From Nitrospirota bacterium (GTDB lineage Bacteria > Nitrospirota > Thermodesulfovibrionia > Thermodesulfovibrionales > Dissulfurispiraceae), in the NCBI GenBank assembly GCA_040752355.1, contig JBFMHE010000009.1, forward strand, positions 62,001 to 126,000: 64,000 bases of DNA. Direction: 5' to 3'. Below are positions 1-64,000 of this stretch, one piece after another. How positions within the stretch are numbered: the stretch's first letter is position 1; every line of letters begins with the position of its first letter. Position numbers and translations under genes: made by a program. Under the pieces are notes generated by a model, which saw nothing but the letters and a program-made list of their open reading frames with translations, searched no databases and had not been told where the DNA came from.

Positions 1-65
1 CGTCACGCGTGACGCGTGATGCGTGAAGGACTCAAAAGGCGGCTGCTTCGGCAGCCGCCTTTTTT
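1..65 (+). terminator. Cassette-bounding repeat with UUCG terminator, copy A
   Basis: A tract of ACGCGTGA/GCGTGATGCGTGA units (1-28) leads into a hairpin with 9-bp arms (38-46 and 51-59), a TTCG tetraloop and a six-T run. The form is that of a strong rho-independent terminator for plus-strand transcription. The same unit recurs near 1460, 2113 and 2805, each time after a small toxin-antitoxin module. It presumably closes a module lying before the window. Confidence 0.85.
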
Positions 66-149
66 GTTTATCGATCCCCTTAGCCACTACAGCCCTGAAT
101 CCCGAATAAATATGCTATGCTAGTATAGATAGTTGTCGAGGAGGCGCAT

Positions 150-407
150 ATGAAGACAATGTGCATAAAATATCCCGAATCGGTGCTTGCAGCGCTCAAC
201 CTCAGCCCCGAGATCTTTGAGCAGGAGGCGAAGACCGCCCTTGCAGTAAAGCTCTATGAGATGGGTCGCCTCACCTCGGGACAGGCCGCTTCTCTTGTCG
301 GCATATCGCGAGTCGCATTTCTGTTGAACTGTTCCCGGTATGGCGCAGCAACTGTAGAATGGGATCAGAGTGAATTGGACAGCGAGTTTTCGGACAGTCT
401 TCAATGA
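150..407 (+). CDS. UPF0175-family antitoxin
   Basis: This 85-residue protein resembles the UPF0175 family, small helix-turn-helix-like antitoxins that neutralise an adjacent PIN-like toxin and probably repress their own promoter. The central AAKLYEMGRLTSGQAA-like stretch (here AVKLYEMGRLTSGQAA) and the following LVGISRVAF are the family signature. A GAGGAGG ribosome-binding site at 138-144 sits five bases before the ATG. The stop overlaps the start of the toxin gene as ATGA, so the pair is translationally coupled. A TATAGA -10-like box lies at about 124-129. It is the first gene of a module bounded by two near-identical terminators. The function is inferred from family pairing. Confidence 0.85.
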   Translation: MKTMCIKYPESVLAALNLSPEIFEQEAKTALAVKLYEMGRLTSGQAASLVGISRVAFLLNCSRYGAATVEWDQSELDSEFSDSLQ

Positions 408-901
408 CAGGCCGCCTGATCTCAAATACAGGCCCCCTCATCGCGCTTGCGCTTATCGATCGTCTGGACATTTTGCAGAAACTCTTTCGGCAGGTCACTG
501 TTCCCGGCTTGGTTCATGCCGAACTGCTCGAAGGCGGCAGTTCCGGTTGCGGCCTTGCCTCGTATAACAAAGCATCGTGGATTGAAGTCCGTCATTTATC
601 CAAGCCGGTAGAACCGTTGCTTCAAACAATTCTGGACCGTGGCGAGGCATCCGTCATTCAGCTTGCCGGGGAGATCGCGGCCGATTATGTCCTGATCGAT
701 GAACGCAAAGCCAGAAAGGTCGCTCGTGATGTCTTCGGACTCAAGGTGGTCGGCACTGCCCGGGTCCTTGTAGAGGCCAAGAGGAACGGATATATCGACA
801 GCGTCGGCGCTGCTCTCTCTCGCATGAAAGAAGGCGGCTACTATATCCATGATACTATCGTCTGGTTTGCATTGAAAGAGGCAAAGGAGACGGCGCGGTG
901 A
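404..901 (+). CDS. DUF3368 PIN-like toxin
   Basis: This 165-residue protein belongs to the DUF3368 group of PIN-like nucleases, the usual partner of UPF0175 antitoxins. It is predicted to be a metal-dependent RNase that stops growth when released. The start SNTGPLIALALIDRLDIL carries the N-terminal beta-alpha unit of the fold, and LIDERKARKVA near residue 105 is the second conserved block, followed by a VVGTARVL segment. It overlaps the antitoxin by four bases (ATGA). Its stop overlaps, as GTGA, a short chimeric remnant downstream. The reading frame appears complete. The exact target RNA cannot be read from sequence. Confidence 0.85.
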   Translation: MTGRLISNTGPLIALALIDRLDILQKLFRQVTVPGLVHAELLEGGSSGCGLASYNKASWIEVRHLSKPVEPLLQTILDRGEASVIQLAGEIAADYVLIDERKARKVARDVFGLKVVGTARVLVEAKRNGYIDSVGAALSRMKEGGYYIHDTIVWFALKEAKETAR

Positions 902-1050
902 ACGCTTGTCCATTTTGCAAAGGAACCATCGAAGAAAATAGGAAATGGGGACGGTTCCAAGAAAATATTCATGAGGGAGTTGTCGTAATAATCACCACTT
1001 ACAGACCTGATCCCGAGCTGTGGATTGACTGGAAAGTAAGGAGGAAATGA
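898..1050 (+). pseudogene. Chimeric remnant: YgiT-type start joined to a toxin C-terminus
   Basis: From GTG 898 an open frame of 50 codons begins VNACPFCKGTIEE, nearly identical to the first 13 residues of the intact YgiT-type gene just downstream. It then runs through a GGGGACGGTTCC repeat and ends GVVVIITTYRPDPELW and a short basic tail. That ending is typical of DUF4258-like small toxins, the usual upstream partner of YgiT-type antitoxins. I read this as a recombination scar: the 5' part of a toxin gene was replaced by the 5' end of a second antitoxin copy plus a repeat. The stop overlaps the downstream gene region. It is unlikely to make an active toxin. Confidence 0.6.
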
Positions 1051-1052
1051 CA

Positions 1053-1295
1053 ATGAACACTTGTCCGTTTTGTAAAGGGACCGTCGAAGAAAAAAACATC
1101 GAGCACATTCATCGCTGGGGCGATGAACTGTATCTGTTCGAGGATGTAAGGGCAGAAGTATGCAAACAGTGCGGAGAGGCTTTTTTATTTCCAGCGACCT
1201 TAAAGGCTATTGACACTATTATAAGAGAAAAGCCGAAAACTGAGCGGATCAAATGCATCCCTGTAATCAGCATGGCCGAAAATGCTGCGGCGTAA
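1053..1295 (+). CDS. YgiT-type zinc-finger antitoxin (MqsA N-domain-like)
   Basis: This protein of about 80 residues has two CxxC pairs: CPFC near the N-terminus and CKQC about 35 residues later. This is the zinc-binding arrangement of YgiT/MqsA-type antitoxins. It lacks the C-terminal HTH domain of full MqsA, as in many short homologues paired with DUF4258 toxins. I chose ATG 1053 (MNTCPFCKG) over the in-frame ATG at 1047, because AAGGAGG ends about nine bases before it and homologues start here. The natural toxin partner upstream survives only as a C-terminal remnant, so this antitoxin appears to be an orphan. Confidence 0.75.
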   Translation: MNTCPFCKGTVEEKNIEHIHRWGDELYLFEDVRAEVCKQCGEAFLFPATLKAIDTIIREKPKTERIKCIPVISMAENAAA

Positions 1296-1299
1296 GACA

Positions 1300-1348
1300 G
1301 AAATGGACAGAAATGGGGACGATGGACAGAAATGGGGACGGTTCTATT
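1300..1348 (+). repeat. GACAGAAATGGGGACGGTTC repeat units
   Basis: Between the YgiT-type gene and the next terminator, the unit GACAGAAATGGGGACG occurs twice in tandem (a third, shortened unit precedes them). The GGGGACGGTTC core recurs at about 947-958 inside the chimeric remnant and at about 2715-2727 after the DUF2283 gene. Motifs of this kind resemble REP-like sequences spread by REP-associated transposases. No such transposase gene is in the window. Confidence 0.6.
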
Positions 1349-1429
1349 TTCTCGATTCTCTGCTCTCTGGATAACTCCGGAGAAGGAGGCTGAAAAGAAG
1401 CATCGGCGCTAAAAATAAAGATCGTAATG

Positions 1430-1487
1430 CGCAATGCGTGATGCGTGAAGGACTCAAAAGGCGGCTGCTTCGGCAGCCGCCTTTTTT
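1430..1487 (+). terminator. Cassette-bounding repeat with UUCG terminator, copy B
   Basis: GCGTGATGCGTGAAGGACTC precedes a hairpin at 1460-1481, identical in stem and TTCG loop to copy A, with six Ts following. It ends the UPF0175/DUF3368/YgiT module. HicB begins only about 40 bases further on. Confidence 0.85.
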
Positions 1488-1524
1488 GTTTGCAATTCTT
1501 CCCTATCCTGTGGTATTTATAGTT

Positions 1525-1809
1525 ATGCAATCAGCCGAGTTTGTTTTCACCGGTATTGTTTTTAAAGAGGGAGAGCGATACAATTCCTTATGCCCGGAGC
1601 TTGATGTAGCATCGGAAGGTGAGACCGTCAAGGAAGCATCAGGATATTTAATTGAAGCCGTATCTCTCTATTTGGAGACGGCAATCGAAGCAAACCTTCC
1701 CTATCTGCGCCCTATTCCCCGGAATGAAGACCCACGGATAACAAATCCGGAATCTATCATAACGACTTTTAATCTGAAAGTTGATTTTCAGATAAAAGTC
1801 CATGCCTAA
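1525..1809 (+). CDS. hicB: HicB-family antitoxin
   Basis: This 94-residue protein has the HicB partial RNase-H-like fold: an N-terminal strand (FTGIVFKEGERYNSLCPEL) followed by ASEGETVKEASGYLIEAVSLYLE, the signature of the family. HicB binds and inhibits HicA. No C-terminal RHH or HTH extension is visible, so DNA binding may be weak. The order hicB-hicA, antitoxin first, is one of the two known arrangements. The last eight bases overlap hicA, implying coupled translation. No strong ribosome-binding site is seen before ATG 1525. The start was picked because residues upstream are encoded by the terminator repeat. Confidence 0.8.
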   Translation: MQSAEFVFTGIVFKEGERYNSLCPELDVASEGETVKEASGYLIEAVSLYLETAIEANLPYLRPIPRNEDPRITNPESIITTFNLKVDFQIKVHA

Positions 1810-2020
1810 GCTTCCTCCAGTAAAACCCTATGAGATTATCAGAATTCTGGAGAGTATCGGTTTCTATAAAATACGACAAAAAGGAAGTCATTTACAGATG
1901 AAGAGGGGTAATCTCTTGGTTACTATTCCGATCCATCCCGGAGATTTGAGTACAGGCACATTGAGATCTATACTGCGGCAGGCCAGATTGGATATTGATG
2001 AATTTCTAAAGCTGTTTTAA
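1802..2020 (+). CDS. hicA: HicA-family mRNA interferase toxin
   Basis: This 72-residue protein has the dsRBD-like HicA fold. The motif RQKGSHLQMKR contains the conserved Gly-Ser-His, whose histidine is the catalytic residue. It is followed by TIPIHPGDLSTGTLRSILRQA, the usual second half. HicA cleaves mRNA independently of the ribosome and is held inactive by HicB. The length is normal for the family. The gene is followed after about 90 bases by terminator copy C. Motifs are complete, so the toxin is probably functional. Confidence 0.85.
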   Translation: MPKLPPVKPYEIIRILESIGFYKIRQKGSHLQMKRGNLLVTIPIHPGDLSTGTLRSILRQARLDIDEFLKLF

Positions 2021-2072
2021 TGAAGCACGCCGTAAGGCACGGCATCGAGCTCAGCTTCTAACAACAACCGTA

Positions 2073-2140
2073 ATGCGTCACGCGTGACGCGTGATGCGTG
2101 AAGGACTCGAAAGGCGGCTGCTTCGGCAGCCGCCTTTTTT
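2073..2140 (+). terminator. Cassette-bounding repeat with UUCG terminator, copy C
   Basis: The direct tract GCGTCACGCGTGACGCGTGA is followed by the shared hairpin at 2113-2134 and six Ts. It closes the hicBA module. The tract plus hairpin is nearly identical to copy A over about 65 bases. Confidence 0.85.
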
Positions 2141-2182
2141 ATTTACAAAAGAAAACAAACGTTTGTGATATAATTTTAATCA

Positions 2183-2471
2183 ATGATCGGCTCTGTAATA
2201 TCGAAGAATAATATCGCGATCCGCTTAACCGCTGAGAGATGGGCGCATATTGTTGAGGCGCATGACTATATGGCAGGCAATCAGGACCTTGTCTTTGAAA
2301 CATATTGAAAGTCCGGATTGTATAGTTCAAGGGGGAAAAGACGAGCTAATCGCTATCAAGCATTATCAAAAGACTTCTATTTCTAAAAAGTCTATGGTCG
2401 TAGCTTATAGGGAGGATGCAACTGACGGTTTGGAGAGGATAACCAAGAGAGGTGTCGTGTGGAAAAAGTAA
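2183..2471 (+). pseudogene. Frameshifted and deleted toxin-like gene, partner of a DUF2283 protein
   Basis: From ATG 2183 the frame reads IAIRLTAERWAHIVEAHDYM and then VFET before a TGA. Shifting by one base near 2303 restores IESPDCIVQGGKDELIAIKH and continues to SMVVAYREDATDG. In related proteins a short FVITAYF-like strand follows DG; here it is missing, and the frame jumps to ITKRGVVWKK. So one extra base and an internal deletion of roughly 20-24 bases both damage the gene. The family is one I associate with DUF2283 neighbours. It looks like a small RNase-type toxin, but I cannot name the family firmly. The DUF2283 gene downstream is intact. Confidence 0.6.
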
Positions 2472-2692
2472 ATAGCGTTTTGGACTCCCTGCCGTACATT
2501 TTAAAAATGCCCTCTCATCGCATTTGGATTGACTATGATGAAGAGGCTGATGTCCTCTATATAAGCTTCAGAAAGCCCCAACAGGCTAATGACAGCATTA
2601 TGGAAAACGATATAATTTATCACTACCATGATAAAGAGCTCGTAGGAATGACCATACTTCATGCTCAAAATAAGGCTGCTCAGCAAAGATAA
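2459..2692 (+). CDS. DUF2283-family small protein, probable antitoxin partner
   Basis: This 77-residue protein carries the DUF2283 signature IDYDEEADVLYISFRKP, followed by the C-terminal half ELVGMTILHAQNK. DUF2283 proteins commonly sit downstream of a small toxin-like gene and are presumed antitoxins, though biochemical evidence is thin. GTG 2459 is chosen, overlapping the end of the broken upstream gene by 13 bases. The longer N-terminus (LDSLPYILKMP) is seen in one subgroup of the family. Because its partner is broken, this gene may be a solitary survivor. A GGGGACGGTTCC repeat follows the stop. Confidence 0.65.
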   Translation: MEKVNSVLDSLPYILKMPSHRIWIDYDEEADVLYISFRKPQQANDSIMENDIIYHYHDKELVGMTILHAQNKAAQQR

Positions 2693-2764
2693 TGAACAAG
2701 ATAGCTATGGAGAAATGGGGACGGTTCCAACAGTGTTCGGCATCGAGCTCAGCTTCTACAACGT

Positions 2765-2834
2765 AATGCGTCACGCGTAATGCGTGATGCGTGAAGGACT
2801 CAAAGGGCGGCTGCTTCGGCAGCCGCCCTTTTTT
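2765..2834 (+). terminator. Cassette-bounding repeat with UUCG terminator, copy D
   Basis: This is the fourth copy: the GCGTCACGCGTAATGCGTGA tract, then the hairpin at 2805-2828 with the stem extended by one G-C pair, then six Ts. It is the last of the array and separates plus-strand modules from the minus-strand vapBC pair. It may stop plus-strand transcription from running into vapC antisense. Confidence 0.85.
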
Positions 2835-2879
2835 ATTTGGTTACCTCCAGGAAATTCCGCCCTCTTCAGAGCTTTCAAT

Positions 2880-3275
2880 TTATTCTTGATAGCGTTTCAA
2901 TCCGGGAATGCTTGAGAAGTGGTCATCTATCGTAAGGACATCAAGATTGTGTTCTAATGCCAGTGCGCCTATAAGAAGATCGGACATCGGCAGGGTGATT
3001 CCCTTCTTTCTCAATCGGGCAGAGAGGTTTCCGGCTCTTATCCATACGTCAGGGTCCATCTCTATATAATGGAGCGCTGATAGCACATTCGACAACTGCG
3101 CTGCCTCATGGTCGGACTTCGCGCCCTGCAGAAGCTCATAGCAGATTACTCCGCAGATGCTGGCCTGACCTGCTTCGATAAGCCCGGCAACCGCATCTGC
3201 CGTCCCCGAAGATCCCCTGAAGAATTCGACCCATGCACTCGTATCGATTAAGACATTACGACTTTCTTTTCTCAA
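2880..3275 (-). CDS. vapC: VapC-family PIN-domain toxin
   Basis: This 131-residue PIN-domain ribonuclease has the first catalytic aspartate in VLIDTSAWVEFF, a conserved Glu in ICYELLQGA, and the later acidic block LPMSDLLIGALA plus LTIDDHFSSIPGL. VapC toxins cut specific tRNAs or rRNA. The family length is normal. The start overlaps the end of the VapB gene by 20 bases, so expression is coupled. It lies downstream of ispF on the same strand. Its target cannot be deduced from sequence. Confidence 0.9.
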   Translation of the reverse strand: MRKESRNVLIDTSAWVEFFRGSSGTADAVAGLIEAGQASICGVICYELLQGAKSDHEAAQLSNVLSALHYIEMDPDVWIRAGNLSARLRKKGITLPMSDLLIGALALEHNLDVLTIDDHFSSIPGLKRYQE

Positions 3276-3498
3276 TGGCCTTTTCCCTTTTCATCTGCAC
3301 TTTCAACTCTTTGTCCTCTTCGGCTTTCCAGTCGAACGCCAGGGAAACCTTGCCTTTGAGGCAAAGGAGCTCTTTTGCTTTTTGCAGCCGTACGTATTCC
3401 TGCATGGCAATAGTGATTGCCTTGGTCTTTGATTTCTCTCCTGACACCTTCTGCACTTCTTTGACAAGGTCGTCGGGTATGTTCAATGTTGCACGCAT
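3256..3498 (-). CDS. vapB: VapB-family antitoxin
   Basis: This antitoxin of about 80 residues starts MRATLNIPDDLVKEVQK, typical of the ribbon-helix-helix-like VapB2/DUF2191 type. KTKAITIAMQEYVRLQK forms the second helix. The C-terminal KGKVSLAFDWKAEEDKEL probably wraps around the toxin. I chose ATG 3498 over the GTG three codons upstream, because GGAGG lies seven bases before the ATG and the GTG would sit on top of it. It precedes and overlaps vapC. RHH antitoxins usually repress their own operon. Confidence 0.85.
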   Translation of the reverse strand: MRATLNIPDDLVKEVQKVSGEKSKTKAITIAMQEYVRLQKAKELLCLKGKVSLAFDWKAEEDKELKVQMKREKAIEKRKS

Positions 3499-3610
3499 TA
3501 TAGTCACCTCCGATATATGCTCCTATTATATGCATATATTTCGTGCTTTTTCAACTGGACAAGACATATACGGAAAGAGCAGTACGATGGGATGGGACAT
3601 GAATGAATTT

Positions 3611-4081
3611 CTAAAGCTTCTTCAAGAGGCACACCGCCTGGGCCGCGATCCCCTCGCCTTTGCCGGCAAACCCCATTCCCTCGTTGGTCTTCGCCTTTAT
3701 ATTGATGCGTGAGGGATCGATGCCGGACTGTGCGATAGCCGTCTTCATTGCATCCAGGTGAGGAGCCATTTTCGGCCTTTCGGCGATGATGATCGAATCG
3801 ATCCACGCAATCTCGAAACCCTCCGCCCTGACGAGATCGACGACCCCCTTGAGCAGGAGGATGCTCGACGCGTCTTTCCATGCGGGATCGGTATCGGGGA
3901 AGTGCCTCCCGATATCCCCCTCGCCCAGGGCGCCGAGGAGCGCATCGATAATGGCATGGCAGAGCACGTCCGCATCGGAATGGCCGAGGAGCCCCCTCTC
4001 GAAAGGGATCTCGACGCCGCCGATAATGAGCTTCCGCCCTTCGACCAGCCTGTGTGAATCGTAACCTATACCAACACGCAT
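3611..4081 (-). CDS. ispF: 2-C-methyl-D-erythritol 2,4-cyclodiphosphate synthase
   Basis: IspF converts CDP-methylerythritol 2-phosphate to the cyclic diphosphate in the MEP isoprenoid pathway; it is a cytoplasmic trimer with zinc. GIGYDSHRL holds the Asp and His metal ligands, [20 protein letters not shown] is the family signature, and [20 protein letters not shown] is the C-terminal active-site block. The length (about 156 residues) is normal. I chose ATG 4081 ([10 protein letters not shown]) over an in-frame TTG five codons upstream. It follows ispD on the same strand, the classical ispDF order, with only a repeat-rich gap of 89 bases between them. Confidence 0.93.
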
Positions 4082-4085
4082 ACCC

Positions 4086-4132
4086 CTAAATTCCAATCCT
4101 CAAATTCCAAAATCCAAACAAGTTCCAAACTT
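4086..4132. repeat. TTCCAAATTCC-type repeat tract after ispD
   Basis: This AT-rich run of TTCCAA/AAATTCC units lies between the S23-like end of the ispD fusion and ispF. A matching tract (4561-4644, on the other side of the S23-like domain) is translated as a linker. The S23-like segment is therefore flanked by two copies of the same degenerate repeat. Confidence 0.65.
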
Positions 4133-4170
4133 CAAGCTCAACGACCAAACAGACTTAACGACCCAATGAT

Positions 4171-5361
4171 TCATCCCTTGCTCTTTTCAACAATCGCACT
4201 GAATATTTTCGTCAACTCGACCGATTCGCGCAAAAGAGTACCGCGGTCAGACTCCTGAAGACTATCACAAGAGACGAGTTTAAGCCAATAGCCGCTTTCC
4301 TTTGCCTCTTTCCGGCATATCTTAATTCTCATAAGGAAATCCTTCTTACTCAAAGACTCATTGGCTTCGATATAATTCGCCCCTACAGAGCCAGCCGACC
4401 TGACAAGCTGTTTGCACATCTCGCTATTCTGCAACGTCCTGGGCAACCCTCCGGAAAAGGTAACAACATCTTTGGCAAACTTGAGCGTCCGAAGTCCCAG
4501 ATCGAACGGCTTTCCGTAAGGCTCTGTATCTTTTTGTTCGCGATTTTGACTTAGGAATTCGTTTGAGTTTTGGCTCTCGGAATTTGGAACTTGTTTGGGG
4601 TCTGGAATTTGTTTGGAATTTGGAGTCTGGAATTTGGAATTTGCCTTTAACAGCGCTTCCGCGACAATGGCATCCTCGGGGGTGGTTACCTTTATGTTCC
4701 GGTACGAGCCCTCTACCACCCGTATCGTACCGCCGGACTTCTCGACGAGCGCCGCATCGTCGGTCGCGTAGTATCCGTCGGCGCGGGCTTTCTCGTGGGC
4801 GTGCCTGATCCTGTCCACCCGGAAGGTCTGCGGCGTCTGGACAGCCCAGAGCACGGAGCGGTCCAGGGTCCTCCTGACGACGATCTCTTCGCCCTCGGTA
4901 CCGTCCTCGTACCGGCGGAGCCTGCCCTCCTTGATGGTGTCCTTCACCGGGACCGCGGCGACGACGCCGTCGAAATCCTCGAGCCCCGCAATCGTCCGCC
5001 CGATCAGCGCCCCATCCGCGAGCGGCCGCGCGCCGTCGTGTATCACGACGACAGAGGCCTTGCCGTCCAGCGCCTTGAGGCCGTTGTAGACCGAATCCTG
5101 GCGCTCTTTGCCGCCGGGGATAATGCGCTTCACCTTCGTAATCCCGTACCGCTCGATCAGCGCAGCGCCTGGGGAGATATCCTCTCCCTTGAGCACGGGG
5201 ATGATCTCGGCGATCTCCTCCACGCCCTGGAGCGCCTCGAGCGTCCAGATGAGGAGCGGCTTGCCGAGGAGCTCGAAGAGCGGCTTGTTGCGCTCCGAGC
5301 CGAACCGCGTCCCCAGCCCCGCGGCAGGGACAACTGCGACTACTCTCTCTCCCTTGATCAT
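4171..5361 (-). CDS. ispD: IspD fused to an S23-type four-helix-bundle domain
   Basis: Residues 1 to about 240 are a complete IspD, which makes CDP-methylerythritol from MEP and CTP. The signature PAAGLGTRFG is at the N-terminus, then HDGARPL, AVQTPQTFR, TDDAALVE and KVTTPEDA. IspD normally ends here. The frame instead continues through a low-complexity Asn/Ser/Pro/Lys/Gln linker (about 241-285) into a four-helix-bundle domain of the S23 or 23S-rRNA-intervening-sequence family (GSVGANYIEANESLSKKDF, then IKICRKEAKESGYWL). The linker is encoded by a short-repeat tract. I infer that an S23 gene landed behind ispD and read through. IspD function is probably retained. The S23 part has no defined activity. 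Confidence 0.88.
   Translation of the reverse strand: MIKGERVVAVVPAAGLGTRFGSERNKPLFELLGKPLLIWTLEALQGVEEIAEIIPVLKGEDISPGAALIERYGITKVKRIIPGGKERQDSVYNGLKALDGKASVVVIHDGARPLADGALIGRTIAGLEDFDGVVAAVPVKDTIKEGRLRRYEDGTEGEEIVVRRTLDRSVLWAVQTPQTFRVDRIRHAHEKARADGYYATDDAALVEKSGGTIRVVEGSYRNIKVTTPEDAIVAEALLKANSKFQTPNSKQIPDPKQVPNSESQNSNEFLSQNREQKDTEPYGKPFDLGLRTLKFAKDVVTFSGGLPRTLQNSEMCKQLVRSAGSVGANYIEANESLSKKDFLMRIKICRKEAKESGYWLKLVSCDSLQESDRGTLLRESVELTKIFSAIVEKSKG
4561..4644. repeat. AATTTGGAATTTG repeat tract translated as the IspD-S23 linker
   Basis: This tract of TTTGGAATTTGG/GTTTGG units lies in the ispD coding frame and is much lower in GC than the flanking IspD sequence. On the minus strand it reads as a peptide rich in N, S, K, Q and P (NSKFQTPNSKQIPDPKQVP). 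It matches the tract after the S23-like stop, giving a repeat-S23-repeat arrangement. Confidence 0.75.
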
Positions 5362-5367
5362 CCTTCT

Positions 5368-6348
5368 TTACTCTTCTTCCCGCACCTTTGCGAAGATCAT
5401 CCGTCCCGCCGTGGTCTGGAGCACGCTCGTCACCACGAGGTCGGCGTTCCTGCCGATAAGCTTGCGCGCATTCTCGACAACGACCATCGTCCCGTCGTCG
5501 AGATAGGCGACGCCCTGGTTGTACTCCTTGCCCTCCTTCACAATAAAGAGGTTCATCGTCTCACCGGGCAGCACCACCGGCTTCAGCACGTTCGCCAGTT
5601 CGTTGATATTCAGCACCGCCACGCCCTGGAGCTGCGCCACCTTGTTGAGATTGAAATCGTTGGTGATGATCTTGGCGTTCAGCAGCCGCGCGAGGGCGAT
5701 GAGCTTCGCATCGACCTCCCGCACCCTGGGAAAGTCCTCTTCGACGATCCTGACCTTGATGTTCGACATCTTCTGGATGCGGTGCAGGATATCGAGCCCC
5801 CTCCTGCCCTTCGTCCGCCTCATGGGGTCGGGAGAGTCCGCAATATACTGGAGCTCCTGGAGGATGAACTGGGGGATGATGAACGTCCCCTCGAGGAAGC
5901 CCGATTCGATGACATCCGCAATGCGGCCGTCGATGATGACGCTGGTGTCGAGAATCTTGAGATCCTCCTCGAGCTCCTGCCCCTTGAAGAGCCGCATGAT
6001 CGCGGGTATGGTGAGGTTCTTTCCCCGGTGGAGGCCGACGAAGAGCCCGCCGTACCCGAGCACCGCGTTCAGGACAAAAGACGCTATCGCCCAGCTCTCG
6101 TCGGTGAGCAGGAAGCGGAGCGGAAAGAGGAGCAGCACCGAAAAGATGAGCCCCATGCCGAGGCCGAAGAGCCCCCCGATGACCGATCCGAACGAAAAGC
6201 CCTTCAGCTTCGATTCAACGAACAAAGAGACCATGCCGAGAAAAATACCGATTAATAATCCCTGGACGGCCATCCCGTACTTGAGGCCGTAGAGATAGCC
6301 CGCAAGAGTAAAGACCGCTACCACAGCGCTCCTGGAAAAAATATTCAT
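5368..6348 (-). CDS. PIN-TRAM domain membrane protein (YacL family)
   Basis: The N-terminal third (about 110 residues) has four hydrophobic segments. A cytoplasmic PIN domain follows, starting ILDTSVIIDGRIADV, with acidic residues also in the IITNDFNLNKVAQL block, and then a C-terminal TRAM-like beta domain (GVAYLDDGTMVVVENARKLIG). This is the architecture of YacL-type proteins, often found next to ispD and ispF as here. The PIN fold suggests an RNase, but no substrate is established. AAGGAGGTG lies just before ATG 6348. It ends six bases before the ispD start and is probably transcribed with it. Confidence 0.88.
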   Translation of the reverse strand: MNIFSRSAVVAVFTLAGYLYGLKYGMAVQGLLIGIFLGMVSLFVESKLKGFSFGSVIGGLFGLGMGLIFSVLLLFPLRFLLTDESWAIASFVLNAVLGYGGLFVGLHRGKNLTIPAIMRLFKGQELEEDLKILDTSVIIDGRIADVIESGFLEGTFIIPQFILQELQYIADSPDPMRRTKGRRGLDILHRIQKMSNIKVRIVEEDFPRVREVDAKLIALARLLNAKIITNDFNLNKVAQLQGVAVLNINELANVLKPVVLPGETMNLFIVKEGKEYNQGVAYLDDGTMVVVENARKLIGRNADLVVTSVLQTTAGRMIFAKVREEE

Positions 6349-6474
6349 CGCTCATTCACCTCCTTTCATGAAGATTTCGAAAATCCTGCTACCTAAATTC
6401 TAAACAAAACAGGACCGGAGTACCAACTTTCCTGTCCTTTGGGGGCTATGAACAGCGTGCAGCGGGGATGGCGC

Positions 6475-7929
6475 TTATGTCGGCGACACGGCGATGTAGA
6501 ACTTCCTGCCGTTGCGATTGATGAAGAGGAGGGCCGAATCCTCCGGCTTGATCTTCGAGATCACCCGGTTGAAATCGTTCAGGCCGCCGATGCGCTGCCG
6601 GTCGATCTCCTGTATGATGTCGCCCTTCTTGATACCCGCCTCGTCGGCAGGCGACCCGGGCTCCACCTTGACGATCACCACGCCCTTCTCGTCCTTGTCG
6701 ACGCCGAGCTGCTTGGCGATGGTGCGGTTGAGATCGACCGCGGCGATGCCGGAAAGGGCGTTCTCCTCGCTCTCGTGCCGCTGCGCGGGCTCCGGCGCCG
6801 CTTCGAGGCCGTCGGAAGGGAGCTCGGTGATCGCGACCGGGAGGGTCAGCTCCTTGTCCTTCCGCAGCACCTTCACCGTGATCTGCGACCCGACCTGGCT
6901 CTGGGCGACCATATTCCTGAGCACGCCCACGTCGGTCACCCGCTTGCCGTCGAACTCGAGGATGATATCCCCCCGCTGGATGCCCGCCTTCTGCGCCGGG
7001 CTCCCCTTCGCCACGTCGCTGATGAGCGCGCCCTCGGAGGTCTTCAGCCCGAACTGCTGCGCAAGCTCGGGGGTCAGCTCCTGGATGGTGACCCCGATCC
7101 AGCCTCGCGTGACCTTGCCCTTCTTGATCAGCTGGTCCATGACGAGGCGCACCATGCTGCTGGGGACCGCGAAGCCGATGCCCTGGTAGCCCCCGGTCTT
7201 CGAGAAGATGGCGGTATTGATGCCGATGAGCTCACCCCTGATATTGACCAGCGGGCCGCCCGAATTGCCGGGGTTGATCGCCGCATCGGTCTGTATGAAG
7301 TTCTCGTAATCGGCAATGCCCACGTCCACCCTGCCTACGGCGCTGATGATGCCCATGGTGACCGTATGGCGCAGGCCGAAGGGGTTGCCTATGGCGAGGA
7401 CGAACTCGCCCACCTGCAGCTTCTCCGAGTCGCCCCAAGGCACTACCGGGAGGTCGCGGGCGTTTATCTTGATGATCGCGATATCCGTCTTCGGGTCCGC
7501 GCCGATGACCTTGGCCCTGAAGCTCCGCTTGTCGAAGAGGATCACCTTTATGTCATCGGACTGCTCGACCACGTGGTTGTTGGTCACGATATACCCGTCG
7601 GAGGAAACGACCACGCCCGAGCCGAGGCTCTGCTCCTTCCACTTCCGGCCGTTGCCCTCGGGGAAGGGGTGGAGGAAGTCGAAGAAATCGTCGAAGGGCG
7701 TCGGCTGCCGCTTCATCGTCTTGACGCTCGATATGTTGACGACCGACGGCGAAACCGCGCGCACGATCTCGGAAAAGGCCCGCGAGCTCTCGACGATCGA
7801 GCCGGGCACCCTCGGGGCAAAAGGCATGTAACTCGGCGTGACGGTCCTGCTCAGGAGGTAATAGGTCAACCCGCCGAGCAGAAAGCCGAGCAGCAGGAGG
7901 ATCGGTATCCAGGCATAACGTCTTTTCAT
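6475..7929 (-). CDS. HtrA/DegP-type serine protease with two PDZ domains
   Basis: This 484-residue periplasmic protease-chaperone is anchored by an N-terminal hydrophobic segment (residues 8-25). The catalytic triad is His119 (VTNNHVVEQ), Asp149 (KTDIAIIKI) and Ser223 (NPGNSGGPL). Two PDZ domains follow, recognised by GWIGVTIQEL and KAGIQRGDIILEFDGKRV, then by EAGIKKGDIIQEIDRQ. HtrA degrades or refolds misfolded envelope proteins. It starts six bases after selB ends. No sigma-E-like promoter could be picked out. The assignment to the DegP/DegQ group is secure; the exact paralogue is not. Confidence 0.93.
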   Translation of the reverse strand: MKRRYAWIPILLLLGFLLGGLTYYLLSRTVTPSYMPFAPRVPGSIVESSRAFSEIVRAVSPSVVNISSVKTMKRQPTPFDDFFDFLHPFPEGNGRKWKEQSLGSGVVVSSDGYIVTNNHVVEQSDDIKVILFDKRSFRAKVIGADPKTDIAIIKINARDLPVVPWGDSEKLQVGEFVLAIGNPFGLRHTVTMGIISAVGRVDVGIADYENFIQTDAAINPGNSGGPLVNIRGELIGINTAIFSKTGGYQGIGFAVPSSMVRLVMDQLIKKGKVTRGWIGVTIQELTPELAQQFGLKTSEGALISDVAKGSPAQKAGIQRGDIILEFDGKRVTDVGVLRNMVAQSQVGSQITVKVLRKDKELTLPVAITELPSDGLEAAPEPAQRHESEENALSGIAAVDLNRTIAKQLGVDKDEKGVVIVKVEPGSPADEAGIKKGDIIQEIDRQRIGGLNDFNRVISKIKPEDSALLFINRNGRKFYIAVSPT

Positions 7930-7935
7930 AATTTT

Positions 7936-9879
7936 TTATTTTACCATGAATTTGCGCACGTCACCTACGCGGAGCGTGATCCGGTGGGCGTCGATATACT
8001 CGAGGAGCGGCACCGCGTACTTCCGGGAGGTGTTGAGGATGTCCCTGAACTCCGACACCGTCATCTCGGGCTTTTTTGCGAAGAAGCCCTTCAGCCGGGC
8101 GATCATCGTATCGTACTGTTCGCGGGTGATATACATCGCATCGTTGATGCGGACCAGTGCCCCTTCCTTGGTAAGGAGCTTCAGCATATCGCCGAGCTCC
8201 TTGTCGCCGAGGGAGAGCTGCTGGGCGAGCTCGGCCTTGAACGGGGGCTGAAAGCCCTCCTTGCCGAGCAGCGCCATGAGCCTGCTCTTTACGCCCTCGT
8301 CCGTGCTCGTGAGCGCGACCCTGAACTCTTTCAGCCGCACCGTATCCTTCTCGACCACAGCATCCTTCACCAGCTCGACAAGGCTGTTGAATACCTTCTC
8401 TGCATCCTTCTGGTAGATCCTGACGCGCGCCCGGAGCTCTTCCTTAGGCATGCCCTGCCTGAGGGGGTTCTCTTTGTGGAACTGCCGCAGCTCTGCCACG
8501 ACCGCCTCCCTGAACGCATCGAAGGCGATCCTGTGGAGCAGCACCTCATGCACGCCGATCACCGCTCCCTCTTTGACCAGCTGGGCTATCGCGGCCCTGA
8601 TGTCGGGGATATTGCCCAGGACCCAGCCCTCGATCTCTGCGGTGCGGCAGCCGTTGAAATGCGCCCGCTTCACCTTGGTCTCTATCTTCTCCTTCAGGGA
8701 GCCCTCTTTGAAGACGACGAGGTCTTCGATCCCGCTCTTCCTTTTCCGCCTGATCGGGTAGGGATCGAGCACCGACCCGCCGCCGATCGTCTCGAGGGGG
8801 GAGAACCTCCTGACGATATACCGGTCCCCTGAGAGGACGACGACCGGGTCTTCGAGCCTGAACTGGCAGAAGCACGACTCGCCCGCGGCCACCTCGCTCC
8901 TGTCGTAGAGGATCACCCGGGCGATGGTCTCGGCAGTGCCGGAATAGAAGTGGACACGGTCCCTGCTCTTGATGACCGGCGCGTCTTTCAGCATCTCGAG
9001 CTCGGCGTCGAGCACGGCGGTCGGCGCGATCTTGTCGGAATCGACCACCACATCGCCGCGCTTGAGCAGCTCCTTGTCCACGCCCTGGAGATTGATCCCG
9101 ATCCGCTGGCCTGCATACGCTTTTTGCGCGCTCCTGCCGTGGCTCTGGAGCCCCCGCACCTTGGTGGCGATCTTCGAGGGCAGTATCTCCACCGCCGCAT
9201 CCAGGGCTATGGTCCCCGACAGGGCGGTGCCGGTCACCACGGTGCCGAAGCCCTTCAGGGTGAAGACGCGGTCGATCGGGAGCCGGAAGAGCCCCTCGGT
9301 CAATTTCGGGGTGACCTTCCGCGCCACGTCGGCGATCGTCTCCCTCAGCTTCTCGATATTGAGACCCGACTTCGACGAGACCGGGATGACCTCGGCATGC
9401 TCGAGAAAGGTCCCCTTCACAAAAGACCGCACCTCGTCGGTGACGAGCTCCAGCCACTCGGCATCCACAAGATCGGCCTTGGTTACCGCGACGATGCCCG
9501 CCTTGATCTTGAGCAGCTCGCAGATGGCGAGGTGCTCGTGGCTCTGGGGCATGATCCCTTCATCGGCGGCGATGACCATCACGACGATATCGATACCGCC
9601 GGCCCCTGCCAGCATGTTCTTGATGAGCCGCTCGTGTCCCGGCACATCGACGATGCCGACATTGAGCCCGTCCGGATAGGAGAGATTGGCGAAACCGAGG
9701 TCGATGGTGATGCCCCGCTCCTTCTCCTCTTTCAGGCGGTCGGGGTCGACGCCGGTCAGGGCCTTGACCAGCGAGCTCTTGCCGTGGTCGATATGCCCGG
9801 CAGTGCCGAGAATGATGCTCTTGAAACTGCCGTGATCAGCGACGCGTGATCCGTGAGGGGAGAGAGACTCGATACTCAT
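7936..9879 (-). CDS. selB: Selenocysteine-specific elongation factor SelB
   Basis: SelB carries Sec-tRNA to UGA codons marked by a SECIS hairpin. The G1 motif is [19 protein letters not shown], the switch region RGITIDLGF, then [13 protein letters not shown] and VTKADL. EF-Tu-like domains 2 and 3 and four winged-helix repeats complete the 647 residues; the C-terminal repeats bind SECIS RNA. Its presence implies the organism makes selenoproteins, although selA, selC and selD are not here. The first 18 residues ([18 protein letters not shown]) are not SelB-like. They are encoded by a GCGTGATCCGTGA repeat tract, and conserved sequence begins at [11 protein letters not shown] without an in-frame ATG of its own. 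Confidence 0.93.
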
Positions 9880-9905
9880 TACGCATCACCCGTTACGCAT
9901 CACGA
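9836..9905. repeat. GCGTGATCCGTGA / TTACGCATCACG repeat tract at the selB-hisH junction
   Basis: Units of the same family as those ahead of the cassette terminators (GCGTGATGCGTGA) occur here in both orientations. They cover the first codons of selB and the last of hisH. The repeat has supplied the selB start codon. Confidence 0.65.
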
Positions 9906-10533
9906 ATTTATCGAACCCTTCCAGGATCTTCAAGCCCCTATCCTGGCTCTTTTCGGGATGGAATTGAGTGGCGCAGATATTGTCTTTCCATACCATGGAC
10001 ACAAAATCGACGCCGTAGCCGGTCCGCGCCGCGACCACCGCTTCCTGCTCGGGGACCACATAGTAGGAATGGACGAAATAAAAATAAGAGCGGTCCGGAA
10101 TCTCCTCGAAAAGAGGCGGCGTCCTGACCAGCCTCACCGTATTCCATCCCATGTGGGGAATCTTGAGTTGCTGACTGCTGACTGCTGACTGCTGATTGCC
10201 GTCGAACTTGAATTTGACTACCTTCCCCTTGAGCACATTCATCCCCCTGCAGAGCCCGAACTCTTCGGACTCGGTGAAGAGGATCTGCAGGCCGAGACAG
10301 ATGCCGAGATAGGGCTTGCCCTTCTCGATCTCCTTGACAATCACGTCGAGAAGGCTCAGCTTGTCGAGGTTGCCCATGCAGTCCTTGAAGGCCCCCACGC
10401 CGGGGAGCACGATGCCCTTCGCATCGGCAATGACCTTGGGATCGGCGGTGACCCTGACATCGGCGCCCGCCTTGAGAAACCCCTTCTCGACGCTCCGTAT
10501 GTTGCCCATCCCGTAATCGACTATCGCAATCAT
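9886..10533 (-). CDS. hisH: Imidazole glycerol phosphate synthase, glutaminase subunit
   Basis: HisH hydrolyses glutamine and passes ammonia to HisF in histidine synthesis. The nucleophile is Cys79 in YLGICLGLQ, with His192 and Glu194 in QFHPEKS completing the triad. DYGMGNIRSV is the usual start and LPGVGAFKDCM the oxyanion-side block. Residues 112-124 (GNQQSAVSSQQL) are an insertion absent from typical HisH. They are encoded by four TGCTGAC heptamers and fall in a surface region between KVVKFKF and KIPHMGWN. hisF and hisA are not adjacent, which is unusual. Length without the insertion is normal. Confidence 0.93.
   Translation of the reverse strand: MIAIVDYGMGNIRSVEKGFLKAGADVRVTADPKVIADAKGIVLPGVGAFKDCMGNLDKLSLLDVIVKEIEKGKPYLGICLGLQILFTESEEFGLCRGMNVLKGKVVKFKFDGNQQSAVSSQQLKIPHMGWNTVRLVRTPPLFEEIPDRSYFYFVHSYYVVPEQEAVVAARTGYGVDFVSMVWKDNICATQFHPEKSQDRGLKILEGFDKFVMRNG
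10168..10200. repeat. TGCTGAC heptamer array inside hisH
   Basis: Four to five consecutive 7-base units, TGCTGAC/TGCTGATT, lie inside the hisH reading frame. Seven-base units change frame each time, but the total keeps the gene open. The same units occur in murJ, at the start of the PhnD-like gene, and around hisH and comEC. Confidence 0.8.
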
Positions 10534-10553
10534 GATTTTCTCCGCAAAAAAAG

Positions 10554-10660
10554 CTCTCAGCTATCAGCAAAGGACAAGGGAAAAGCCTCTGTAGTATAGC
10601 CGTTACAAAAGCTGATGGCTAAGACCTGACAGCTGACGGCTGAGAGCTGATTACTGATTG
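10554..10660. repeat. AGCTGACAGCTGAT-type repeat tract between comEC and hisH
   Basis: Degenerate AGCTGA/CAGCTATC units occur at both edges of the hisH-comEC gap, forming several small inverted repeats. No clear promoter or terminator stands out, so the hisH promoter is not identified. Confidence 0.55.
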
Positions 10661-10666
10661 ATTATT

Positions 10667-13138
10667 TTACCATACGAGAAAAAGATTTTTAAAATTAACG
10701 ACTTCATCATGCAGGGTCGAGGCCTCCCGGAGCAGCAGATCCCGCGCCCGTTTGATCGCGATACCGCTGTCCGGCCTCTCGCAGACCGCCACCGCGCCGT
10801 CCCTGTCGGTCCTGAGGACCTCCGCGCCAACCAGCAGCGACGTGACCGCCTCGTGCGGATGGCCGTACCGGTTATTGCGGCCCACGCTGAATACCGCCAC
10901 CTCGGGGGCGGCGTGCCGGAAGAACGCCGCCGATGCGGACGACCTGCTGCCGTGGTGCGGCGCCTTCAGGACGGTGCTCTTCAGATGCGCGCCGAGATGA
11001 GCGATATTTTCGAGCCCCTCCTTTTCGAGATCGCCGGCGAAGAGGAATGAGACCGTTCGCCCCTGGAGCCTGAAGGCCAGGGAGGCGTTGTTATCCTCGG
11101 AGCGAGGGGGGCCGGCGGAATAGAATTCCGGGTACGGGTGGAGGATATCTATTACATACCCCTTTCCCCGTACTGCATCCCCTCTCGAAAGGCCCCGATG
11201 CGCTATCGTATCCGGATGCCCCTCCGGCCACCCGGAGTAATACAGGCGGCCGTTATCCCACAGCTCCTTCACGGCAACGTCATCGATGAGCGCATCCAGA
11301 CCGCCCGCATGGTCGGACTGGCCGTGCGAGAGGATGAGCGCATCGATCGTCGTTATTCCTCTCGACCGGAGGAATGCGGAGACGGGGAACCCATTGCTCC
11401 CGGTATCGATCACCAGCACCTTGCCGTCGGGCAGCTCGGCCACTGCTGCGTCGCCCTGCCCTACATCGAGGAAGGTGACGCAGAGCTGTCCCGGAGCAGC
11501 GGCCGTAATGACGACATAGATCGCGAAAGGAACGACCCCGAGGGCGAGGAGCGCCCAGTGCCGCCGTGCAGTCCACCCGGCCTGTTCCCGTTTTCCGCTG
11601 CGATACGCACCGGCCGCCATAAAGATGAAGATGAGGAGAGCGCCGTAAAAAGATACGAGCAGCGCCGGAGGGAATGCCGGGACAGAGAGGGAGGCGCCGG
11701 GGAGCCGGGCAGCGCGCTCGACCAGGGAGAGCACCGATGCCGTAAGCATGTCGATAAGCGACGAGAAAGGGAACCGGTCGAAGAGGAGGAAGACAAACGA
11801 TGAGAGCAATGCCGTCGGGAGGAGGATCGCCCCGATGAGCGGCGTAATGAGCAGATTGGTTACCGGAGCGATGAGAGAGACGTAATGGAACGAATACGCC
11901 ACCAGCGGCGCGGTGCCGAGTGCGGCGGCAGAGGAGATGAGCGCGGACGAGACGGCAAACCGCCGCAGTGAGGCAGCCGCTTTTCGGGGCATGCTCTCCC
12001 GGACAAACGCTCCGTCGCGGGGAGCCCCGCCTTCAGGGGCGCTGCGCCGGAGCTCCACCGCGATGCCGATACACAGCACCGCGATAAAGGAGAGCTGAAA
12101 CGACAGATCGCCCAGCCCGGCAGGGTGCAGCAGGAGGATCACCGCAGCCGCGCAGAGCAGGGTAACGAGCCAGAGCCCGCGGCGTTGTATGAGGAGGGCG
12201 AAGAGAAAGACCAGGATCATGATGAACGCCCGGAGGGCAGGAATGCCCCCCGAAGAGATGCCGAGATACACGATGATAAACGGAAGAGAGCAGGCTGCCG
12301 CGATCTGGGACGGCGTCGCATACCGCGTCACCCGGACGAGCATCCGGTAAGGCAGATACCTAAAAAGAGCCCTGAAGACCGCGAAGACGACGATGAAGAG
12401 CAGCCCGAAATGAGTGCCCGATATACTCAGGATGTGGGCGAGCCCCGTAGCGTTGAAGGCGTCGCGCACCTCCCTGGTCAGGAGCGCGCGGTCCCCGATG
12501 AGGATCGAGAGGAGAAACGACGCCGACTGCTCCGAAAAATCGCTTTTGATGCCATTGCGCAGCCGCATCCGTGCCGTCCCGAAAAGCCCTCCCGGCGCAC
12601 CCTTCTCCTTTTCCACCGAAACGGCATAGGCACGGGGGAAAGCGAGCCCGCCCGTCCGGCTCATGCCCGGGTTCAGCAGGGGCCCGGTCCCGGAGAGGGT
12701 AGCGGTAATGGCGTAGGGCTCGTCGGGCGAGAGTGCCGTACCGGTGATGAGGCGCACCTCTCTCAAGGATACCGGCGCGCCGCTGCCGTCAACCGCCCGG
12801 TCGAGATCGACCGTCTGCACGAATTGAAGGGGTCGCGTCCGGAGCGGCGCCGCGCTCTCTCTCGCGACGCCGCTCGCGGTGATCGTGCGCTTCCCGTCGG
12901 CAGCAGCCGTTGCCGCGTGGTGAGCCCGCGCATGGAAAAAGCCGGAAGCGGCGAGAGCGGCGAGCGCGCAACAAAAGAGCAGCATCCTGCTGCGGCCAGC
13001 TCCCTCACCGGTACCGGACCGGCGCCTTGTTGCAGCGAAGATGAAGAGAAGCGCGGCGAGGACGGATGAAGAGAACGGAAAAAAACGGGATGCATGATAC
13101 CACGCGACCCCGACGATGAACGCACCGAAATAGCTCAT
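10667..13138 (-). CDS. comEC: ComEC/Rec2 family DNA-uptake channel protein
   Basis: This 823-residue inner-membrane protein is predicted to carry single-stranded DNA across the membrane during natural transformation. An N-terminal part with hydrophobic helices and an OB-like region precedes the Competence domain, marked by LAHILSISGTHFGLLF and PALRAFIMI. The C-terminal MBL-fold domain has FLDVGQGDAAV, LILSHGQSDHAGGL and LKAPHHGSRSS. In the metal motif the usual HxDxDH reads HGQSDH, keeping His, Asp and His but not the first Asp. The start ATGAGCTAT lies inside an AGCTATGAGCT repeat. No other competence genes are in the window. Confidence 0.92.
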   Translation of the reverse strand: MSYFGAFIVGVAWYHASRFFPFSSSVLAALLFIFAATRRRSGTGEGAGRSRMLLFCCALAALAASGFFHARAHHAATAAADGKRTITASGVARESAAPLRTRPLQFVQTVDLDRAVDGSGAPVSLREVRLITGTALSPDEPYAITATLSGTGPLLNPGMSRTGGLAFPRAYAVSVEKEKGAPGGLFGTARMRLRNGIKSDFSEQSASFLLSILIGDRALLTREVRDAFNATGLAHILSISGTHFGLLFIVVFAVFRALFRYLPYRMLVRVTRYATPSQIAAACSLPFIIVYLGISSGGIPALRAFIMILVFLFALLIQRRGLWLVTLLCAAAVILLLHPAGLGDLSFQLSFIAVLCIGIAVELRRSAPEGGAPRDGAFVRESMPRKAAASLRRFAVSSALISSAAALGTAPLVAYSFHYVSLIAPVTNLLITPLIGAILLPTALLSSFVFLLFDRFPFSSLIDMLTASVLSLVERAARLPGASLSVPAFPPALLVSFYGALLIFIFMAAGAYRSGKREQAGWTARRHWALLALGVVPFAIYVVITAAAPGQLCVTFLDVGQGDAAVAELPDGKVLVIDTGSNGFPVSAFLRSRGITTIDALILSHGQSDHAGGLDALIDDVAVKELWDNGRLYYSGWPEGHPDTIAHRGLSRGDAVRGKGYVIDILHPYPEFYSAGPPRSEDNNASLAFRLQGRTVSFLFAGDLEKEGLENIAHLGAHLKSTVLKAPHHGSRSSASAAFFRHAAPEVAVFSVGRNNRYGHPHEAVTSLLVGAEVLRTDRDGAVAVCERPDSGIAIKRARDLLLREASTLHDEVVNFKNLFLVW

Positions 13139-13163
13139 AGCTCACAGCTCATGAGCAGCTGAA

Positions 13164-13303
13164 GAGGGGGGAGGATAGGGTGCTTCCGTCTCATTCTCGG
13201 ACGGCATCCGAGCCGTCCTCCGAGGCTACGTCAGCCCGCTCCGCCCTCCATGGCTCCGCATGGGGGCTGCCAAAGCCGCTCCAGCACCCTATCCTCCCCC
13301 CTC
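13164..13303 (-). repeat. Large hairpin element, copy 1
   Basis: Perfect 21-base inverted arms (13164-13184 and 13283-13303) enclose a core shared with copies at 19842-19992 and 28743-28880. In the minus orientation the core begins GGAGCGG, contains a CAGCCC/GGGCTG hairpin around a CCATGGAGGG loop and a GGACGGC/GCCGTCC hairpin, and ends GAGAATGAGACGGA. It lies between glmM and comEC, embedded in AGCTATCAGCT repeats. It may be an RNA structure, a palindromic mobile element, or both. No coding capacity was seen. Confidence 0.75.
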
Positions 13304-13335
13304 CCGCTCCCTGTATGAGCTATCCTGGACAGCTA

Positions 13336-14688
13336 TCAGCTATGACCCAGTTTCTTCTGAATGACTGCGGCTACGTCCCCGGCCACGCGCTGTGCGAGGT
13401 CGTCGCTCTCGGCCTCCACCATGACCCTGATCTTCGGCTCGGTACCGGAAGGCCGCACCAGTATGCGGCCCTTGTCGCCGAGGGCCGCCGTCGCCTCATC
13501 GATCGCCTTCACGGCTTCGGGGATCTTCTTGATGTCCTTTTTCTCGGCTACGGGAATGTTGAGGAGCACCTGCGGGAAGAGCTCGATATCGCGGGTCATC
13601 TCGGAAAAGAGCTTGTTCCTCTTGCGCATGAGGTAGAGCATCTGGAGCGCCGTGACCGGCCCATCCCCGGTGGTGTTGCAGTCGAACGAGATGATATGCC
13701 CCGACTGCTCCCCGCCGAGATTGTAGCCGCCGCGCAGCATCTCTTCGACGACATAGCGGTCGCCCACCTTGGCCCGTATCAGCTTTATATCCAGCCGCTC
13801 GAGGTACTTCTCGAGACCGAGATTGCTCATGACCGTTGCAACGACCGTATCGCCTTTGAGCCCGCCCTCTTTCTTGAGCTCCGCCGCCCATGCGCCGAGG
13901 ATCAGATCGCCGTCGGCGACCGCTCCCTTGTCATCGACGAGGAGGGTCCGGTCGGCATCGCCGTCGTGGGCAACGCCGAGGTGAGCGCCGTGCTCCCTGA
14001 CCTCCTGGGCGATGCAGTCGAGATGCAGCGAGCCGCAATTGTCGTTGATGTTGATACCGTTCGGTTTGTCGTTTATGGAGAGCACCTCGGCGCCGAGCTC
14101 GCGCAGCACCCAGGGCGTGACCTTGTAGGCTGCGCCGTTGGCGCAATCGACGACGACCTTGAGGCCCTCGAGGTTGGCTCCCCGCGGGATCGTCGATTTT
14201 ATGTATTCGATGTATCTTCCGGCGGCGTCGTCGAGACGGTACGCCCTGCCGATCCGCTCCCCGGTCAGCCGTTTCCCCGGAAAGCTCTCGTCGGCAGCCA
14301 GCCGCTCTATCTCCGCCTCGATCTCGTCGGAGAGCTTGAAGCCGCTCGAGGAGAAGATCTTGATCCCGTTGTCCTCGAACGGGTTATGAGAGGCGGAGAT
14401 GACGATGCCGGCGTCGAGCCGCAGCGCCCGGGTGAGATAGGCGACCCCCGGGGTCGGGATGGGACCGACGAGGGTCACATCCATGCCCCCCGAGCAGATG
14501 CCCGAGGTGAGCGCGCTCTCGATCATGTAGCCCGAGAGCCTCGTATCCTTGCCGATCAGCACCATGTGCCGGCCGTGCTCGTTTCTCAAGACGGACGCGA
14601 TAGCCATTCCCACCCGCAAGACCGTCTCGGGGGTCATGGGGAATCTATTCACTCTGCCCCTGATGCCGTCGGTGCCGAACAGTTTCAT
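13336..14688 (-). CDS. glmM: Phosphoglucosamine mutase
   Basis: GlmM converts glucosamine-6-phosphate to glucosamine-1-phosphate for peptidoglycan precursor synthesis. The phosphoserine is Ser100 in VISASHNPFEDNGIKIF. The metal loop is HDGDADRTLLVDD, the sugar-binding loop is GEQSGHI, and the phosphate-binding loop near the C-terminus is VRPSGTEPKIRVM. The 450-residue length is normal. It overlaps the YbbR-domain gene by four bases (ATGA). The order cdaA-cdaR-glmM is widely conserved and links c-di-AMP to wall synthesis. In other bacteria CdaR and GlmM modulate CdaA, and the same is likely here. Confidence 0.95.
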   Translation of the reverse strand: MKLFGTDGIRGRVNRFPMTPETVLRVGMAIASVLRNEHGRHMVLIGKDTRLSGYMIESALTSGICSGGMDVTLVGPIPTPGVAYLTRALRLDAGIVISASHNPFEDNGIKIFSSSGFKLSDEIEAEIERLAADESFPGKRLTGERIGRAYRLDDAAGRYIEYIKSTIPRGANLEGLKVVVDCANGAAYKVTPWVLRELGAEVLSINDKPNGININDNCGSLHLDCIAQEVREHGAHLGVAHDGDADRTLLVDDKGAVADGDLILGAWAAELKKEGGLKGDTVVATVMSNLGLEKYLERLDIKLIRAKVGDRYVVEEMLRGGYNLGGEQSGHIISFDCNTTGDGPVTALQMLYLMRKRNKLFSEMTRDIELFPQVLLNIPVAEKKDIKKIPEAVKAIDEATAALGDKGRILVRPSGTEPKIRVMVEAESDDLAQRVAGDVAAVIQKKLGHS

Positions 14689-15332
14689 CGTTCAACCCTC
14701 TTGATCGCGATACTCACCGTTACCTCCGACAGCGCCGTCCGTATGTTCCTGCCGCCCGGATTGAGCTTGATACTCTGGTGGATATCGGAATCGAGGCCGG
14801 TGATATCCACCGGCTCGGTCCTCAGCACGGCGATCCGCGCCAGCTCCGCCTGTGCGCCCGCTACCGCTACCGAAGAGGGTTTCACCTCTACCGAGACCAC
14901 CCGGTAGCCCCGCTCGGGCGTACCGACGAGCGGCACCTTCACGGGCACCACCTTGGTTACCGACTCATCGAGCACCACCCTGACATGCGTCGGCTCGATA
15001 CGCAGGATCTCGACCGTCCGCGGGGTGGCGATGCCGCCTTTATCGAAGTAGTAGGTCGCTTCGCCTTTGCGGGCTGCCGAGAGATCGACCACCACCCCGA
15101 TATCCGCGGGCCGGAGATTCTTCAACAGGCGTTCGTGCCCCCGGAGGTTCAGCACCACGCTCTTGACGCTCTCTTTCTGGAGCTCCAGCCCTTTCGGTAT
15201 GTTCTTGAATACGATCGGCGCCTCGACCGCCATCTCCGACTGGCCCCGGTAGGTCACGAAAAACCACATCGAGATCGCGAGCCCGACGGCGAGCACCTTC
15301 AGACCCGCATTGCTGAACACGATATGCTTCAT
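14685..15332 (-). CDS. cdaR: YbbR-domain protein (CdaR)
   Basis: This 215-residue protein has one N-terminal transmembrane helix (LKVLAVGLAISMWFFVTY) and extracytoplasmic YbbR repeats, recognisable by PIVFKNIPKGLELQ and VPVKVPLVGTPERGY. YbbR proteins encoded next to CdaA regulate the diadenylate cyclase. It sits between cdaA and glmM, 42 bases after cdaA and overlapping glmM. Only about two YbbR repeats fit this length, shorter than the four in Firmicutes CdaR. The name is by context and fold. Confidence 0.85.
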   Translation of the reverse strand: MKHIVFSNAGLKVLAVGLAISMWFFVTYRGQSEMAVEAPIVFKNIPKGLELQKESVKSVVLNLRGHERLLKNLRPADIGVVVDLSAARKGEATYYFDKGGIATPRTVEILRIEPTHVRVVLDESVTKVVPVKVPLVGTPERGYRVVSVEVKPSSVAVAGAQAELARIAVLRTEPVDITGLDSDIHQSIKLNPGGRNIRTALSEVTVSIAIKRVER

Positions 15333-15374
15333 GCGCCGTCTCTCCCGTACTTATCGCACGTTGTCCCGCACATA

Positions 15375-16178
15375 TTATTTATTCGCCAGCGCCTCGGGAC
15401 TCCTCGGCACGGCTTTGCTCTTCTTGGTCGCTGTAAAGAGCTCGGTCAGCATCTCCCGCAGGGTCCCCATATCGACATGGGTGACGAACTTGTCGCTCAT
15501 CGCGACCGAGATCGTTCCGGTCTCCTCGGAGACGACGATCGCCACCGCGTCCGTCTCCTCGGTGATCCCGATGCCGGCGCGATGCCTCGTCCCCAGTGCC
15601 CTGCTCACCTCGGAGCCGAGGGTGATGGGGAGAAAACAGCCTGCGGCGACCACCCTGTTGCCCCGGATGATGATCGCGCCGTCATGGATCGGCGATGTGG
15701 GATGGAAGATGCTCAGCAGCAGTTCCTTCGAAACCTTCGCATCGAGCTGGGTCCCCATCTCGACATAGTCCTTCAGGCTGACCTCGCGCTCGATGACGAT
15801 CAGCGCACCCACCTTGCGGTTCGCCAGGGCGATGGTGCCGCGCACGATCTCCTCGAGCGACTTCAGCTCCTCCGCGACCGTGATATTCTGGAAGAAGGAC
15901 GACTCCCCCATCTGGGCGAGGGCCCTCCTGATCTCGGGCTGAAAGAGGATGATCAGCACGATCACGACCTGCGCCCAGAAGCTCTGGATGATCCAGTCCA
16001 TGGTATAGAGCTGCAGGTACTTGGCGAAGAAAGAGGCGATGAGCAGCACGCCGAGCCCGAGGAGCATCTGGGCGGCCTTTGTTCCTTTCATGATCAGGAG
16101 CAGGCGGTAGATGATGACCGCTACAATGACGATATCGACGAGGTCCTGCCACCTGAGCTGTCCGAACAATTCCAGCAC
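15375..16178 (-). CDS. cdaA: Diadenylate cyclase CdaA
   Basis: This 267-residue enzyme makes cyclic di-AMP from two ATP. Three N-terminal transmembrane helices (about residues 10-80) precede the DisA_N-type catalytic domain. The DGA motif is in SPIHDGAIIIRGNRV and the RHRAG motif in RALGTRHRAGIGI, both intact, followed by IVVSEETGTISVAM. The start is GTG 16178 with GAGGAG five bases before it. It is the first gene of cdaA-cdaR-glmM. c-di-AMP controls potassium and wall homeostasis in other bacteria; targets here are unknown. Confidence 0.93.
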   Translation of the reverse strand: MLELFGQLRWQDLVDIVIVAVIIYRLLLIMKGTKAAQMLLGLGVLLIASFFAKYLQLYTMDWIIQSFWAQVVIVLIILFQPEIRRALAQMGESSFFQNITVAEELKSLEEIVRGTIALANRKVGALIVIEREVSLKDYVEMGTQLDAKVSKELLLSIFHPTSPIHDGAIIIRGNRVVAAGCFLPITLGSEVSRALGTRHRAGIGITEETDAVAIVVSEETGTISVAMSDKFVTHVDMGTLREMLTELFTATKKSKAVPRSPEALANK

Positions 16179-16279
16179 TGCTGCTCCTCACTCATGAAAT
16201 ACGCGGTAAAAACAGCCGGACGCGGCGCACAATCCTTTTCCTCCGGCCTCTCCGGCGACAACAGAATAATTATAGCATA

Positions 16280-16975
16280 TCAATGTGCTCTGGAATCATT
16301 GATGCCATCGAGGTACTTCACGACCTTCTCTTCGATATCGTCCCGCAGTCCCCTGAAGGTAGACCGCATGCTGAAGAGCGCGCCGTCGAGGGCGCCGTTG
16401 GAGGAAAGGGTATCGCGGAAGAAGAGGCACTCGCGTTCGGCGTACTCGGGGAGACGGGGGCTCCCTTTGCTCGCGTCCTCGCAGAGCATGACGATTCTAT
16501 CGAAGCTCAGGTCTTTGAACAGGTCGAGATGTTTCGCCCTCCTGGCGCTGATATCGATCGACCGCTCGCGCATCACCTTGATCACATCGACGGGGATATC
16601 CACCGGCATCAGGCCCGCCGAAAAGGCGGCCCAGGTCCCCTTGAAGCGGTCGTTCACGATCCCCTCGGCCATTTGTGAACGGACGGCGTTATTCTTGCCT
16701 ATGAAGAGGACGGTCCTGAGCCCCGCTGCCCGCGCGATCTTGTAGCGCAAGATCTCGCTGTCCGGCAGCCCCGGGGAGGGTGAGAGAATCCGCTCTCCGT
16801 TCACTTTTATTATCGGGCCGGCAAGGCCGGCGTACTTGCCGCCGCCCTTGTGATTCCTGAGCTTCACTACATCGATGGGCTGCCGGATACCCAGGGAATC
16901 GAGGGTCCTGCGCACCACGTCTTTTGCATGCTCGAGGGCATCGCATCCCTCCCGGCAAAGAATCTCTATAACCAC
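16280..16975 (-). CDS. LMW-phosphatase/ArsC-like protein lacking the catalytic cysteine
   Basis: This 231-residue protein has an N-terminal thioredoxin-like segment of about 85 residues beginning VVIEILCREGCDALEHA, with a CxxxC pair. A domain matching low-molecular-weight tyrosine phosphatase or arsenate reductase follows. The P-loop, normally VCxxNxxRSQMAEG with the nucleophilic Cys, reads FIGKNNAVRSQMAEGI: the Cys is Gly, while the Arg and flanks are kept. AFSAGLMP and FDRIVMLCED correspond to the later conserved blocks. So phosphatase or arsenate reductase chemistry is unlikely; an anion-binding or sensory role is possible. GTG start with GGGAG upstream. It follows the NuoF/GltD-like gene. 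Confidence 0.7.
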   Translation of the reverse strand: MVIEILCREGCDALEHAKDVVRRTLDSLGIRQPIDVVKLRNHKGGGKYAGLAGPIIKVNGERILSPSPGLPDSEILRYKIARAAGLRTVLFIGKNNAVRSQMAEGIVNDRFKGTWAAFSAGLMPVDIPVDVIKVMRERSIDISARRAKHLDLFKDLSFDRIVMLCEDASKGSPRLPEYAERECLFFRDTLSSNGALDGALFSMRSTFRGLRDDIEEKVVKYLDGINDSRAH

Positions 16976-17008
16976 CGCTTTACTCCCTGCGCGCCGTGCT
17001 GCCGATGC

Positions 17009-18985
17009 TTATTTACAGGCATAGGTGACGACGCGGTAGCACCGCAGGCAGCGGCCCGCCTCGTCCATCGCCTCCTGTACGGTATAGCCTTTATCGACCT
17101 CTCTGAAGTCCTTCTTCCTCGCTACCGCCGGCTCGTGCCTGATGGGGATACGCTTTACGCCGCCGGGCATATTCACCCGCTCCGCGGGATCGAAGACCTG
17201 GAGCTGGTTCAGGAACGCCTCGTCCTCCTCCTCATCGAAGTGTTCGACCTTTCCTTCATTCAGGAAAGCGTCGATCTTCAGGCCGGCGCGCCGCCCGTGT
17301 GCGCAGGCCCTGATGAGGACATCCGGCCCGGTCACGCAGTCGCCCCCGGCAAAGACGCCCATGCGCGTTGTCATGAGATGCTCGTTGACGGCGATGGTGC
17401 CTTTCTTGGTCACCTGCACGCCGGGAAGCCTGCAGATGCAGGCCGAGTCGCCCTCCTGCCCGATAGCGGAAACGATCACTTCCACAGGGATGACGAACTC
17501 GGAGCCCGGCACCTCCACCGGCCTCCTCCTGCCCGACGCGTCGGGCTCGCCGAGCTCCATGCGCAGGCATTCCAGGCCGGTGACCTTCCCGCTCTCGCCG
17601 ATGATCCTCTTCGGCGCCGTCAGGAAATGGAACTGCACGCCTTCCGCCTCCGCATCGGTGATCTCGACGGCGTCGGCGGGCATCTCCTTGCGGGATCTCC
17701 GGTAGACGAGGTGGGATTCTTCGAAGCCCACCCTGAAGGCGCTCCGGACGCAATCGATCGCGACGTTGCCGCCGCCGATGACCGCCACTTTCTTTCCCTT
17801 CGGCAGCTCGTCGAAGAAGCCGAGATTCACCGAGCGGAGAAACTGGACACCCGGTATGTATCCGTAATAACCATGGTCCTCTCCCTCTATCTCCATCCTC
17901 TTGTGGCAATGGCAGCCCATGCCGATGAAGACCGCCCGGTACCCCTCTTTCTCGAGGTAGTCGAGCGTAAAGTGGGTACCGAGCCCCTTGCCGTAGACAA
18001 CGGTCACGCCCAGCGCCTCGATCTCCTCGATCTCCCTGCGCAGCACGGGCCGGGGCAGCCGGTAATCGGGGATGCCGACCGCAGCCATGCCGCCCGGTTC
18101 GGGGAGCGCCTCGTAGATGGTCACCGCGTAGCCCTGATGGGCAAGGATATAGGCGCAGGTAAGCCCTGCGGGACCGGCGCCGATAATGGCGACCTTCATG
18201 CCGTTGGGCTCCTTCTTCTCCAGCGTGGGTCCCGAGGTGGTCGCGAGCTCATAGAAAAACTTCTCCCGGTGGCTCTTCCACTCGAGCACCTTCGGCATCG
18301 TTCTCCCCTCGGCAGCGTAATCCGCAACAAACCGCTTCAGGTGCTTTATCTGGAGTGGCTCGTCGAGGAGGCTGCGCCGGCAGTTGGATTCGCACGGCCT
18401 CACGCAGACCCTTCCGACGACGCCGGGAAGGGGAAGCTTCTGGCGGATGATATCGAGGGCCTCGCGGAACTTGCCGAGCCTGATCGCTTCTATGTACCTC
18501 GGGATATCCAGGTGGATCGGGCACGCCTGCATGCAGGGAGCGGTCCTGATAGAGCGGTAACGGTACTTGCGCCTGCCCCTCTTCTTCCCGTTCGCCGCTG
18601 CCTCGAAGTCATCGCGGTAGTGTTCCAGGAGGTAGAGAAACGCTTCCGGCGAGCTCCGTCCGATCTCGCAGCGCGAGGTCCGGGAGATCGTCTCGGAGAG
18701 CATGCGTATCATCTCGAGGTCGTCCGGCTTGCCCTTTCCCTTGATGAACCGCTTGAAGATGTCGGACAGCACCGAGGTCCCTACTCTGCAGGGAACACAC
18801 TGGCCGCAGGAGCTCTCCACTATCGCCTGCGAATACTCGTAGCAGAGGTCGATGACATCGATATCGGGCTTGAAAATCTGGACGCCGCCCCACCCGACGA
18901 TAGCGGCGACATCCTTATCGGCATAGCGGAGGGGGAGCGCCTCCTCCTGCGTCTTGTGGTTCCAGTAGCAGACCGGCTGTGTCAT
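17009..18985 (-). CDS. NuoF-type iron-sulfur domain fused to a GltD-like FAD/NAD(P) oxidoreductase
   Basis: About 658 residues. Residues 1-120 resemble the C-terminal iron-sulfur part of NuoF (SSCGQCVPCRVGTSVL) without the FMN domain. A glutamate-synthase-small-subunit-like region follows: an N-terminal Fe-S part (APCMQACPIHLDIPRYIEAI and VCVRPCESNCRRS), an FAD site (VAIIGAGPAGLTCAYIL), an NAD(P) site (VAVIGGGNVAIDCVRSAF) and the closing VFAGGDCVTGP. It probably moves electrons between NAD(P)H and iron-sulfur partners. ATG 18985 is chosen because it overlaps the stop of the NuoG-like gene (ATGA). The physiological acceptor is not known. Confidence 0.8.
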   Translation of the reverse strand: MTQPVCYWNHKTQEEALPLRYADKDVAAIVGWGGVQIFKPDIDVIDLCYEYSQAIVESSCGQCVPCRVGTSVLSDIFKRFIKGKGKPDDLEMIRMLSETISRTSRCEIGRSSPEAFLYLLEHYRDDFEAAANGKKRGRRKYRYRSIRTAPCMQACPIHLDIPRYIEAIRLGKFREALDIIRQKLPLPGVVGRVCVRPCESNCRRSLLDEPLQIKHLKRFVADYAAEGRTMPKVLEWKSHREKFFYELATTSGPTLEKKEPNGMKVAIIGAGPAGLTCAYILAHQGYAVTIYEALPEPGGMAAVGIPDYRLPRPVLRREIEEIEALGVTVVYGKGLGTHFTLDYLEKEGYRAVFIGMGCHCHKRMEIEGEDHGYYGYIPGVQFLRSVNLGFFDELPKGKKVAVIGGGNVAIDCVRSAFRVGFEESHLVYRRSRKEMPADAVEITDAEAEGVQFHFLTAPKRIIGESGKVTGLECLRMELGEPDASGRRRPVEVPGSEFVIPVEVIVSAIGQEGDSACICRLPGVQVTKKGTIAVNEHLMTTRMGVFAGGDCVTGPDVLIRACAHGRRAGLKIDAFLNEGKVEHFDEEEDEAFLNQLQVFDPAERVNMPGGVKRIPIRHEPAVARKKDFREVDKGYTVQEAMDEAGRCLRCYRVVTYACK

Positions 18986-19779
18986 GATTCGTTCCTCCCC
19001 CCGTTTACCGGGATTCCCTCGGCCATTGCCGCGGCATAATGGTTGCGGGCGCATTCGGGGCAGAGATTATGCACCCGCGCCTCGGGATGCCCCGAGAGCC
19101 TGAAGCGGACCGAATCGACGAACTTTTCGGTTGCGATCGGGGTCCCGCAGGACTCGCAGCCGATAAGCCTGACCCGGTTGACCTCTTTCCCGGAGCGGAA
19201 GATCCTCCGGACCGCCCCCTTGTCCTCGACGGTTATGATGCCGACAGGACAGACCTGGGCGCAGGTGCCGCAGCCGATGCAGTCCTCCTTCGAGAGCACG
19301 ACATACTCGACCACCCTGTTCCTGTTCTTTCCCGACGTGCCGAAGGAGAGCGCTGCGGCACCGATGCGGTCGCGGCAGACCCTGACGCACTGGCCGCAGA
19401 GCGCGCAGCTGCCTTCCTTTTCTGCGGCGAGCGCCTTCGTCCCTGTTCCTTCGCCCCTCGCCGCCGAAAGGAGCGCGGGGCTCGAGACGAGATCGGGAAA
19501 GACCAGCGCGAGGATAGTCTTCCGCATCTCCACGATCAGGGGGGAGTCCGTCTCGACGACGAGGCCGTTCGTTATCTTCAGGTTGCAGGACGTGGCAACC
19601 GTACGATCCAGGCCGGGCCCCTCCACCTCGACAATGCAGAGCCGGCAGGCGCCCTGCGGGGCGAGCGCCCGGTGATAACAGAGGGTGGGGATACCGATGC
19701 CCGCCTGGCGGGCCGCCTCGAGGACGGTAGTCCCCTCTTCAGCCTCCACCGCGTTACCGTTGATCGTCAGCCGTACCAT
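18982..19779 (-). CDS. NuoG/HoxU-like iron-sulfur protein
   Basis: This 265-residue protein has an N-terminal [2Fe-2S] ferredoxin fold (GIPTLCYHRALAPQGACRLC) followed by two [4Fe-4S] motifs: CALCGQCVRVCRDRIG and CIGCGTCAQVCPVGI. A further CxxC pair and CPEC near the C-terminus may bind metal. This is the electron-wire part of NuoG or HoxU without the molybdopterin-like C-terminal domain. It is coupled by ATGA overlap to the NuoF/GltD-like gene, and the two probably form one soluble oxidoreductase. A candidate promoter and hairpin element copy 3 lie upstream. Confidence 0.82.
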   Translation of the reverse strand: MVRLTINGNAVEAEEGTTVLEAARQAGIGIPTLCYHRALAPQGACRLCIVEVEGPGLDRTVATSCNLKITNGLVVETDSPLIVEMRKTILALVFPDLVSSPALLSAARGEGTGTKALAAEKEGSCALCGQCVRVCRDRIGAAALSFGTSGKNRNRVVEYVVLSKEDCIGCGTCAQVCPVGIITVEDKGAVRRIFRSGKEVNRVRLIGCESCGTPIATEKFVDSVRFRLSGHPEARVHNLCPECARNHYAAAMAEGIPVNGGRNES

Positions 19780-19841
19780 ACGCTCACCTCTGATAGAATG
19801 TTCCTGCCTTCATGCGGGCGCTAATACAATGAAAGAACTTA

Positions 19842-19992
19842 GAGTCAGACAAGGCATAGTATGTGGAGCGGTATCAGCAGCCCGAGCGAAGTCATGGATG
19901 ACGAAGCGGGTCGGTACGACTCGATTCCGAGCTGGTGCCTCGGAGGTCGTATCGACCGAGAATGAGCGAACATACTGTGCCTTGTCTGACTC
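19842..19992 (+). repeat. Large hairpin element, copy 3
   Basis: Inverted arms of 23 bases (19842-19864 and 19970-19992) have a single T/G wobble position. The core begins GGAGCGG, contains CAGCCCGAGCGAAGTCATGG and GAAGCGGG blocks, and ends GAGAATGAGCGA. It matches copies 1 and 2, but the arm sequence is entirely different. A CCGAG/CTCGG mini-hairpin is an extra insertion in this copy. It lies in the 369-base gap between the FAD oxidoreductase and the NuoG-like gene, downstream of a candidate promoter, so it would fall in the 5' leader of the latter. Confidence 0.75.
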
Positions 19993-20033
19993 GCCTCTGC
20001 TCATTCTGTTAGACGCTCTTTATAAGTACATAA

Positions 20034-20064
20034 ATTATATTTATGCGCACTCACCCAAAGTCAA
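20034..20064 (-). promoter_or_regulatory. Candidate sigma-70-type promoter for the NuoG-like operon
   Basis: On the minus strand TTGACT (20064-20059) and TATAAT (20039-20034) are separated by 19 bases, slightly longer than ideal, in a locally AT-rich stretch. The rest of the gap holds a 7-bp hairpin at 20079-20099, a possible weak terminator for the gene ending at 20149, and element copy 3. Confidence 0.4.
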
Positions 20065-20148
20065 GCTAAATATTCAAGCTGTTCTAAAGCCACAGCTTTA
20101 TATCATCTGACTGCCGTACACCCGCAGCTGCAGCGAGAGGATCGGGAA

Positions 20149-21450
20149 TCATTTATAAAAATAAAACCCGCTCTCCTGCGCCCTGACCCATTCCGGGGAA
20201 TAGCACGAGCACTCGGTCTTGATAAACGCCGAGAGGGCGAGGAGGTCGCCTCTGCGGATGTATTCCTTGAGCGGCTCTACATCGCGCTTGCTGCGGATCA
20301 GATGGGTCAGCACCCCTCCGCAATCCACCTGGCCCATGAGGATAGCGCCCACGAGCCTGTTCCCCTCGAAGACGAACTTCCGATAGATCTCCCCTTCCAC
20401 CAGGACCTCCGACTGCTGTGATTCACTCACGGGGTTGGTGAGCCCCATGGTCATGATGGGGAGACCGTAGATCTCTACCGAATTCATGCCGATGCCGCCC
20501 TTGTACTCCGCATGCCGGCCCGCCATGTTCAGCCCTGCAACCCTCCCCTGCTCATAGGCGAGCGGCACGATCGCAATGACATCCTGCCGGGCCATGAGAA
20601 TGTTGTAATTCTGGACCACATCCCCTGCAGCGTAGACGCCGGGTACCGTCGTCTGCATCCTCTCGTCCGTCACGATGCCGCGCTCGACGCTCACTCCCGT
20701 ATCTTTTACCAGATCGACATTGGGACGCACTCCTATCGCGAGGACCAGGATGCCGCACTCCATCCGCCTGCCGTCCTGCAGGACAACGCCTGTCACCTCG
20801 TTCTTCTTGTTTACCAGGATCTCCTGCGCCGTAACGCCGGTAACCGTCTTGATGCCGTTGTCGTTGAGGCGCCTGCTCGCGACCTGTCCCGAGTACTCGT
20901 CGAGAGCGACGGCAAGCACCCTCGGCCCCAGCTCCACGATCGTCGTATCGACCCCGACATCGTTCAGGCCCTCGGAAGCCTTCAGGCCGATAAGGCCGCC
21001 GCCGATGACGACTGCCTTCTTGTGTCTCTTGCTCAACGCATAAAGGGCTTTCGCATCGTCCCATTTGGTAAAGGTATGGACATGCTTCACGCCGGGAGTG
21101 TATCCCTTGATCGGTGGGATGAAAGGCTTCCCTCCCGTCGCGATAAGGAGCTTGTCATAGGCGACCCTGTCGCCGTTCTCGAGAAGGACCGCTCTGCCGC
21201 TGAAATCGATCGAGGCCGCCCGCCTCCCCAGCATCGGCTCGACCTTTTTCCTCTTATAGAAGTCGGCGGGGCGGTAGTACATGTTCCTCGTCGCGGTCGC
21301 CCTGCCGAGCCAGAAGGTGATGAGCGGCCGCGCGTAGCACCGGTAGGGTTCATCCGATATCACGGTGATCGCGGTATCCCGGTCAACCTGCCTGATCGCC
21401 TCGATGGCGCCGACGGCAGCATACGAATTACCGATAATCACATAGCTCAT
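20149..21450 (-). CDS. FAD-dependent pyridine nucleotide-disulfide oxidoreductase family protein
   Basis: This protein of about 433 residues resembles NADH oxidases or rubredoxin reductases. FAD site: YVIIGNSYAAVGAIEAI. NAD(P) site: AVVIGGGLIGLKASEGL. The C-terminal FAD contact is VPGVYAAGDVVQ. MEIYGLPIMTMG-like sequence (VEIYGLPIMTMGL) begins the C-terminal dimerisation part. No redox CxxC disulfide is evident near the NAD site, so a ferredoxin or rubredoxin partner is likely. ATG 21450 overlaps the stop of the upstream ferredoxin gene (ATGA). Ferredoxin plus NROR pairs of this type accompany CO dehydrogenase or other ferredoxin-linked enzymes elsewhere. Confidence 0.82.
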   Translation of the reverse strand: MSYVIIGNSYAAVGAIEAIRQVDRDTAITVISDEPYRCYARPLITFWLGRATATRNMYYRPADFYKRKKVEPMLGRRAASIDFSGRAVLLENGDRVAYDKLLIATGGKPFIPPIKGYTPGVKHVHTFTKWDDAKALYALSKRHKKAVVIGGGLIGLKASEGLNDVGVDTTIVELGPRVLAVALDEYSGQVASRRLNDNGIKTVTGVTAQEILVNKKNEVTGVVLQDGRRMECGILVLAIGVRPNVDLVKDTGVSVERGIVTDERMQTTVPGVYAAGDVVQNYNILMARQDVIAIVPLAYEQGRVAGLNMAGRHAEYKGGIGMNSVEIYGLPIMTMGLTNPVSESQQSEVLVEGEIYRKFVFEGNRLVGAILMGQVDCGGVLTHLIRSKRDVEPLKEYIRRGDLLALSAFIKTECSCYSPEWVRAQESGFYFYK

Positions 21451-21962
21451 TCCGTCTCTCCGTCGATGATCGTCGTATAGGTGCGGGCGGCCTTCTTCCG
21501 CTTTTCCGCGGAATAGGCGTTGGGGTCCGTTATCTGCAGGCCTCTGGCTTTGCATACGGTCATGCAGGGGGCCTCGGTCCTGTCGAGGCAGCCGTCGCAC
21601 TTGCGCGCAACGCCGAAGTGCTCACCCTCTTTCTTCGGGACCCTCGTGATCGCCCCGAAGGGGCAGAGCATGACGCACATCCAGCACCCGACGCAGCGTT
21701 TATAGTCGGTCACGACGCGATTATGCTTCTCGTCCTTGTATCTGCAGCCGGGCATGCAGGCGGTAATGCAGGGAGCGTCCTGGCAGTTCTGGCAGACGAT
21801 GGGGACATATCGTTCGCCGACGGTCACAATCTGTATGCACGGCTCGCCGCTTTCAAGCGTCTTTTTGCACTGGACCACGCACTCCCCGCATCCGTCGCAC
21901 TGCTCGCGGGAGATCAAGAATTCGCCTCTCTTCACCTTGTTCGCACTCCTCTTTTTTCCCAC
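21447..21962 (-). CDS. Multi-cluster 4Fe-4S ferredoxin (HycB/CooF-like)
   Basis: This protein of about 171 residues has four cysteine blocks for [4Fe-4S] clusters: CDGCGECVVQC, CQNCQDAPCITAC, CVGCWMCVMLCPFGAI and CDGCLDRTEAPCMTVC. It is a cytoplasmic electron carrier of the HycB/CooF type, with no signal peptide. I prefer GTG 21962 because AGGGAGG lies five bases before it; ATGs at 21977 and 21980 would place the start on that site. The stop overlaps the FAD oxidoreductase gene, so the two are probably electron-transfer partners. Confidence 0.82.
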   Translation of the reverse strand: MGKKRSANKVKRGEFLISREQCDGCGECVVQCKKTLESGEPCIQIVTVGERYVPIVCQNCQDAPCITACMPGCRYKDEKHNRVVTDYKRCVGCWMCVMLCPFGAITRVPKKEGEHFGVARKCDGCLDRTEAPCMTVCKARGLQITDPNAYSAEKRKKAARTYTTIIDGETE

Positions 21963-22035
21963 GGTTTCCTCCCTCATCATCACGGCGGCATAGCGCGCCT
22001 CTTCGCACCGCCGCGGCAAGCTTTTCCTCGGTATT

Positions 22036-22602
22036 CTAGAGATTCCTGGGTCGTATCGGGACAGGCTGCTGGAGCCGCTTGCCGGTCGGCATCTTCCGGA
22101 CATCGATACCGGGAAGCCTCCAGAACTTGTTGAAGTAGGTGTCGCCGGCAAGGCGGGACGCGAAGTCGTCCCAATTCTTCAAGAGCCGCTCTCTATCGAA
22201 GAGGAACTCATCGCGCGACGAGCCGGAGTACTCGTACACCTCGGTAAGAACGAGGGCGCAGACAGGGCAGACCTCCTCGCAATACCCGCAGTAGATGCAG
22301 CGCAACGCCTCTATCTCGTACCGCTCCAGGACCCTGCTGCCATCCTCCTGCTCCCGATAGCCGACGCTGATGCACCGGGAGGGGCAGACCGTCGCGCACT
22401 TCAGGCAGGCGACGCATTTATCGCTCCCTGTGCCGGGGTCCCTCACCAGGGCGTGCCGTCCGCGGAAGCCGGGGAACGGCTCCCGTTTTTCCTCGGGATA
22501 CTGCCGTGTCACCGCAGGGGTGAACATCGACTTGAGCGTAAGGGACATGCCCTTCAGTATCTCGACGAGGAATACCCTCCTCGCCAGCTCTTTCAGTTTC
22601 AT
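22036..22602 (-). CDS. nuoI: NuoI-like 4Fe-4S subunit
   Basis: This 188-residue protein resembles NuoI, the N6a/N6b ferredoxin subunit of complex I. The two motifs CVACLKCATVCPSRCI and CIYCGYCEEVCPVCAL are intact, and the amphipathic N-terminal helix LARRVFLVEILKGMSLTLKS is typical. After the second motif, ALVLTEVYEYSGSSRDEF matches NuoI. It lies 57 bases downstream of nuoD, with no nuoH between them and no other nuo genes nearby. It may serve a complex I split over several loci, or a different NuoD-containing complex. Confidence 0.85.
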   Translation of the reverse strand: MKLKELARRVFLVEILKGMSLTLKSMFTPAVTRQYPEEKREPFPGFRGRHALVRDPGTGSDKCVACLKCATVCPSRCISVGYREQEDGSRVLERYEIEALRCIYCGYCEEVCPVCALVLTEVYEYSGSSRDEFLFDRERLLKNWDDFASRLAGDTYFNKFWRLPGIDVRKMPTGKRLQQPVPIRPRNL

Positions 22603-22659
22603 AGCAACCCGTCCCTTATCATAGAACGCTTCCCGTGGTGGACGAAGGGCATCGCCTCC

Positions 22660-23862
22660 TCACCGGTCGCACTCCCCGAGTACGATATCGATGGTCCCGA
22701 TATTCGCAACGACATCCGCGACGAGGTGCCCCTCGCAGAGCTTCGGCAGCACCGAAGCATGGACAAAGGAGGGCGCCCGCACCCGCATCCGGTACGACCT
22801 GCCGCTGCCGTCGCTCACGATATAGAACCCGAGCTCGCCCTTCGGCACCTCGGTCGCCGCGTAGATCTCGCCCTCGGGCACGAGCACTTCCTGTTCGCCG
22901 GAGAGAGAGATGAAGGCGTGCTCTGCCGACATATCGGGCGCCAGCTTCGCATGCCCCTCCGCAGACATGTCGAGCTCCGGCGCGTTCTCGGCGAGTATCG
23001 GCCCCTGGGGGAGCTTCACGAGACACTGCCGGATGATGCGGTTCGACTGCCGCAGCTCCTCCATCCTGCACCGGTACCGGTCATAGACATCGCCGTTCCT
23101 GCCGACCGGCACCTCGAACTCGACCTCGCCATAGGCATCATAGGGCGCATACTTCCGCACATCGTAATCAACCCCCGACCCCCTGAGCGTGGCGCCGGTC
23201 AATCCCCAGTTTACGGCCTCTTCCGCGCTGATCACCCCGATACCTTTCGTCCGCTGGAGCCATATCCTGTTCTGGTCGAGCAGCGTCTCGTACTCCTCGA
23301 TCCGCGAGGGGAACTGTTCGGTGAAGGCATGCAGCCTCTCGAGGAACTCGTCCGAGACATCGCACCGCACCCCGCCTATGCGGGGATAGCTCACCGTGAG
23401 CCGTGCGCCGATGGTCATTTCGAAGAGATCGATCAGGACTTCGCGCTCCCTGAAGGAGTAGAGGAAGACCGTCATCGCGCCGATATCGAGGGCGTGCGTC
23501 CCGAGCCAGATGATGTGGCTGCTTATCCTCGCCATCTCGCACATGATCGTCCGGAGGCACTTCGCCCTCTCGGGGACCTCGATAGCGAGGAGCTTCTCGA
23601 CCGCGAGGCAATACCCCACGTTGTTCGCCATGCTCGAGATGTAGTCGAGCCGGTCCGTGAGCGGCAGGGCAGCGGTATAGGTCCGGTCCTCGGCGAGCTT
23701 CTCGACTCCCCGGTGCAGGTAGCCGATATGGGGCGTGCATTTGAGGACCGTCTCGCCCTCGAGCTCGAGCACAAGGCGCAGCACCCCGTGGGTCGCAGGG
23801 TGCTGCGGCCCCATGCTGATGGTCAGCTCCTGTTCCTTTGGCTCTTTCGTACGTTCCGGCAT
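22660..23862 (-). CDS. nuoD: NuoD-like 49-kDa subunit
   Basis: This protein of about 400 residues matches NuoD, which helps form the quinone-binding cavity of complex [21 protein letters not shown] is the signature start, and [32 protein letters not shown] and [19 protein letters not shown] are conserved downstream. No nickel-binding cysteines are present, so it is not a hydrogenase. ATG 23862 is preferred over GTG one codon upstream. It stands with nuoI but without nuoA, B, C or H, between a PsrB-like and a ferredoxin gene. Confidence 0.88.
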
Positions 23863-23884
23863 CACGCTCGTCGCTGCTGCGCCG

Positions 23885-24397
23885 TTAATAGATCGCTCCG
23901 AACTCGACGGTCTCTTTCGCGAACTTCTCGCGCTTCATCGCCGAAGCCTCTGCCGCCGATACCCAGTGGAGGGCATGGGCCGTGCACTTCGTGACGCACG
24001 CGGGCTTGAGGCCCTTATCGATCCTGTCCCTGCAGTAGTCGCACTTTATCACTTTCCCCACCTCGGGGTCCCACTGGGGAACGCCCCAGGGGCAGGCGGT
24101 AATGCACGACTTGCACCCGACGCAGAGCGACTGCTCCACGAAGACGATGCCGTCCTTCGCGCGCTTCTGCATGGCGCCGGTAGGGCATGCCGAGGCGCAC
24201 CACGGTTTCTCGCAATGGAAACAGGGCATGAAGACGAACTGCATCTTCGGAATGCCCCGCGCCATCTTGGGGCCGACCGGGATGATCCTGCAGAACCGCG
24301 GCCCCACCGGAAGGCTGTTTTTCGTTTTGCAGTGCACCTCGCAGGCATAGCAGCCGATGCACCGCCTCTGATCCTGGTATATGTAATACTGACTCAT
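23885..24397 (-). CDS. PsrB/DmsB-like four-cluster iron-sulfur subunit
   Basis: This 170-residue ferredoxin-like protein has four cysteine groups, [39 protein letters not shown] and [16 protein letters not shown]. This is the pattern of the electron-transfer subunit of molybdopterin oxidoreductases such as polysulfide, thiosulfate or DMSO reductase. It starts 12 bases after the PsrA-like catalytic gene. No PsrC/NrfD-type membrane anchor follows; nuoD comes next instead. It probably relays electrons to or from the PsrA-like subunit in the cytoplasm. Confidence 0.87.
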
Positions 24398-24409
24398 ACT
24401 CGCTCCTCC

Positions 24410-26500
24410 TTACTTCGCCTTTTTCACTTTGACCATGCATTCGAGGTACGCCACGCCGCCGCCGACCGGATCGACGGTCTCGAGCAGCCCGGTCTCGAGC
24501 TTGGTATCTCTGAGCCCCTTCTTGAACGACCTCGTCTTGAGGGGTATCTCGCTGCCGAACCCGTGCAGCATGAAGACCGCTTCGGGATGGATGAACGGGG
24601 TGACCTTGGCCCTGATCCTGCCGCTGTAGCCGTCGGCGGACACCTCCACCATGTCGCGGTCCTTTATCCCGAGGGCGTCCGCCTCCTCGTCGTTGATCCA
24701 GAGGACGTTCTCGGGGACGATCTCGTTGAGATAGAGGTTGTTCTGCGACTGTGCGTGGGCGTGCACCGCGGTCCTGCCGAAGGTCAGCCTGAACGACCCC
24801 TCCGCAGGCTTCTTCGGGCTCACATACGGCGCGAGCGACGCGAAGCCGTTCTTCGCGAGCGCCTGCGAGAGGATCTCGATCTTGCCCGAGGGGGTCTTGA
24901 ACTTCAGGTCGTTCCGGTCCATCATGATCGGCTTCCGCGCGAGGCCTACCGACCCCTTATCAGCGAAGTCCTCGATCTTGACGCCGGTCCCTTCGAGCTG
25001 GTAGTTCCAGATATCCTCGATGCTGTTGTACGGGAAATACTGGCCCGCTCCCATCCGCTCCGCGATGAGCTTGAAGATCTCCCAGGCGGGCTTGCTGTCA
25101 TACCGCGGAGAGACCGCCTGCCGCCTCATGATGAAGCTCGGCTTGGGGCCTTTCTGCACCGCCAGGATGTTCGACCGCTCGAGGTAGGTCGCCTCCGGGA
25201 GGATGACATCCGCATACCACGCTGTCTCGCTGTAGTTCACATCGATCGAGACGAGGAGGTCGAGGTTGTCGAGCACCTTTTTCTGGGCTTCGGGATCGGG
25301 GAGCGCAGACAGGGGATCGAAGCGGTAGGCGAAAAACGCCTTGATGGGATAGGGCTCACCCGTCCGTATGGCCTTGTAGAGGTTGACGACATGGCCGGTG
25401 CCCATCGTCCTGCCCGCCATATCCGCATCGACGATCTTGTCCTGTACATCGGGGATGATGTCGCCGAGGGACTTCAGGCCCTTTGCCCCGGCGTCCTTGG
25501 CGCCTTTCGCAATGATCAACCCGCCCTTGGTCTCGATGCTCCCCAGGAGCGCATTCAGGAGGTAGAGCGCGCGGCTCGCATAGAACGAATCGATGTAGCG
25601 GGCGAGCATCCACCCGCCGTGGAAGATCACCTTCGGCTTGTCGTTGCTCACTTCCTTCGCGAGGTTGACGATCTCGTGGGCAGGGATGCCGGTCTCCTTC
25701 TCCGCCCACTCGGGGGTGTACGGCGCGACGAACGTCTCGAGCTCCACCAGGCCGGTCACCCATTTGTTGACGAAGTCGGCATCGTAGAGCCGCTCTTTCA
25801 GGATCACATGGATCAGGGCGAGCGTAAAGGCGTAGTCGGTGCCGGGCCTGATCATCAGGAACTTGTCGGCCTTTGAGGCGGTGACCGTCGCCCTCACGTC
25901 GATATAGGTGAGCTTCGCCCCTGCATTGAGCGCATCCAGGACGTTGTTCACCTCTTTCACCTGAATCGATTCGAAGATGTTTCTTCCGAAGAGCACGATA
26001 TGGTCCGTATTGGCGAAGTCGTAGCTCAGCTCGCCGCGGCCGTACCCGAAGAGCGACTGGGCCGCTATGTTCACATTCTTGGCGCAGGAGTCGTCGTGGT
26101 CGAGATAGTTGGGGGAGCCCAGCGCCTTGACGAAGCTCTTGGTCAGGTCGGTGAAGGGCCCGCTCCGGTCGGCGAGGGCTATCGCCCTGGCGCCGTACTG
26201 CTCTTTTACCCCCTGCAGCCGCTCGGCGATATAGTCGAGCGCTTCATCCCAGGTCGCCTTCCTCCACTGCCCCGATCCGCGCGCGCCGGTCCTGATCATC
26301 GGGTGCTGGGGCCGCTCGGCATCGTACTCGAAGGCGAGTCCTGCGGATCCCTTGGCGCAGAGGGCCCCCTCCATACCCGGGACATGAGGGCTCCCCTCGA
26401 TCCACTTGACCACCCCGTCCTCTGTCTCGACCCGTATCGGGCAGCGCACCGCGCACATGCCGCACAAACTGTATACTGATGCTGTTTCTCCCATACTCAT
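24410..26500 (-). CDS. Molybdopterin oxidoreductase, PsrA/PhsA-like catalytic subunit
   Basis: This 696-residue enzyme is of the DMSO reductase superfamily. The N-terminal [4Fe-4S] motif is CGMCAVRCPIR with the fourth Cys in EGALCAKG. LDHDDSCAKNVN places a probable Cys molybdenum ligand. LPEATYLERSN and GSEIPLKTRSF belong to the later cofactor-binding regions. Closest in style are polysulfide and thiosulfate reductases. Unlike those, no twin-arginine or other signal peptide precedes the first cysteines, so it should be cytoplasmic. The partner is the PsrB-like gene. The substrate cannot be told from sequence; sulfur compounds are a reasonable guess from context. Confidence 0.85.
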   Translation of the reverse strand: MSMGETASVYSLCGMCAVRCPIRVETEDGVVKWIEGSPHVPGMEGALCAKGSAGLAFEYDAERPQHPMIRTGARGSGQWRKATWDEALDYIAERLQGVKEQYGARAIALADRSGPFTDLTKSFVKALGSPNYLDHDDSCAKNVNIAAQSLFGYGRGELSYDFANTDHIVLFGRNIFESIQVKEVNNVLDALNAGAKLTYIDVRATVTASKADKFLMIRPGTDYAFTLALIHVILKERLYDADFVNKWVTGLVELETFVAPYTPEWAEKETGIPAHEIVNLAKEVSNDKPKVIFHGGWMLARYIDSFYASRALYLLNALLGSIETKGGLIIAKGAKDAGAKGLKSLGDIIPDVQDKIVDADMAGRTMGTGHVVNLYKAIRTGEPYPIKAFFAYRFDPLSALPDPEAQKKVLDNLDLLVSIDVNYSETAWYADVILPEATYLERSNILAVQKGPKPSFIMRRQAVSPRYDSKPAWEIFKLIAERMGAGQYFPYNSIEDIWNYQLEGTGVKIEDFADKGSVGLARKPIMMDRNDLKFKTPSGKIEILSQALAKNGFASLAPYVSPKKPAEGSFRLTFGRTAVHAHAQSQNNLYLNEIVPENVLWINDEEADALGIKDRDMVEVSADGYSGRIRAKVTPFIHPEAVFMLHGFGSEIPLKTRSFKKGLRDTKLETGLLETVDPVGGGVAYLECMVKVKKAK

Positions 26501-26562
26501 TCCCTCCGGAAGGCTCCTTGGTTATCCACCTATTGAAAATAGTGTTATGTTCGCTGCTGCCC

Positions 26563-26633
26563 GCTCTCCCCCTCTGCAGTAAAGGGAATGCAGAAGCGAG
26601 CGGGGGGAGAGCATTCTCGTCTTCTGCATTCCC
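26563..26633 (-). promoter_or_regulatory. Possible pseudoknot leader ahead of the PsrA-like gene
   Basis: On the minus strand a 13-bp stem GGGAATGCAGAAG/CTTCTGCATTCCC (26633-26621 with 26596-26584) has a loop carrying GCTCTCCCCC (26612-26603). That loop segment is exactly complementary to GGGGGAGAGC downstream (26572-26563). The order is that of an H-type pseudoknot. It ends about 60 bases before the PsrA-like start codon. TATAAT-like boxes lie upstream around 26640-26675. Function is unknown. Confidence 0.45.
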
Positions 26634-26700
26634 GGCATTATATCCCCCGCCGGAGCGGGAGATTATAATACACCCGATTCCTTATTATACAATGTTCCTT

Positions 26701-27090
26701 CTAGTAAACTCCCAGCAGGTTCAGCGCCAGCAGGAGCAGTCCGGCCACCGCCACTCTCTTGACCACGAGCGGGCTCACCCGCTTCGCGATCTGCGGGGCG
26801 ATGAAGCCGCCCAGTATCGCCGCAGGGAACATGATCAGGAAGAAGACGAGGTCGAAGTTGCCGAACTGGTAGTGGCGCATGGTCCCCATCAGGGTGTTGA
26901 AGAAGATCGCCAGGAGCGAGCTCCCGACGACGACATACATCGGAAGGCCCAGGCCCACGGTCATGAGCGGCACCATGAAGGGGCCGCCGCCGAACCCGAA
27001 CATGGATGAAACAATGGCGATCAGAAATCCGCCGAGGCATCCGAGAAATATATTTACCTTAAATTCGTGTCCCCAGAATTCTACGGTCAT
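26701..27090 (-). CDS. TSUP (TauE/SafE-type) permease, second half
   Basis: This 129-residue membrane protein with about four helices corresponds to one half of a TauE/SafE sulfite-exporter-family transporter. The motif SMFGFGGGPFMVPLM is the conserved Gly-rich entry of a TSUP repeat, followed by GSSLLAIFFNTLMG and a final helix pair. Full TSUP permeases have two such repeats in one chain. Here the first repeat is in the gene immediately upstream (12 bases away), so the two products probably assemble. TSUP proteins export sulfite, sulfoacetate or related anions. Confidence 0.8.
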   Translation of the reverse strand: MTVEFWGHEFKVNIFLGCLGGFLIAIVSSMFGFGGGPFMVPLMTVGLGLPMYVVVGSSLLAIFFNTLMGTMRHYQFGNFDLVFFLIMFPAAILGGFIAPQIAKRVSPLVVKRVAVAGLLLLALNLLGVY

Positions 27091-27102
27091 AGCAGCCCTC
27101 CT

Positions 27103-28386
27103 TTATTTCGCTTCCGCAGGGGCCGTTTTGCCCTTGGCGGCGTCTTCAGCCTTCTTCTTGAACTCCTTCAGGATCGCCTGCTCCTTCTTGTTCTTGGCGA
27201 TGTAGCCCGGCGTGGTCTGCCAGAACATCAGGCCGGCGAGGATGACCAGGATCCATCCGAAGACGAACTTGAACTGGTCGAGCGTAATCATCTCGGTCAG
27301 CTTCGGGCCGATGAAACCTCCCACGACCATCGCCATGCCGATGGCGACGCCGAGCTTCCAGCTGATGAACTTTATCTTCGAATAATTGTAGATACCGCTG
27401 CCCTGCGAGAAGAGCACGGTGGGCATGACGGTGCCTGCAACGATCGTGTGCGGCAGGGGCCAGATCGAGACGAGCAGGGGGTTCATGATGAATCCGCCGC
27501 CGGCGCCCATGAGAACGCCGAAGATCGCGATCGCCAGGGTGAGCAGGAACGGCCCGAAGAGGTTGAGGCTCGTGCCCGCGTTGCTCAGATAGACGACCGG
27601 GAAGCCGATGTTGTTCTCGAAGGTCGCGGGCTGGCTCTTCGCATTCTTGTCGACGGCGGCGACGATGAAGTACTTGCCGGGAGCGAGGCCCTCCCTGATC
27701 TTTATATCCGCTTTGTACGTACCGTCGGGGTTAACCACCACATCGGCGGCCAGCACCTTGTTCGCATCCCTGAAGCGCGCCTTCACCAGCTGCATGGAGC
27801 GCTTCTTGTTCTCCTTCTCGTCCATGGCGGGAAGCAGCTCGCCGCGCGAGCCGATGATGCTCCCCATGAGGGTCGCCTGGTACCGGTCGATCTTCGCCTT
27901 GCCCGGCACGGAATAGACGGCGTCGGCGCCCACATCCTTCAGCGCCTTCGAGAAGCTCCACTTCTTCCCCTCTTTCTTCACCTTTTCGAGGTTGTCCTTC
28001 TGGTCCTGCGGGACGAAGATCTTGTAGTACGCAGGCATTTCATAAGTCATATAGAGGACATAGGGTCTCTTGCCGGTATCCTTGTCCACATCCGAATCGA
28101 AGCGGGATGCCCGGACGGTCTTCTCGGCCCAGACCTCGAGATAGACCGGCTTCCCTGCCGGGGCAGTACCGGTCACCGCGATGGTTCCGCCGTTGTTCAG
28201 TGTTGTCTTATCGAGCTGTATCGTAACGTTCTCCGCTGTCGCTGCTGCCGGTGCTTCGGCCTTTGCCGGCTCCTGAGCCGCGGGGGCTTTCGCGTCCTGC
28301 GGCTTCTGAGCGAACGCACCGTTCTGATAGAGCATGATCACGGTTGCACAAAGGGCAATTGCCATTGCCACCCAGAAACGTTTCAT
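27103..28386 (-). CDS. TSUP (TauE/SafE-type) permease half with an exported N-terminal domain
   Basis: About 427 residues. A signal peptide (residues 4-25, ending near AFAQ) precedes an Ala/Pro/Glu-rich linker and a beta-rich extracytoplasmic domain of roughly 200 residues resembling immunoglobulin-like folds (TLNNGGTIAVTGTAPAGKPVYLEVW). Then comes a four-helix TSUP repeat with GVLMGAGGGFIMNPLL, and a charged Lys/Ala tail. ATG 28386 is used, with GGGAGG nine bases upstream. The second TSUP repeat is the next gene. Transcription is probably from the sigma-54 promoter at about 28570. Export of sulfite or thiosulfate fits a sulfate reducer but is inferred. Confidence 0.8.
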   Translation of the reverse strand: MKRFWVAMAIALCATVIMLYQNGAFAQKPQDAKAPAAQEPAKAEAPAAATAENVTIQLDKTTLNNGGTIAVTGTAPAGKPVYLEVWAEKTVRASRFDSDVDKDTGKRPYVLYMTYEMPAYYKIFVPQDQKDNLEKVKKEGKKWSFSKALKDVGADAVYSVPGKAKIDRYQATLMGSIIGSRGELLPAMDEKENKKRSMQLVKARFRDANKVLAADVVVNPDGTYKADIKIREGLAPGKYFIVAAVDKNAKSQPATFENNIGFPVVYLSNAGTSLNLFGPFLLTLAIAIFGVLMGAGGGFIMNPLLVSIWPLPHTIVAGTVMPTVLFSQGSGIYNYSKIKFISWKLGVAIGMAMVVGGFIGPKLTEMITLDQFKFVFGWILVILAGLMFWQTTPGYIAKNKKEQAILKEFKKKAEDAAKGKTAPAEAK

Positions 28387-28562
28387 AAAGGTTCCTCCCT
28401 TTTTTCTCCTTTTTTGCTGCCCTGCGGAGGGCGCCTGCGTCCCCCCTTCCTTCACTGATACCTGCCTAGTTGCCGTTTTGTGGTATCGTTCCCCCTCAAC
28501 ACCCTCCTCTCTTGTCCGGCATGGAGCAACACTTAAGTTTTTCTTATCCGGCCATAAAAAAC

Positions 28563-28578
28563 AGCAATAACTATGCCA
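28563..28578 (-). promoter_or_regulatory. Sigma-54 (-24/-12) promoter for the TSUP genes
   Basis: On the minus strand TGGCAT-N5-TTGCT matches the RpoN consensus TGGCAC-N5-TTGCW in 15 of its conserved features, with GG and GC exactly ten bases apart. Transcription would start near 28552, giving a leader of about 165 bases before the TSUP ATG. Two palindromic sites lie 90-140 bases upstream. Confidence 0.7.
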
Positions 28579-28661
28579 TAAAAAAGGAGCAGAGGTGCTG
28601 TACTTAACCTTTGATTTAACATGGAATTTACCCTGCTGCGGGAGAGAATCGGGGAGGGGAA

Positions 28662-28709
28662 CTGTCCCATTTGGGACAGGCCGAACAGAAAGCTGTCCCA
28701 AATGGGACA
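28662..28709. promoter_or_regulatory. Paired palindromes, probable enhancer sites for the NtrC-type regulator
   Basis: CTGTCCCA-TT-TGGGACAG (28662-28679) and TGTCCCA-AA-TGGGACA (28694-28709) are two near-identical dyads 31 bases apart centre to centre, three helical turns. They lie about 100 and 131 bases upstream of the sigma-54 promoter, the usual place for an enhancer-binding activator. The response regulator encoded just upstream is the obvious candidate. Confidence 0.65.
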
Positions 28710-28742
28710 AAACGCAGGACAACGGATCGAGATGCTTCATAA

Positions 28743-28880
28743 GAGTGGGGAGGACAGAGTGCTGGAGCGGCTTGATCAGTCCAGGCGAAATCCAGGGATG
28801 GTGAAGCGGACTGATCCAGCCTCGCAGACGGGCCGGATGCCTGTCGAGAATGAAGTGGAAGCACTCTGTCCTCCCCACTC
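28743..28880 (+). repeat. Large hairpin element, copy 2
   Basis: Perfect 21-base inverted arms (28743-28763 and 28860-28880) differ from copy 1 at three positions, each compensated in the opposite arm. The core begins GGAGCGG, contains a perfect 9-bp GATCAGTCC/GGACTGATC hairpin where copy 1 has CAGCCC/GGGCTG, and ends GAGAATGAAGTGGA. It sits 24 bases after the stop of the response regulator gene and upstream of the paired dyads. Confidence 0.75.
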
Positions 28881-28904
28881 TCAGGCCAAGAGTTACGGGT
28901 AGAC

Positions 28905-30302
28905 TTACGCGAGCACGCTGCCGCTATCGTCCTCGGTTTCCTCGCCGGTCGAAAGGAGACCGTGGTTCTTCATCTTCGTCCTGAGCTGCTTCCTCGATAT
29001 CCCGAGGATCTCGGCCGCCTTCGTCTGGTTCCAGGCAGTCCGCTCCAGAGCGCGGACGAGGAGCCGCTTCTCCATCTCGACGAGGTTGAAGGTCTCCTCC
29101 CCCTGCCGCTCCGGCGCATGCAGGTCGCGGATATTCCGGGGCAGGTACTGGAAGGTTATCGTATCGGAGGGACAGAGCACCACGGCGCGCTCGATCATAT
29201 TTTTGAGCTCCCGCACGTTGCCGGGCCAGTCGTGCTCCATCATAGCCCTCATCGCCTCGCTGTCGACGGCGGAGATCGTCTTCTTGTTCGCCTCGTTGAA
29301 CTCCCCGAGAAAGTGGCCGACGAAGAGCGGGATGTCCTCTTTCCTCTCCCTGAGCGGCGGGATGCCGACCGTAACGACGTTGAGCCGGTAGAAAAGGTCC
29401 TCCCGGAAGGCCCCTCGCTTCACCTCCGCTTCCAGGTCGCGATTGGTGGCGGCGATGATCCTGACGTCGACCTTGATCCGGTTCTTTCCGCCGATGCGGA
29501 GGATCTCGCGCTCCTGGAGGAAGCGGAGGAATTTCTTCTGCGTATTCGGGGAGAGCTCGCCGATCTCGTCGAGAAATATGGTGCCGCCGTTGGCGAGCTC
29601 GATCTGGCCCGCCTTCTGCCCGTAGGCGCCGGTGAACGCTCCCTTTTCGTGGCCGAAGAGCTCGCTCTCGAGGAGCTCTTCCGGGAGCGCCGCGCAATCG
29701 ATCGGGATGAACGGCCCGTTCGCCCGCATCGATTCGTAATGGATCGCCTTTGCCACCACCTCTTTCCCGGTGCCGCTTTCACCCGTGATCAGCACGCTGG
29801 AGTCGCTCTTCGCCACCGTTTCGATCAGGGCATACAGGTCCTGCATGGCATGGCTCTTGCCGATGATGTTCTTGAAGCTGTGGCGCTCCCTGAGCTGGGA
29901 CTTGAGCGAGAGGTTTTCGAGGATCAGCCGGTGCTTCTCGACCGCCTCCCTGGTGACGGTCAGCAGCTGGTCGGGATTGACCGGCTTCGCGAGATAGCTG
30001 AAGGCCCCCCTTCTCATCGCCTCCACCGCGCGCTCGATGGTGCCGTAGGCGGTGAGCATGATAACCGGCACTCCGTTCTCCTTGTTCTTGAGCTCCTGCA
30101 GGAAATCGACGCCGCTCATGCCGGGCATTTTATAGTCGGTGATGATCGCGTCGAACTCCCGCCGCGCCAGCTTCTCGACCGCCTCTTCAGCAGTGCGGGC
30201 CGTGGTAACCTCATAGCCGTTCTGGCCGAGTATGGCGGAGAGCACCTTGCGCGTATTCGCCTCGTCATCGACGAGCAGTATCCTTCCCTTACTGTTTTCC
30301 AT
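28905..30302 (-). CDS. Sigma-54-dependent response regulator (NtrC/AtoC family)
   Basis: This 465-residue protein has a receiver domain with the phosphoacceptor Asp56 in AIITDYKMPGMSG. The AAA+ domain has Walker A TGESGTGKEVVAKAIH, the sigma-54-contacting GAFTGA loop (EKGAFTGAYGQ) and Walker B GGTIFLDEIGEL. The C-terminal Fis-type HTH is AEILGISRKQLRTKMKNHGL. It activates RpoN promoters when phosphorylated. It overlaps the end of the sensor kinase gene by 14 bases. The sigma-54 promoter and paired dyads directly downstream suggest its main target is the TSUP pair. Confidence 0.95.
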   Translation of the reverse strand: MENSKGRILLVDDEANTRKVLSAILGQNGYEVTTARTAEEAVEKLARREFDAIITDYKMPGMSGVDFLQELKNKENGVPVIMLTAYGTIERAVEAMRRGAFSYLAKPVNPDQLLTVTREAVEKHRLILENLSLKSQLRERHSFKNIIGKSHAMQDLYALIETVAKSDSSVLITGESGTGKEVVAKAIHYESMRANGPFIPIDCAALPEELLESELFGHEKGAFTGAYGQKAGQIELANGGTIFLDEIGELSPNTQKKFLRFLQEREILRIGGKNRIKVDVRIIAATNRDLEAEVKRGAFREDLFYRLNVVTVGIPPLRERKEDIPLFVGHFLGEFNEANKKTISAVDSEAMRAMMEHDWPGNVRELKNMIERAVVLCPSDTITFQYLPRNIRDLHAPERQGEETFNLVEMEKRLLVRALERTAWNQTKAAEILGISRKQLRTKMKNHGLLSTGEETEDDSGSVLA

Positions 30303-31953
30303 GATCGCTTCCTTGCCGGTCTCCGAGCGGCAGGGTGATCGCCACCTCCGTGCCCTTGCCCGGTGCGCTCACCACGGCGATATCCCCCTTGTGGTCCTTC
30401 ACGATCCGTTCGACACAGGCGAGGCCGAGACCCGAGCCCCGGGTCTTGGTAGTAAAGAAGGGCTTGAAGATCTGGGAAAGTGCCTCCTCGCTGATCCCTG
30501 CTCCCGTATCTTTTACCACAAGGCGCACCCGGGAGTCAAAAGTCTCGGTGGCGACCCTCACCGTATCGCCCGCATCGGTGCTCTCGAGGGCGTTCACCAG
30601 CACGTTGAGCAGCGCCTGCTTCAGCTGCTGCGGATCGAACCTGAAGGCAGGGATCCGTTCATCGAGGGCGAGCGCCACCTCCACGTTGCGCTCGGTCGCC
30701 TCCTGGCGGACGAGGTCCACCGTCTCGCTCACCAAGCGGTTGATATCGGCGACCTGCAGGTTCAGCGGGATCGGCCGTGCGTACCTGAGGATGCTCGTCA
30801 CGATCTCGTTCAGCCGCTTGGTCTCGTCATCGATGACCGACAGGAACTCCCTGAGCACCTCGCCCTCGAAATTCTGCTTGAGGTACGAGACCGAGCCCCG
30901 GATGGCATTGAGGGGGTTTTTTATCTCGTGGGCGACGGTCATCGACATCTCGCCGAGCGCGGAGAGCTTTTCGAGCCGCGTCTTTTCCTTATTGCTCTCC
31001 TCCAGCTCCCGGATACTGCTCTTGAGCTTCTTGATCATTTCGTTGAAGCCCTCGACGAGCTCTCCCACTTCATCGCCGCAGGAGCCGAGATAGACGATGC
31101 ACTTCCTGCAGTCGCATATCTTCTCCGACATCTCCCCTTGAACGGTGCCGAAGCACATGGTCCCCGGTATGGTCCAGCACCGCTTCCTGCCGTAGGCAGG
31201 ACACTCCCTCGTTCTGCAGTTGAGCACCGCGGCGCAGTCCAGGATATTCTCGGAGGGGATCTCGACGTCGAGGTTGCCTGCCTGAACGAGCTCCATCTGC
31301 TGCTTCAGCTTCCGCATCGGCGTCGCCAGGAACCGGGCGAGGCTGTAGGCGCCCCAGATCCCGGCGATCATGATGCCGAGAGAGACGAGGAGAATATATT
31401 TCTTCAGCCCGCTCAGATTGCTCTCGATGGTGGTCCGGATCGCTTCGCGCGAGAAGCCGACGATGACCGTTCCGATCACGTCATAGCCCGCCTTTACGGG
31501 GATAATGATCTCCCGGATATCTTCGGCACCCGGCAGATCGACGATCCGTTCCTCGCCCCGCTGCACGGCGAGCGTGACCTGCCGGTCGTTCCCGCTCTGG
31601 ATGAACTCCCCCAGGAGCTTCCGGTTCGTATGGGCCACCGTCCTCCGCTCTCCGTCGATAACGGCGGCATACACGCACGCCGGGGTCTGCCCTGTCGTCC
31701 TGACGAGCTCATCGAGCCTGAGCGGGTCCATGACCATCAGCGGCTCGACAACATCATTGGCGAGTTTCTTGGCGAGCACGAGACTGTTGCTGTCCATCTC
31801 GGCCTTGAGCGCCTTGCGCTGGTGGGTGACGATCAGCGCATTGAAGATGACCATGATGATGAAGATGAGAAAGACCACCGAGACCGAAAACTTCTGGACG
31901 AGGCTCATCGCCCGGAAGCGGTTCTTCATGTTGAGCTTGAGCGCGCAATGCAT
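30289..31953 (-). CDS. Membrane sensor histidine kinase with Cys-rich HAMP-linked domain
   Basis: This 554-residue kinase has one transmembrane helix near the N-terminus, a periplasmic domain of about 130 residues, a second helix (about 185-205) and a HAMP segment. A Cys-rich module then carries CRTRECPAYGRKRCWTIPG, MCFG and ICDCRKCIVY. The DHp domain has His in MTVAHEIKNPLNAIRG, followed by an HATPase domain (NVLVNALEST, DTGAGI, GSGLGL). The Cys-rich module recurs in sensor proteins of anaerobes and may bind a metal or cluster. It is coupled to the response regulator gene and starts two bases after the PhnD-like lipoprotein gene, suggesting a three-part sensor. Confidence 0.9.
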   Translation of the reverse strand: MHCALKLNMKNRFRAMSLVQKFSVSVVFLIFIIMVIFNALIVTHQRKALKAEMDSNSLVLAKKLANDVVEPLMVMDPLRLDELVRTTGQTPACVYAAVIDGERRTVAHTNRKLLGEFIQSGNDRQVTLAVQRGEERIVDLPGAEDIREIIIPVKAGYDVIGTVIVGFSREAIRTTIESNLSGLKKYILLVSLGIMIAGIWGAYSLARFLATPMRKLKQQMELVQAGNLDVEIPSENILDCAAVLNCRTRECPAYGRKRCWTIPGTMCFGTVQGEMSEKICDCRKCIVYLGSCGDEVGELVEGFNEMIKKLKSSIRELEESNKEKTRLEKLSALGEMSMTVAHEIKNPLNAIRGSVSYLKQNFEGEVLREFLSVIDDETKRLNEIVTSILRYARPIPLNLQVADINRLVSETVDLVRQEATERNVEVALALDERIPAFRFDPQQLKQALLNVLVNALESTDAGDTVRVATETFDSRVRLVVKDTGAGISEEALSQIFKPFFTTKTRGSGLGLACVERIVKDHKGDIAVVSAPGKGTEVAITLPLGDRQGSDHGKQ

Positions 31954-31955
31954 GG

Positions 31956-33683
31956 TCAGTACTGTTTGAGGGCGTTGAACTCGGCCTCGTTCGCTGCCTT
32001 GAACCGCTTGACCCCCGCAGCCTCCAGTATCTCCCGGTCATCGAGACCGATCAGGAGGAGCTTCACCCGGTGCACCAGCGACGGGCTCAGCGTCCCGCAG
32101 TGCGCAAAGGGCCAGTTGGGAAGCGGTGCGGTACGGGCGAGCACCCGTATCTTCCGCATGTCTATTTCATCCTTGACCACGTCCAGCGCCGACTCGCGCA
32201 CAAAGCCGGCGTCAGCCTCTCCCTTGTAAACGCCCAGGATGACCTTCTCCTGCCGCTTCGCATCCACGATCTTCATGTCCCGCTCGGTATCGAGGCCCGC
32301 CTGCATCAGGAAGAGCCGCTGGGAGAGATACCCCCCCGCCGATTTCGGCGAGGTGATGAGCACCCGCCTGTTCTTCAGTCCCCGTACATCCTTTATGGCG
32401 CTGTCGCTCCGGGTGATGATCACGCCCCTGAAGCGGTCTCCGGCCTCCATGTATTCGTCCACGGTGGTGACCAGCGGCGTGATATCCGTCTCCCGGTCGA
32501 TCAGCGCGAAGATATAGGGATTCTGGTAGGAGAAGTCCACGGCCCGCCGTTTCACCGTCCGGACGAAGTCGTCGAAATCCCTGGGGATCACCAGCTTGAA
32601 CTCGTAGCCCGTCTTCCGCGAGAGATGGCGCATGAGCGGATCGTACTTGTTGTAGATCGTCACCGCTGAATAGAGCGGCAGCACGGCCACCTTGATCGTT
32701 TTGGGCCCGTACTCGATATAACTCTTGCCGGTGAGGTTCTTCAGCATGACCCGGATGACATCGAAATCCCTGTCTTCCGCAGCGGTAAACTCCATCTCCT
32801 TATCGATCGCGAAAAGGGTATCCCTGCCCTCTCCGACGGTGAGGCTCCTGACCACCGCGCTCCTGAGATGCGCCGGAAGCACCGCCGAGGCACAGAGGAC
32901 GAACTGGGGCACGATCTCCGACCGCTTGATGATCTTCAGCCCGTCGTCGGCATACTTCATCGCCACCGCCTCGCTCATCGCTCCCACCTCGTACGTACCG
33001 ATGAGGACCGAAAGGGCCACCCGGTCCTCCTGCTCAAGGTAACTGGCGGAGGCGAGATCGTTTATCCCGATGCCCACGTCATTCAGCATGGCGAGGGGAA
33101 TGAGATAGCTGAACGAGGATTGGCGGCTGCCGAAGGCGAGCCGCTTACCCTTGACCTCGACGATCTTTTCGATGGGGCTGCTGCTCTTCGCGACCAGCAC
33201 GCTCCGCGACGACGCACTCCCTTTTCCCGAGGACCTGACCAGGGGAGCGACCCGGGCGCCATAGCGCGCCCTCACCTCGCAGTATGTTGCGGGATCGAGA
33301 TACGCCATATGCACCTGGCCGCTTCCGAGCTCGTTAATGGCGGACTCGTAGTCCTTGGCGATCCGGATGACCACCGGCACGTTCAATGACCGCTCGAGGT
33401 AATATTTGAGCGGCAGGAACCGCTGGTACATGGCGCCGGCGCTCTCGACCGGCAGGATGGAGAGGACAAGCGGAGGAGCGCTCGAATCCGAAGGCGCCTG
33501 CCGTCCGGCGGCTGCAGGGCGCGGGGCGCTATCGTTCTGACCTGAGCAGGAGAAAAGCCACACGACGGAAAACAGAAGAGAAAGCACCGTGCGGAGGCGT
33601 ACAGAGAAGTCAAAGACTCGTTTGCCTTTGCAGTATTTCCTGACTGCTGATTGCCGACTGCTGATTGCTGCCTTGTGCTTCAC
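31956..33683 (-). CDS. Lipoprotein with two PhnD-like solute-binding domains
   Basis: This 575-residue protein has a lipoprotein signal ending LFSVVWLFSCSGQ, with the Cys as the lipidation site. Two tandem PhnD-type periplasmic-binding domains follow (about 75-320 and 330-570). The first is marked by YLERSLNVPVVIRIAKDYE and HMAYLDPATY, the second by LMRHLSRKTGYEFKLVIPRDF and DFSYQNPYIFALID. PhnD-like domains bind oxyanions such as phosphonates and also form the sensor part of tetrathionate kinases. Next to a kinase gene, it probably presents a ligand to the sensor. The start is GTG 33683, overlapping the MBL stop (GTGA). The first residues (ISSRQSAV) come from a TGCTGAC-type repeat. Confidence 0.82.
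   Translation of the reverse strand: MKHKAAISSRQSAVRKYCKGKRVFDFSVRLRTVLSLLFSVVWLFSCSGQNDSAPRPAAAGRQAPSDSSAPPLVLSILPVESAGAMYQRFLPLKYYLERSLNVPVVIRIAKDYESAINELGSGQVHMAYLDPATYCEVRARYGARVAPLVRSSGKGSASSRSVLVAKSSSPIEKIVEVKGKRLAFGSRQSSFSYLIPLAMLNDVGIGINDLASASYLEQEDRVALSVLIGTYEVGAMSEAVAMKYADDGLKIIKRSEIVPQFVLCASAVLPAHLRSAVVRSLTVGEGRDTLFAIDKEMEFTAAEDRDFDVIRVMLKNLTGKSYIEYGPKTIKVAVLPLYSAVTIYNKYDPLMRHLSRKTGYEFKLVIPRDFDDFVRTVKRRAVDFSYQNPYIFALIDRETDITPLVTTVDEYMEAGDRFRGVIITRSDSAIKDVRGLKNRRVLITSPKSAGGYLSQRLFLMQAGLDTERDMKIVDAKRQEKVILGVYKGEADAGFVRESALDVVKDEIDMRKIRVLARTAPLPNWPFAHCGTLSPSLVHRVKLLLIGLDDREILEAAGVKRFKAANEAEFNALKQY
33639..33672. repeat. TGCTGAC/TGCTGATT repeat at the start of the PhnD-like gene
   Basis: The tract CTGACTGCTGATTGCCGACTG and further units lie within the first 15 codons, encoding ISSRQSAV. 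Its units match those in hisH and murJ. Confidence 0.7.
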
Positions 33684-34309
33684 TTCAAGAATTCTTCTGA
33701 AAACATGTTGTGGCTTCTCTCGCGGCCGATCGTGGATGAGGGACCGTGCCCGGGGAGCACCTTCGTCGAATCCGGCAGCTCCATAAGCCGGCGGAAGGAC
33801 TGCTTCAGCCTGTTTATATCGCCCCCGTGGAAGTCGGTCCGGCCTATGGAGCCCGCGAAGAGCGTGTCACCCGTAACGGCAACCCCCTCGCTGTACAGGC
33901 ATATACCCCCGGGACTGTGGCCCGGCGTATGGAAGACGCGGAACTGCAGGTTCCCTACCGCTATCGTATCGCCGTCGCGCACGAAGAGATCGGGCTCGGG
34001 CTGCGTTTCTGCAGCAAACCCCCAGAGCGCGCCCATCTCCTTGGCAGCGGCATAAATCTCGAGGTCGTCCTTGTGGAGCACTACCCGGGCCCCGGTCTCC
34101 TGTTTCATATCGATGACCGCTCCCACGTGGTCGAAATGTCCATGAGTGCAGACGATATACTGAAGGTCGAGCCCCTGCTGCCGTATAAGGTCCATGATCC
34201 GGTCAGGCTCATCGCCCGGGTCGACGACCAGGGCCTTCCTCGTCTCTTCATCGGCAATGATGAAGCAGTTCACCTGGAGAGGCCCTACCACCACTGTCTT
34301 GATAACCAT
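33680..34309 (-). CDS. MBL-fold metallohydrolase (glyoxalase II-like)
   Basis: This 209-residue metallo-beta-lactamase-fold hydrolase has the metal motif CTHGHFDHVGAV, then HTPGHSPGGICLY, VTGDTLFAGSIGRTDF and LPGHGPSSTIG, all the usual ligands. It resembles short glyoxalase II-like thioesterases (the YcbL group). Its substrate is unknown. It lies between murJ and the PhnD-like gene, overlapping the latter by four bases, so it may be expressed with the sensor genes without a functional link. Confidence 0.9.
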   Translation of the reverse strand: MVIKTVVVGPLQVNCFIIADEETRKALVVDPGDEPDRIMDLIRQQGLDLQYIVCTHGHFDHVGAVIDMKQETGARVVLHKDDLEIYAAAKEMGALWGFAAETQPEPDLFVRDGDTIAVGNLQFRVFHTPGHSPGGICLYSEGVAVTGDTLFAGSIGRTDFHGGDINRLKQSFRRLMELPDSTKVLPGHGPSSTIGRERSHNMFSEEFLK

Positions 34310-34325
34310 CGAACCTCCCCTCCTC

Positions 34326-35999
34326 TTACTCCTGACTTCTGGCTCCTGAATTCTGGATTCTGGATTCCAGCCTCTTGCTCCTTACTTTATTTATGATATA
34401 CCCCATTTCTTCGCTTTTTAGCAAATAAGCGGCGGTGAAGTACACCACCATGCAGAAAGCCATGGCGCCGCCGAGGTACGCTGCCTTGTAGAGGCCCTGC
34501 CCGCTCGCCATCCAGAGATCGCTCTGCGCAGCGCTCCACCCTGCCGCTCCCATAACGGCAGAGGCGAGGAGCGTCTTCCCGAAGGAGAGGCCGATCCCCG
34601 CTGCTCCCATACCGCCGAGCCTCGTGCGCAGCAGGGAGAAGAGCATCAGGAAGTTGACCCCCGCGGCGAGGGCATTGGCGAGGGCGAGCCCCTTGTGCTG
34701 CATCGGCCCCATGAGGAGCAGGCTCAACCCTATATTGACGAGCATCGCCGCCGCCGCGACCTTCACCGGGGTCCGGGTGTCCTGTATGGAATAGAAGGCA
34801 GCCGCTATCGTCCTCACCCCGACGATAGCGCCGATGCCGAGGGCATAGAACATCAACGCGTCGGCAGTGGCTATCGTCGCTTCAGGACCGAACCTCCCCC
34901 GCTGGAAGAGCGTGGCGACGATGGGAATCTTCAGGGCGATGAGGCCGGCCATCGCCGGGATGGTAATGAAGAAGAGGAGGCGGAGCGCGAAAGAAAAATC
35001 CTCTTTCAGCTTATCCATCTCGCCGCGGACCGAATGCTCCGAGAGGGCGGGCAGCACCGCCATGCCCATGGCGACGCCGAAGATGCCGATGGGGAATTGG
35101 ATGAGCCGCATCGAATAGTACAGATAGGTTATGCTCCCTTCGGGAAGGTACGAAGCGAGGATGGTGCTTATGAATATGTTGATCTGGTTCACCGCAAGCC
35201 CCGCCGTGGCCGGAATGACAAGGATCCCGATCCGCTTGAGCCCCGGATGCCACAACGGCCGTGATGCGTGATGGATACCCGGCAATGGCTGATGGCTGAC
35301 GGCTGACGGCTGATTGCCGACTGCTGATTGCCGGCCCCTGAAAAAGTAGTATCCTTGCTTCAGGAACGACGGGACCTGGAAGAGAAACTGAACCAAGCCG
35401 CCCGCGACGATGCCGACCGCAACGGCGATGATGGGGCTCTCGAACCGGTCCGCGAGCGACAGCACGCAGACGATCGTGACCACATTGAGCATGGCCGGCG
35501 CCAGGGCCGGAATAAAGAAGACCCTCCGCGTGTTGAGCGCCCCCATGGCGAGCGCGGCAAGGCTGATGAAGAGGAGAAAGGGGAACATGATCCTCGTCAG
35601 GAGGACTGCGGTGGAGAACTTGCCCGGGTCGTCGAGAAAGCCGGGTGCGATCACCGTGACGAGGGCGGGGGCGAAGACGATGCCGAGCACGCAGAGGAGC
35701 CCTACCGCGACGAGGATGAAGAGGAACACCGAGCGGGCGAGCCTGTTCGCCTCTTCGTGCCCGTGCTTTGTCTGGTATTCCGTCAGCACGGGAACGAAGG
35801 CCGACGACATCGAGCCCTCGGCAAAGAGCTCCCTGAGAAGGTTCGGTATCCTGAAAGCGACGAAGAAGGCGTCGGCGACGGCCGTAGCGCCGAAGATCCC
35901 GGCGAGGATCATATCCTTTATATAGCCGAGGATCCGGCTGATAAAGGTGGCGATGGACATGACCCCTGCCGCCCGTGCTATTCTTCCCTTGGCGCTCAT
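34326..35999 (-). CDS. murJ: Lipid II flippase MurJ
   Basis: This protein of about 557 residues is a MOP-superfamily transporter with roughly 14 helices that flips lipid II for peptidoglycan synthesis. The signature start is ATFISRILGYIKDMILAGIFG, followed by ADAFFVAFRIPNLLRELFAEG. FYSIQDTRTPVKVAA is the C-lobe signature. Residues about 222-246 (RQSAVGNQPSAVSHQP and on) are an insertion encoded by mixed TGCTGAC and GCGTGAT repeats. The C-terminal tail (ESRIQNSGARSQE) also comes from a short-repeat tract at 34326-34375. ATG 35999 begins MSAKGRIARAAG. Function is probably intact, because both additions fall in loop or tail positions. Confidence 0.92.
   Translation of the reverse strand: MSAKGRIARAAGVMSIATFISRILGYIKDMILAGIFGATAVADAFFVAFRIPNLLRELFAEGSMSSAFVPVLTEYQTKHGHEEANRLARSVFLFILVAVGLLCVLGIVFAPALVTVIAPGFLDDPGKFSTAVLLTRIMFPFLLFISLAALAMGALNTRRVFFIPALAPAMLNVVTIVCVLSLADRFESPIIAVAVGIVAGGLVQFLFQVPSFLKQGYYFFRGRQSAVGNQPSAVSHQPLPGIHHASRPLWHPGLKRIGILVIPATAGLAVNQINIFISTILASYLPEGSITYLYYSMRLIQFPIGIFGVAMGMAVLPALSEHSVRGEMDKLKEDFSFALRLLFFITIPAMAGLIALKIPIVATLFQRGRFGPEATIATADALMFYALGIGAIVGVRTIAAAFYSIQDTRTPVKVAAAAMLVNIGLSLLLMGPMQHKGLALANALAAGVNFLMLFSLLRTRLGGMGAAGIGLSFGKTLLASAVMGAAGWSAAQSDLWMASGQGLYKAAYLGGAMAFCMVVYFTAAYLLKSEEMGYIINKVRSKRLESRIQNSGARSQE
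35261..35333. repeat. Mixed GCGTGAT and GCTGAC repeat tract inside murJ
   Basis: GTGATGCGTGATGG is followed by GGCTGATGGCTGACGGCTGACGG and TGATTGCCGACTGCTGATTG-type units, all in the murJ frame. It encodes a Gln/Ser/Ala/Pro-rich loop. It combines the unit seen at the toxin-antitoxin terminators with the one in hisH. Confidence 0.78.
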
Positions 36000-36091
36000 A
36001 CACTCATCGGTATTATAACAATATAGTGTTATACGGTGTGCCGCGGCAGCCGGCCAGGCGGGGCGATCATGACCGGCTCGCTTCGGCGCCT

Positions 36092-36745
36092 CTACTCGGC
36101 TGCGTGGGATGCCCTCAGGCGGTGGCGGACGATCTCGACGACGCCCGGCATGATGGAAACAACGATAATGGCGAGTATGGCGAGCGAGAAGTTCTCCTTG
36201 ACCAGGGGCAGATTGCCGAAGAAATAGCCGGCCAAGACACATACCGCAATCCATAAAATGCCGCCGATGATGTTGTAGCTTATGAAGCGCCGGTAGGTCA
36301 TGCGTCCGATACCCGCCACAAAGGGGGCGAAGGTACGGACGATCGGCACGAAACGGGCGATGATGATCGTCTTGCTCCCGTACTTCTCATAGAAATGATG
36401 GGTGCGCTCGAGATGCTTCTTGTTCAGGAAGCGCACATCATCCCTGCAGAACACCTTCGGCCCCACCAGGGAGCCGATCCAGTAATTGACCGTATCCCCG
36501 GCCACCGCCGCGATCGTAAGGAGCACCAGGAGCGACGACAGGTCGAGCGCTCCCATCGCCGCAAAGGTCCCTGCGGCAAAGAGCAGCGAGTCGCCGGGCA
36601 GAAAGGGCGTGACCACGAATCCGGTCTCGCAGAAAATGATGAGGAAGAGGATTACGTAGGTCACCGTGCCGTACTGCTGAATGACCATACTGAGATATTT
36701 GTCCAGGTGCACGAAGATATCGATAAAGCCGGCAATCAATTCCAT
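36092..36745 (-). CDS. DedA-family membrane protein
   Basis: This 217-residue DedA-superfamily protein has the signature [22 protein letters not shown], then [13 protein letters not shown] and [24 protein letters not shown], with several hydrophobic helices. Members act as polyprenyl-phosphate or phospholipid scramblases. A recycling role in wall synthesis would fit murJ next door, but the position may be coincidental. It starts nine bases after prmC ends. The length is normal. Confidence 0.92.
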
Positions 36746-36754
36746 GGGCGCTCC

Positions 36755-37663
36755 TTAGTGGCGTCGTCCGATAATGATTCTCTCGATTCCTGCATAGTCT
36801 TTTACGGTCTCGATACCGCTCAAGCCCGCTTTCACGGCCATCGCTTCGACACTGCGCGCCTGGCCGAACCCCATTTCGAGTACGAGTATCCCGTTCTCTC
36901 GAAGACGGGCAGGCGCCTGCCCGAGTATCTTCCGGTAGAATTCGAGCCCGTCCGGCCCTCCGTCGAGCGCTTCGTAAGGCTCGTACTCCTTTACCTCCCG
37001 CTGCAGCGTCGCTATCTCGCTCCTCGCAATATAGGGAGGGTTAGAGACAATGCAGTCGAACTGCCGGGAGCGTACCGGGTCGAACAGATCGCCCCATCTG
37101 AAATGAACATTCCCGATACCGTTTTCGAGCGCGTTCTGCGTCGCATACACCAGCGCCGCTTCTGACTGATCGACGCCATACACCTCGGCATCGGGGAAAT
37201 GCTTTGCAAGCGCGAGAGCGATGCACCCGCTGCCGGTGCAGAGGTCGAGAATGGCGCTCGGTGAGGGGTGATGGGTAACAGGTAAACCATCAGATTCTGA
37301 ACCCTGCTCTCCATAGCTCATGACCCGTGACCCATGACCCATGACCCGTTTTATCGTCTCTTCCACGAGCAGCTCGGTCTCGGGCCGCGGGATGAGCACG
37401 CCCGGCCCTACGTTGATGCGCAGACCATGGAACGGGACATGCCCGATGATATACTGGAGCGGCTCGCCCTTAAGCCGCCGGGCAGCTCCGGCGTCGACTG
37501 CGGCGGAAAGGGCAGCGGGCAGCTCCGGGTTATCGGCATACAGCCTCGCCTTACCGACAGGGAGCAGCTCCGCAACGAGCAGTGCAGCCTCTGCAGGAGC
37601 ATCCTCGATTCCGTTCTCTTCGAGAACATCCGAAACCTCTTTTATTTTCTGAAGGGCCTTCAT
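36755..37663 (-). CDS. prmC: Release factor glutamine methyltransferase PrmC
   Basis: PrmC methylates the GGQ glutamine of release factors and is encoded directly after prfA here. The SAM-binding motif is ILDLCTGSGCIALALAKHFP, and the catalytic NPPY is in CIVSNPPYIARSE. IPRPETELLVEE is the usual pre-domain motif. Residues about 105-136 (from VMGHGSRVMSYGEQGSES to PVTHHPSP) are an insertion between ETELLVEE and the SAM motif, encoded by CATGACCC repeats. ATG 37663 (MKALQKIKE) with GGAG upstream is preferred over starts nine codons earlier. Confidence 0.93.
   Translation of the reverse strand: MKALQKIKEVSDVLEENGIEDAPAEAALLVAELLPVGKARLYADNPELPAALSAAVDAGAARRLKGEPLQYIIGHVPFHGLRINVGPGVLIPRPETELLVEETIKRVMGHGSRVMSYGEQGSESDGLPVTHHPSPSAILDLCTGSGCIALALAKHFPDAEVYGVDQSEAALVYATQNALENGIGNVHFRWGDLFDPVRSRQFDCIVSNPPYIARSEIATLQREVKEYEPYEALDGGPDGLEFYRKILGQAPARLRENGILVLEMGFGQARSVEAMAVKAGLSGIETVKDYAGIERIIIGRRH
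37255..37347. repeat. CATGACCCGTGACC repeat tract inside prmC
   Basis: Units CATGACCC and GTGACCC recur at 37319-37347, with a diverged GGTGATGGGTAACAGG part at about 37261-37280, all in frame within prmC. The tract adds roughly 30 residues ahead of the SAM-binding domain. Confidence 0.72.
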
Positions 37664-37785
37664 GGGGAAGCTCCACATCTCAAACTGCACATGACAACCA
37701 AAGGCTCAGAGAGAGTTCGGGACTCTGGGTTTTGGGCATCTGCGTTCATTGGGAATCTGGTAGTTGGTGTTTGGCATTTACACCG

Positions 37786-38853
37786 TTACAGTTCCTTCAG
37801 CCGCTCGGCCTGGTAGTGGGTGATCAGGGCGTCGATAACATCGTCGAGATCGCCCTCGAGCACCTGCTCCAGCTTGTGAAGGGTGAGCCCTATGCGGTGG
37901 TCGGTGACCCTGTTCTGGGGATAATTGTAGGTCCGGATGCGCTCGCTCCGGTCTCCGGAGCCGACCTGCGTCTTCCTGTCTGCGGCACGCTCCTTCTCCT
38001 TCTTCTCTATCTCGAGCTCGAGCAGCCGGGACCGCAGCACCTTCAGGGCCTTTTCCCGGTTCTTCAGCTGGGAGCGCTCATCCTGGCACTGCACCACCAT
38101 GCCGGTAGGGATATGCGTGATCCTCACCGCGGAATAGGTGGTGTTGACGCTCTGCCCCCCGGCGCCGGAAGAGCAGAAGGTGTCGATCCTCAGATCCTTC
38201 TCCTCTATCCTGATATCCACCTCTTCTGCTTCGGGCAGCACCGCCACGGTCGCCGCCGAGGTATGGATCCTTCCCGACGCCTCGGTCACCGGCACACGCT
38301 GCACGCGATGCACGCCGCTCTCGTACTTCAGCCTGCTGTAAGCGCCCTTGCCGGTTATATTCGCGACCACCTCTTTCAGGCCGCCGAGGCCGGTGGGGCT
38401 GGAGTCGATGATCTCGATCTTCCACCGCCGCGACTCGGCATACTTGGAGTACATCCTGAAAAGGCTCGCTGCAAAGAGCGACGCCTCTTCGCCGCCGGTG
38501 CCCGCCCTGATCTCGAGGATAACGTTCCGGTCGTCTCTCGGGTCTTTCGGGAGCAGCATGATCTTGAGCTCGCTCTCGAGGAGCGGTTTTCTGCTCTTCA
38601 GCTCCTCGAGCTCCTCCCGGGCGAGGTCGCGCAGGTCGCCGTCGCCGTCACTGCTCCTCATGAGCTCTTCCGCCCCCTCCATATCGGAAAGGAGCTTCTT
38701 GTACTCCCTGAGCTTTTCGACGAGAGGGGCGAGCTCAGCCTGCTCCCGGGAATACTTCTGGTACGCCTGGGCGTTCGAGAGGACCTCGGGGTTCACCAGT
38801 GCCGTGGTGATGTCCTCGTATTTTGCTTCGATGGCGAGCAGTTTATCTAACAT
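37786..38853 (-). CDS. prfA: Peptide chain release factor 1
   Basis: This 355-residue RF1 terminates translation at UAA and UAG. The catalytic GGQ is in [12 protein letters not shown]. The codon-recognition tripeptide is PVT in [13 protein letters not shown], in place of the usual PAT, consistent with RF1 rather than RF2. [18 protein letters not shown] is the domain 2 signature. The start overlaps the end of the DUF1385 gene by seven bases. The order rpmE-DUF1385-prfA-prmC is common in bacteria. Confidence 0.95.
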
Positions 38854-39797
38854 GTCGTTCCTCTGGCATGCCGTTCCTCTGGCCCTGTGCAGTGCGTGCA
38901 GGCCTCCCGGGGAGGCGCTGCATCCGCGCCCTCCAGCTTCAGCACCTCGTTCATGGCGGTCAGCGCCACCTCGATCTGTGCCGCATCGGGCTCCCGAACG
39001 GTGAGACGCTGCAGCAGCAGTCCCGGAAGGACCACCACGCCCATCAGCGGATTATGCTTCATCTTTGCGGAGAGCCTCAGGACCTCATACGACACCCCGG
39101 CAATGAGCGGTATGAGCACCAGCCGCGACGCCGCCTTCCCGGCAAAGGACCAGGTCTGCGGGATCGTCGAGAAGACGAGGATGCTGATGACCATGACGAT
39201 CAGCAGAAAGCTCGTCCCGCACCGCGGGTGGTAGGGCTTGTACTTCTTCGCGTTCTCGACGGTCAGGGCCTCGCCCGCCTCATAAGCGTAGATTACTTTG
39301 TGCTCCGCGCCGTGGTACTCGTAGATCCTGCGCATCTCTTTCCAGAGGCCGATCGAGAGGACGTAGAGCAGGAATATCCCCACCCGGATCACGCCGTCGA
39401 CGAGGTTGAAGAGAACCGAGCTCGTCGAAACGCCCTGGACCACGCCGCCCGTCAGCTTGGTAAGAAAGAGAGGCAGGATAACGAAGAGGGCGACGGCGAG
39501 CGCCATTGCCGTGCCGATGGTGAGGGCCATGCTGAGCGGGCTCAGGGGCTTTTCCCCGTCCTTCTCCTGGTACGCCACATTGCCAGAAAATTCTATCGCC
39601 TTGATGCCGATCGAGAGCGCCTGCCCCAGCGCGACCACTCCCCGGATGACCGGCAGTTTCAGAAACCGCGACTGCTTCCGGGTCCTCTCGAGCTTGAGGC
39701 TGATCTCTCCCCGCGGGTTCCTGACCGCCACGCTCCAGCCGGCGGGGGACTTCATCATCACCCCCTCGATAACCGCCTGTCCGCCGATGTTCTTCAT
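38847..39797 (-). CDS. DUF1385 membrane protein
   Basis: This 316-residue protein belongs to the DUF1385 family, almost always found near rpmE and prfA. The signature start is [29 protein letters not shown] is a His/Glu-rich block that could bind metal, and [13 protein letters not shown] follows. About five hydrophobic helices are visible. Its biochemical role is not established. The last 25 residues ([16 protein letters not shown]) are polar, with a CxxC, and are not obviously conserved. It ends inside prfA. Confidence 0.88.
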
Positions 39798-39893
39798 TAT
39801 TCCTCTGCGGTTTGCTGTTTAACGAATCAATAAAAAAGGGCTAGAGGTGACCCGTCCGGCGGAGGCGTCGTCTCTAACCCTGATCTGTCGCCG

Positions 39894-40097
39894 CTACTTC
39901 TTTGCGTATTTTTTCCTGAACTTATCGACCCTGCCCTCGGCATCCACAAGCTTCTGCTTGCCGGTAAAGAACGGATGGCACTTCGAGCATATGTCCACGC
40001 GGATGGCGTCCCTGGTGGTTGACCTGGTGGTAAACGACTCGCCGCAGGCGCAGACAACCTTCGTCTCTTTATAGTTCGGATGGATTCCCTCTTTCAC
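39894..40097 (-). CDS. rpmE: Ribosomal protein L31
   Basis: This 67-residue L31 of the zinc-containing (C+) type starts [12 protein letters not shown]. Cysteines in VVCACGESF and [14 protein letters not shown] form the zinc site. The usual C-terminal [10 protein letters not shown] is present. GGAGG precedes the ATG. It heads the DUF1385-prfA-prmC group. C+ L31 suggests an alternative zinc-free paralogue may exist elsewhere, as in many bacteria. Confidence 0.96.
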
Positions 40098-40221
40098 CGT
40101 GCAACCTCCTGCTTTAGAATTGAATTATTATTTTACTAAATGGGAAAGCCCTTTGGCAAGGGGCTGACGATCACGGCAGCACACGATTACCTCCTCCACC
40201 GGCTCTTGCAGGGCGGGAGCG

Positions 40222-40260
40222 CACAAAAACAAAGAGCCGGCAGGGGGGCCTGCCGGCTCT
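40222..40260 (-). terminator. Terminator after hppA
   Basis: On the minus strand a 12-bp perfect stem (AGAGCCGGCAGG with its complement, 40260-40249 and 40244-40233) is followed by TTGTTTTTGTG. It is a convincing rho-independent terminator just 15 bases past the hppA stop. Confidence 0.88.
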
Positions 40261-40275
40261 CGTGCTGCGGTGCTG

Positions 40276-42342
40276 CTACATTAACGGAACGATAAGCAGG
40301 GCGACGATATTGATGACCTTGATCATCGGGTTGATCGCCGGACCCGCAGTGTCCTTGTAGGGATCGCCGACCGTATCGCCCGTAACCGAGGCCTTGTGTC
40401 CGTCGCTCCCTTTCTTGTGCAGGACGCCCTTGTCGTCGGTAACGCCGTCTTCAAAGGACTTCTTGGCGTTGTCCCATGCGCCGCCGCCGCTGGTCATCGC
40501 GATCGCCTGGAAGAGTCCGGTGAGGATGCTTCCGATGAGCACGCCGCCCAGGGCCTTGGGGCCGAGCACGAAGCCGACGACAATAGGAGCCGCCACGGGG
40601 ATGAGGGCAGGAACCATCATCTCCCTGATGGCCGACTTGGTGACGATATCGACGCACTTGCCGTACTCCGGCTTGCCAGTGCCTTCCATGATGCCCTTGA
40701 TCTCGCGGAACTGCCTCCGGACCTCAATGACAACACCGCCCGCCGCCCTGCCGACCGCAAGCATCAGCCTGCCGCCGAAATAGTACGGGATAAGGCCGCC
40801 GATGAAAAGACCGGCGATGACGTAGGGGTCGGAGAGGTCGAAGGCGACACCGCCCATCCGCGCCGCAAGCTCTCGCGAGTACTCCGCAAAGAGAACGAGC
40901 GCCGCGAGACCGGCCGAGCCGATCGCGTATCCCTTGGTAACCGCCTTGGTGGTATTGCCGACCGCATCGAGCGGGTCGGTCACGTCCCTGACCGCAGAGG
41001 GGAGCTCGGCCATCTCGGCGATACCGCCCGCGTTGTCCGTAATCGGACCGTACGAGTCGATGGCGACGACGATACCGGTCATCGAGAGCATCGAAACAGC
41101 GGAAAGAGCGATCGCAAAGAGACCTCCGCCGACGTTGTCGCTGAAGCCTCCGCCGAGAGAGAAGGCGCCGAGTATCGCGCCGACGATCACGAGCGCCGGA
41201 AGCGCCGTCGCCTCCATGCTCATCGCGAGACCGGCGATCACGTTCGTGCCGTGGCCGGTGAGGCTCGCCTTGGCGATCGTCTTCACGGGCCTGTATTCCT
41301 TGGCGGTGTAGTACTCCGTAATCCAGACGATGAGGCCGGTCAGGGCGAGGCCGATCAAGGCCGTACCGAAGACGCTCATCGGGGTGAAGCCGCCCGTATC
41401 ACCGCCGAGCTGCCCCATGAACCACTGGGTCACTCCGTAGAATGCGATCGCGGCCAGGATACCCGAGACCGCGAGACCTTTGTACAGCGCGCCCATAATG
41501 TACTGCTTTGCGCCGAGCTTGACGAAATAGGTGCCGATGATCGATGCGATGATCGAGACGCCGCCCAGCAGCAGCGGGAACTCGACCCACGGGCTGTCGG
41601 CGCCGAAGACCGACTTGGCGAGCAGCATAGCGGCGACCAGCGTGACCGTATAGGTTTCGTACAGGTCGGCTGCCATTCCTGCGCAGTCGCCGACGTTGTC
41701 ACCGACGTTATCGGCGATGACCGCGGGGTTCCTCGGGTCGTCTTCGGGAATGCCTGCCTCGACCTTGCCGACGAGGTCGGCGCCCACGTCAGCAGCCTTG
41801 GTGTAGATACCGCCCGCGATACGGGCGAAGACGGACATCAGCGAGCAGCCGAAGCCGAGCCCGATGAGGGCATGGAACGCCTCCTCACCGGCCACACCCC
41901 TGACCAGCGCGAAATAGCCCGCGATGCCGATGATGCCGAGGCCGACCACCATGAGGCCGGTCACCGAGCCGCCCTTAAAGGAAAGGGTGAGCGCGTTCTG
42001 GAGCCCCTTCGACGCAGCCTGTGTCGTACGGACGTTCGCCCTGACCGTAACCCACATGCCGACGAAACCGGCGAATGCGGAACCCACCGTACCGATCAGG
42101 AAGCCGATAGCGGTCCAGGAACCAAGCAGTGCAAAGAGAGCAATGAAGAGGACAACGGCGACCATCGCCACGGTCTTGTATTCACGGGCAAGAAATGCGT
42201 AGGCTCCCTCTTTTACCGCGTTGGAAATCTGCTGCATCCGCTGGGTACCGGCATCCTGCTTGGAAACCCATGCCGCGGTGTAGAGCGCGTACAGAACGCC
42301 CAGTCCGCCGCAGGCAAGGGCAAAGAGAATGATTGAACTCAT
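40276..42342 (-). CDS. hppA: Membrane-bound proton-translocating pyrophosphatase
   Basis: This 688-residue integral membrane enzyme has about 16 helices and hydrolyses PPi while pumping ions. The PPi-binding motif is [20 protein letters not shown] with [20 protein letters not shown], and [14 protein letters not shown] holds Lys where potassium-dependent enzymes have Ala. It is therefore most likely the K+-independent, proton-pumping type. Placed at the end of the sulfate-activation genes, it can pull the Sat reaction by removing PPi and recover the energy. A strong terminator follows. It has its own gap of about 200 bases upstream, so a separate promoter is likely but not identified. Confidence 0.95.
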
Positions 42343-42539
42343 GAATCCTACCTCCTTCGATAATTTTCTACAGCCGCATTAGTACTGCCGAGCAACTCCT
42401 GTTATTTTTTATCTCTCCTCTTGTTACCATGCGTCACGGTTACGCCTCGCCTTTACCTTCGGATCACCTCCCTTGTAACGGTCATTGCCAACGCCCCTCC
42501 ACGGCGAAAGGGCGGGTCCGCACCCGATCGGATACGCGC

Positions 42540-42971
42540 TCAGGAGCTGAACATGTAATCCTTCAGGTACCGGACCTCTGCCTCAAGGTTTCCGATATGA
42601 TACTTGACCACGTCGCGGATCGAGACCACGCCCACCATATGCCCGTGGTCGATGACCGGCAGATGGCGGATCCGCTCGTGGCTCATAATGGACATCACGT
42701 ACTCGAGATCATCCCCGGGCTCGGCGACACGGATCGTCTTGCTCATGATGTCCTTGACGAGGACCTTGTCGAACGGGCCGTGCGCCGACCAGCACCTGAG
42801 GGCATCGCGCTCGGTAAACATGCCGACGAAATTGCCCTCCTCCATGACGAGGATAGCGCCGATGTTGCGCTCCACCATCTTCTTGACCGCGGCATCGACG
42901 GTGACGCTGCTGTCAATGGCGATGACTTCAAGCCCCTTGTCCTTCAGGATGTCCCGAACCTTGATCGCCAT
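42540..42971 (-). CDS. Two-CBS-domain protein, possible adenylate sensor
   Basis: This 143-residue protein consists of a CBS pair: IAIDSSVTVDAAVKKMVERN with GNFVGMFTERDALR, then KTIRVAEPGDDLEYVMSIM with HMVGVVSIRDVVKYH. CBS pairs often bind AMP, ADP or ATP. It starts two bases after the qmoC stop and is surely co-transcribed with it, between the Qmo complex and hppA. A role in sensing AMP or ATP levels of the pathway is a reasonable inference, not shown. Confidence 0.85.
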   Translation of the reverse strand: MAIKVRDILKDKGLEVIAIDSSVTVDAAVKKMVERNIGAILVMEEGNFVGMFTERDALRCWSAHGPFDKVLVKDIMSKTIRVAEPGDDLEYVMSIMSHERIRHLPVIDHGHMVGVVSIRDVVKYHIGNLEAEVRYLKDYMFSS

Positions 42972-42973
42972 AG

Positions 42974-44092
42974 CTATTTACCTTCCCTCGCCGTATGCTT
43001 TGCGAAGACCATCGCCGTTGTCCGGTAGACCATGTGCGCCATCTTCGAGAACGGGGCATACGCAAAGAGGAAGAAGACGAAAACGAGGTGAACGAAGTAG
43101 GTCGGATACGCGAGCAGCCCGATATCCGCGAGCCTGAAGACCTGGGCCCCGATCCCGGTGAGCACGATGACGAAGATCACCGTGATGAAGAGCCAGTCGA
43201 AATAGCTGCCCTTGCCCGCCTTTTCGGCGTTCTTCAGGCGGTTGCTGGTGACGAGCGTAATACCGATGAGAAGGGCCGCGGCGCTTATGTTGCCGAGGAT
43301 CTTCATGGGATCGTAGAGCGGATACGGGGACTCCCAGTGGAACCCGTAGAGATACACGATGGCCCACGTCGTCGTAACCGCGAGCCCCGCGAAGGAATAG
43401 AAGACGAGGAGATGCGCCGTCGACCGCTCCTTCGCCACGTTGCACTCCTTGAACCGCTTATGAGCGAGGATATCGGCAACGGTCACCTTGATGCTCTCCA
43501 CCAGGTTGCCGTCGAGGCTCTTTCCGCCGCTCATCGCCTTCCAGTAGTTCCTGATGCCGAGGGCGAAGCAGAGCGCTGCAAACGAGGCTGCCGCGACGAA
43601 GACCGCGTCGATATACGGTACGGGAATGAAATTGGCGTAGACGATGCCGCCGTTCTCGCCCCGGAGAGGGGCGGTGAGCGTCCCGAGCATCATCGTAATG
43701 CCGAGGAAGATCAGGACCGGGAGCGCGAAGAGGAAGAGCAGATATTTGGGATCGCCCACCATCGCCGCCAGCGGCCCGACCGGCGAATACTCCCTGATCG
43801 TCATTTTCCGCACGGCGCCGAGCACCTCGCCCGGCTTCGCCCCTCTCGGGCAGTGGGCCGTACAGTCGCTGCACTGGTGGCAGAGCCATACGTCGGGGTT
43901 GCTCAGGAGCTTGTCCTTCAGGCCCCACTGCGCATACATCATCTCTTTCCGGGGGAACGGCTTGCTGTCGGGCGTGACGTTGCAGACCACCGTGCAGGTG
44001 GAGCACTGGTAGCACTTCTTGAGCGATTCCCCGCCCGAAGCGATAATATCGTTGACGAAATTCAAATCCGGCTTTATCACCTGTTCTGACAT
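42974..44092 (-). CDS. qmoC: QmoC, membrane subunit of the quinone-interacting oxidoreductase
   Basis: This 372-residue protein joins an HdrC-like N-terminal part with two [4Fe-4S] motifs (CYQCSTCTVVC and CHQCSDCTAHCPRG) to a NarI-like heme b membrane domain with about six helices. QmoC links the Qmo complex to the menaquinone pool. Conserved histidines such as TAHLLVFYSFAG and YFVHLVFVFF are candidates for heme ligation. It is 13 bases after qmoB. It is required for sulfate respiration in model sulfate reducers. Confidence 0.94.
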   Translation of the reverse strand: MSEQVIKPDLNFVNDIIASGGESLKKCYQCSTCTVVCNVTPDSKPFPRKEMMYAQWGLKDKLLSNPDVWLCHQCSDCTAHCPRGAKPGEVLGAVRKMTIREYSPVGPLAAMVGDPKYLLFLFALPVLIFLGITMMLGTLTAPLRGENGGIVYANFIPVPYIDAVFVAAASFAALCFALGIRNYWKAMSGGKSLDGNLVESIKVTVADILAHKRFKECNVAKERSTAHLLVFYSFAGLAVTTTWAIVYLYGFHWESPYPLYDPMKILGNISAAALLIGITLVTSNRLKNAEKAGKGSYFDWLFITVIFVIVLTGIGAQVFRLADIGLLAYPTYFVHLVFVFFLFAYAPFSKMAHMVYRTTAMVFAKHTAREGK

Positions 44093-44105
44093 ACTCTCTA
44101 TCCTC

Positions 44106-46247
44106 CTAGAAGCCCTTGAACGGATTGGGGCCTATTTCTTTCACGCGCGCTACAAAGTCGCCGATGATCTTGGATACGTTGTCGTACTCGTCGATCGCGA
44201 GCTGGACCATCTGGACTCTCTCGGACTCGAGCTGCAGCCTGCCGAGCGTCTCCTGGACCTTGCTGAGGCGGTAGTTCGCGAGCTCGCTGCCCTTCGCAAA
44301 GTGGCACTGGTAGTTCTCCCCGAACTTGCAGCCGAGCAGCAGCATGCCGTCGACGCCCCGCGAGAGCGCGTCGGCGATCCAGACGAGGTTCGTCGAGCCG
44401 AGACACCTGAGCTGTATGATCCTCACCGCCGTATCGATCCTCTCACGCTTGAAGGCCGCGGTGTCGATCGCCGGGTAAGCGTCGTTCTCGCAGGCGAGCA
44501 CGATGATCCTCGGCTTGTCGTCATCGGAAGGGACCGAGACGTTCTTCAGCATCGAGCCGATCATATCGACATGGTAGTCCTTGAAGGAGACGATACGCTC
44601 AGGGCAGGCGCCCATACAGGTCGCGCACCGCCGGCAGCGGCCGGGCTTGTAGAACGGCGTCCCCTTCTCGTCCTCATCGATAGCGCCGAACGGGCACTCT
44701 TCGGTGCAGCGCTTACAGGAGGTACATCTCTGCATGAAGGGATCGGGATAGGTCATATCCCACGCCCGCGGGTGCACCGCGATGCCCTTCGCCACATGCT
44801 CTGCGGACTGGATCGCCTTGAGGGCCGCGCCGGTCGCGTCTTCCTGGGCCTCTGCCATGTTCATGGGCTGTCTCACCGCGCCGGCGGCGTAGACGCCGGT
44901 TCTCCTCGTCTCGTACTGGAAGCAGATGAAGTTGGAGTCGGCGAAGCCGTCGTAGAGATCGAGGTCGGGCAGGCCCGGTCCCTGGCGGTACTGGAGATTG
45001 AGGATCGGATCGTCCACGGTCGCCGGGACGACGCCGGTGGCGAGCACCACCAGGTCGGCCTCGAGCTTCACCTTCTGGCCGAGCAGGCTGTTCTCCATAG
45101 CGACATGGAGGGTGCCGTCTCCGGCATCGGTAACCCCTGTCACGTCGCCCTTGGTGAGCATGACGCCGGGATCGTTCTGCGCCGCCTTATAATAGAACTC
45201 GAGGTTTCCCGGGGTCCTGATATCCTTATAGAGGATCATCGCCGTCGCATCGGCACTCTGCCGTACGTACTGCGCCTGCTTCAGCGAGGTCGTGCAGCAC
45301 ATGGCCGAACAGTACGGAAGGTGATTCGGGTCCCTCTGGCCCGCGCACTGGATGAAGGCGACTCTCTTCGCCTCCTTCCCGTCGGACGGCCTCGTGATCC
45401 TGCCCTTGCGGGCGATCTCTTCGAACTCGATGTTGGTCACCACATCCTTCGAGACGCCGTAGCCGAGGTGCTCGAGCTTCGTGGCGTCGTAGGGTCTCCA
45501 GCCGGCAGCCAGGACGACCGAGCCGATCTTCACCACTTCGGAATTCCCGTTCGTCGAGATGGTGACATCGAAGGCGCCGGGCTGGCCGTCGGTCTTCTCG
45601 ACCTTGGATGACTTATAGACCTTTATATTCGGGTTGCTCTCGACCTCTTTGATCGTCTTGTCGATGTCGACATCGACGATCAGCGGCCGCGCATACTCGC
45701 CGGGTGATGCCGGGACTTTCTTGTAGAGCTTGTTCAGGAACCCGCCGAGCTGCGCCTCCTTTTCGACGAGCACGACCTTGTAGCCCGAGTTCGCCGCCTT
45801 GAGCGCCGCCGTCATTCCCGCGATGCCGCCGCCGATGACGAGGATCGTCCTGTCCGTCTCCATCAGGTAAGGCTCGGGAAGGTCTCCCTTCTGCGCCTTG
45901 ATGACCGACATCTTGATATAGTCTTCGGCGGCGAGCTGCGCCTGCTCGGGCTCCTGGCTCCAGACCGCCAGCTCCCTGAGGGGGGCCCGCTCGACGATGC
46001 AGCCGGGGAAGTCGAACTCCTCGTACTTTACCCGCGGAGAGCATGCGGCGACGACGACGGTATTGACGCCCTCGTTCCTGATATCGTTGTTGATGAGCTC
46101 GAGGCCCTCCTTGCCGCAGAGCGCGAAGTGGGACTTGACGACCGGAAGCCGCAAGGCGTTCTTCGCGATGGTGCTGCACTTTTCGACATCAACGGCGTCC
46201 CCGATGGAGCAGCCGGTGCATATATATAACCCGATATTCTTATCCAT
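44106..46247 (-). CDS. qmoB: QmoB, HdrA/MvhD-like flavoprotein subunit
   Basis: This 713-residue protein starts with an HdrA-like segment (LYICTGCSIG, VVAACSPRVK). An FAD-binding HdrA core follows (TILVIGGGIAGMTAALKAAN), then two [4Fe-4S] motifs (CTSCKRCTEECPFGAI and CRRCATCMGACPERIV) and a C-terminal MvhD-like domain (IVLACENDAYPAIDTA, QLRCLGSTNLVWI). It passes electrons between AprBA and the QmoA/QmoC subunits. It begins seven bases after qmoA. A flavin-based bifurcation role has been proposed for this family; the sequence does not decide it. Confidence 0.94.
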   Translation of the reverse strand: MDKNIGLYICTGCSIGDAVDVEKCSTIAKNALRLPVVKSHFALCGKEGLELINNDIRNEGVNTVVVAACSPRVKYEEFDFPGCIVERAPLRELAVWSQEPEQAQLAAEDYIKMSVIKAQKGDLPEPYLMETDRTILVIGGGIAGMTAALKAANSGYKVVLVEKEAQLGGFLNKLYKKVPASPGEYARPLIVDVDIDKTIKEVESNPNIKVYKSSKVEKTDGQPGAFDVTISTNGNSEVVKIGSVVLAAGWRPYDATKLEHLGYGVSKDVVTNIEFEEIARKGRITRPSDGKEAKRVAFIQCAGQRDPNHLPYCSAMCCTTSLKQAQYVRQSADATAMILYKDIRTPGNLEFYYKAAQNDPGVMLTKGDVTGVTDAGDGTLHVAMENSLLGQKVKLEADLVVLATGVVPATVDDPILNLQYRQGPGLPDLDLYDGFADSNFICFQYETRRTGVYAAGAVRQPMNMAEAQEDATGAALKAIQSAEHVAKGIAVHPRAWDMTYPDPFMQRCTSCKRCTEECPFGAIDEDEKGTPFYKPGRCRRCATCMGACPERIVSFKDYHVDMIGSMLKNVSVPSDDDKPRIIVLACENDAYPAIDTAAFKRERIDTAVRIIQLRCLGSTNLVWIADALSRGVDGMLLLGCKFGENYQCHFAKGSELANYRLSKVQETLGRLQLESERVQMVQLAIDEYDNVSKIIGDFVARVKEIGPNPFKGF

Positions 46248-46254
46248 TCTGTGC

Positions 46255-47511
46255 TTACCTCCCCTGTCCTGTTGTAATTGCCTTCAGCACCGCGCTCGTC
46301 GAATCCTGGGCTGATCTGGCAACGTCCATGGGGTTTTTGCTGCAGCCGGCAGCGTGAACGCCCTGCGTCGATACCGAAAAACCCGTATCCGTGTAGGTCA
46401 GCCCGCCGATCTGCCTGCTCGCGCCCGCCGGCTCCATGCCGGTGGCGAGCACGACCATATCGGCCTTCACTTTCACCTTGTCGCCGGTCTGCATGTCTTC
46501 GGCCTCGACGATCACATCGTCCGAGCCTTCGGCCTGGGTGATCCTGGCGACCTTGCCCTTGGTGAACGTGACGTTCGGGTCGTCCTTCACCTTCCAGTAG
46601 AACTTCTCGTACTTGCCGGGCGTCCTGATATCGATATAGAAGATCCGCGCCTTTGAATCGGGGTTCTGTTCGCGAATGTAGGTGGTCTGCTTCAGCGAGG
46701 CCAGGCAGCATATATAGGAACAGAAGGGGAGGTGGTTCTCATCCCTGCTTCCCGCACACTGGACGAAGACGATATTCTGCACCGGCTTCCCGTCGGAGGG
46801 ACGCACGATCTTGCCGCCCGTCGGGCCTGTCGGTGACGCCAGGCGCTCCATCATCATGTTGGTGATGACGTTCTTCACGCTGCCGTAGCCGAGGATATCG
46901 AGCTTGTTCGCATCGTAGGGATTCCAGCCGGTGGCGACGACGATCGAGCTGACCTTGAAGGTGAGGGTCTCGGCCTGCATGCCGAGATCGACCGCATTGT
47001 ACTTGCAGGCATCCTGGCAGGCCTTGCCGCAGTCTCCCTTGCAGGCGGCGCCGTCGATGACGTACTTCTGCGGGAACGCCTGGTTGAAGGGGAGGTAGGC
47101 TGCCTTCGTGGTGTCCATGCCGAAATTGTAGGCATTCGGCCGCTCCGCGGGGCATGCCTCGGCACAGGCGTTGCAGGCGACGCAGTTATCGTTGACATAG
47201 CGGGGATGCTGCTTCACCGTGACCGTATAGTCGCCGGGGCCGCCGGAAACGCTTTCGACCTCTGCCATGGTATGGAAGCTTATCAGCGGGTTGGTCTTGA
47301 GCCTCCTGAAGTTCAGCTCGAGTCCGCAGATGGGAGGACACAGCTTCGGGAAGTACTTGTTGAGCTGAGCAACCCTGCCGCCAAGGTAGGGATTCCTTTC
47401 TATTACTACAACTTCCGCGCCCGTCTCCGCAGCATCCACTGCCGTGGTCAGACCGCTGAAGCCGCCGCCAATCACTAATATGCGATTGGTCTGTTTCGTT
47501 TGTTCTGACAT
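46255..47511 (-). CDS. qmoA: QmoA, HdrA-like flavoprotein subunit
   Basis: This 418-residue protein is HdrA-like, with the FAD site ILVIGGGFSGLTTAVDAAETG, a CVACNACAEACPAERPN [4Fe-4S] motif, a second Cys group (GAACKGDCGKACQDAC) and an NAD-like region ending GVHAAGCSKNPMDVARSAQD. It partners with QmoB and QmoC to move electrons between menaquinol and APS reductase. AGGAGG lies before the ATG. Two strong hairpins separate it from aprA. Confidence 0.94.
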   Translation of the reverse strand: MSEQTKQTNRILVIGGGFSGLTTAVDAAETGAEVVVIERNPYLGGRVAQLNKYFPKLCPPICGLELNFRRLKTNPLISFHTMAEVESVSGGPGDYTVTVKQHPRYVNDNCVACNACAEACPAERPNAYNFGMDTTKAAYLPFNQAFPQKYVIDGAACKGDCGKACQDACKYNAVDLGMQAETLTFKVSSIVVATGWNPYDANKLDILGYGSVKNVITNMMMERLASPTGPTGGKIVRPSDGKPVQNIVFVQCAGSRDENHLPFCSYICCLASLKQTTYIREQNPDSKARIFYIDIRTPGKYEKFYWKVKDDPNVTFTKGKVARITQAEGSDDVIVEAEDMQTGDKVKVKADMVVLATGMEPAGASRQIGGLTYTDTGFSVSTQGVHAAGCSKNPMDVARSAQDSTSAVLKAITTGQGR

Positions 47512-47545
47512 ACTGCTTCCTCCTTTATGCGACTTGCTCGCGTTA

Positions 47546-47603
47546 GGTAGTTTATACTGCTCGACGGGCAGGGAGCGCTACCCGTCGAACATTATAAACT
47601 ACC
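47546..47603. promoter_or_regulatory. Large inverted repeat upstream of qmoA
   Basis: The arms GGTAGTTTATA (47546-47556) and TATAAACTACC (47593-47603) enclose a second pair, TCGACGGG (47561-47568) with CCCGTCGA (47581-47588). On the minus strand it contains a TATAAT-like box and ends about 35 bases before the qmoA start. It could be an operator over a qmoA promoter or an RNA hairpin in the leader. Confidence 0.5.
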
Positions 47604-47632
47604 ATGGGATCGTATGGCCATGGAATTTTAGG

Positions 47633-47660
47633 GCGAGAGGGGCCTTGCGGCCCCTCTCGC
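47633..47660 (-). terminator. Strong hairpin after aprA, attenuator or terminator
   Basis: A perfect 12-bp stem GCGAGAGGGGCC/GGCCCCTCTCGC with a four-base loop lies 12 bases past the aprA stop. On the minus strand it is followed by CCTAAAATTCC rather than a clean T run, so partial termination or protection of the aprBA message is more likely than a full stop. Confidence 0.55.
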
Positions 47661-47672
47661 GGTGTTGGTTAC

Positions 47673-49652
47673 TTATTCAGCAAACATCTGGACATAGGGA
47701 ACCTTCTTGAGCTCCCAGGTGTTCTTCTCGGCATCGTACTTCGAGTTGACGAAGCACTTCCAGTCCTTGTCGTTGATAGCGAGGAAGTCGCCTCTGTAGT
47801 AGTAGCCGGGATACCGGGACTCTTCCCTGAAGAGGATGTGGCGTGCGTGGGCTTCGACCGAGAGAATTCTGTGGAAGTTCTCCCATGCCCTCATGAGCTC
47901 GTGGAGGTTGCTTGCTGCGCTCTTGGAAGCGTCTTCCTTGAGCATATCGAGCTGCTTCAGGCCCTCGTTCAGCATGGTCTTCGAGGTCATGTACCAGGTC
48001 GAGATTCCGCCGAAGTACTCGTCGGCGATCTTCTGGAGCCTGGTCTGGAGCATCTTGGGCCTGATGTAGTGCGGGTTCATGGACGGGTCGGTCGAGAAGG
48101 TCTTGTACTTCTCGTAGACCTCGAACGGCAGATAGAGCTCTGCAGCGATCTGGTCCGCGGTCTCCTTGATGGCCGGCTTGTAGCTGGCATTGTCAAGGAT
48201 GAAGGCAAGAGCGGCCTTGGCAGCGATTCTTCCCTCGGCGTGCGAGCCGGAGGAGAACTTGTGGCCCGAAGCGCCGCAGATGTCGCCGGCCATGAAGAGG
48301 CCCGGTACGGTCGACATCCTGTTGTAGCCCCAGGAGTAGTGCTCAGGGGTACCCGCGATGTCGCCGGGGCCGCTGCACCAGAAGCCTGCGCAACCGGCAT
48401 GCGAACCGAGGAGGTACGGCTCGGTCGGCATGATCTCGGAAGGTTCCTTGTCGGGCTCGATGTTCTTACAAGCCCAGAGACCTGCCTGGCCGATGCACAT
48501 ATCGAGGAAGTCTTCCCATGCCTCTGCCTCGAGGTGCTTGATCCTCTTGGCGTCCATGGTCTTTGCGAGCTCCTGCATGGCGAGATGGGTATTCATGAGG
48601 ATCGGGCCCTTGCCGGCCTTCATATCGACCATCATCATGTGGTTTCTGATGGCGGTGCCGAGCTTCTCGGCATAGGGGCTGTAGAGCTTCTTGGTATCCT
48701 CCATGTGCGTTACGCAGTAGTCTTCGCCGAGGGAGTTCGTCGCCTTCGCCTTGAAGAAGAGGAACCATGCGCCGACAGGACCGTAGCCGTCCTTGAAGCG
48801 GGCGGGCACGAACCTGTTCTCCATCATGGTGAGCTCTGCGCCGGCCTGCATGCCGAGGGCGTAGCCCGAACCGGAGTTCCATACCGGGTACCATGCCCGG
48901 CCCTGGCCTTCCTGGGTAGAACGCGGCCTGAAGACGTTAACCGCGCCGCCGGCGGCGTTGATCATCGCCTTCGCCTTGAAGAGGTACACTTTGTTCTCAC
49001 GGACACTGAAGCCCGCGGCTGCGGCAACCCGCTTCGGGTCGTTGGCATCGTGGTAGAGCTTCACGATGAAGACTCTCTCGAAGTGGTTCTGGGGAACGCC
49101 GGTCGCCTGCCTGTTGTACTCGAGCGCCTTCTTGGCGGCCTCTGCAACGATGACCTTGTAGGACTCACCGTTGATCATGATCTGCCACTTACCGGAGCGG
49201 ACGGGGGTGCCGCCGTCCCGCAGCAGCGCCTTCCCCTGGTCTCTTGCCTGGAAGCCGTCGAGGGAGAACCCGTCGTCGGCCTTTTTCCAGATCGGGAGTC
49301 CCCACTCTTCGAAGAGGTGGACGGAGTCGTCGACGTGTCTGCCGAGGTCGAAGACGAGGTCTTCCCTGATGATGCCCATCAGGTCGTTCCTGACGTACTT
49401 GACGTAATCTGCGGGGTCGTTCTCGCCGCAGTAGGTGTTGATTGCCGAAAGACCCATGGCGACGGCGCCGCTTCTGTCGGTAGCGGCCTTGTCGACCATC
49501 ATGATCTTGATGCCCTTCGGGGTCGCCCAGCGGGCTGCCTCATAGGCTGCGCCGCAGCATGCCATACCGCCGCCGATGAGGAGCAGATCGGTCTCTATCT
49601 CAACAACTTCCGGTTTTGCGCAAAATGAAAAATTACAGGTTTCCTTTTCCAT
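47673..49652 (-). CDS. aprA: Adenylylsulfate reductase, alpha subunit
   Basis: AprA (659 residues) reduces APS to sulfite and AMP at an FAD. The FAD site is TDLLLIGGGMACCGAAYEAA. INAAGGAVNVFRPRSTQEGQGRAWYPVW carries the active-site and substrate-binding stretch, followed by FVPARFKDGYGPVGAW. The C-terminal WELKKVPYVQMFAE is typical. It lies 18 bases after aprB and forms a heterodimer with it. Codon use is markedly biased, which suggests high expression. It could in principle run in the oxidative direction, but the hppA/qmo context favours sulfate reduction. Confidence 0.96.
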   Translation of the reverse strand: MEKETCNFSFCAKPEVVEIETDLLLIGGGMACCGAAYEAARWATPKGIKIMMVDKAATDRSGAVAMGLSAINTYCGENDPADYVKYVRNDLMGIIREDLVFDLGRHVDDSVHLFEEWGLPIWKKADDGFSLDGFQARDQGKALLRDGGTPVRSGKWQIMINGESYKVIVAEAAKKALEYNRQATGVPQNHFERVFIVKLYHDANDPKRVAAAAGFSVRENKVYLFKAKAMINAAGGAVNVFRPRSTQEGQGRAWYPVWNSGSGYALGMQAGAELTMMENRFVPARFKDGYGPVGAWFLFFKAKATNSLGEDYCVTHMEDTKKLYSPYAEKLGTAIRNHMMMVDMKAGKGPILMNTHLAMQELAKTMDAKRIKHLEAEAWEDFLDMCIGQAGLWACKNIEPDKEPSEIMPTEPYLLGSHAGCAGFWCSGPGDIAGTPEHYSWGYNRMSTVPGLFMAGDICGASGHKFSSGSHAEGRIAAKAALAFILDNASYKPAIKETADQIAAELYLPFEVYEKYKTFSTDPSMNPHYIRPKMLQTRLQKIADEYFGGISTWYMTSKTMLNEGLKQLDMLKEDASKSAASNLHELMRAWENFHRILSVEAHARHILFREESRYPGYYYRGDFLAINDKDWKCFVNSKYDAEKNTWELKKVPYVQMFAE

Positions 49653-49670
49653 CTATCGTCCCTCCTTTAG

Positions 49671-50105
49671 TTACGCTTTTACCTGCGCAGATTTTCTGGC
49701 CTCGTAATTGAAGTAGCCAGGCTGCTTCAACTTTGCAAAATCGGGCTCCGGCTTCCCTTTGTAGGGGTCGATAGAGCCTTCCGGAGTGGTTCTGATGGGG
49801 AACTTGAATCTCTTGAGGGACCCGTTCCTGAACTTGATGGTCCACATGATGGAGTCGGTGCCTCTCATCGGGATAACGTTACCGCCCAGCGGGTTGAAGT
49901 CCTGGTAGCCCCTCACCTCGATCGCCTGCTGAGGGCAGATCTTCACGCAGTTGTAGCACTCCCAGCACTGCTCCGGCTCCTGGTTGTAGGCCTTCATGAT
50001 ATCCCGGTTGAGGGTCATGAGGTCGTTCGGGCAGATGTACTGGCAGGCAGTCTTGTCCTGCGCCTTGCAGCCATCGCACTTTTCCGTAATTACATAGCTC
50101 GGCAT
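49671..50105 (-). CDS. aprB: Adenylylsulfate reductase, beta subunit
   Basis: AprB (144 residues) carries two [4Fe-4S] clusters passing electrons to AprA: CDGCKAQDKTACQYICP and CWECYNCVKICPQQAI. The C-terminal tail wrapping AprA includes GSLKRFKFPIRTTPEGS. ATG 50105 (MPSYVITEKCDGCK) is set by AAGGAGG nine bases upstream. It is followed directly by aprA and preceded by a hairpin after sat. Confidence 0.95.
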   Translation of the reverse strand: MPSYVITEKCDGCKAQDKTACQYICPNDLMTLNRDIMKAYNQEPEQCWECYNCVKICPQQAIEVRGYQDFNPLGGNVIPMRGTDSIMWTIKFRNGSLKRFKFPIRTTPEGSIDPYKGKPEPDFAKLKQPGYFNYEARKSAQVKA

Positions 50106-50224
50106 AACTGATAACCTCCTTTTGGTGTTTGAAAGATTGAACTGTCCATCACGGCGCTGCACATCCTGACAACATGCCTTCTCTGGTACTCTTCCTTGCA
50201 CCCCCTTTCGTTAAAGCAGGTCAA

Positions 50225-50267
50225 GGGTGAGGCCGCGACAAGGGATTCCCTCATCCCGGCCTCACCC
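50225..50267. terminator. Hairpin between sat and aprB
   Basis: GGGTGAGGCC (50225-50234) pairs with GGCCTCACCC (50258-50267), with an AGGGATTCCCT mini-hairpin inside. A TTTT run follows on the plus strand but only TTGACC on the minus, so as a stop for sat it would be partial. It may let aprBA be expressed separately from sat. Confidence 0.55.
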
Positions 50268-50282
50268 TTTTCCTTCGAATAT

Positions 50283-51488
50283 TTATGCACCCTCCGAATA
50301 TTTATGGGTCTTGATCTCGACCTTCTCGGTCAATCCTTCGTAGTACTCTCTCAGTATCTTGAGGACCTCGGGCCTGCTGAACTTGTCGGAAACCTCTTCA
50401 CCCTCCGAGAGCATCTTCCTGAGCTTGGTCCCGCTCAGGATCAGCCTGTCTTCCTTGCCGTGCGGGCAGGTCCTCATCGATGCCATGCCGTCGCATTTGT
50501 GGCACCAGAAGGTCCAGTCGATCTTGAGCGGCTTGGTCTCGAGCGCATCCTTCGGGATCTCGTCGAAGATCTTCTGCGCATCGAACGGGCCGTAGTACTC
50601 GCCCACGCCCGCGTGGTCGCGTCCGACGATCAGGTGACTGCAGCCGTAGTTCTGCCTGAAGAGGGCGTGGAGCAGCGCCTCCCGGGGACCGGCGTAGCGC
50701 ATATCGAGCGGATAGCCGCCGATCACGATGGTGTCCTTCACGAAATACTTTTCGGCGAGCACGTCGATCGCCTTCTGGCGGACGTCCGAGGGGATGTCGC
50801 CCGGCTTCAGCTTGCCGAGGAGCATGTGGACGAAGACGCCGTCGCAGGTCTCGACGGCGATCTTGGCGAGGTACTCGTGGGAGCGGTGCATCGGGTTCCT
50901 CGTCTGGAACGCCGCAACCGTGCTCCACCCCTTCTCCGTAAAGATATGCCGCGACTGCGCCGGGGTGAGGTAAATGCCGGGATACTCCTTCGGGAAGGTG
51001 CCCTCGCTGAGGACCTTTACCGGCCCGGCGAGGTTGGTGCCGGCCTGGTTCATGACCATCTTGACACCCGGGTGGTCCTGCATATCGGTGGTCCGGTAGA
51101 CCTGCTTGCACTCGTACTCCTTGTCGATCTTGTAGGTCTCGGTGACCTTCATGGTCGCCATGATCTCGCCGAACTCCTCGGAGTAGAGGGCGACTTCGTC
51201 GCCGACTTTGACCGCATCATCGGTAGAGACGGTTATCGGGATCGGCCAGAAGGTGCCGTCCGCCATCTTGTATTCGGCGCAGACGTCCTTCCAGTCCTCG
51301 TAGGTCATGAAGCCGTCGAGCGGAGAGAAGCCGCCGATGCCCATCATGATAAGGTCGCCGGTCTCGCGGGATGATATATTGACTCTCTTGAGGCCGGCCG
51401 CTTTTTTCTTCTCCTCTTCGAGCTCCTTGCCCGTCAGAAGAAGCGGCTTCAGCTTCTTCTCTTTTCCGTGCGGATTGACTAATGCCAT
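50283..51488 (-). CDS. sat: Sulfate adenylyltransferase (ATP sulfurylase)
   Basis: This 401-residue homo-oligomeric Sat forms APS and PPi from sulfate and ATP. The nucleotide-binding [13 protein letters not shown] holds the HxxH motif, [13 protein letters not shown] is the second signature, and [13 protein letters not shown] the C-terminal block. It is unrelated to the CysDN type. CPHGKEDR and CHKCDGM contain cysteines that may bind zinc, as in dissimilatory Sat. It lies between adk and aprB, all in one direction. Confidence 0.96.
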
Positions 51489-51537
51489 GGTGAAACCTCC
51501 TCGTTTAGTAATATGTAGTTACAACACTTTGCACTAG

Positions 51538-52185
51538 CTATTTGAGCCCGAGCGCGCTGCAGACCTTGCCGAAGATATCGTCGATGCTCCCGGTGCCGGA
51601 GACCGACTTCAGGATGCTCTTCTTGCCGTAGTAGTCGATGAGCGGCGCCGTCTGGGAGTTGTAAACCTCGAGCCGTTTCTTTATGGTTTCTTCCCTGTCA
51701 TCATCTCTCTGGAAGAGCTCGCCGCCGCACTTGTCGCAGACGCCTTCCTTTTTGGGGGGATTGAAGTAGACATTGTACATCTGGCCGCACGCCTTGCAGG
51801 TCCTCCTGCCGGTGAGCCGCTTCATGAGGTCGTCGAAGGGCACATCGACGCTGAGCGCCGCGTTGAGCGGCATATTTAATGAAGCGAGCATCTTGTCCAG
51901 CGCTTCCGCCTGCTTGGTGTTCCGGGGGAAACCGTCGAGGATATAGCCTTTTTTGCAATCGTCCTGCTTGAGCCGCTCTTCGACCATACCGAGGACAACG
52001 CTGTCGGGAACGAGCTCTCCTTTATCCATATATGACTTTGCTTCTTTGCCAAGGGGGGTTCCTGCAGCGACTGCCGCCCGGAGAAGATCGCCGGTCGAAA
52101 TCTGGGGCATTGGATATTTTTCGATAAGTTTCTTCGCCTGAGTACCTTTTCCTGCTCCCGGTGCGCCAAGAAGAACTATCCTCAT
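51538..52185 (-). CDS. adk: Adenylate kinase
   Basis: This 215-residue long-form Adk interconverts ATP plus AMP and two ADP. The P-loop is LLGAPGAGKGTQA, the AMP site QISTGDLLRAAV, and the LID has a zinc site CKAC-N16-CDKC, as in thermostable and Gram-positive enzymes. ATG 52185 is used, with GGAGG eight bases upstream, rather than TTG one codon earlier. Directly ahead of sat, it is placed to recycle AMP released by APS reductase. Confidence 0.95.
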   Translation of the reverse strand: MRIVLLGAPGAGKGTQAKKLIEKYPMPQISTGDLLRAAVAAGTPLGKEAKSYMDKGELVPDSVVLGMVEERLKQDDCKKGYILDGFPRNTKQAEALDKMLASLNMPLNAALSVDVPFDDLMKRLTGRRTCKACGQMYNVYFNPPKKEGVCDKCGGELFQRDDDREETIKKRLEVYNSQTAPLIDYYGKKSILKSVSGTGSIDDIFGKVCSALGLK

Positions 52186-52295
52186 CAAGAGAACCTCCGT
52201 CGGAATTTTTTTCAGGACAACACTATAAATTAATAGAACACCAGAAAGTAAAGCAATTTTAAAATTATAATCAGTACATTAAAATTCCTTATATT
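52186..52295 (-). promoter_or_regulatory. AT-rich promoter region of adk-sat
   Basis: This 110-base gap is far richer in A and T than its surroundings, with several TATAAT-like boxes (for example GATTATAAT and TTATATAAAATA on the minus strand). It is the likely main promoter for the adk-sat-apr genes. No single -35/-10 pair is convincing. Confidence 0.5.
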
Positions 52296-52904
52296 TTATA
52301 TAACGATTTCTTTTAAAAAGGTTTTGAGTTGATCCAGCGCCTTCCGCCGGTGGCTCAGGGCGTCCTTTTCTTCGGAGCTCATTTCAGCAAAGGTGCGCTC
52401 TTCCCCCCGGGGATAGAAGATCGGGTCGTAGCCGAAGCCCCTGCCGCCCTTCGCCTCTCTGCCGATGCGGCCCTCTGCGGCGCCGGTAAAGGTGACGACC
52501 CTTGCCTTGTGCTGCGGCGCATCGGGAAGCGCCAGCGCTATGCAGCAGACGAACCGGGCCCCCCGCGCTCCCTCCGGCACGCTCTCGAGCTCCTGCAGCA
52601 GCTTTGCGGTGTTCGCCGCGTCGTCGGCGCCCTCTCCCGCGTACCTCGCCGACCGGACCCCCGGCGCCCCGTTCAGCGCATCCACTTCGAGCCCCGAATC
52701 GTCGGCAAGCGCCGGCAGGTTGGTACACCCGGCAGCGGCTACGGCCTTTTTAACCGCGTTGCCCTCGAAGGTATCGCTATCCTCGACGACCTCGGGGCAG
52801 GAGGGGAAATCGGCGACCGTCAGGATAGTAACCCCGAGGCCGTCGAGAATCCTCCGAAGCTCTTCCGCCTTCTTCCTGTTGCGCGTTGCCAGAACGATAT
52901 CCAT
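52296..52904 (-). CDS. rdgB: XTP/dITP pyrophosphatase (RdgB/HAM1)
   Basis: This protein of about 202 residues removes non-canonical purine nucleotides (ITP, dITP, XTP). MDIVLATRNRKKAEELRRIL is the family start, ALADDSGLEVDALNGAPGVRSARYAG the nucleotide-binding signature, and GFGYDPIFYPRGEERTFAEM the C-terminal block. ATG 52904 is chosen, because upstream frame residues show no similarity. It lies before adk on the same strand but across an AT-rich gap. Confidence 0.94.
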   Translation of the reverse strand: MDIVLATRNRKKAEELRRILDGLGVTILTVADFPSCPEVVEDSDTFEGNAVKKAVAAAGCTNLPALADDSGLEVDALNGAPGVRSARYAGEGADDAANTAKLLQELESVPEGARGARFVCCIALALPDAPQHKARVVTFTGAAEGRIGREAKGGRGFGYDPIFYPRGEERTFAEMSSEEKDALSHRRKALDQLKTFLKEIVI

Positions 52905-53255
52905 TGCCTGCTTCCGCTCCCCTGCGGTTAATCGTGCGGTGCGCCTTCGCGAGAACATACGAGCAAGCTGCCGATAGCGGCACGAAGGTGAAAAAAACGG
53001 CGAATGTAAAAAGCTTATCACCACGGCGCCACACTTTCAATAACCTTTTGCCGGTATAAAAATTTCTCATGCTTTCGCGGAAGCGCCGCACCCGGAACAA
53101 ACGAAGCCTTTACAGAGGGCGCGATTATATGCTAACCTATTAAGACCAAATATTTTTTCGCAGTATCCGGCAGTGAGAGAACGAGAAGCACTGAGGAACG
53201 AGCGCTCCGATGTTCGTTGAGCAGCAGAAACCAAGCATGAAAGGTGGTGAAGTAC
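52905..53255. promoter_or_regulatory. Divergent promoter region rdgB / rpsO
   Basis: This 351-base gap is without convincing genes. The rpsO-proximal half is AT-richer (TTATATGCTAACC, then AAATATTTTTTCG) and probably holds the rpsO promoter. AACGA/TCGTT bracket a small hairpin at about 53192-53220 in the rpsO leader, where S15 autoregulation acts in other bacteria. AAGGTGGTG precedes ATG 53256. Nothing else was recognised. Confidence 0.45.
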
Positions 53256-53525
53256 ATGTCGCTTGCTACGGGAAAGAAAAAGGAGATCATCGAATCGTAT
53301 AAGGTCCATGACCATGATACGGGATCACCTGAGGTCCAGGTGGCGATCCTGACCGAAAGAATCGCCTACCTCACCGACCACTTTAAAACCCACAATAAAG
53401 ATCATCACTCGCGCCGTGGGCTCCTGAAACTTGTCGCGCAGAGGAAAAAGCTCCTCACCTATCTCAAGACAACCGATAAGAGCCGCTACGACAAGCTGAT
53501 CGAAAGGCTCGGACTCAGAAAATAA
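53256..53525 (+). CDS. rpsO: Ribosomal protein S15
   Basis: This 89-residue S15 binds 16S rRNA early in 30S assembly. [19 protein letters not shown] starts the protein. [20 protein letters not shown] and the following [21 protein letters not shown] are the diagnostic motifs. ATG 53256 is preferred over GTG four codons upstream because AAGGTGG sits before it. rpsO followed by pnp is a near-universal bacterial arrangement. Confidence 0.96.
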
Positions 53526-53582
53526 TCCACCCCGGATACGGAACCTGAAAATTCAAACCTAAGGAGAAAGAAAGAGACGTTC

Positions 53583-55772
53583 ATGACCACTGTAGAACTT
53601 GAGATTAAAGGGAAGCGGTTGATTTTCGAGACCGGGCAGATGGCGCGGCAGTCGGGCGGAGCGGTCGTCGTTCGCTACGGCGACACGGTCGTCCTCGCCA
53701 CCGCCGTTGCAGACAAGAGGGTAAAGGAAGGCCTGGATTTCTTCCCCCTCACGATCGACTACCAGGAAAAAACCTACGCAGCCGGCAAGATACCGGGCGG
53801 CTTCTTCAAGAGAGAGGGGAAGCCCTCTGAAAAAGAGGTCCTGACCTCCCGGCTCATCGACCGCCCCATGCGGCCGCTCTTCCCCAAGGGGTTTTATTCA
53901 GAGACCCAGGGGATCGTTTCGGTACTGTCGTACGGGAGCGAGAATGCAGCAGACATCATGGGCATCATCGGCATGTCTGCCGCTGTACATATATCGGATA
54001 TCCCCTTCGGCGGCCCGGTCGGAGCAGTGCGGGTCGGCAGGATCGGCGGCAGCCTGATCGTCAATCCCGACCTCGCTGAGCTCGAGAGCCTCGAGCTCAA
54101 TCTCGTGGTAGCGGGCACCGCCGACGCCGTCATCATGGTCGAAGGAGGCGGCGCCGAGGTCTCCGAGACGGAGCTCCTCGCAGCGATCGAGTTCGCCCAC
54201 GCCGAGATCAAGCGGATCGTCGCCGTACAGAACGAGCTGCGCGCCCTCATCGGCAAAGAGAAGCGCCCGGTCGCGCCGGTCGAAGAGAACATACCCCTCA
54301 GAGACGCGGTGCGGGCGTTCGTCGCAGCCCCGCTGAACGAGTCCATCCGCATCAAAGGGAAACAGCAGCGCCAGGAGGCGCTGAACCTCGTCCTCGAGGG
54401 AGCGGTGAAACACCTCAACACCCCGGAGAACGGAGAGAAGTTCTTCGGCAGCGCCGAGAAAGACCTTACCCGCGAAATCGCGAACGCCTTCGACGATTAC
54501 GAGCAGGAGATCGTCAGGGACATGATCCTTCGCGAGGGCGTCCGTGCGGACAACAGGAAGCCGGACGAGATACGGGCGATCACCTGCAACGTCGGGTTCC
54601 TTCCGCGGGCGCACGGTTCCGCGCTCTTCACCCGGGGAGAGACCCAGGCGCTGGTAGCGACCACCCTCGGCACCGCCGATGACGAGCAGAAGATCGATCT
54701 GCTCGAAGGGGAAACGTATAAAACCTTCATGCTCCATTACAACTTCCCGCCCTTCAGCGTGGGCGAAGTAAAGCCGCTCCGCTCGCCGGGAAGAAGAGAG
54801 ATAGGACACGGGGCCCTCGCGGAGCGGGCGCTGAAGTATGTCATCCCCTCCAAAGAGGTCTTCCCGTACACCATACGCATCGTCTCCGATGTCCTCGAGT
54901 CGAACGGCTCGTCCTCGATGGCGACGGTCTGCGGCGCCACCATGTCGCTCATGGATGCGGGCGTTCCGATCACGTCGCCCGTTGCCGGCATCGCCATGGG
55001 GCTCATCAAGGAGGAGGAGCAGGTCGTCGTGCTCACCGACATCCTCGGCCTCGAAGACCACCTCGGGGATATGGACTTCAAGGTCGCCGGCACCGAGAAA
55101 GGCATCACCGCGTTCCAGATGGATGTCAAGATCAGCGGCGTCAGCACCGGCATCCTCCAGACCGCCCTCGAGCAGGCCCGCAAGGGCAGGCTGCATATCC
55201 TGGGCAGGATGAAGGAGACCCTCGGGACCCCGCGGGAGAACCTCTCGCCCTTTGCACCGCGCATTTACACCATGCAGATCAAGCAGGAGAAGATACGCGA
55301 GGTGATCGGCACCGGAGGAAAGGTGATCCGCGGCATCATCGAGCAGACCGGCGTCAAGATCGATATCGACGACAGCGGCGTCATCAACATCGCCTCTGCC
55401 GACGAGGAGTCCGCCAGGAAGGCGATCGATATCATCAACGGCATCATTGCCGAGGCCGAGCTGAACAAGATCTATAAGGGCAAAGTCGTCCGGATCGCGG
55501 ACTTCGGCGCCTTCGTCGAGATCCTTCCCGGCGTCGACGGCCTGCTGCATATCTCGCAGATCGCGGACCGCCGCATCGCGAAGGTGACCGACGAGCTGAA
55601 CATGGGCGACGAGGTCCTGGTCAAGGTCATCGAGATCGACAACCAGGGCAGGGTCCGCCTGAGCAGGAAAGAAGCGATGCGCCAGGAACAGGGCGGAGGA
55701 AGAGACGCCGACGGAGGCGAAGAGCGCTCCTCCGAGAGACAGCGCCACGACAGAAAAGAGCCGCGGCACTGA
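53583..55772 (+). CDS. pnp: Polyribonucleotide nucleotidyltransferase (PNPase)
   Basis: This 729-residue trimeric 3'-5' exoribonuclease uses phosphate. Two RNase PH domains ([40 protein letters not shown]) flank an alpha-helical region. A KH domain ([20 protein letters not shown]) and an S1 domain ([20 protein letters not shown]) complete it. The C-terminus ([17 protein letters not shown]) is a short charged tail. It starts 57 bases after rpsO, probably in the same transcript. Confidence 0.96.
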
Positions 55773-55821
55773 TGTCCTGCTGCAGCCTTCTTGCAGACCC
55801 GGGAAGCAACGGTTAGCGATG

Positions 55822-55836
55822 GGGGGCGCCGCCCCC
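55822..55836 (+). terminator. GC-rich hairpin after pnp
   Basis: GGGGGC-GCC-GCCCCC lies about 50 bases past pnp and is followed by TTGCTAT, a poor T run. It is a weak terminator at best. Confidence 0.4.
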
Positions 55837-55921
55837 TTGCTATCTGCCCGTTACTTCCGGTAAGTTATAGTCAGCTTATCTTTAGTCACGTCTTTGTGAA
55901 GAGCATTTCCTGATCCTTACT

Positions 55922-57169
55922 ATGTTTACAAAACGATATCTCGATAACGGCATTCCCGTGGTCATGGAGCAGCTGAAAAACTTCCGCTCCGTCATCGTGG
56001 GGATATGGGTAAAGGTCGGCTCCCGCCACGAGACGCCGGAGAAGAACGGCATCTCCCATTTCCTGGAGCACATGTTCTTCAAGGGAACGAAGAAGCGCGC
56101 CCCCGCCGACATCGCCATCGATATCGACTCCCTCGGCGGCGACCTCAACGCCTTCACCTCGCGGGAAAACACCGCCTTCTACGCCAAAGTCCTCGACGAA
56201 TATATCGATAAGGGGATAGAGCTGCTCTCCGACGTCTTTCTCCATTCCACCTTCCCCGAGGACGAGATCGAGAAGGAGCGGGGGGTCATCAAAGAAGAGA
56301 TCAAGCTCGTCGAGGACACCCCCGATGATTATATCCACGACATCTTCAGCCAGGCAATATGGGGCGACACGGGGCTCGGCAGGCCGGTGCTGGGCAGGCG
56401 CGAGACGATAAAGACCTTCAGCCGCGAAGACCTCCTGGGCCATGTACGGAAGTATTACGGCACCGCCGATACGGTCATCGCCTGCGCCGGCAATTTCGAG
56501 CCCGACCTCGTGCTCAACCTCCTGAATCACCATCTCGGCTCGCTCCGGAGGGGCTCGGCGCCGAAGCTCTTCTCCCCGCCGGCCTTCAAGAGCAGCATCG
56601 CGGTGATTCCCAAGGACCTCTCCGAGACGCATATCTGCCTCGGGGTCGAGGGCATCCCCTTCTCGAGCAGCGAGCGCTATGTCATCAGCATCCTGAACTC
56701 CATCCTCGGATCGAGCGTCAGCTCCCGGCTCTTCCAGGAGATCCGGGAGAAGAAAGGGTACGCCTATTCGATCTACTCCTTCGTCTCCTCCTACTTCGAC
56801 ACCGGCTTCTGGGCGGTCTACGCCGGGACCGGCAAAAAGAAGGCAGCCCTGGTGACGGAGCTCATCGTCAAGGAGATGAGGGGGCTTTGCGACACGATCA
56901 CCGACACCGAGATACGGAGGGCGAAAGACCAGTTGAAGGGCAACATCGTGCTCGGACTCGAATCGACGAGCAACCGGATGCAGGCGATCGCCCGCCAGGA
57001 GATCTATTATGGACGGTACTTCACGCAAAATGAGATAATGAGAGACATCGAGTCGGTGACGATGAAGCAGGTGAAGGAGCTCTCCTACCGCCTCGTCAAC
57101 GAGGACAAGATAAGCCTCGCCGTACTCGGGCCCGTCAAAGAGGAGGAGTTCTCGAACGTCCTGGCGTAG
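55922..57169 (+). CDS. M16-family zinc peptidase, cytoplasmic (PNPase-linked type)
   Basis: This 415-residue protein belongs to the processing-peptidase-like family. The inverted zinc motif HxxEH is His46-Glu49-His50 in GISHFLEHMFFKGTKKR, with the downstream Glu in EIEKERGVIKEEI. No signal peptide is seen, so it is cytoplasmic. A gene of this type commonly follows rpsO-pnp (the ymxG/mlpA position). The substrate is unknown. Both M16 half-domains are present. Confidence 0.9.
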   Translation: MFTKRYLDNGIPVVMEQLKNFRSVIVGIWVKVGSRHETPEKNGISHFLEHMFFKGTKKRAPADIAIDIDSLGGDLNAFTSRENTAFYAKVLDEYIDKGIELLSDVFLHSTFPEDEIEKERGVIKEEIKLVEDTPDDYIHDIFSQAIWGDTGLGRPVLGRRETIKTFSREDLLGHVRKYYGTADTVIACAGNFEPDLVLNLLNHHLGSLRRGSAPKLFSPPAFKSSIAVIPKDLSETHICLGVEGIPFSSSERYVISILNSILGSSVSSRLFQEIREKKGYAYSIYSFVSSYFDTGFWAVYAGTGKKKAALVTELIVKEMRGLCDTITDTEIRRAKDQLKGNIVLGLESTSNRMQAIARQEIYYGRYFTQNEIMRDIESVTMKQVKELSYRLVNEDKISLAVLGPVKEEEFSNVLA

Positions 57170-57232
57170 CGCGGCGGTGAGGAGCGCCCCGTACGCACCG
57201 CTCGGCAGGGCTCTGCCGAAACAGTACACACG

Positions 57233-58993
57233 ATGCTGAAGGAATTACGCATTACCAACTTCACGATCATCGACGCGCTGACCGTCGACTTCGGAACAGG
57301 GCTCACTATCCTCACGGGCGAAACAGGCGCAGGGAAATCCATTATCGTCGATGCCATCGGCCTTCTCCTCGGCAGCAAAGCCTCGCAGGACCTGATCAAG
57401 ACCGGTAAAAAGGAAGCGCAGATCGAAGCCTCCTTTACGCTCGCCGTTCCCGGCCGCCACCCGCTGCTCGAAGAGCTCTCGATCGACCATGAAGACGGGA
57501 TCGTGCTCCGGAGGAGCATTGCCGCGCAGGGGAAAGGCAGAGCCTACATTAACGACACCACCGTGAGCCTCCAGACGCTCGCCGCGGTAGGGAGCAGCCT
57601 TATCGATATCCACGGGCAGCACGAGCACCAGGGGCTCCTCAAAAAGGAGAGCCACTGCTCCTTTCTCGACGCCTATGGAGAGCTCGGTGATGAGGTCTCG
57701 GCCTTTTCCGCGCTCTACCGCGACGCAATGCAGATAAAAGCGACCATGACCGATATGAAGGCCCGCATCCGGGAGCGGGGCCAGAGAATCGAGTTTCTGA
57801 GGTTCCAGATCGGCGAGATCGATGCCGCCGGCCTTAAAGAGGGAGAGCGCGCCGCCATAGAAGAGGAGCGCTCGATTCTGCTCAATCTGAGCAGGCTGAA
57901 AGAGTCGTCGGAGGCGGCCTATGCAGGGCTCTACGAGGCGGAAGGGTCCGCCCTGGAGAAGCTCGCCGCTGTTGTCGAACGGGTAAGGGAGATGTCCCAG
58001 ATCGACGCTGCAGCCGGAGAGCTCCTGGCTGCGCTCGAATCCGCGCTTCCCCTTGTCGAGGATGCCGCGCTCCAGTTGCGGCGCTTCAAGGATAGATACG
58101 ATATCGATCCCGGCAGGCTCTCGGAGCTCGACGAACGGCTGGAGCTGATCAAGCGCCTCGAAAGGAAGTACGGGGAGGGCGTCGAAGCGATCGTCGCTTA
58201 CCGGGGCAGCGCCGCCTCGGAACTGAGGACGCTCGAGCATATCGATGAGCAGCTCGAAGGGCTCGAGCAGGAGCTCGCCGCCAAGGAGAGCGCGCTAGCG
58301 GCGCAGGCTGAAACCCTTTCCAAAAAACGGCGGGCTGCGGCGAAGAGGATGGAGTCTCTCGTCATGCAGGAGCTGAGAGAACTCGGCTTCCGGAAAGCCG
58401 CGTTTGCCGTAGAGGTGAAGACGCGGGAGACGGTTACCGCTACCGGCGGTGACGAGGTGGAGTTCCTCTTCTCGGCGAATCCCGGCGAACCCCCGAGGCC
58501 GTTGATAAAGGTCGCCTCGGGAGGGGAACTCTCGCGCATCATGCTCGCCCTGAAGTGCATAGAGATCAGAAATGACGCGGGGACACGGGGAAACGGAGAC
58601 ACGGAGAGACCACCGCGGCGACGCGCTGCCGCGGCGGCGCGTCATGCGGAGGCCGAATCCTCTCCGGTTACGCTCATTTTCGACGAGGTCGATGCGGGCA
58701 TCGGCGGCGCTACGGCCCAGCATGTGGGGAGGCGGCTGAAGGACCTCGCGTCGGATTACCAGGTCTTCTGCATCACGCATCTGCCGCAGATCGCCGCACT
58801 GGCCGATTCCCATCTCAGGGTCGAAAAGCTCATCAAGGGAGAAAAGACGGTCGTCGTCGCCTCCCCGGTAGCCGGCAGGGAGCGCCAGAACGAGATCGCC
58901 CGTATGCTGAGCGGCAGCATTACCGAGGGCTCCCTCAAGCATGCCGGCGAGCTCCTCGGCATTGACAAAGAAAAGAGCCGGGCAGTAGAATGA
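57233..58993 (+). CDS. recN: DNA repair protein RecN
   Basis: This 586-residue SMC-like ATPase acts early in double-strand-break repair. Walker A is LTGETGAGKSIIVDAIGLLL, and IDIHGQHEHQGLL is a RecN hallmark. A coiled-coil middle (about 150-370) follows, then the signature KVASGGELSRIMLALK and Walker B LIFDEVDAGIGGATAQHVG. Residues about 447-480 (GTRGNGDTERPPRRRAAAAA and onward) are an insertion between the signature helix and Walker B, a place normally only a few residues long. It is encoded by GGGACACGGGGAAACGGAGA-type repeats. Whether the ATPase still closes correctly is open. Confidence 0.92.
   Translation: MLKELRITNFTIIDALTVDFGTGLTILTGETGAGKSIIVDAIGLLLGSKASQDLIKTGKKEAQIEASFTLAVPGRHPLLEELSIDHEDGIVLRRSIAAQGKGRAYINDTTVSLQTLAAVGSSLIDIHGQHEHQGLLKKESHCSFLDAYGELGDEVSAFSALYRDAMQIKATMTDMKARIRERGQRIEFLRFQIGEIDAAGLKEGERAAIEEERSILLNLSRLKESSEAAYAGLYEAEGSALEKLAAVVERVREMSQIDAAAGELLAALESALPLVEDAALQLRRFKDRYDIDPGRLSELDERLELIKRLERKYGEGVEAIVAYRGSAASELRTLEHIDEQLEGLEQELAAKESALAAQAETLSKKRRAAAKRMESLVMQELRELGFRKAAFAVEVKTRETVTATGGDEVEFLFSANPGEPPRPLIKVASGGELSRIMLALKCIEIRNDAGTRGNGDTERPPRRRAAAAARHAEAESSPVTLIFDEVDAGIGGATAQHVGRRLKDLASDYQVFCITHLPQIAALADSHLRVEKLIKGEKTVVVASPVAGRERQNEIARMLSGSITEGSLKHAGELLGIDKEKSRAVE
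58573..58643. repeat. GGGACACGGGGAAACGGAGACACGG repeat and palindrome inside recN
   Basis: This is an in-frame tract of GACACGG/AAACGG units (58573-58611), then a GC palindrome with GACGCGC at 58620-58626 and GCGCGTC at 58637-58643. It encodes an Arg/Ala-rich loop. It is unlike typical recN and matches none of the other repeat families in the window. Confidence 0.72.
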
Positions 58994-58995
58994 GC

Positions 58996-59020
58996 CGACT
59001 GCCGGAAGCGCCGGCAGTCG
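58996..59020. terminator. Hairpin after recN
   Basis: The 10-bp perfect stem CGACTGCCGG/CCGGCAGTCG with loop AAGCG lies just past the recN stop. No T run follows on the plus strand, so it may protect the mRNA or help rho-dependent ending rather than terminate alone. Confidence 0.5.
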
Positions 59021-59065
59021 CCCGTGCGGGATATTCCGGCAGCGGCAAGGAGGGGACTGGCAAGC

Positions 59066-59311
59066 GTGAAGACACGAGGCGCAACACTGCGGCGTAAAGG
59101 CGCTATCGCCATCAACAGGGAGCTCTGCAAGGGATGCGCCTACTGCGTCGAAGCCTGCCCCACCCGCTCGATCGGGATCGAAAAGCGATTCAACGCGATG
59201 GGATACTTTCCCGCCCATGTCCTTCATCCCGAGCAATGCACCGGCTGCGCCGTCTGCGCCCAGGTGTGCCCCGAGATCGCGATAGAGGTCTGGCAGGAAG
59301 ACATATCCTGA
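59066..59311 (+). CDS. Small 2[4Fe-4S] ferredoxin-like protein
   Basis: This protein of about 81 residues has two cluster motifs, CKGCAYCVEACPTRSI and CTGCAVCAQVCPEIAI. It is like the delta subunit of 2-oxoacid:ferredoxin oxidoreductases (KorD/VorD type). No alpha or beta subunits follow in this window, so it may be a stand-alone ferredoxin or a remnant of such an operon. GTG 59066 is chosen, with AAGGAGG upstream though at a wide spacing. An ATG-initiated form would lose the first cluster. Confidence 0.75.
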   Translation: MKTRGATLRRKGAIAINRELCKGCAYCVEACPTRSIGIEKRFNAMGYFPAHVLHPEQCTGCAVCAQVCPEIAIEVWQEDIS

Positions 59312-59411
59312 CGCCGAACTGCCAAGCACTGAGCCTCCTTCAGCCGTCTCTTCCGCTTACCACTGGTTGCCTCCGTTTGCATGTGCTTACCTTTTTTGGT
59401 ATGATTAGCAA

Positions 59412-60764
59412 ATGCGACGTTTGTTTTCTTTTGTACTCGTTATTTCCCTCTTCATTCCTGCTCTGGTCCATGCGGCATCCCTTACGGCGGCTACCAAGGA
59501 ATTCGTCCTCGAGAACGGGATGAAGGTCCTGATCGTCGAGGACCACAAGGCCCCGCTGGCGACGTTCCAGATATGGTACCGGGTCGGCTCGCGCAACGAG
59601 CCTGTCGGCAAGACCGGGATGAGCCATCTCCTCGAGCATATGATGTTCAAGGGAACGCCGGCGTACGGCTCGAAGCAGTTCTCCACTATCATCCAGCGCA
59701 ACGGCGGCACCGACAACGCCTTTACGACCAAGGAACATACCACGTACTTCCAGTCGCTCGCTTCCGACAGGATCGGCATCTCGATCGAGCTCGAGGCCGA
59801 CCGGATGCGGAACCTGCTGCTCGACCCCAAAGAGGTGATCGCGGAGAGAAACGTCGTCATGGAAGAGCGGCGCATGCGCTACGAGGACGACCCGCAGAAC
59901 CTCCTCTACGAGGAGCTCATCGCCACCGCCTTTACCGCGCATCCCTACCGCTGGCCCGTTATCGGGTGGATGTCGGACATCGCCTCGATAGAGCGGGAGC
60001 ACCTCGCCGACTATTACCGCAGGTACTACTCGCCGGGCAACGCCGTTATCGTGATAGCCGGGGATGTCTATCCCGAGAAGATACTCCCCCTGATCGAGAA
60101 GCATTTCGGCAGCATCCCCCCTGTCGAGAACAAGCTCCACGCTGTGCCGACCAGAGAGCCGCAGCAGCAGGCCGAGAAGCGCATCTACCTGAGAAAAGAG
60201 ACGGCGGAGCTCCCCTATATCCTCATCGGCTATCATGTGCCGCCCTTTCCCCATGAGGACAACTACGCCCTCGATGTGCTCTCGACCGTTCTTTCGGGCG
60301 GCAAGAGCTCCCGCCTCTACCGGAGCCTCGTCTACGAGAAGCGGATGGCGATCAGCGCCTTTGCCGACTACAGCAGCTTCTACAGGGACCCGTTCCTCTT
60401 CATCCTCGGCGCCAATGCCGCGCCGGGGCAGGATATCGAGGAGATCGAGAAGGCGCTGTACCAGGAGATGAACGGCATCATCAAGGAGCCGCCGTCGGAG
60501 AGGGAGATCCAGAAAGCGAAAAACCAGATCGAGGCCTCCTTCGTCTTTGCCCAGGACTCGAACTATTCGAAGGCCATGAACACCGGCATGTTCGAGATGC
60601 TCGGCGGATGGCGGCTCATGGACACCTACCTCGAGGGCATCAGGAAGGTAACCGCTGCCGAGGTGCAGGCCGTTGCCAGGAAGTACTTCGGCGCAGCCAA
60701 TAAAACGGTGGGCATCCTGCTGCCCGCAAAGTCCGGGAAACCGGAGAAAAAGGATAAGGAATGA
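59412..60764 (+). CDS. M16-family zinc peptidase, exported, catalytic partner
   Basis: This 450-residue protein has a cleavable signal peptide (LFSFVLVISLFIPALVHA). The zinc motif is His72-Glu75-His76 in GMSHLLEHMMFKGTPAYG, and the downstream Glu is in EVIAERNVVMEERRMR. It overlaps the next gene by four bases. The pair looks like the periplasmic M16 heterodimers in which one subunit is catalytic and the other is not. The substrate is unknown. A TATGAT -10-like box at about 59399-59404 may serve the pair. Confidence 0.9.
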   Translation: MRRLFSFVLVISLFIPALVHAASLTAATKEFVLENGMKVLIVEDHKAPLATFQIWYRVGSRNEPVGKTGMSHLLEHMMFKGTPAYGSKQFSTIIQRNGGTDNAFTTKEHTTYFQSLASDRIGISIELEADRMRNLLLDPKEVIAERNVVMEERRMRYEDDPQNLLYEELIATAFTAHPYRWPVIGWMSDIASIEREHLADYYRRYYSPGNAVIVIAGDVYPEKILPLIEKHFGSIPPVENKLHAVPTREPQQQAEKRIYLRKETAELPYILIGYHVPPFPHEDNYALDVLSTVLSGGKSSRLYRSLVYEKRMAISAFADYSSFYRDPFLFILGANAAPGQDIEEIEKALYQEMNGIIKEPPSEREIQKAKNQIEASFVFAQDSNYSKAMNTGMFEMLGGWRLMDTYLEGIRKVTAAEVQAVARKYFGAANKTVGILLPAKSGKPEKKDKE

Positions 60765-62185
60765 ACCGGAGCTTCACCTGTTTACGGTATATGGTCTTCC
60801 TCCTGCTGATGCCTGCGCTGATCTTCACGCCGGTTGTCGGCGGCACGTCTCATGCCTTCTCCCTGGATGTCGACAAGCGAGTGGCCCCCAACGGCCTGCC
60901 GGTGCTCCAGGTCGAGCGGCATAACATCCCCGTGGTCATGGTGACGCTCCTGGTAAAGGCCTCTCCGCTGAGCGAGCCCGCGGACAAGGCGGGGGTCGCT
61001 TACCTCACCTCGAAGATGCTCACCGAGGGAACGGCCAAGCGGAGCGCAGCAAAGATCAGCGAGGACATAGAGTTCCTCGGCGCTTCCCTCGATGCATCGA
61101 CCACGCACGATTTTACGACCATATCCCTTTCGGTGCTGAAAAAAGATGTCGATAAGGGGTTCGAGCTCTTCTCGGACATTCTCCTGAACCCCGTCTTCCG
61201 CGAGGATGAGCTCAACCGGAAGAAGGCGCTCATCACCGGCGCGCTGCGGCAGCGGGAAGAAGACCCCGCATTCGTGGCAGGACGGGCCTTTATCAAAGAG
61301 GTCTTCGGAGCACACGCCTACGGAAGGCTGGTCGAGGGCAGCATCGAGAGCGTAGGCCGCATACAGCGGGACGACGTGCTCGACTTCTACCGCGCCAACT
61401 ACTGCCCGGACAACGCGATCCTCTCGGTCGTGGGCGACCTCACCCCGCAGGAGCTGAACGCACTGGTCGGAAAATACCTTGCCGGCCCTTCCGGATGGAA
61501 GAGGACCTGCCCTGCCCCGCAGAAGGTGTCGGGCAACGGGAACGCCGGAACCGCCCCGTCAATGATGCCGTTTGCGCCTGCGGGCTTGCGTATCGTGCCC
61601 ATCGACCGCGACATTTCCCAGGCGAATATCGTGCTCGGCCATCTCGGCATCGCCCGGAGCGATCCCGATTACTATGCGGTGCAGGTGATGAACTATATCC
61701 TCGGCGGCGGCGGGTTCGCCTCCCGGCTGATGCGCGTCGTCAGGGATGAGCGGGGCCTGACCTACGGCATCAACAGCTCCTTCATCGGCAACAAGGAGCC
61801 GGGGCAGTTCGAGGTCGAGGTCCAGACGAAGAGCGCCTCCGCCGGAGCGGTGATCGACGAGATCGTCCGCCAGATGGAGCAGATACGGACCGGCGAGGTG
61901 ACGGACCAGGAGCTGAGCGATGCGAAGGCCTATCTCACCGGCAGCTTTCCGCGGCGCTTCGAGACGAGCAGGAGGATCGCCGACTTCCTGGCAGCAGCCC
62001 GGTTCTACAATTTAGGCGACGACTACATACAGAAGTATCCCGACTACATCGAGAGCGTGACGAAAGAGGATGTGCAGCGGGTTGCGAAGAAGTTTCTCCA
62101 TCCCGACCGCTATGTGCTGGTCGTGGTGGGCAACCAGAAGCAGGTCGAGCTACCGCAGCCGCAGCCGCCCCAGGAGGTCCGCTAG
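60761..62185 (+). CDS. M16-family protein without zinc motif, non-catalytic partner
   Basis: This 474-residue protein has a signal peptide (VFLLLMPALIFTPVVGG) and two M16 half-domains. The position of HxxEH is GVAYLTSKMLTEGT, with no His or Glu, so it is not a peptidase itself. QEREEDPAFVAGRAF-like and YILGGGGFASRLMRVVRDERGLTYG blocks are the usual non-catalytic-subunit motifs. It overlaps the catalytic gene upstream (ATGA), so the two probably form a heterodimer. Its last 36 bases overlap the convergent aroD gene. Confidence 0.88.
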   Translation: MNRSFTCLRYMVFLLLMPALIFTPVVGGTSHAFSLDVDKRVAPNGLPVLQVERHNIPVVMVTLLVKASPLSEPADKAGVAYLTSKMLTEGTAKRSAAKISEDIEFLGASLDASTTHDFTTISLSVLKKDVDKGFELFSDILLNPVFREDELNRKKALITGALRQREEDPAFVAGRAFIKEVFGAHAYGRLVEGSIESVGRIQRDDVLDFYRANYCPDNAILSVVGDLTPQELNALVGKYLAGPSGWKRTCPAPQKVSGNGNAGTAPSMMPFAPAGLRIVPIDRDISQANIVLGHLGIARSDPDYYAVQVMNYILGGGGFASRLMRVVRDERGLTYGINSSFIGNKEPGQFEVEVQTKSASAGAVIDEIVRQMEQIRTGEVTDQELSDAKAYLTGSFPRRFETSRRIADFLAAARFYNLGDDYIQKYPDYIESVTKEDVQRVAKKFLHPDRYVLVVVGNQKQVELPQPQPPQEVR

Positions 62186-62872
62186 CTCGGCTATCGAGAG
62201 CTGGCCCGGCGCCGAGGGTTTCGTAACGTAACCGTACGTAAGCAGCGATCCGAAGAGAAAACCGAGGACCCGCGACGGCAGACCCGCCTCGCCCATCGAC
62301 ATGGTGATCATCCCCTCGTCCCGGTGCTTCAGCGTGAAGAGCAGCAGCCGCAGCATATCTTCTTTTCCCTGCGCCATTGCAGCGATCTTGATGATGTCCA
62401 CGCCCTGCCGCCTCCCCTTCTCCACGAGTGCATCGAGCGCCGCCTCATCCGGGGTGGCGTCGAAGTGGTGAGAGGAACCGATGAGTTGTTTACCTTCCGA
62501 ACGACAGAGCTCTTTTACCCTGATAAGCACGTCTGCGGCATTGATCTCCACATCCGCTGCATCGGCGAGCGGCAGGATACCGCGGTAGACGCTCACCCGG
62601 TCGTGAATCTCCCGCTGCCCTCCCTCGCGGGTATCGCGTACCGTAGCGATGAGGGGTTTGCCGAACTTGGCACGGGCGGTCTTGAATACTGCGGCCAGGT
62701 GTTCCGGCGCTATCGATCCGAACATATCGACCCGCAGCTCGACGAGATCGGCAGGAGCGACCGCAGCGGCGCCCACTGCCTCCACGTCGGCATCCGTCAG
62801 GGCGACGGCAATGCGCGGCAGGTCGCCGAGGGGGACGGCGCCGATAGATCGCTCCCTGAACGCTCTTTCCAT
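62150..62872 (-). CDS. aroD: 3-Dehydroquinate dehydratase, type I
   Basis: This protein of about 240 residues of type I (Schiff-base) catalyses the third step of the shikimate pathway. VELRVDMFGS is the N-terminal motif, SSHHFDATPDEA holds the catalytic His, and VDIIKIAAMAQGKED the Schiff-base Lys. SMGEAGLPSRVLGFLFGSLL is the C-terminal block. ATG 62872 (MERAFRERSIG) is preferred; the frame upstream is not conserved. It converges with and overlaps the M16-like gene by 36 bases and is divergent from the next methyltransferase. Confidence 0.92.
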   Translation of the reverse strand: MERAFRERSIGAVPLGDLPRIAVALTDADVEAVGAAAVAPADLVELRVDMFGSIAPEHLAAVFKTARAKFGKPLIATVRDTREGGQREIHDRVSVYRGILPLADAADVEINAADVLIRVKELCRSEGKQLIGSSHHFDATPDEAALDALVEKGRRQGVDIIKIAAMAQGKEDMLRLLLFTLKHRDEGMITMSMGEAGLPSRVLGFLFGSLLTYGYVTKPSAPGQLSIAELADLLGRLRLR

Positions 62873-62978
62873 GCCGAGATTATACCGGCTCACAAGAGCG
62901 AAAGACAACGCCCGTGCTCCTCCGCAGAGGGGTAAAGGGGCCTTTCGGACGCGGGATCGTGCTATAATTGAAGCCATC

Positions 62979-63521
62979 ATGATGGTCTGTCCCTCATATC
63001 TTTCCTTTATCCTCTATAACCCGATACGGAAGGCCCTCACCGACAGGGAGAAGGTCCTGGATGAGTCGGCAGTTACGCCGGCATCGGTGGTGCTCGAGGT
63101 CGGGGCCGGCAACGGCTTTCTCACCGAGGCGATCGCCGGGCGGGCGAAAAAGGTCTATGCGGTCGAGCTGCAGGCCGGGATGATCAGGAAGCTCAGCAAG
63201 AGGATGCGCCGGTTCGGCGACAAGGTCGAGATCATCCGGTGCGATATTGCGGCCTGCTCTTTCGACCGGGAACCTGCCGACGTCGTGATGCTCTACTACG
63301 TCTTCCACGAGGTGAGCGACCAGCCCGCCGCCGCCGTCACCATCGTCAACTCCCTGAAGACAGAAGGCGTCGTCTCGATCTACGAGCCGACCGTCGAGGT
63401 GCGGCGAGCGGCGTTCGAGAGGACGATCCGGCTCTTCGAGGAAGCGGGCTGCACGAGAGAGCTCGAGCGCCACGGCGCCTTTACCCGCTTCGTGCGGCTC
63501 AGGAAGCAGCGCGGGCACTAG
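62979..63521 (+). CDS. Class I SAM-dependent methyltransferase
   Basis: This 180-residue methyltransferase has the SAM motif VVLEVGAGNGFLTEAIAGRA. VYAVELQAGMIRKL is the acidic ribose-binding loop, and ADVVMLYYVFHEVSDQPAA is motif IV-like. The substrate cannot be told. The N-terminus YLSFILYNPIRKALTDREKV is a helical lid. A TATAAT box lies at about 62963-62968 in the divergent gap with aroD. ATG 62979 is used; ATG 62982 is equally possible. Confidence 0.85.
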   Translation: MMVCPSYLSFILYNPIRKALTDREKVLDESAVTPASVVLEVGAGNGFLTEAIAGRAKKVYAVELQAGMIRKLSKRMRRFGDKVEIIRCDIAACSFDREPADVVMLYYVFHEVSDQPAAAVTIVNSLKTEGVVSIYEPTVEVRRAAFERTIRLFEEAGCTRELERHGAFTRFVRLRKQRGH

Positions 63522-63585
63522 GTCCTGCACGAGAAGCCCGGGCCTTTGGAGTTTATCTCCCGAGTTTTGCTATTATAGAAGATAT

Positions 63586-63658
63586 GGGCGGTTAGCTCAG
63601 CTGGGAGAGCATCACGTTCGCAACGTGGGGGCCGGGGGTTCGAATCCCCTACCGTCCA
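63586..63658 (+). tRNA. tRNA-Ala (anticodon CGC)
   Basis: A full cloverleaf can be drawn. The 7-bp acceptor GGGCGGT/ACCGTCC includes the G3-U70 pair that identifies alanine tRNAs. The D arm is GCTC-AGCTGGGA-GAGC, the anticodon stem TCACG/CGTGG has loop TTCGCAA (anticodon CGC, reading GCG), and the T arm is GGGGG-TTCGAAT-CCCCT-like. The discriminator is A73. The CCA end is not encoded. Confidence 0.95.
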
Positions 63659-63880
63659 TTTCCCCCCTCCTTATCATTCAGTGAAGTATAGCCCTCGTGT
63701 CCCTTATGCTTCATGCGGTCCGTCCTGGTCATCTCCGTGTGGCGCCAGCTGTGTTGAATGAGAGCTGGTAATGCCCTACAATCATCCTATGAGGTGGCGG
63801 GGAGGCAGGACATCTCGGGGAATACTGCCGAACGCCTTCCCTGCACGGTGTGATCGTACTCTTCGAGACGGAGGTGATGC

Positions 63881-64000
63881 ATGATGGCTCCGGGGCGATG
63901 TGACGCCTACAATCCTTTTGCCTGGTTCTACGACAGGCACTTCGATTTCCGCGAGCAGGCGCTCTTCATACTCGAGAGACTCCTGTTTCCGCTCCTGTCT
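63881..64000 (+). CDS. Partial methyltransferase-like gene cut by the window end
   Basis: The first 40 codons are visible, with a GGAGGTG ribosome-binding site just before ATG 63881 (a second ATG follows). The sequence AYNPFAWFYDRHFDFREQAL resembles the N-terminus of SAM-dependent methyltransferases that start with a PFAxxYDRH motif. The catalytic part lies beyond the window, so the call is tentative. The 220 bases between the tRNA and this gene show no clear feature. Confidence 0.55.
   Translation, partial: MMAPGRCDAYNPFAWFYDRHFDFREQALFILERLLFPLLS

Follow-up and report, generated by a model that had tools for sequence, protein, structure and literature searches.

With good confidence, the gene for S23, a four-helix bundle protein, is the only gene of a small mobile element, and the heptamer arrays at the ends of this element are particular to each S23 lineage. 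Sequence comparison demonstrated the unit and its ends, as well as its gain and loss at given sites and the presence of dispersed hairpins lacking S23. The case from which the analysis started is an insertion probably received by the end of ispD, in a 64,000-nucleotide stretch of a Nitrospirota genome, hereafter the window (Table 1).

An S23 cassette at the end of ispD

Residues 7–239 of the fusion ORF matched IspD (Pfam, E 7e-65) and residues 293–387 matched 23S_rRNA_IVP (Pfam, E 1e-12). The IspD part scored 208 bits against the cut-off of 181 for TIGR00453, over profile positions 1–219 of 219 (NCBIfam), and the S23 part scored 48.3 bits against the curated cut-off of 33.8 for PF05635 and 64.9 bits against the cut-off of 24 for TIGR02436, 'four helix bundle protein' (NCBIfam). 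AlphaFold2 modelled the S23 part as a four-helix bundle with a pLDDT of 94, and the top PDB matches of the model were 2rld and 2gsc, followed by the DGR protein Avd (4dwl). The ORF, the profiles and the structural model thus confirmed the reading in the earlier note of a complete IspD running in frame through a repeat-coded linker into a full S23 bundle.

Table 1. Positions of the S23 cassette, its neighbours and a solo array in the window
Feature	Position	Strand	Description
IspD-S23 fusion ORF	4171-5361	minus	396 aa; complete IspD, repeat-coded linker and intact S23
IspD, complete, aa 1-240	4642..5361	minus	Relatives end here, ...EALLK-stop
Upstream arm, imperfect CAAATTC heptamer array	4556..4643 (about)	minus	In-frame linker NSKFQTPNSKQIPDPKQVPNSESQNSN
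S23 / 23S_rRNA_IVP four-helix bundle	4171..4515	minus	Without own start codon before helix 1
Downstream arm, inverted array copy	4085..4136	minus	Ends shortly before the start codon of ispF
Entire S23 cassette	4085..4643 (ends approximate)	minus	Inserted between ispD and ispF; inverted arms
ispF (YgbB family)	3611..4081	minus	Next operon gene; profile match
Solo heptamer array TGCTGAC	10169..10199	.	In frame within hisH, in a length-variable loop

The repeats that the earlier note had seen on both sides of S23 are present, but as inverted rather than direct copies: the two arms are imperfect arrays with a 7-nt period (coding side CAAATTC, opposite strand GAATTTG), are 77–83% complementary over 36–48 nt, and fold into a strong hairpin. 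The window contains 14 period-7 runs, versus none in the shuffled window.

The ends of ispD were read in 29 relatives, and all of them coincide with the point where the array starts here. In these relatives ispF usually follows ispD directly, and S23 was found at the junction in none of the 29. The proposal that the cassette entered the tail of an essential gene held up, and every relative read has an IspD without the extension. As far as these relatives go, this excludes an IspD-S23 fusion conserved across a deep clade, and a conserved fusion was rejected also because a long in-frame extension occurred at one of 150 S23 loci, namely the one in the window. In one relative, the ispD–ispF interval carries an ORF with its own flanking repeats (locus L154, 2190–2900), which reads as a DUF559-like endonuclease in translation.

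No ATG, GTG or TTG lies between the end of IspD and helix 1 of S23 in the fusion ORF, and S23 could therefore be produced only as an IspD fusion. The GC3 value is 0.85 for IspD, 0.38 for the linker and 0.54 for S23. Because S23 is absent from this junction in the relatives read, has no start of its own and coincides with this drop in GC3, it appears to be a foreign insert. The fusion most plausibly arose as an accident of read-through when the cassette inserted at the ispD stop codon; the inserted array lacked a stop in the ispD frame, so that IspD would be read through the array into S23. There is a slight chance that the fusion is an assembly error, but the frame stays open through 396 codons. 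The long open frame, together with an S23 fold predicted to be intact, would also suit a functional fusion enzyme maintained by selection; this is very unlikely, as the fusion is private to this genome among the relatives read and unique among the 150 S23 loci, and the codon composition of its S23 part is foreign.

Matched heptamer arms around S23 genes in many phyla

The genome carries three S23 genes, each located between facing heptamer arrays and each with a different heptamer, those of the other two being CGTAACG and AGCTATC. One of these other two lies 1.5 kb outside the left edge of the window. One repeat common to all S23 genes was rejected, as the heptamers differ per gene; of the expectation that other S23 genes would be flanked by the same repeat, the flanking therefore stood, while the heptamer itself proved private to each S23 lineage.

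A set of 149 S23 loci was assembled: 70 came from genomes within the same family and order, and 79 from a scan across phyla. An alignment of 14 sequences was too diverse for use in scanning. Matched inverted arms, defined by a score of at least 14, were present at 72% of the 149 loci and in many phyla, corresponding to the terminal inverted repeats of a DNA transposon or MITE-like unit. The proportion was 2.3% after arms had been swapped between loci, and 0.6% both in 328 control ORFs and in 503 control positions from the same loci. Since matching was almost confined to the own locus, the arms are specific to their own S23. The enriched periods were only 7, its double 14 and, in some cases, 8 or 6, and the arms had a median length of 32 nt, or 4–5 units. 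A presumed rule that the heptamer begins with AG proved only mild (75% versus 57% expected).

The heptamers were diverse, with 67 distinct ones among 75 two-armed loci. S23 pairs with more than 80% identity shared the array in 4 of 4 cases, whereas sharing fell to 35% at 60–80% identity and to 1–3%, that is, background, below 60%; none of 1000 array permutations reached the similarity observed for the closer pairs. As close S23 pairs share arrays and distant ones do not, the arrays move together with the gene and their sequence drifts rapidly, and the two arms of a single locus stay matched despite this drift. Coupling is restricted to close pairs, a smooth trend over all pairs being weak (Mantel 0.06, with 151 of 1000 permutations equally high). 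These sequence comparisons support the bracketing of S23 genes by heptamer arrays of their own lineage as a general pattern extending beyond the ispD locus.

The upstream arm started at a median offset of +2 nt from the preceding gene's stop codon and within 20 nt of it at 57 of 80 loci, figures taken without control for the shortness of intergenic gaps. Annotated cassettes on plasmids were found in operons (cas6-S23-cas4, cas10-S23-cmr3, between the ribonucleotide reductase beta and alpha genes, and among conjugation genes). Three loci (L309, L314, L324) are S23 cassettes within CRISPR operons, of the type I-D (cas6-cas4) and type III-B (cas10-cmr3) kinds, and such cassettes may explain why S23 has been reported as CRISPR-linked (PMC10910872). 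One complete genome carries two S23 copies that are 97% identical (L033, L034), both beside apparent CRISPR arrays and both with a stop codon within the S23 ORF. In three distant lineages (L017, L073, L086), cassettes lie inside an apparent gene for a DNA methyltransferase, preceded by ...FGEPDI and followed by VNGVDVFHPNTG....

Filled and empty sites on plasmids and at nuoC-nuoD

Plasmid C of Trichormus variabilis contains an array-S23-array unit, and three conjugative plasmids that are 97–98% identical to it lack precisely this unit. Filled and empty plasmids differ by 428 bp; this length takes in GTAAT, a direct repeat of 5 bp found at the junction. No array is present at the empty sites. 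A Scytonema plasmid carries the same insert with one arm shorter, and a Nostoc plasmid carries a decayed remnant of it. In a second Nostoc case, TTCTA flanks the insert on both sides, while in four further filled/empty pairs 10–40 nt were replaced and no clear duplication was seen. Clear target duplications thus number only two, both belonging to a single S23 subfamily carried by plasmids of Nostocales, and the window cassette has no close empty site.

The nuoC-nuoD junction of Rhizobium was compared in 30 genomes. The shared flanks of these Rhizobiales loci had been considered as 23S rRNA, which was rejected because they are nuoC and nuoD. The junction was occupied by a class A cassette (AGTGAGT) in 7 genomes, class B (AGCGAAT) in 8 and class C (AGGCAAT) in 4; it was empty in 9 and held a solo-array remnant in 2. 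The S23 regions of the classes share 56–59% DNA identity with each other, compared with 87–91% for the flanks, and each class has its own heptamer on both arms. The classes are interleaved on the flank tree, requiring 15 changes versus a minimum of 4, with 22 of 200 shuffles equally low; homologous recombination in the flanks could account for part of this pattern. No S23 match was found in 50,697 phage records. Taken together, the matched arms across phyla, the filled and empty plasmid sites and the exchange of cassettes in Rhizobium bear out the suggestion of the earlier note that S23 moves as a repeat-bounded cassette.

Arrays and hairpins lacking S23

The heptamer of the window cassette also occurs elsewhere in this genome, in at least six inverted pairs without S23, 40–90 nt apart and in the same order as in the S23 pair, and in single arrays; matches to the heptamer pattern numbered 22 and 22 on the two strands, versus 2 and 1 for the reversed control pattern. 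In two relatives the ispD-ispF junction holds an S23-less AGGTTA/TAACCT hairpin, and both possess an S23 gene with AGGTTA arms.

Random 40-kb samples contained 19 period-7 arrays in ten S23-positive genomes versus 2 in ten S23-negative genomes (19 versus 2 per 400 kb, p 0.002), and some S23-negative genomes (G022, G057) have a few arrays. Genome-wide, the arrays were counted from pattern searches and 40-kb samples. Taken alone, the presence of CGTRAYG arrays showed no significant correlation with the presence of S23 (p 0.17). Among 60 genomes, AGCGAAT arrays outside nuoC-nuoD occurred in four, three of them Rhizobium genomes of class B; the p value of 0.006 for the link with class B is indicative because the class is known for 30 genomes only.

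Further period-7 arrays away from S23 lie in the window at 1-26, 1423-1448, 2069-2101, 2762-2794, 9864-9907, 10619-10666, 13130-13151, 33640-33670, 34325-34367, 35285-35331 and 37260-37347, and several of the non-S23 arrays resemble the heptamers of the other two S23 genes of the genome. At the hisH loop that holds a solo array here, two relatives (G010 and G001) have other heptamer-coded inserts.

Proposed element and alternative explanations

The proposed element would be about 420–560 bp long and end in two facing arrays of 4–5 heptamers each, private to the S23 lineage, and its insertion would prefer the 3′ end of an operon gene, often overlapping the stop codon. S23, whose fold resembles that of the pentamer Avd, would putatively bind the heptamer array of its own element, as DNA or as RNA, and would be needed for the movement or upkeep of the arrays. 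The structures 2gsc and 2rld contain five chains each. To our knowledge, S23 has no catalytic residues, and the annotated plasmid cassettes contain S23 only, with no transposase in the unit; the strand chemistry would presumably fall to an enzyme acting in trans. Solo arrays and hairpins at dispersed sites would then be non-autonomous relatives of the element, by analogy with REPs and RAYT.

Several other accounts were weighed. The arrays might be ordinary intergenic simple repeats, into or beside which S23 inserts, and they are indeed common away from S23 here and in other S23-positive genomes; however, the arms are inverted and match within one locus only, arrays are rare in S23-negative genomes, and the Rhizobium classes bring their own arrays to one site. 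The absence of the array at empty plasmid sites largely refutes this account, which we consider highly improbable. Movement of the arrays in trans by a RAYT or IS200-type (Y1) transposase, with S23 as a passenger, was disfavoured and is scarcely more credible. The dispersed hairpin units do resemble REPs, and Y1_Tnp genes occur in 40 of 60 relatives. Yet three S23-positive, array-bearing genomes (G001, G025, G054) gave no Y1_Tnp match, so that Y1 transposases are not required; the annotated cassettes lack the Y1 gene expected of a RAYT-REP system, and target duplications are not expected from the chemistry of IS200/605.

An account without transposition, in which S23 spreads by horizontal transfer and flank recombination and selection on an RNA hairpin keeps the arms matched, is unlikely but deserves more weight. 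The interleaved nuoC-nuoD alleles fit recombination, the window arms form a strong hairpin, and RNase III cleaves the stem of the intervening sequence (IVS) of Coxiella (PMC4990558). Against it stand the clean insertion with a 5-bp duplication, the many unrelated sites and the dispersed S23-less copies. A regulatory module, with S23 binding arrays in mRNA and controlling the operons that contain them, would be compatible with the mobile element and is the least doubtful of these accounts, if still somewhat unlikely. Arms at gene junctions in operons, matching dispersed arrays, and the correspondence of five chains in S23 structures to 4–5 units per arm would agree with it, and TRAP offers an analogy in binding repeated triplets; the patchy gain and loss within core-gene operons and the tolerance of decayed remnants argue against it.

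A mobile S23 element would provide a simple rule for a common bacterial protein family described as 'unknown', namely that facing heptamer arrays are to be expected wherever an S23 gene lies, and the mobility of its cassettes would explain the occurrence of S23 in rRNA as well as in the operons of CRISPR systems and plasmids. The heptamer-protein pairs (67 heptamers from 75 loci) constitute a ready test set for sequence-specific recognition of DNA or RNA by Avd-like pentamers.

Comparison with known systems

Among the open-licence papers searched, none was found to connect S23 genes at large with heptamer arms. The closest precedent is the IVS of Coxiella burnetii, which is 428 nt long with one S23 ORF and a stem of 28-bp inverted ends, and for which tandem GACAGAT heptamers before the ORF were given as one case; it was called selfish, with a sporadic distribution and a suspected horizontal origin (PMC4990558). 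The window cassette likewise has a single S23 ORF framed by terminal inverted repeats, but lies between ispD and ispF, not in a 23S rRNA gene. Whereas known IVSs reside in 23S rRNA, the cassettes described here lie between protein genes across phyla and on plasmids, heptamer arrays are their rule, each lineage having its own, and both filled and empty sites occur.

The DGR accessory protein Avd (4dwl) shares its fold with S23 (TM about 0.7), and its homology with PF05635 has been noted (PMC10053308); unlike in DGRs, no reverse transcriptase, template or variable repeat was seen within the annotated cassettes or among the annotated neighbours of plasmid S23 loci. RAYT-REP systems (REPtrons) and MITEs or REPINs resemble the S23 unit in having a gene between inverted short repeats and dispersed gene-less hairpins of the same repeat, but the S23 unit lacks a transposase and ends in variable heptamer arrays instead of a fixed palindrome.

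Cyanobacterial STRRs, the GGGAATC arrays of Xanthomonas and the TAACTGA arrays of Beggiatoaceae are also intergenic period-7 arrays, sometimes in ORF ends and often in inverted pairs, but were reported without an owner gene. The GGGAATC arrays form inverted pairs, 70 of them in X. campestris, with no owner gene described (PMC4692102), and the same holds for the owner of TAACTGA (PMC4679880). X. campestris encodes an S23 protein, XCC0516 (PDB 2gsc). The S23 element is a candidate source for heptamer repeats that have been ownerless for decades, and S23 a candidate for the repeat-binding mobile protein proposed by MacGregor in 2015. More tentatively, and with somewhat more doubt than belief, S23 genes could be central to a class of transposable elements that spans the bacteria and has no known transposase, in which an S23 oligomer would read about five heptamers per end, drift in recognition would yield lineage-specific heptamers, and STRRs, GGGAATC and TAACTGA would be the non-autonomous offspring.
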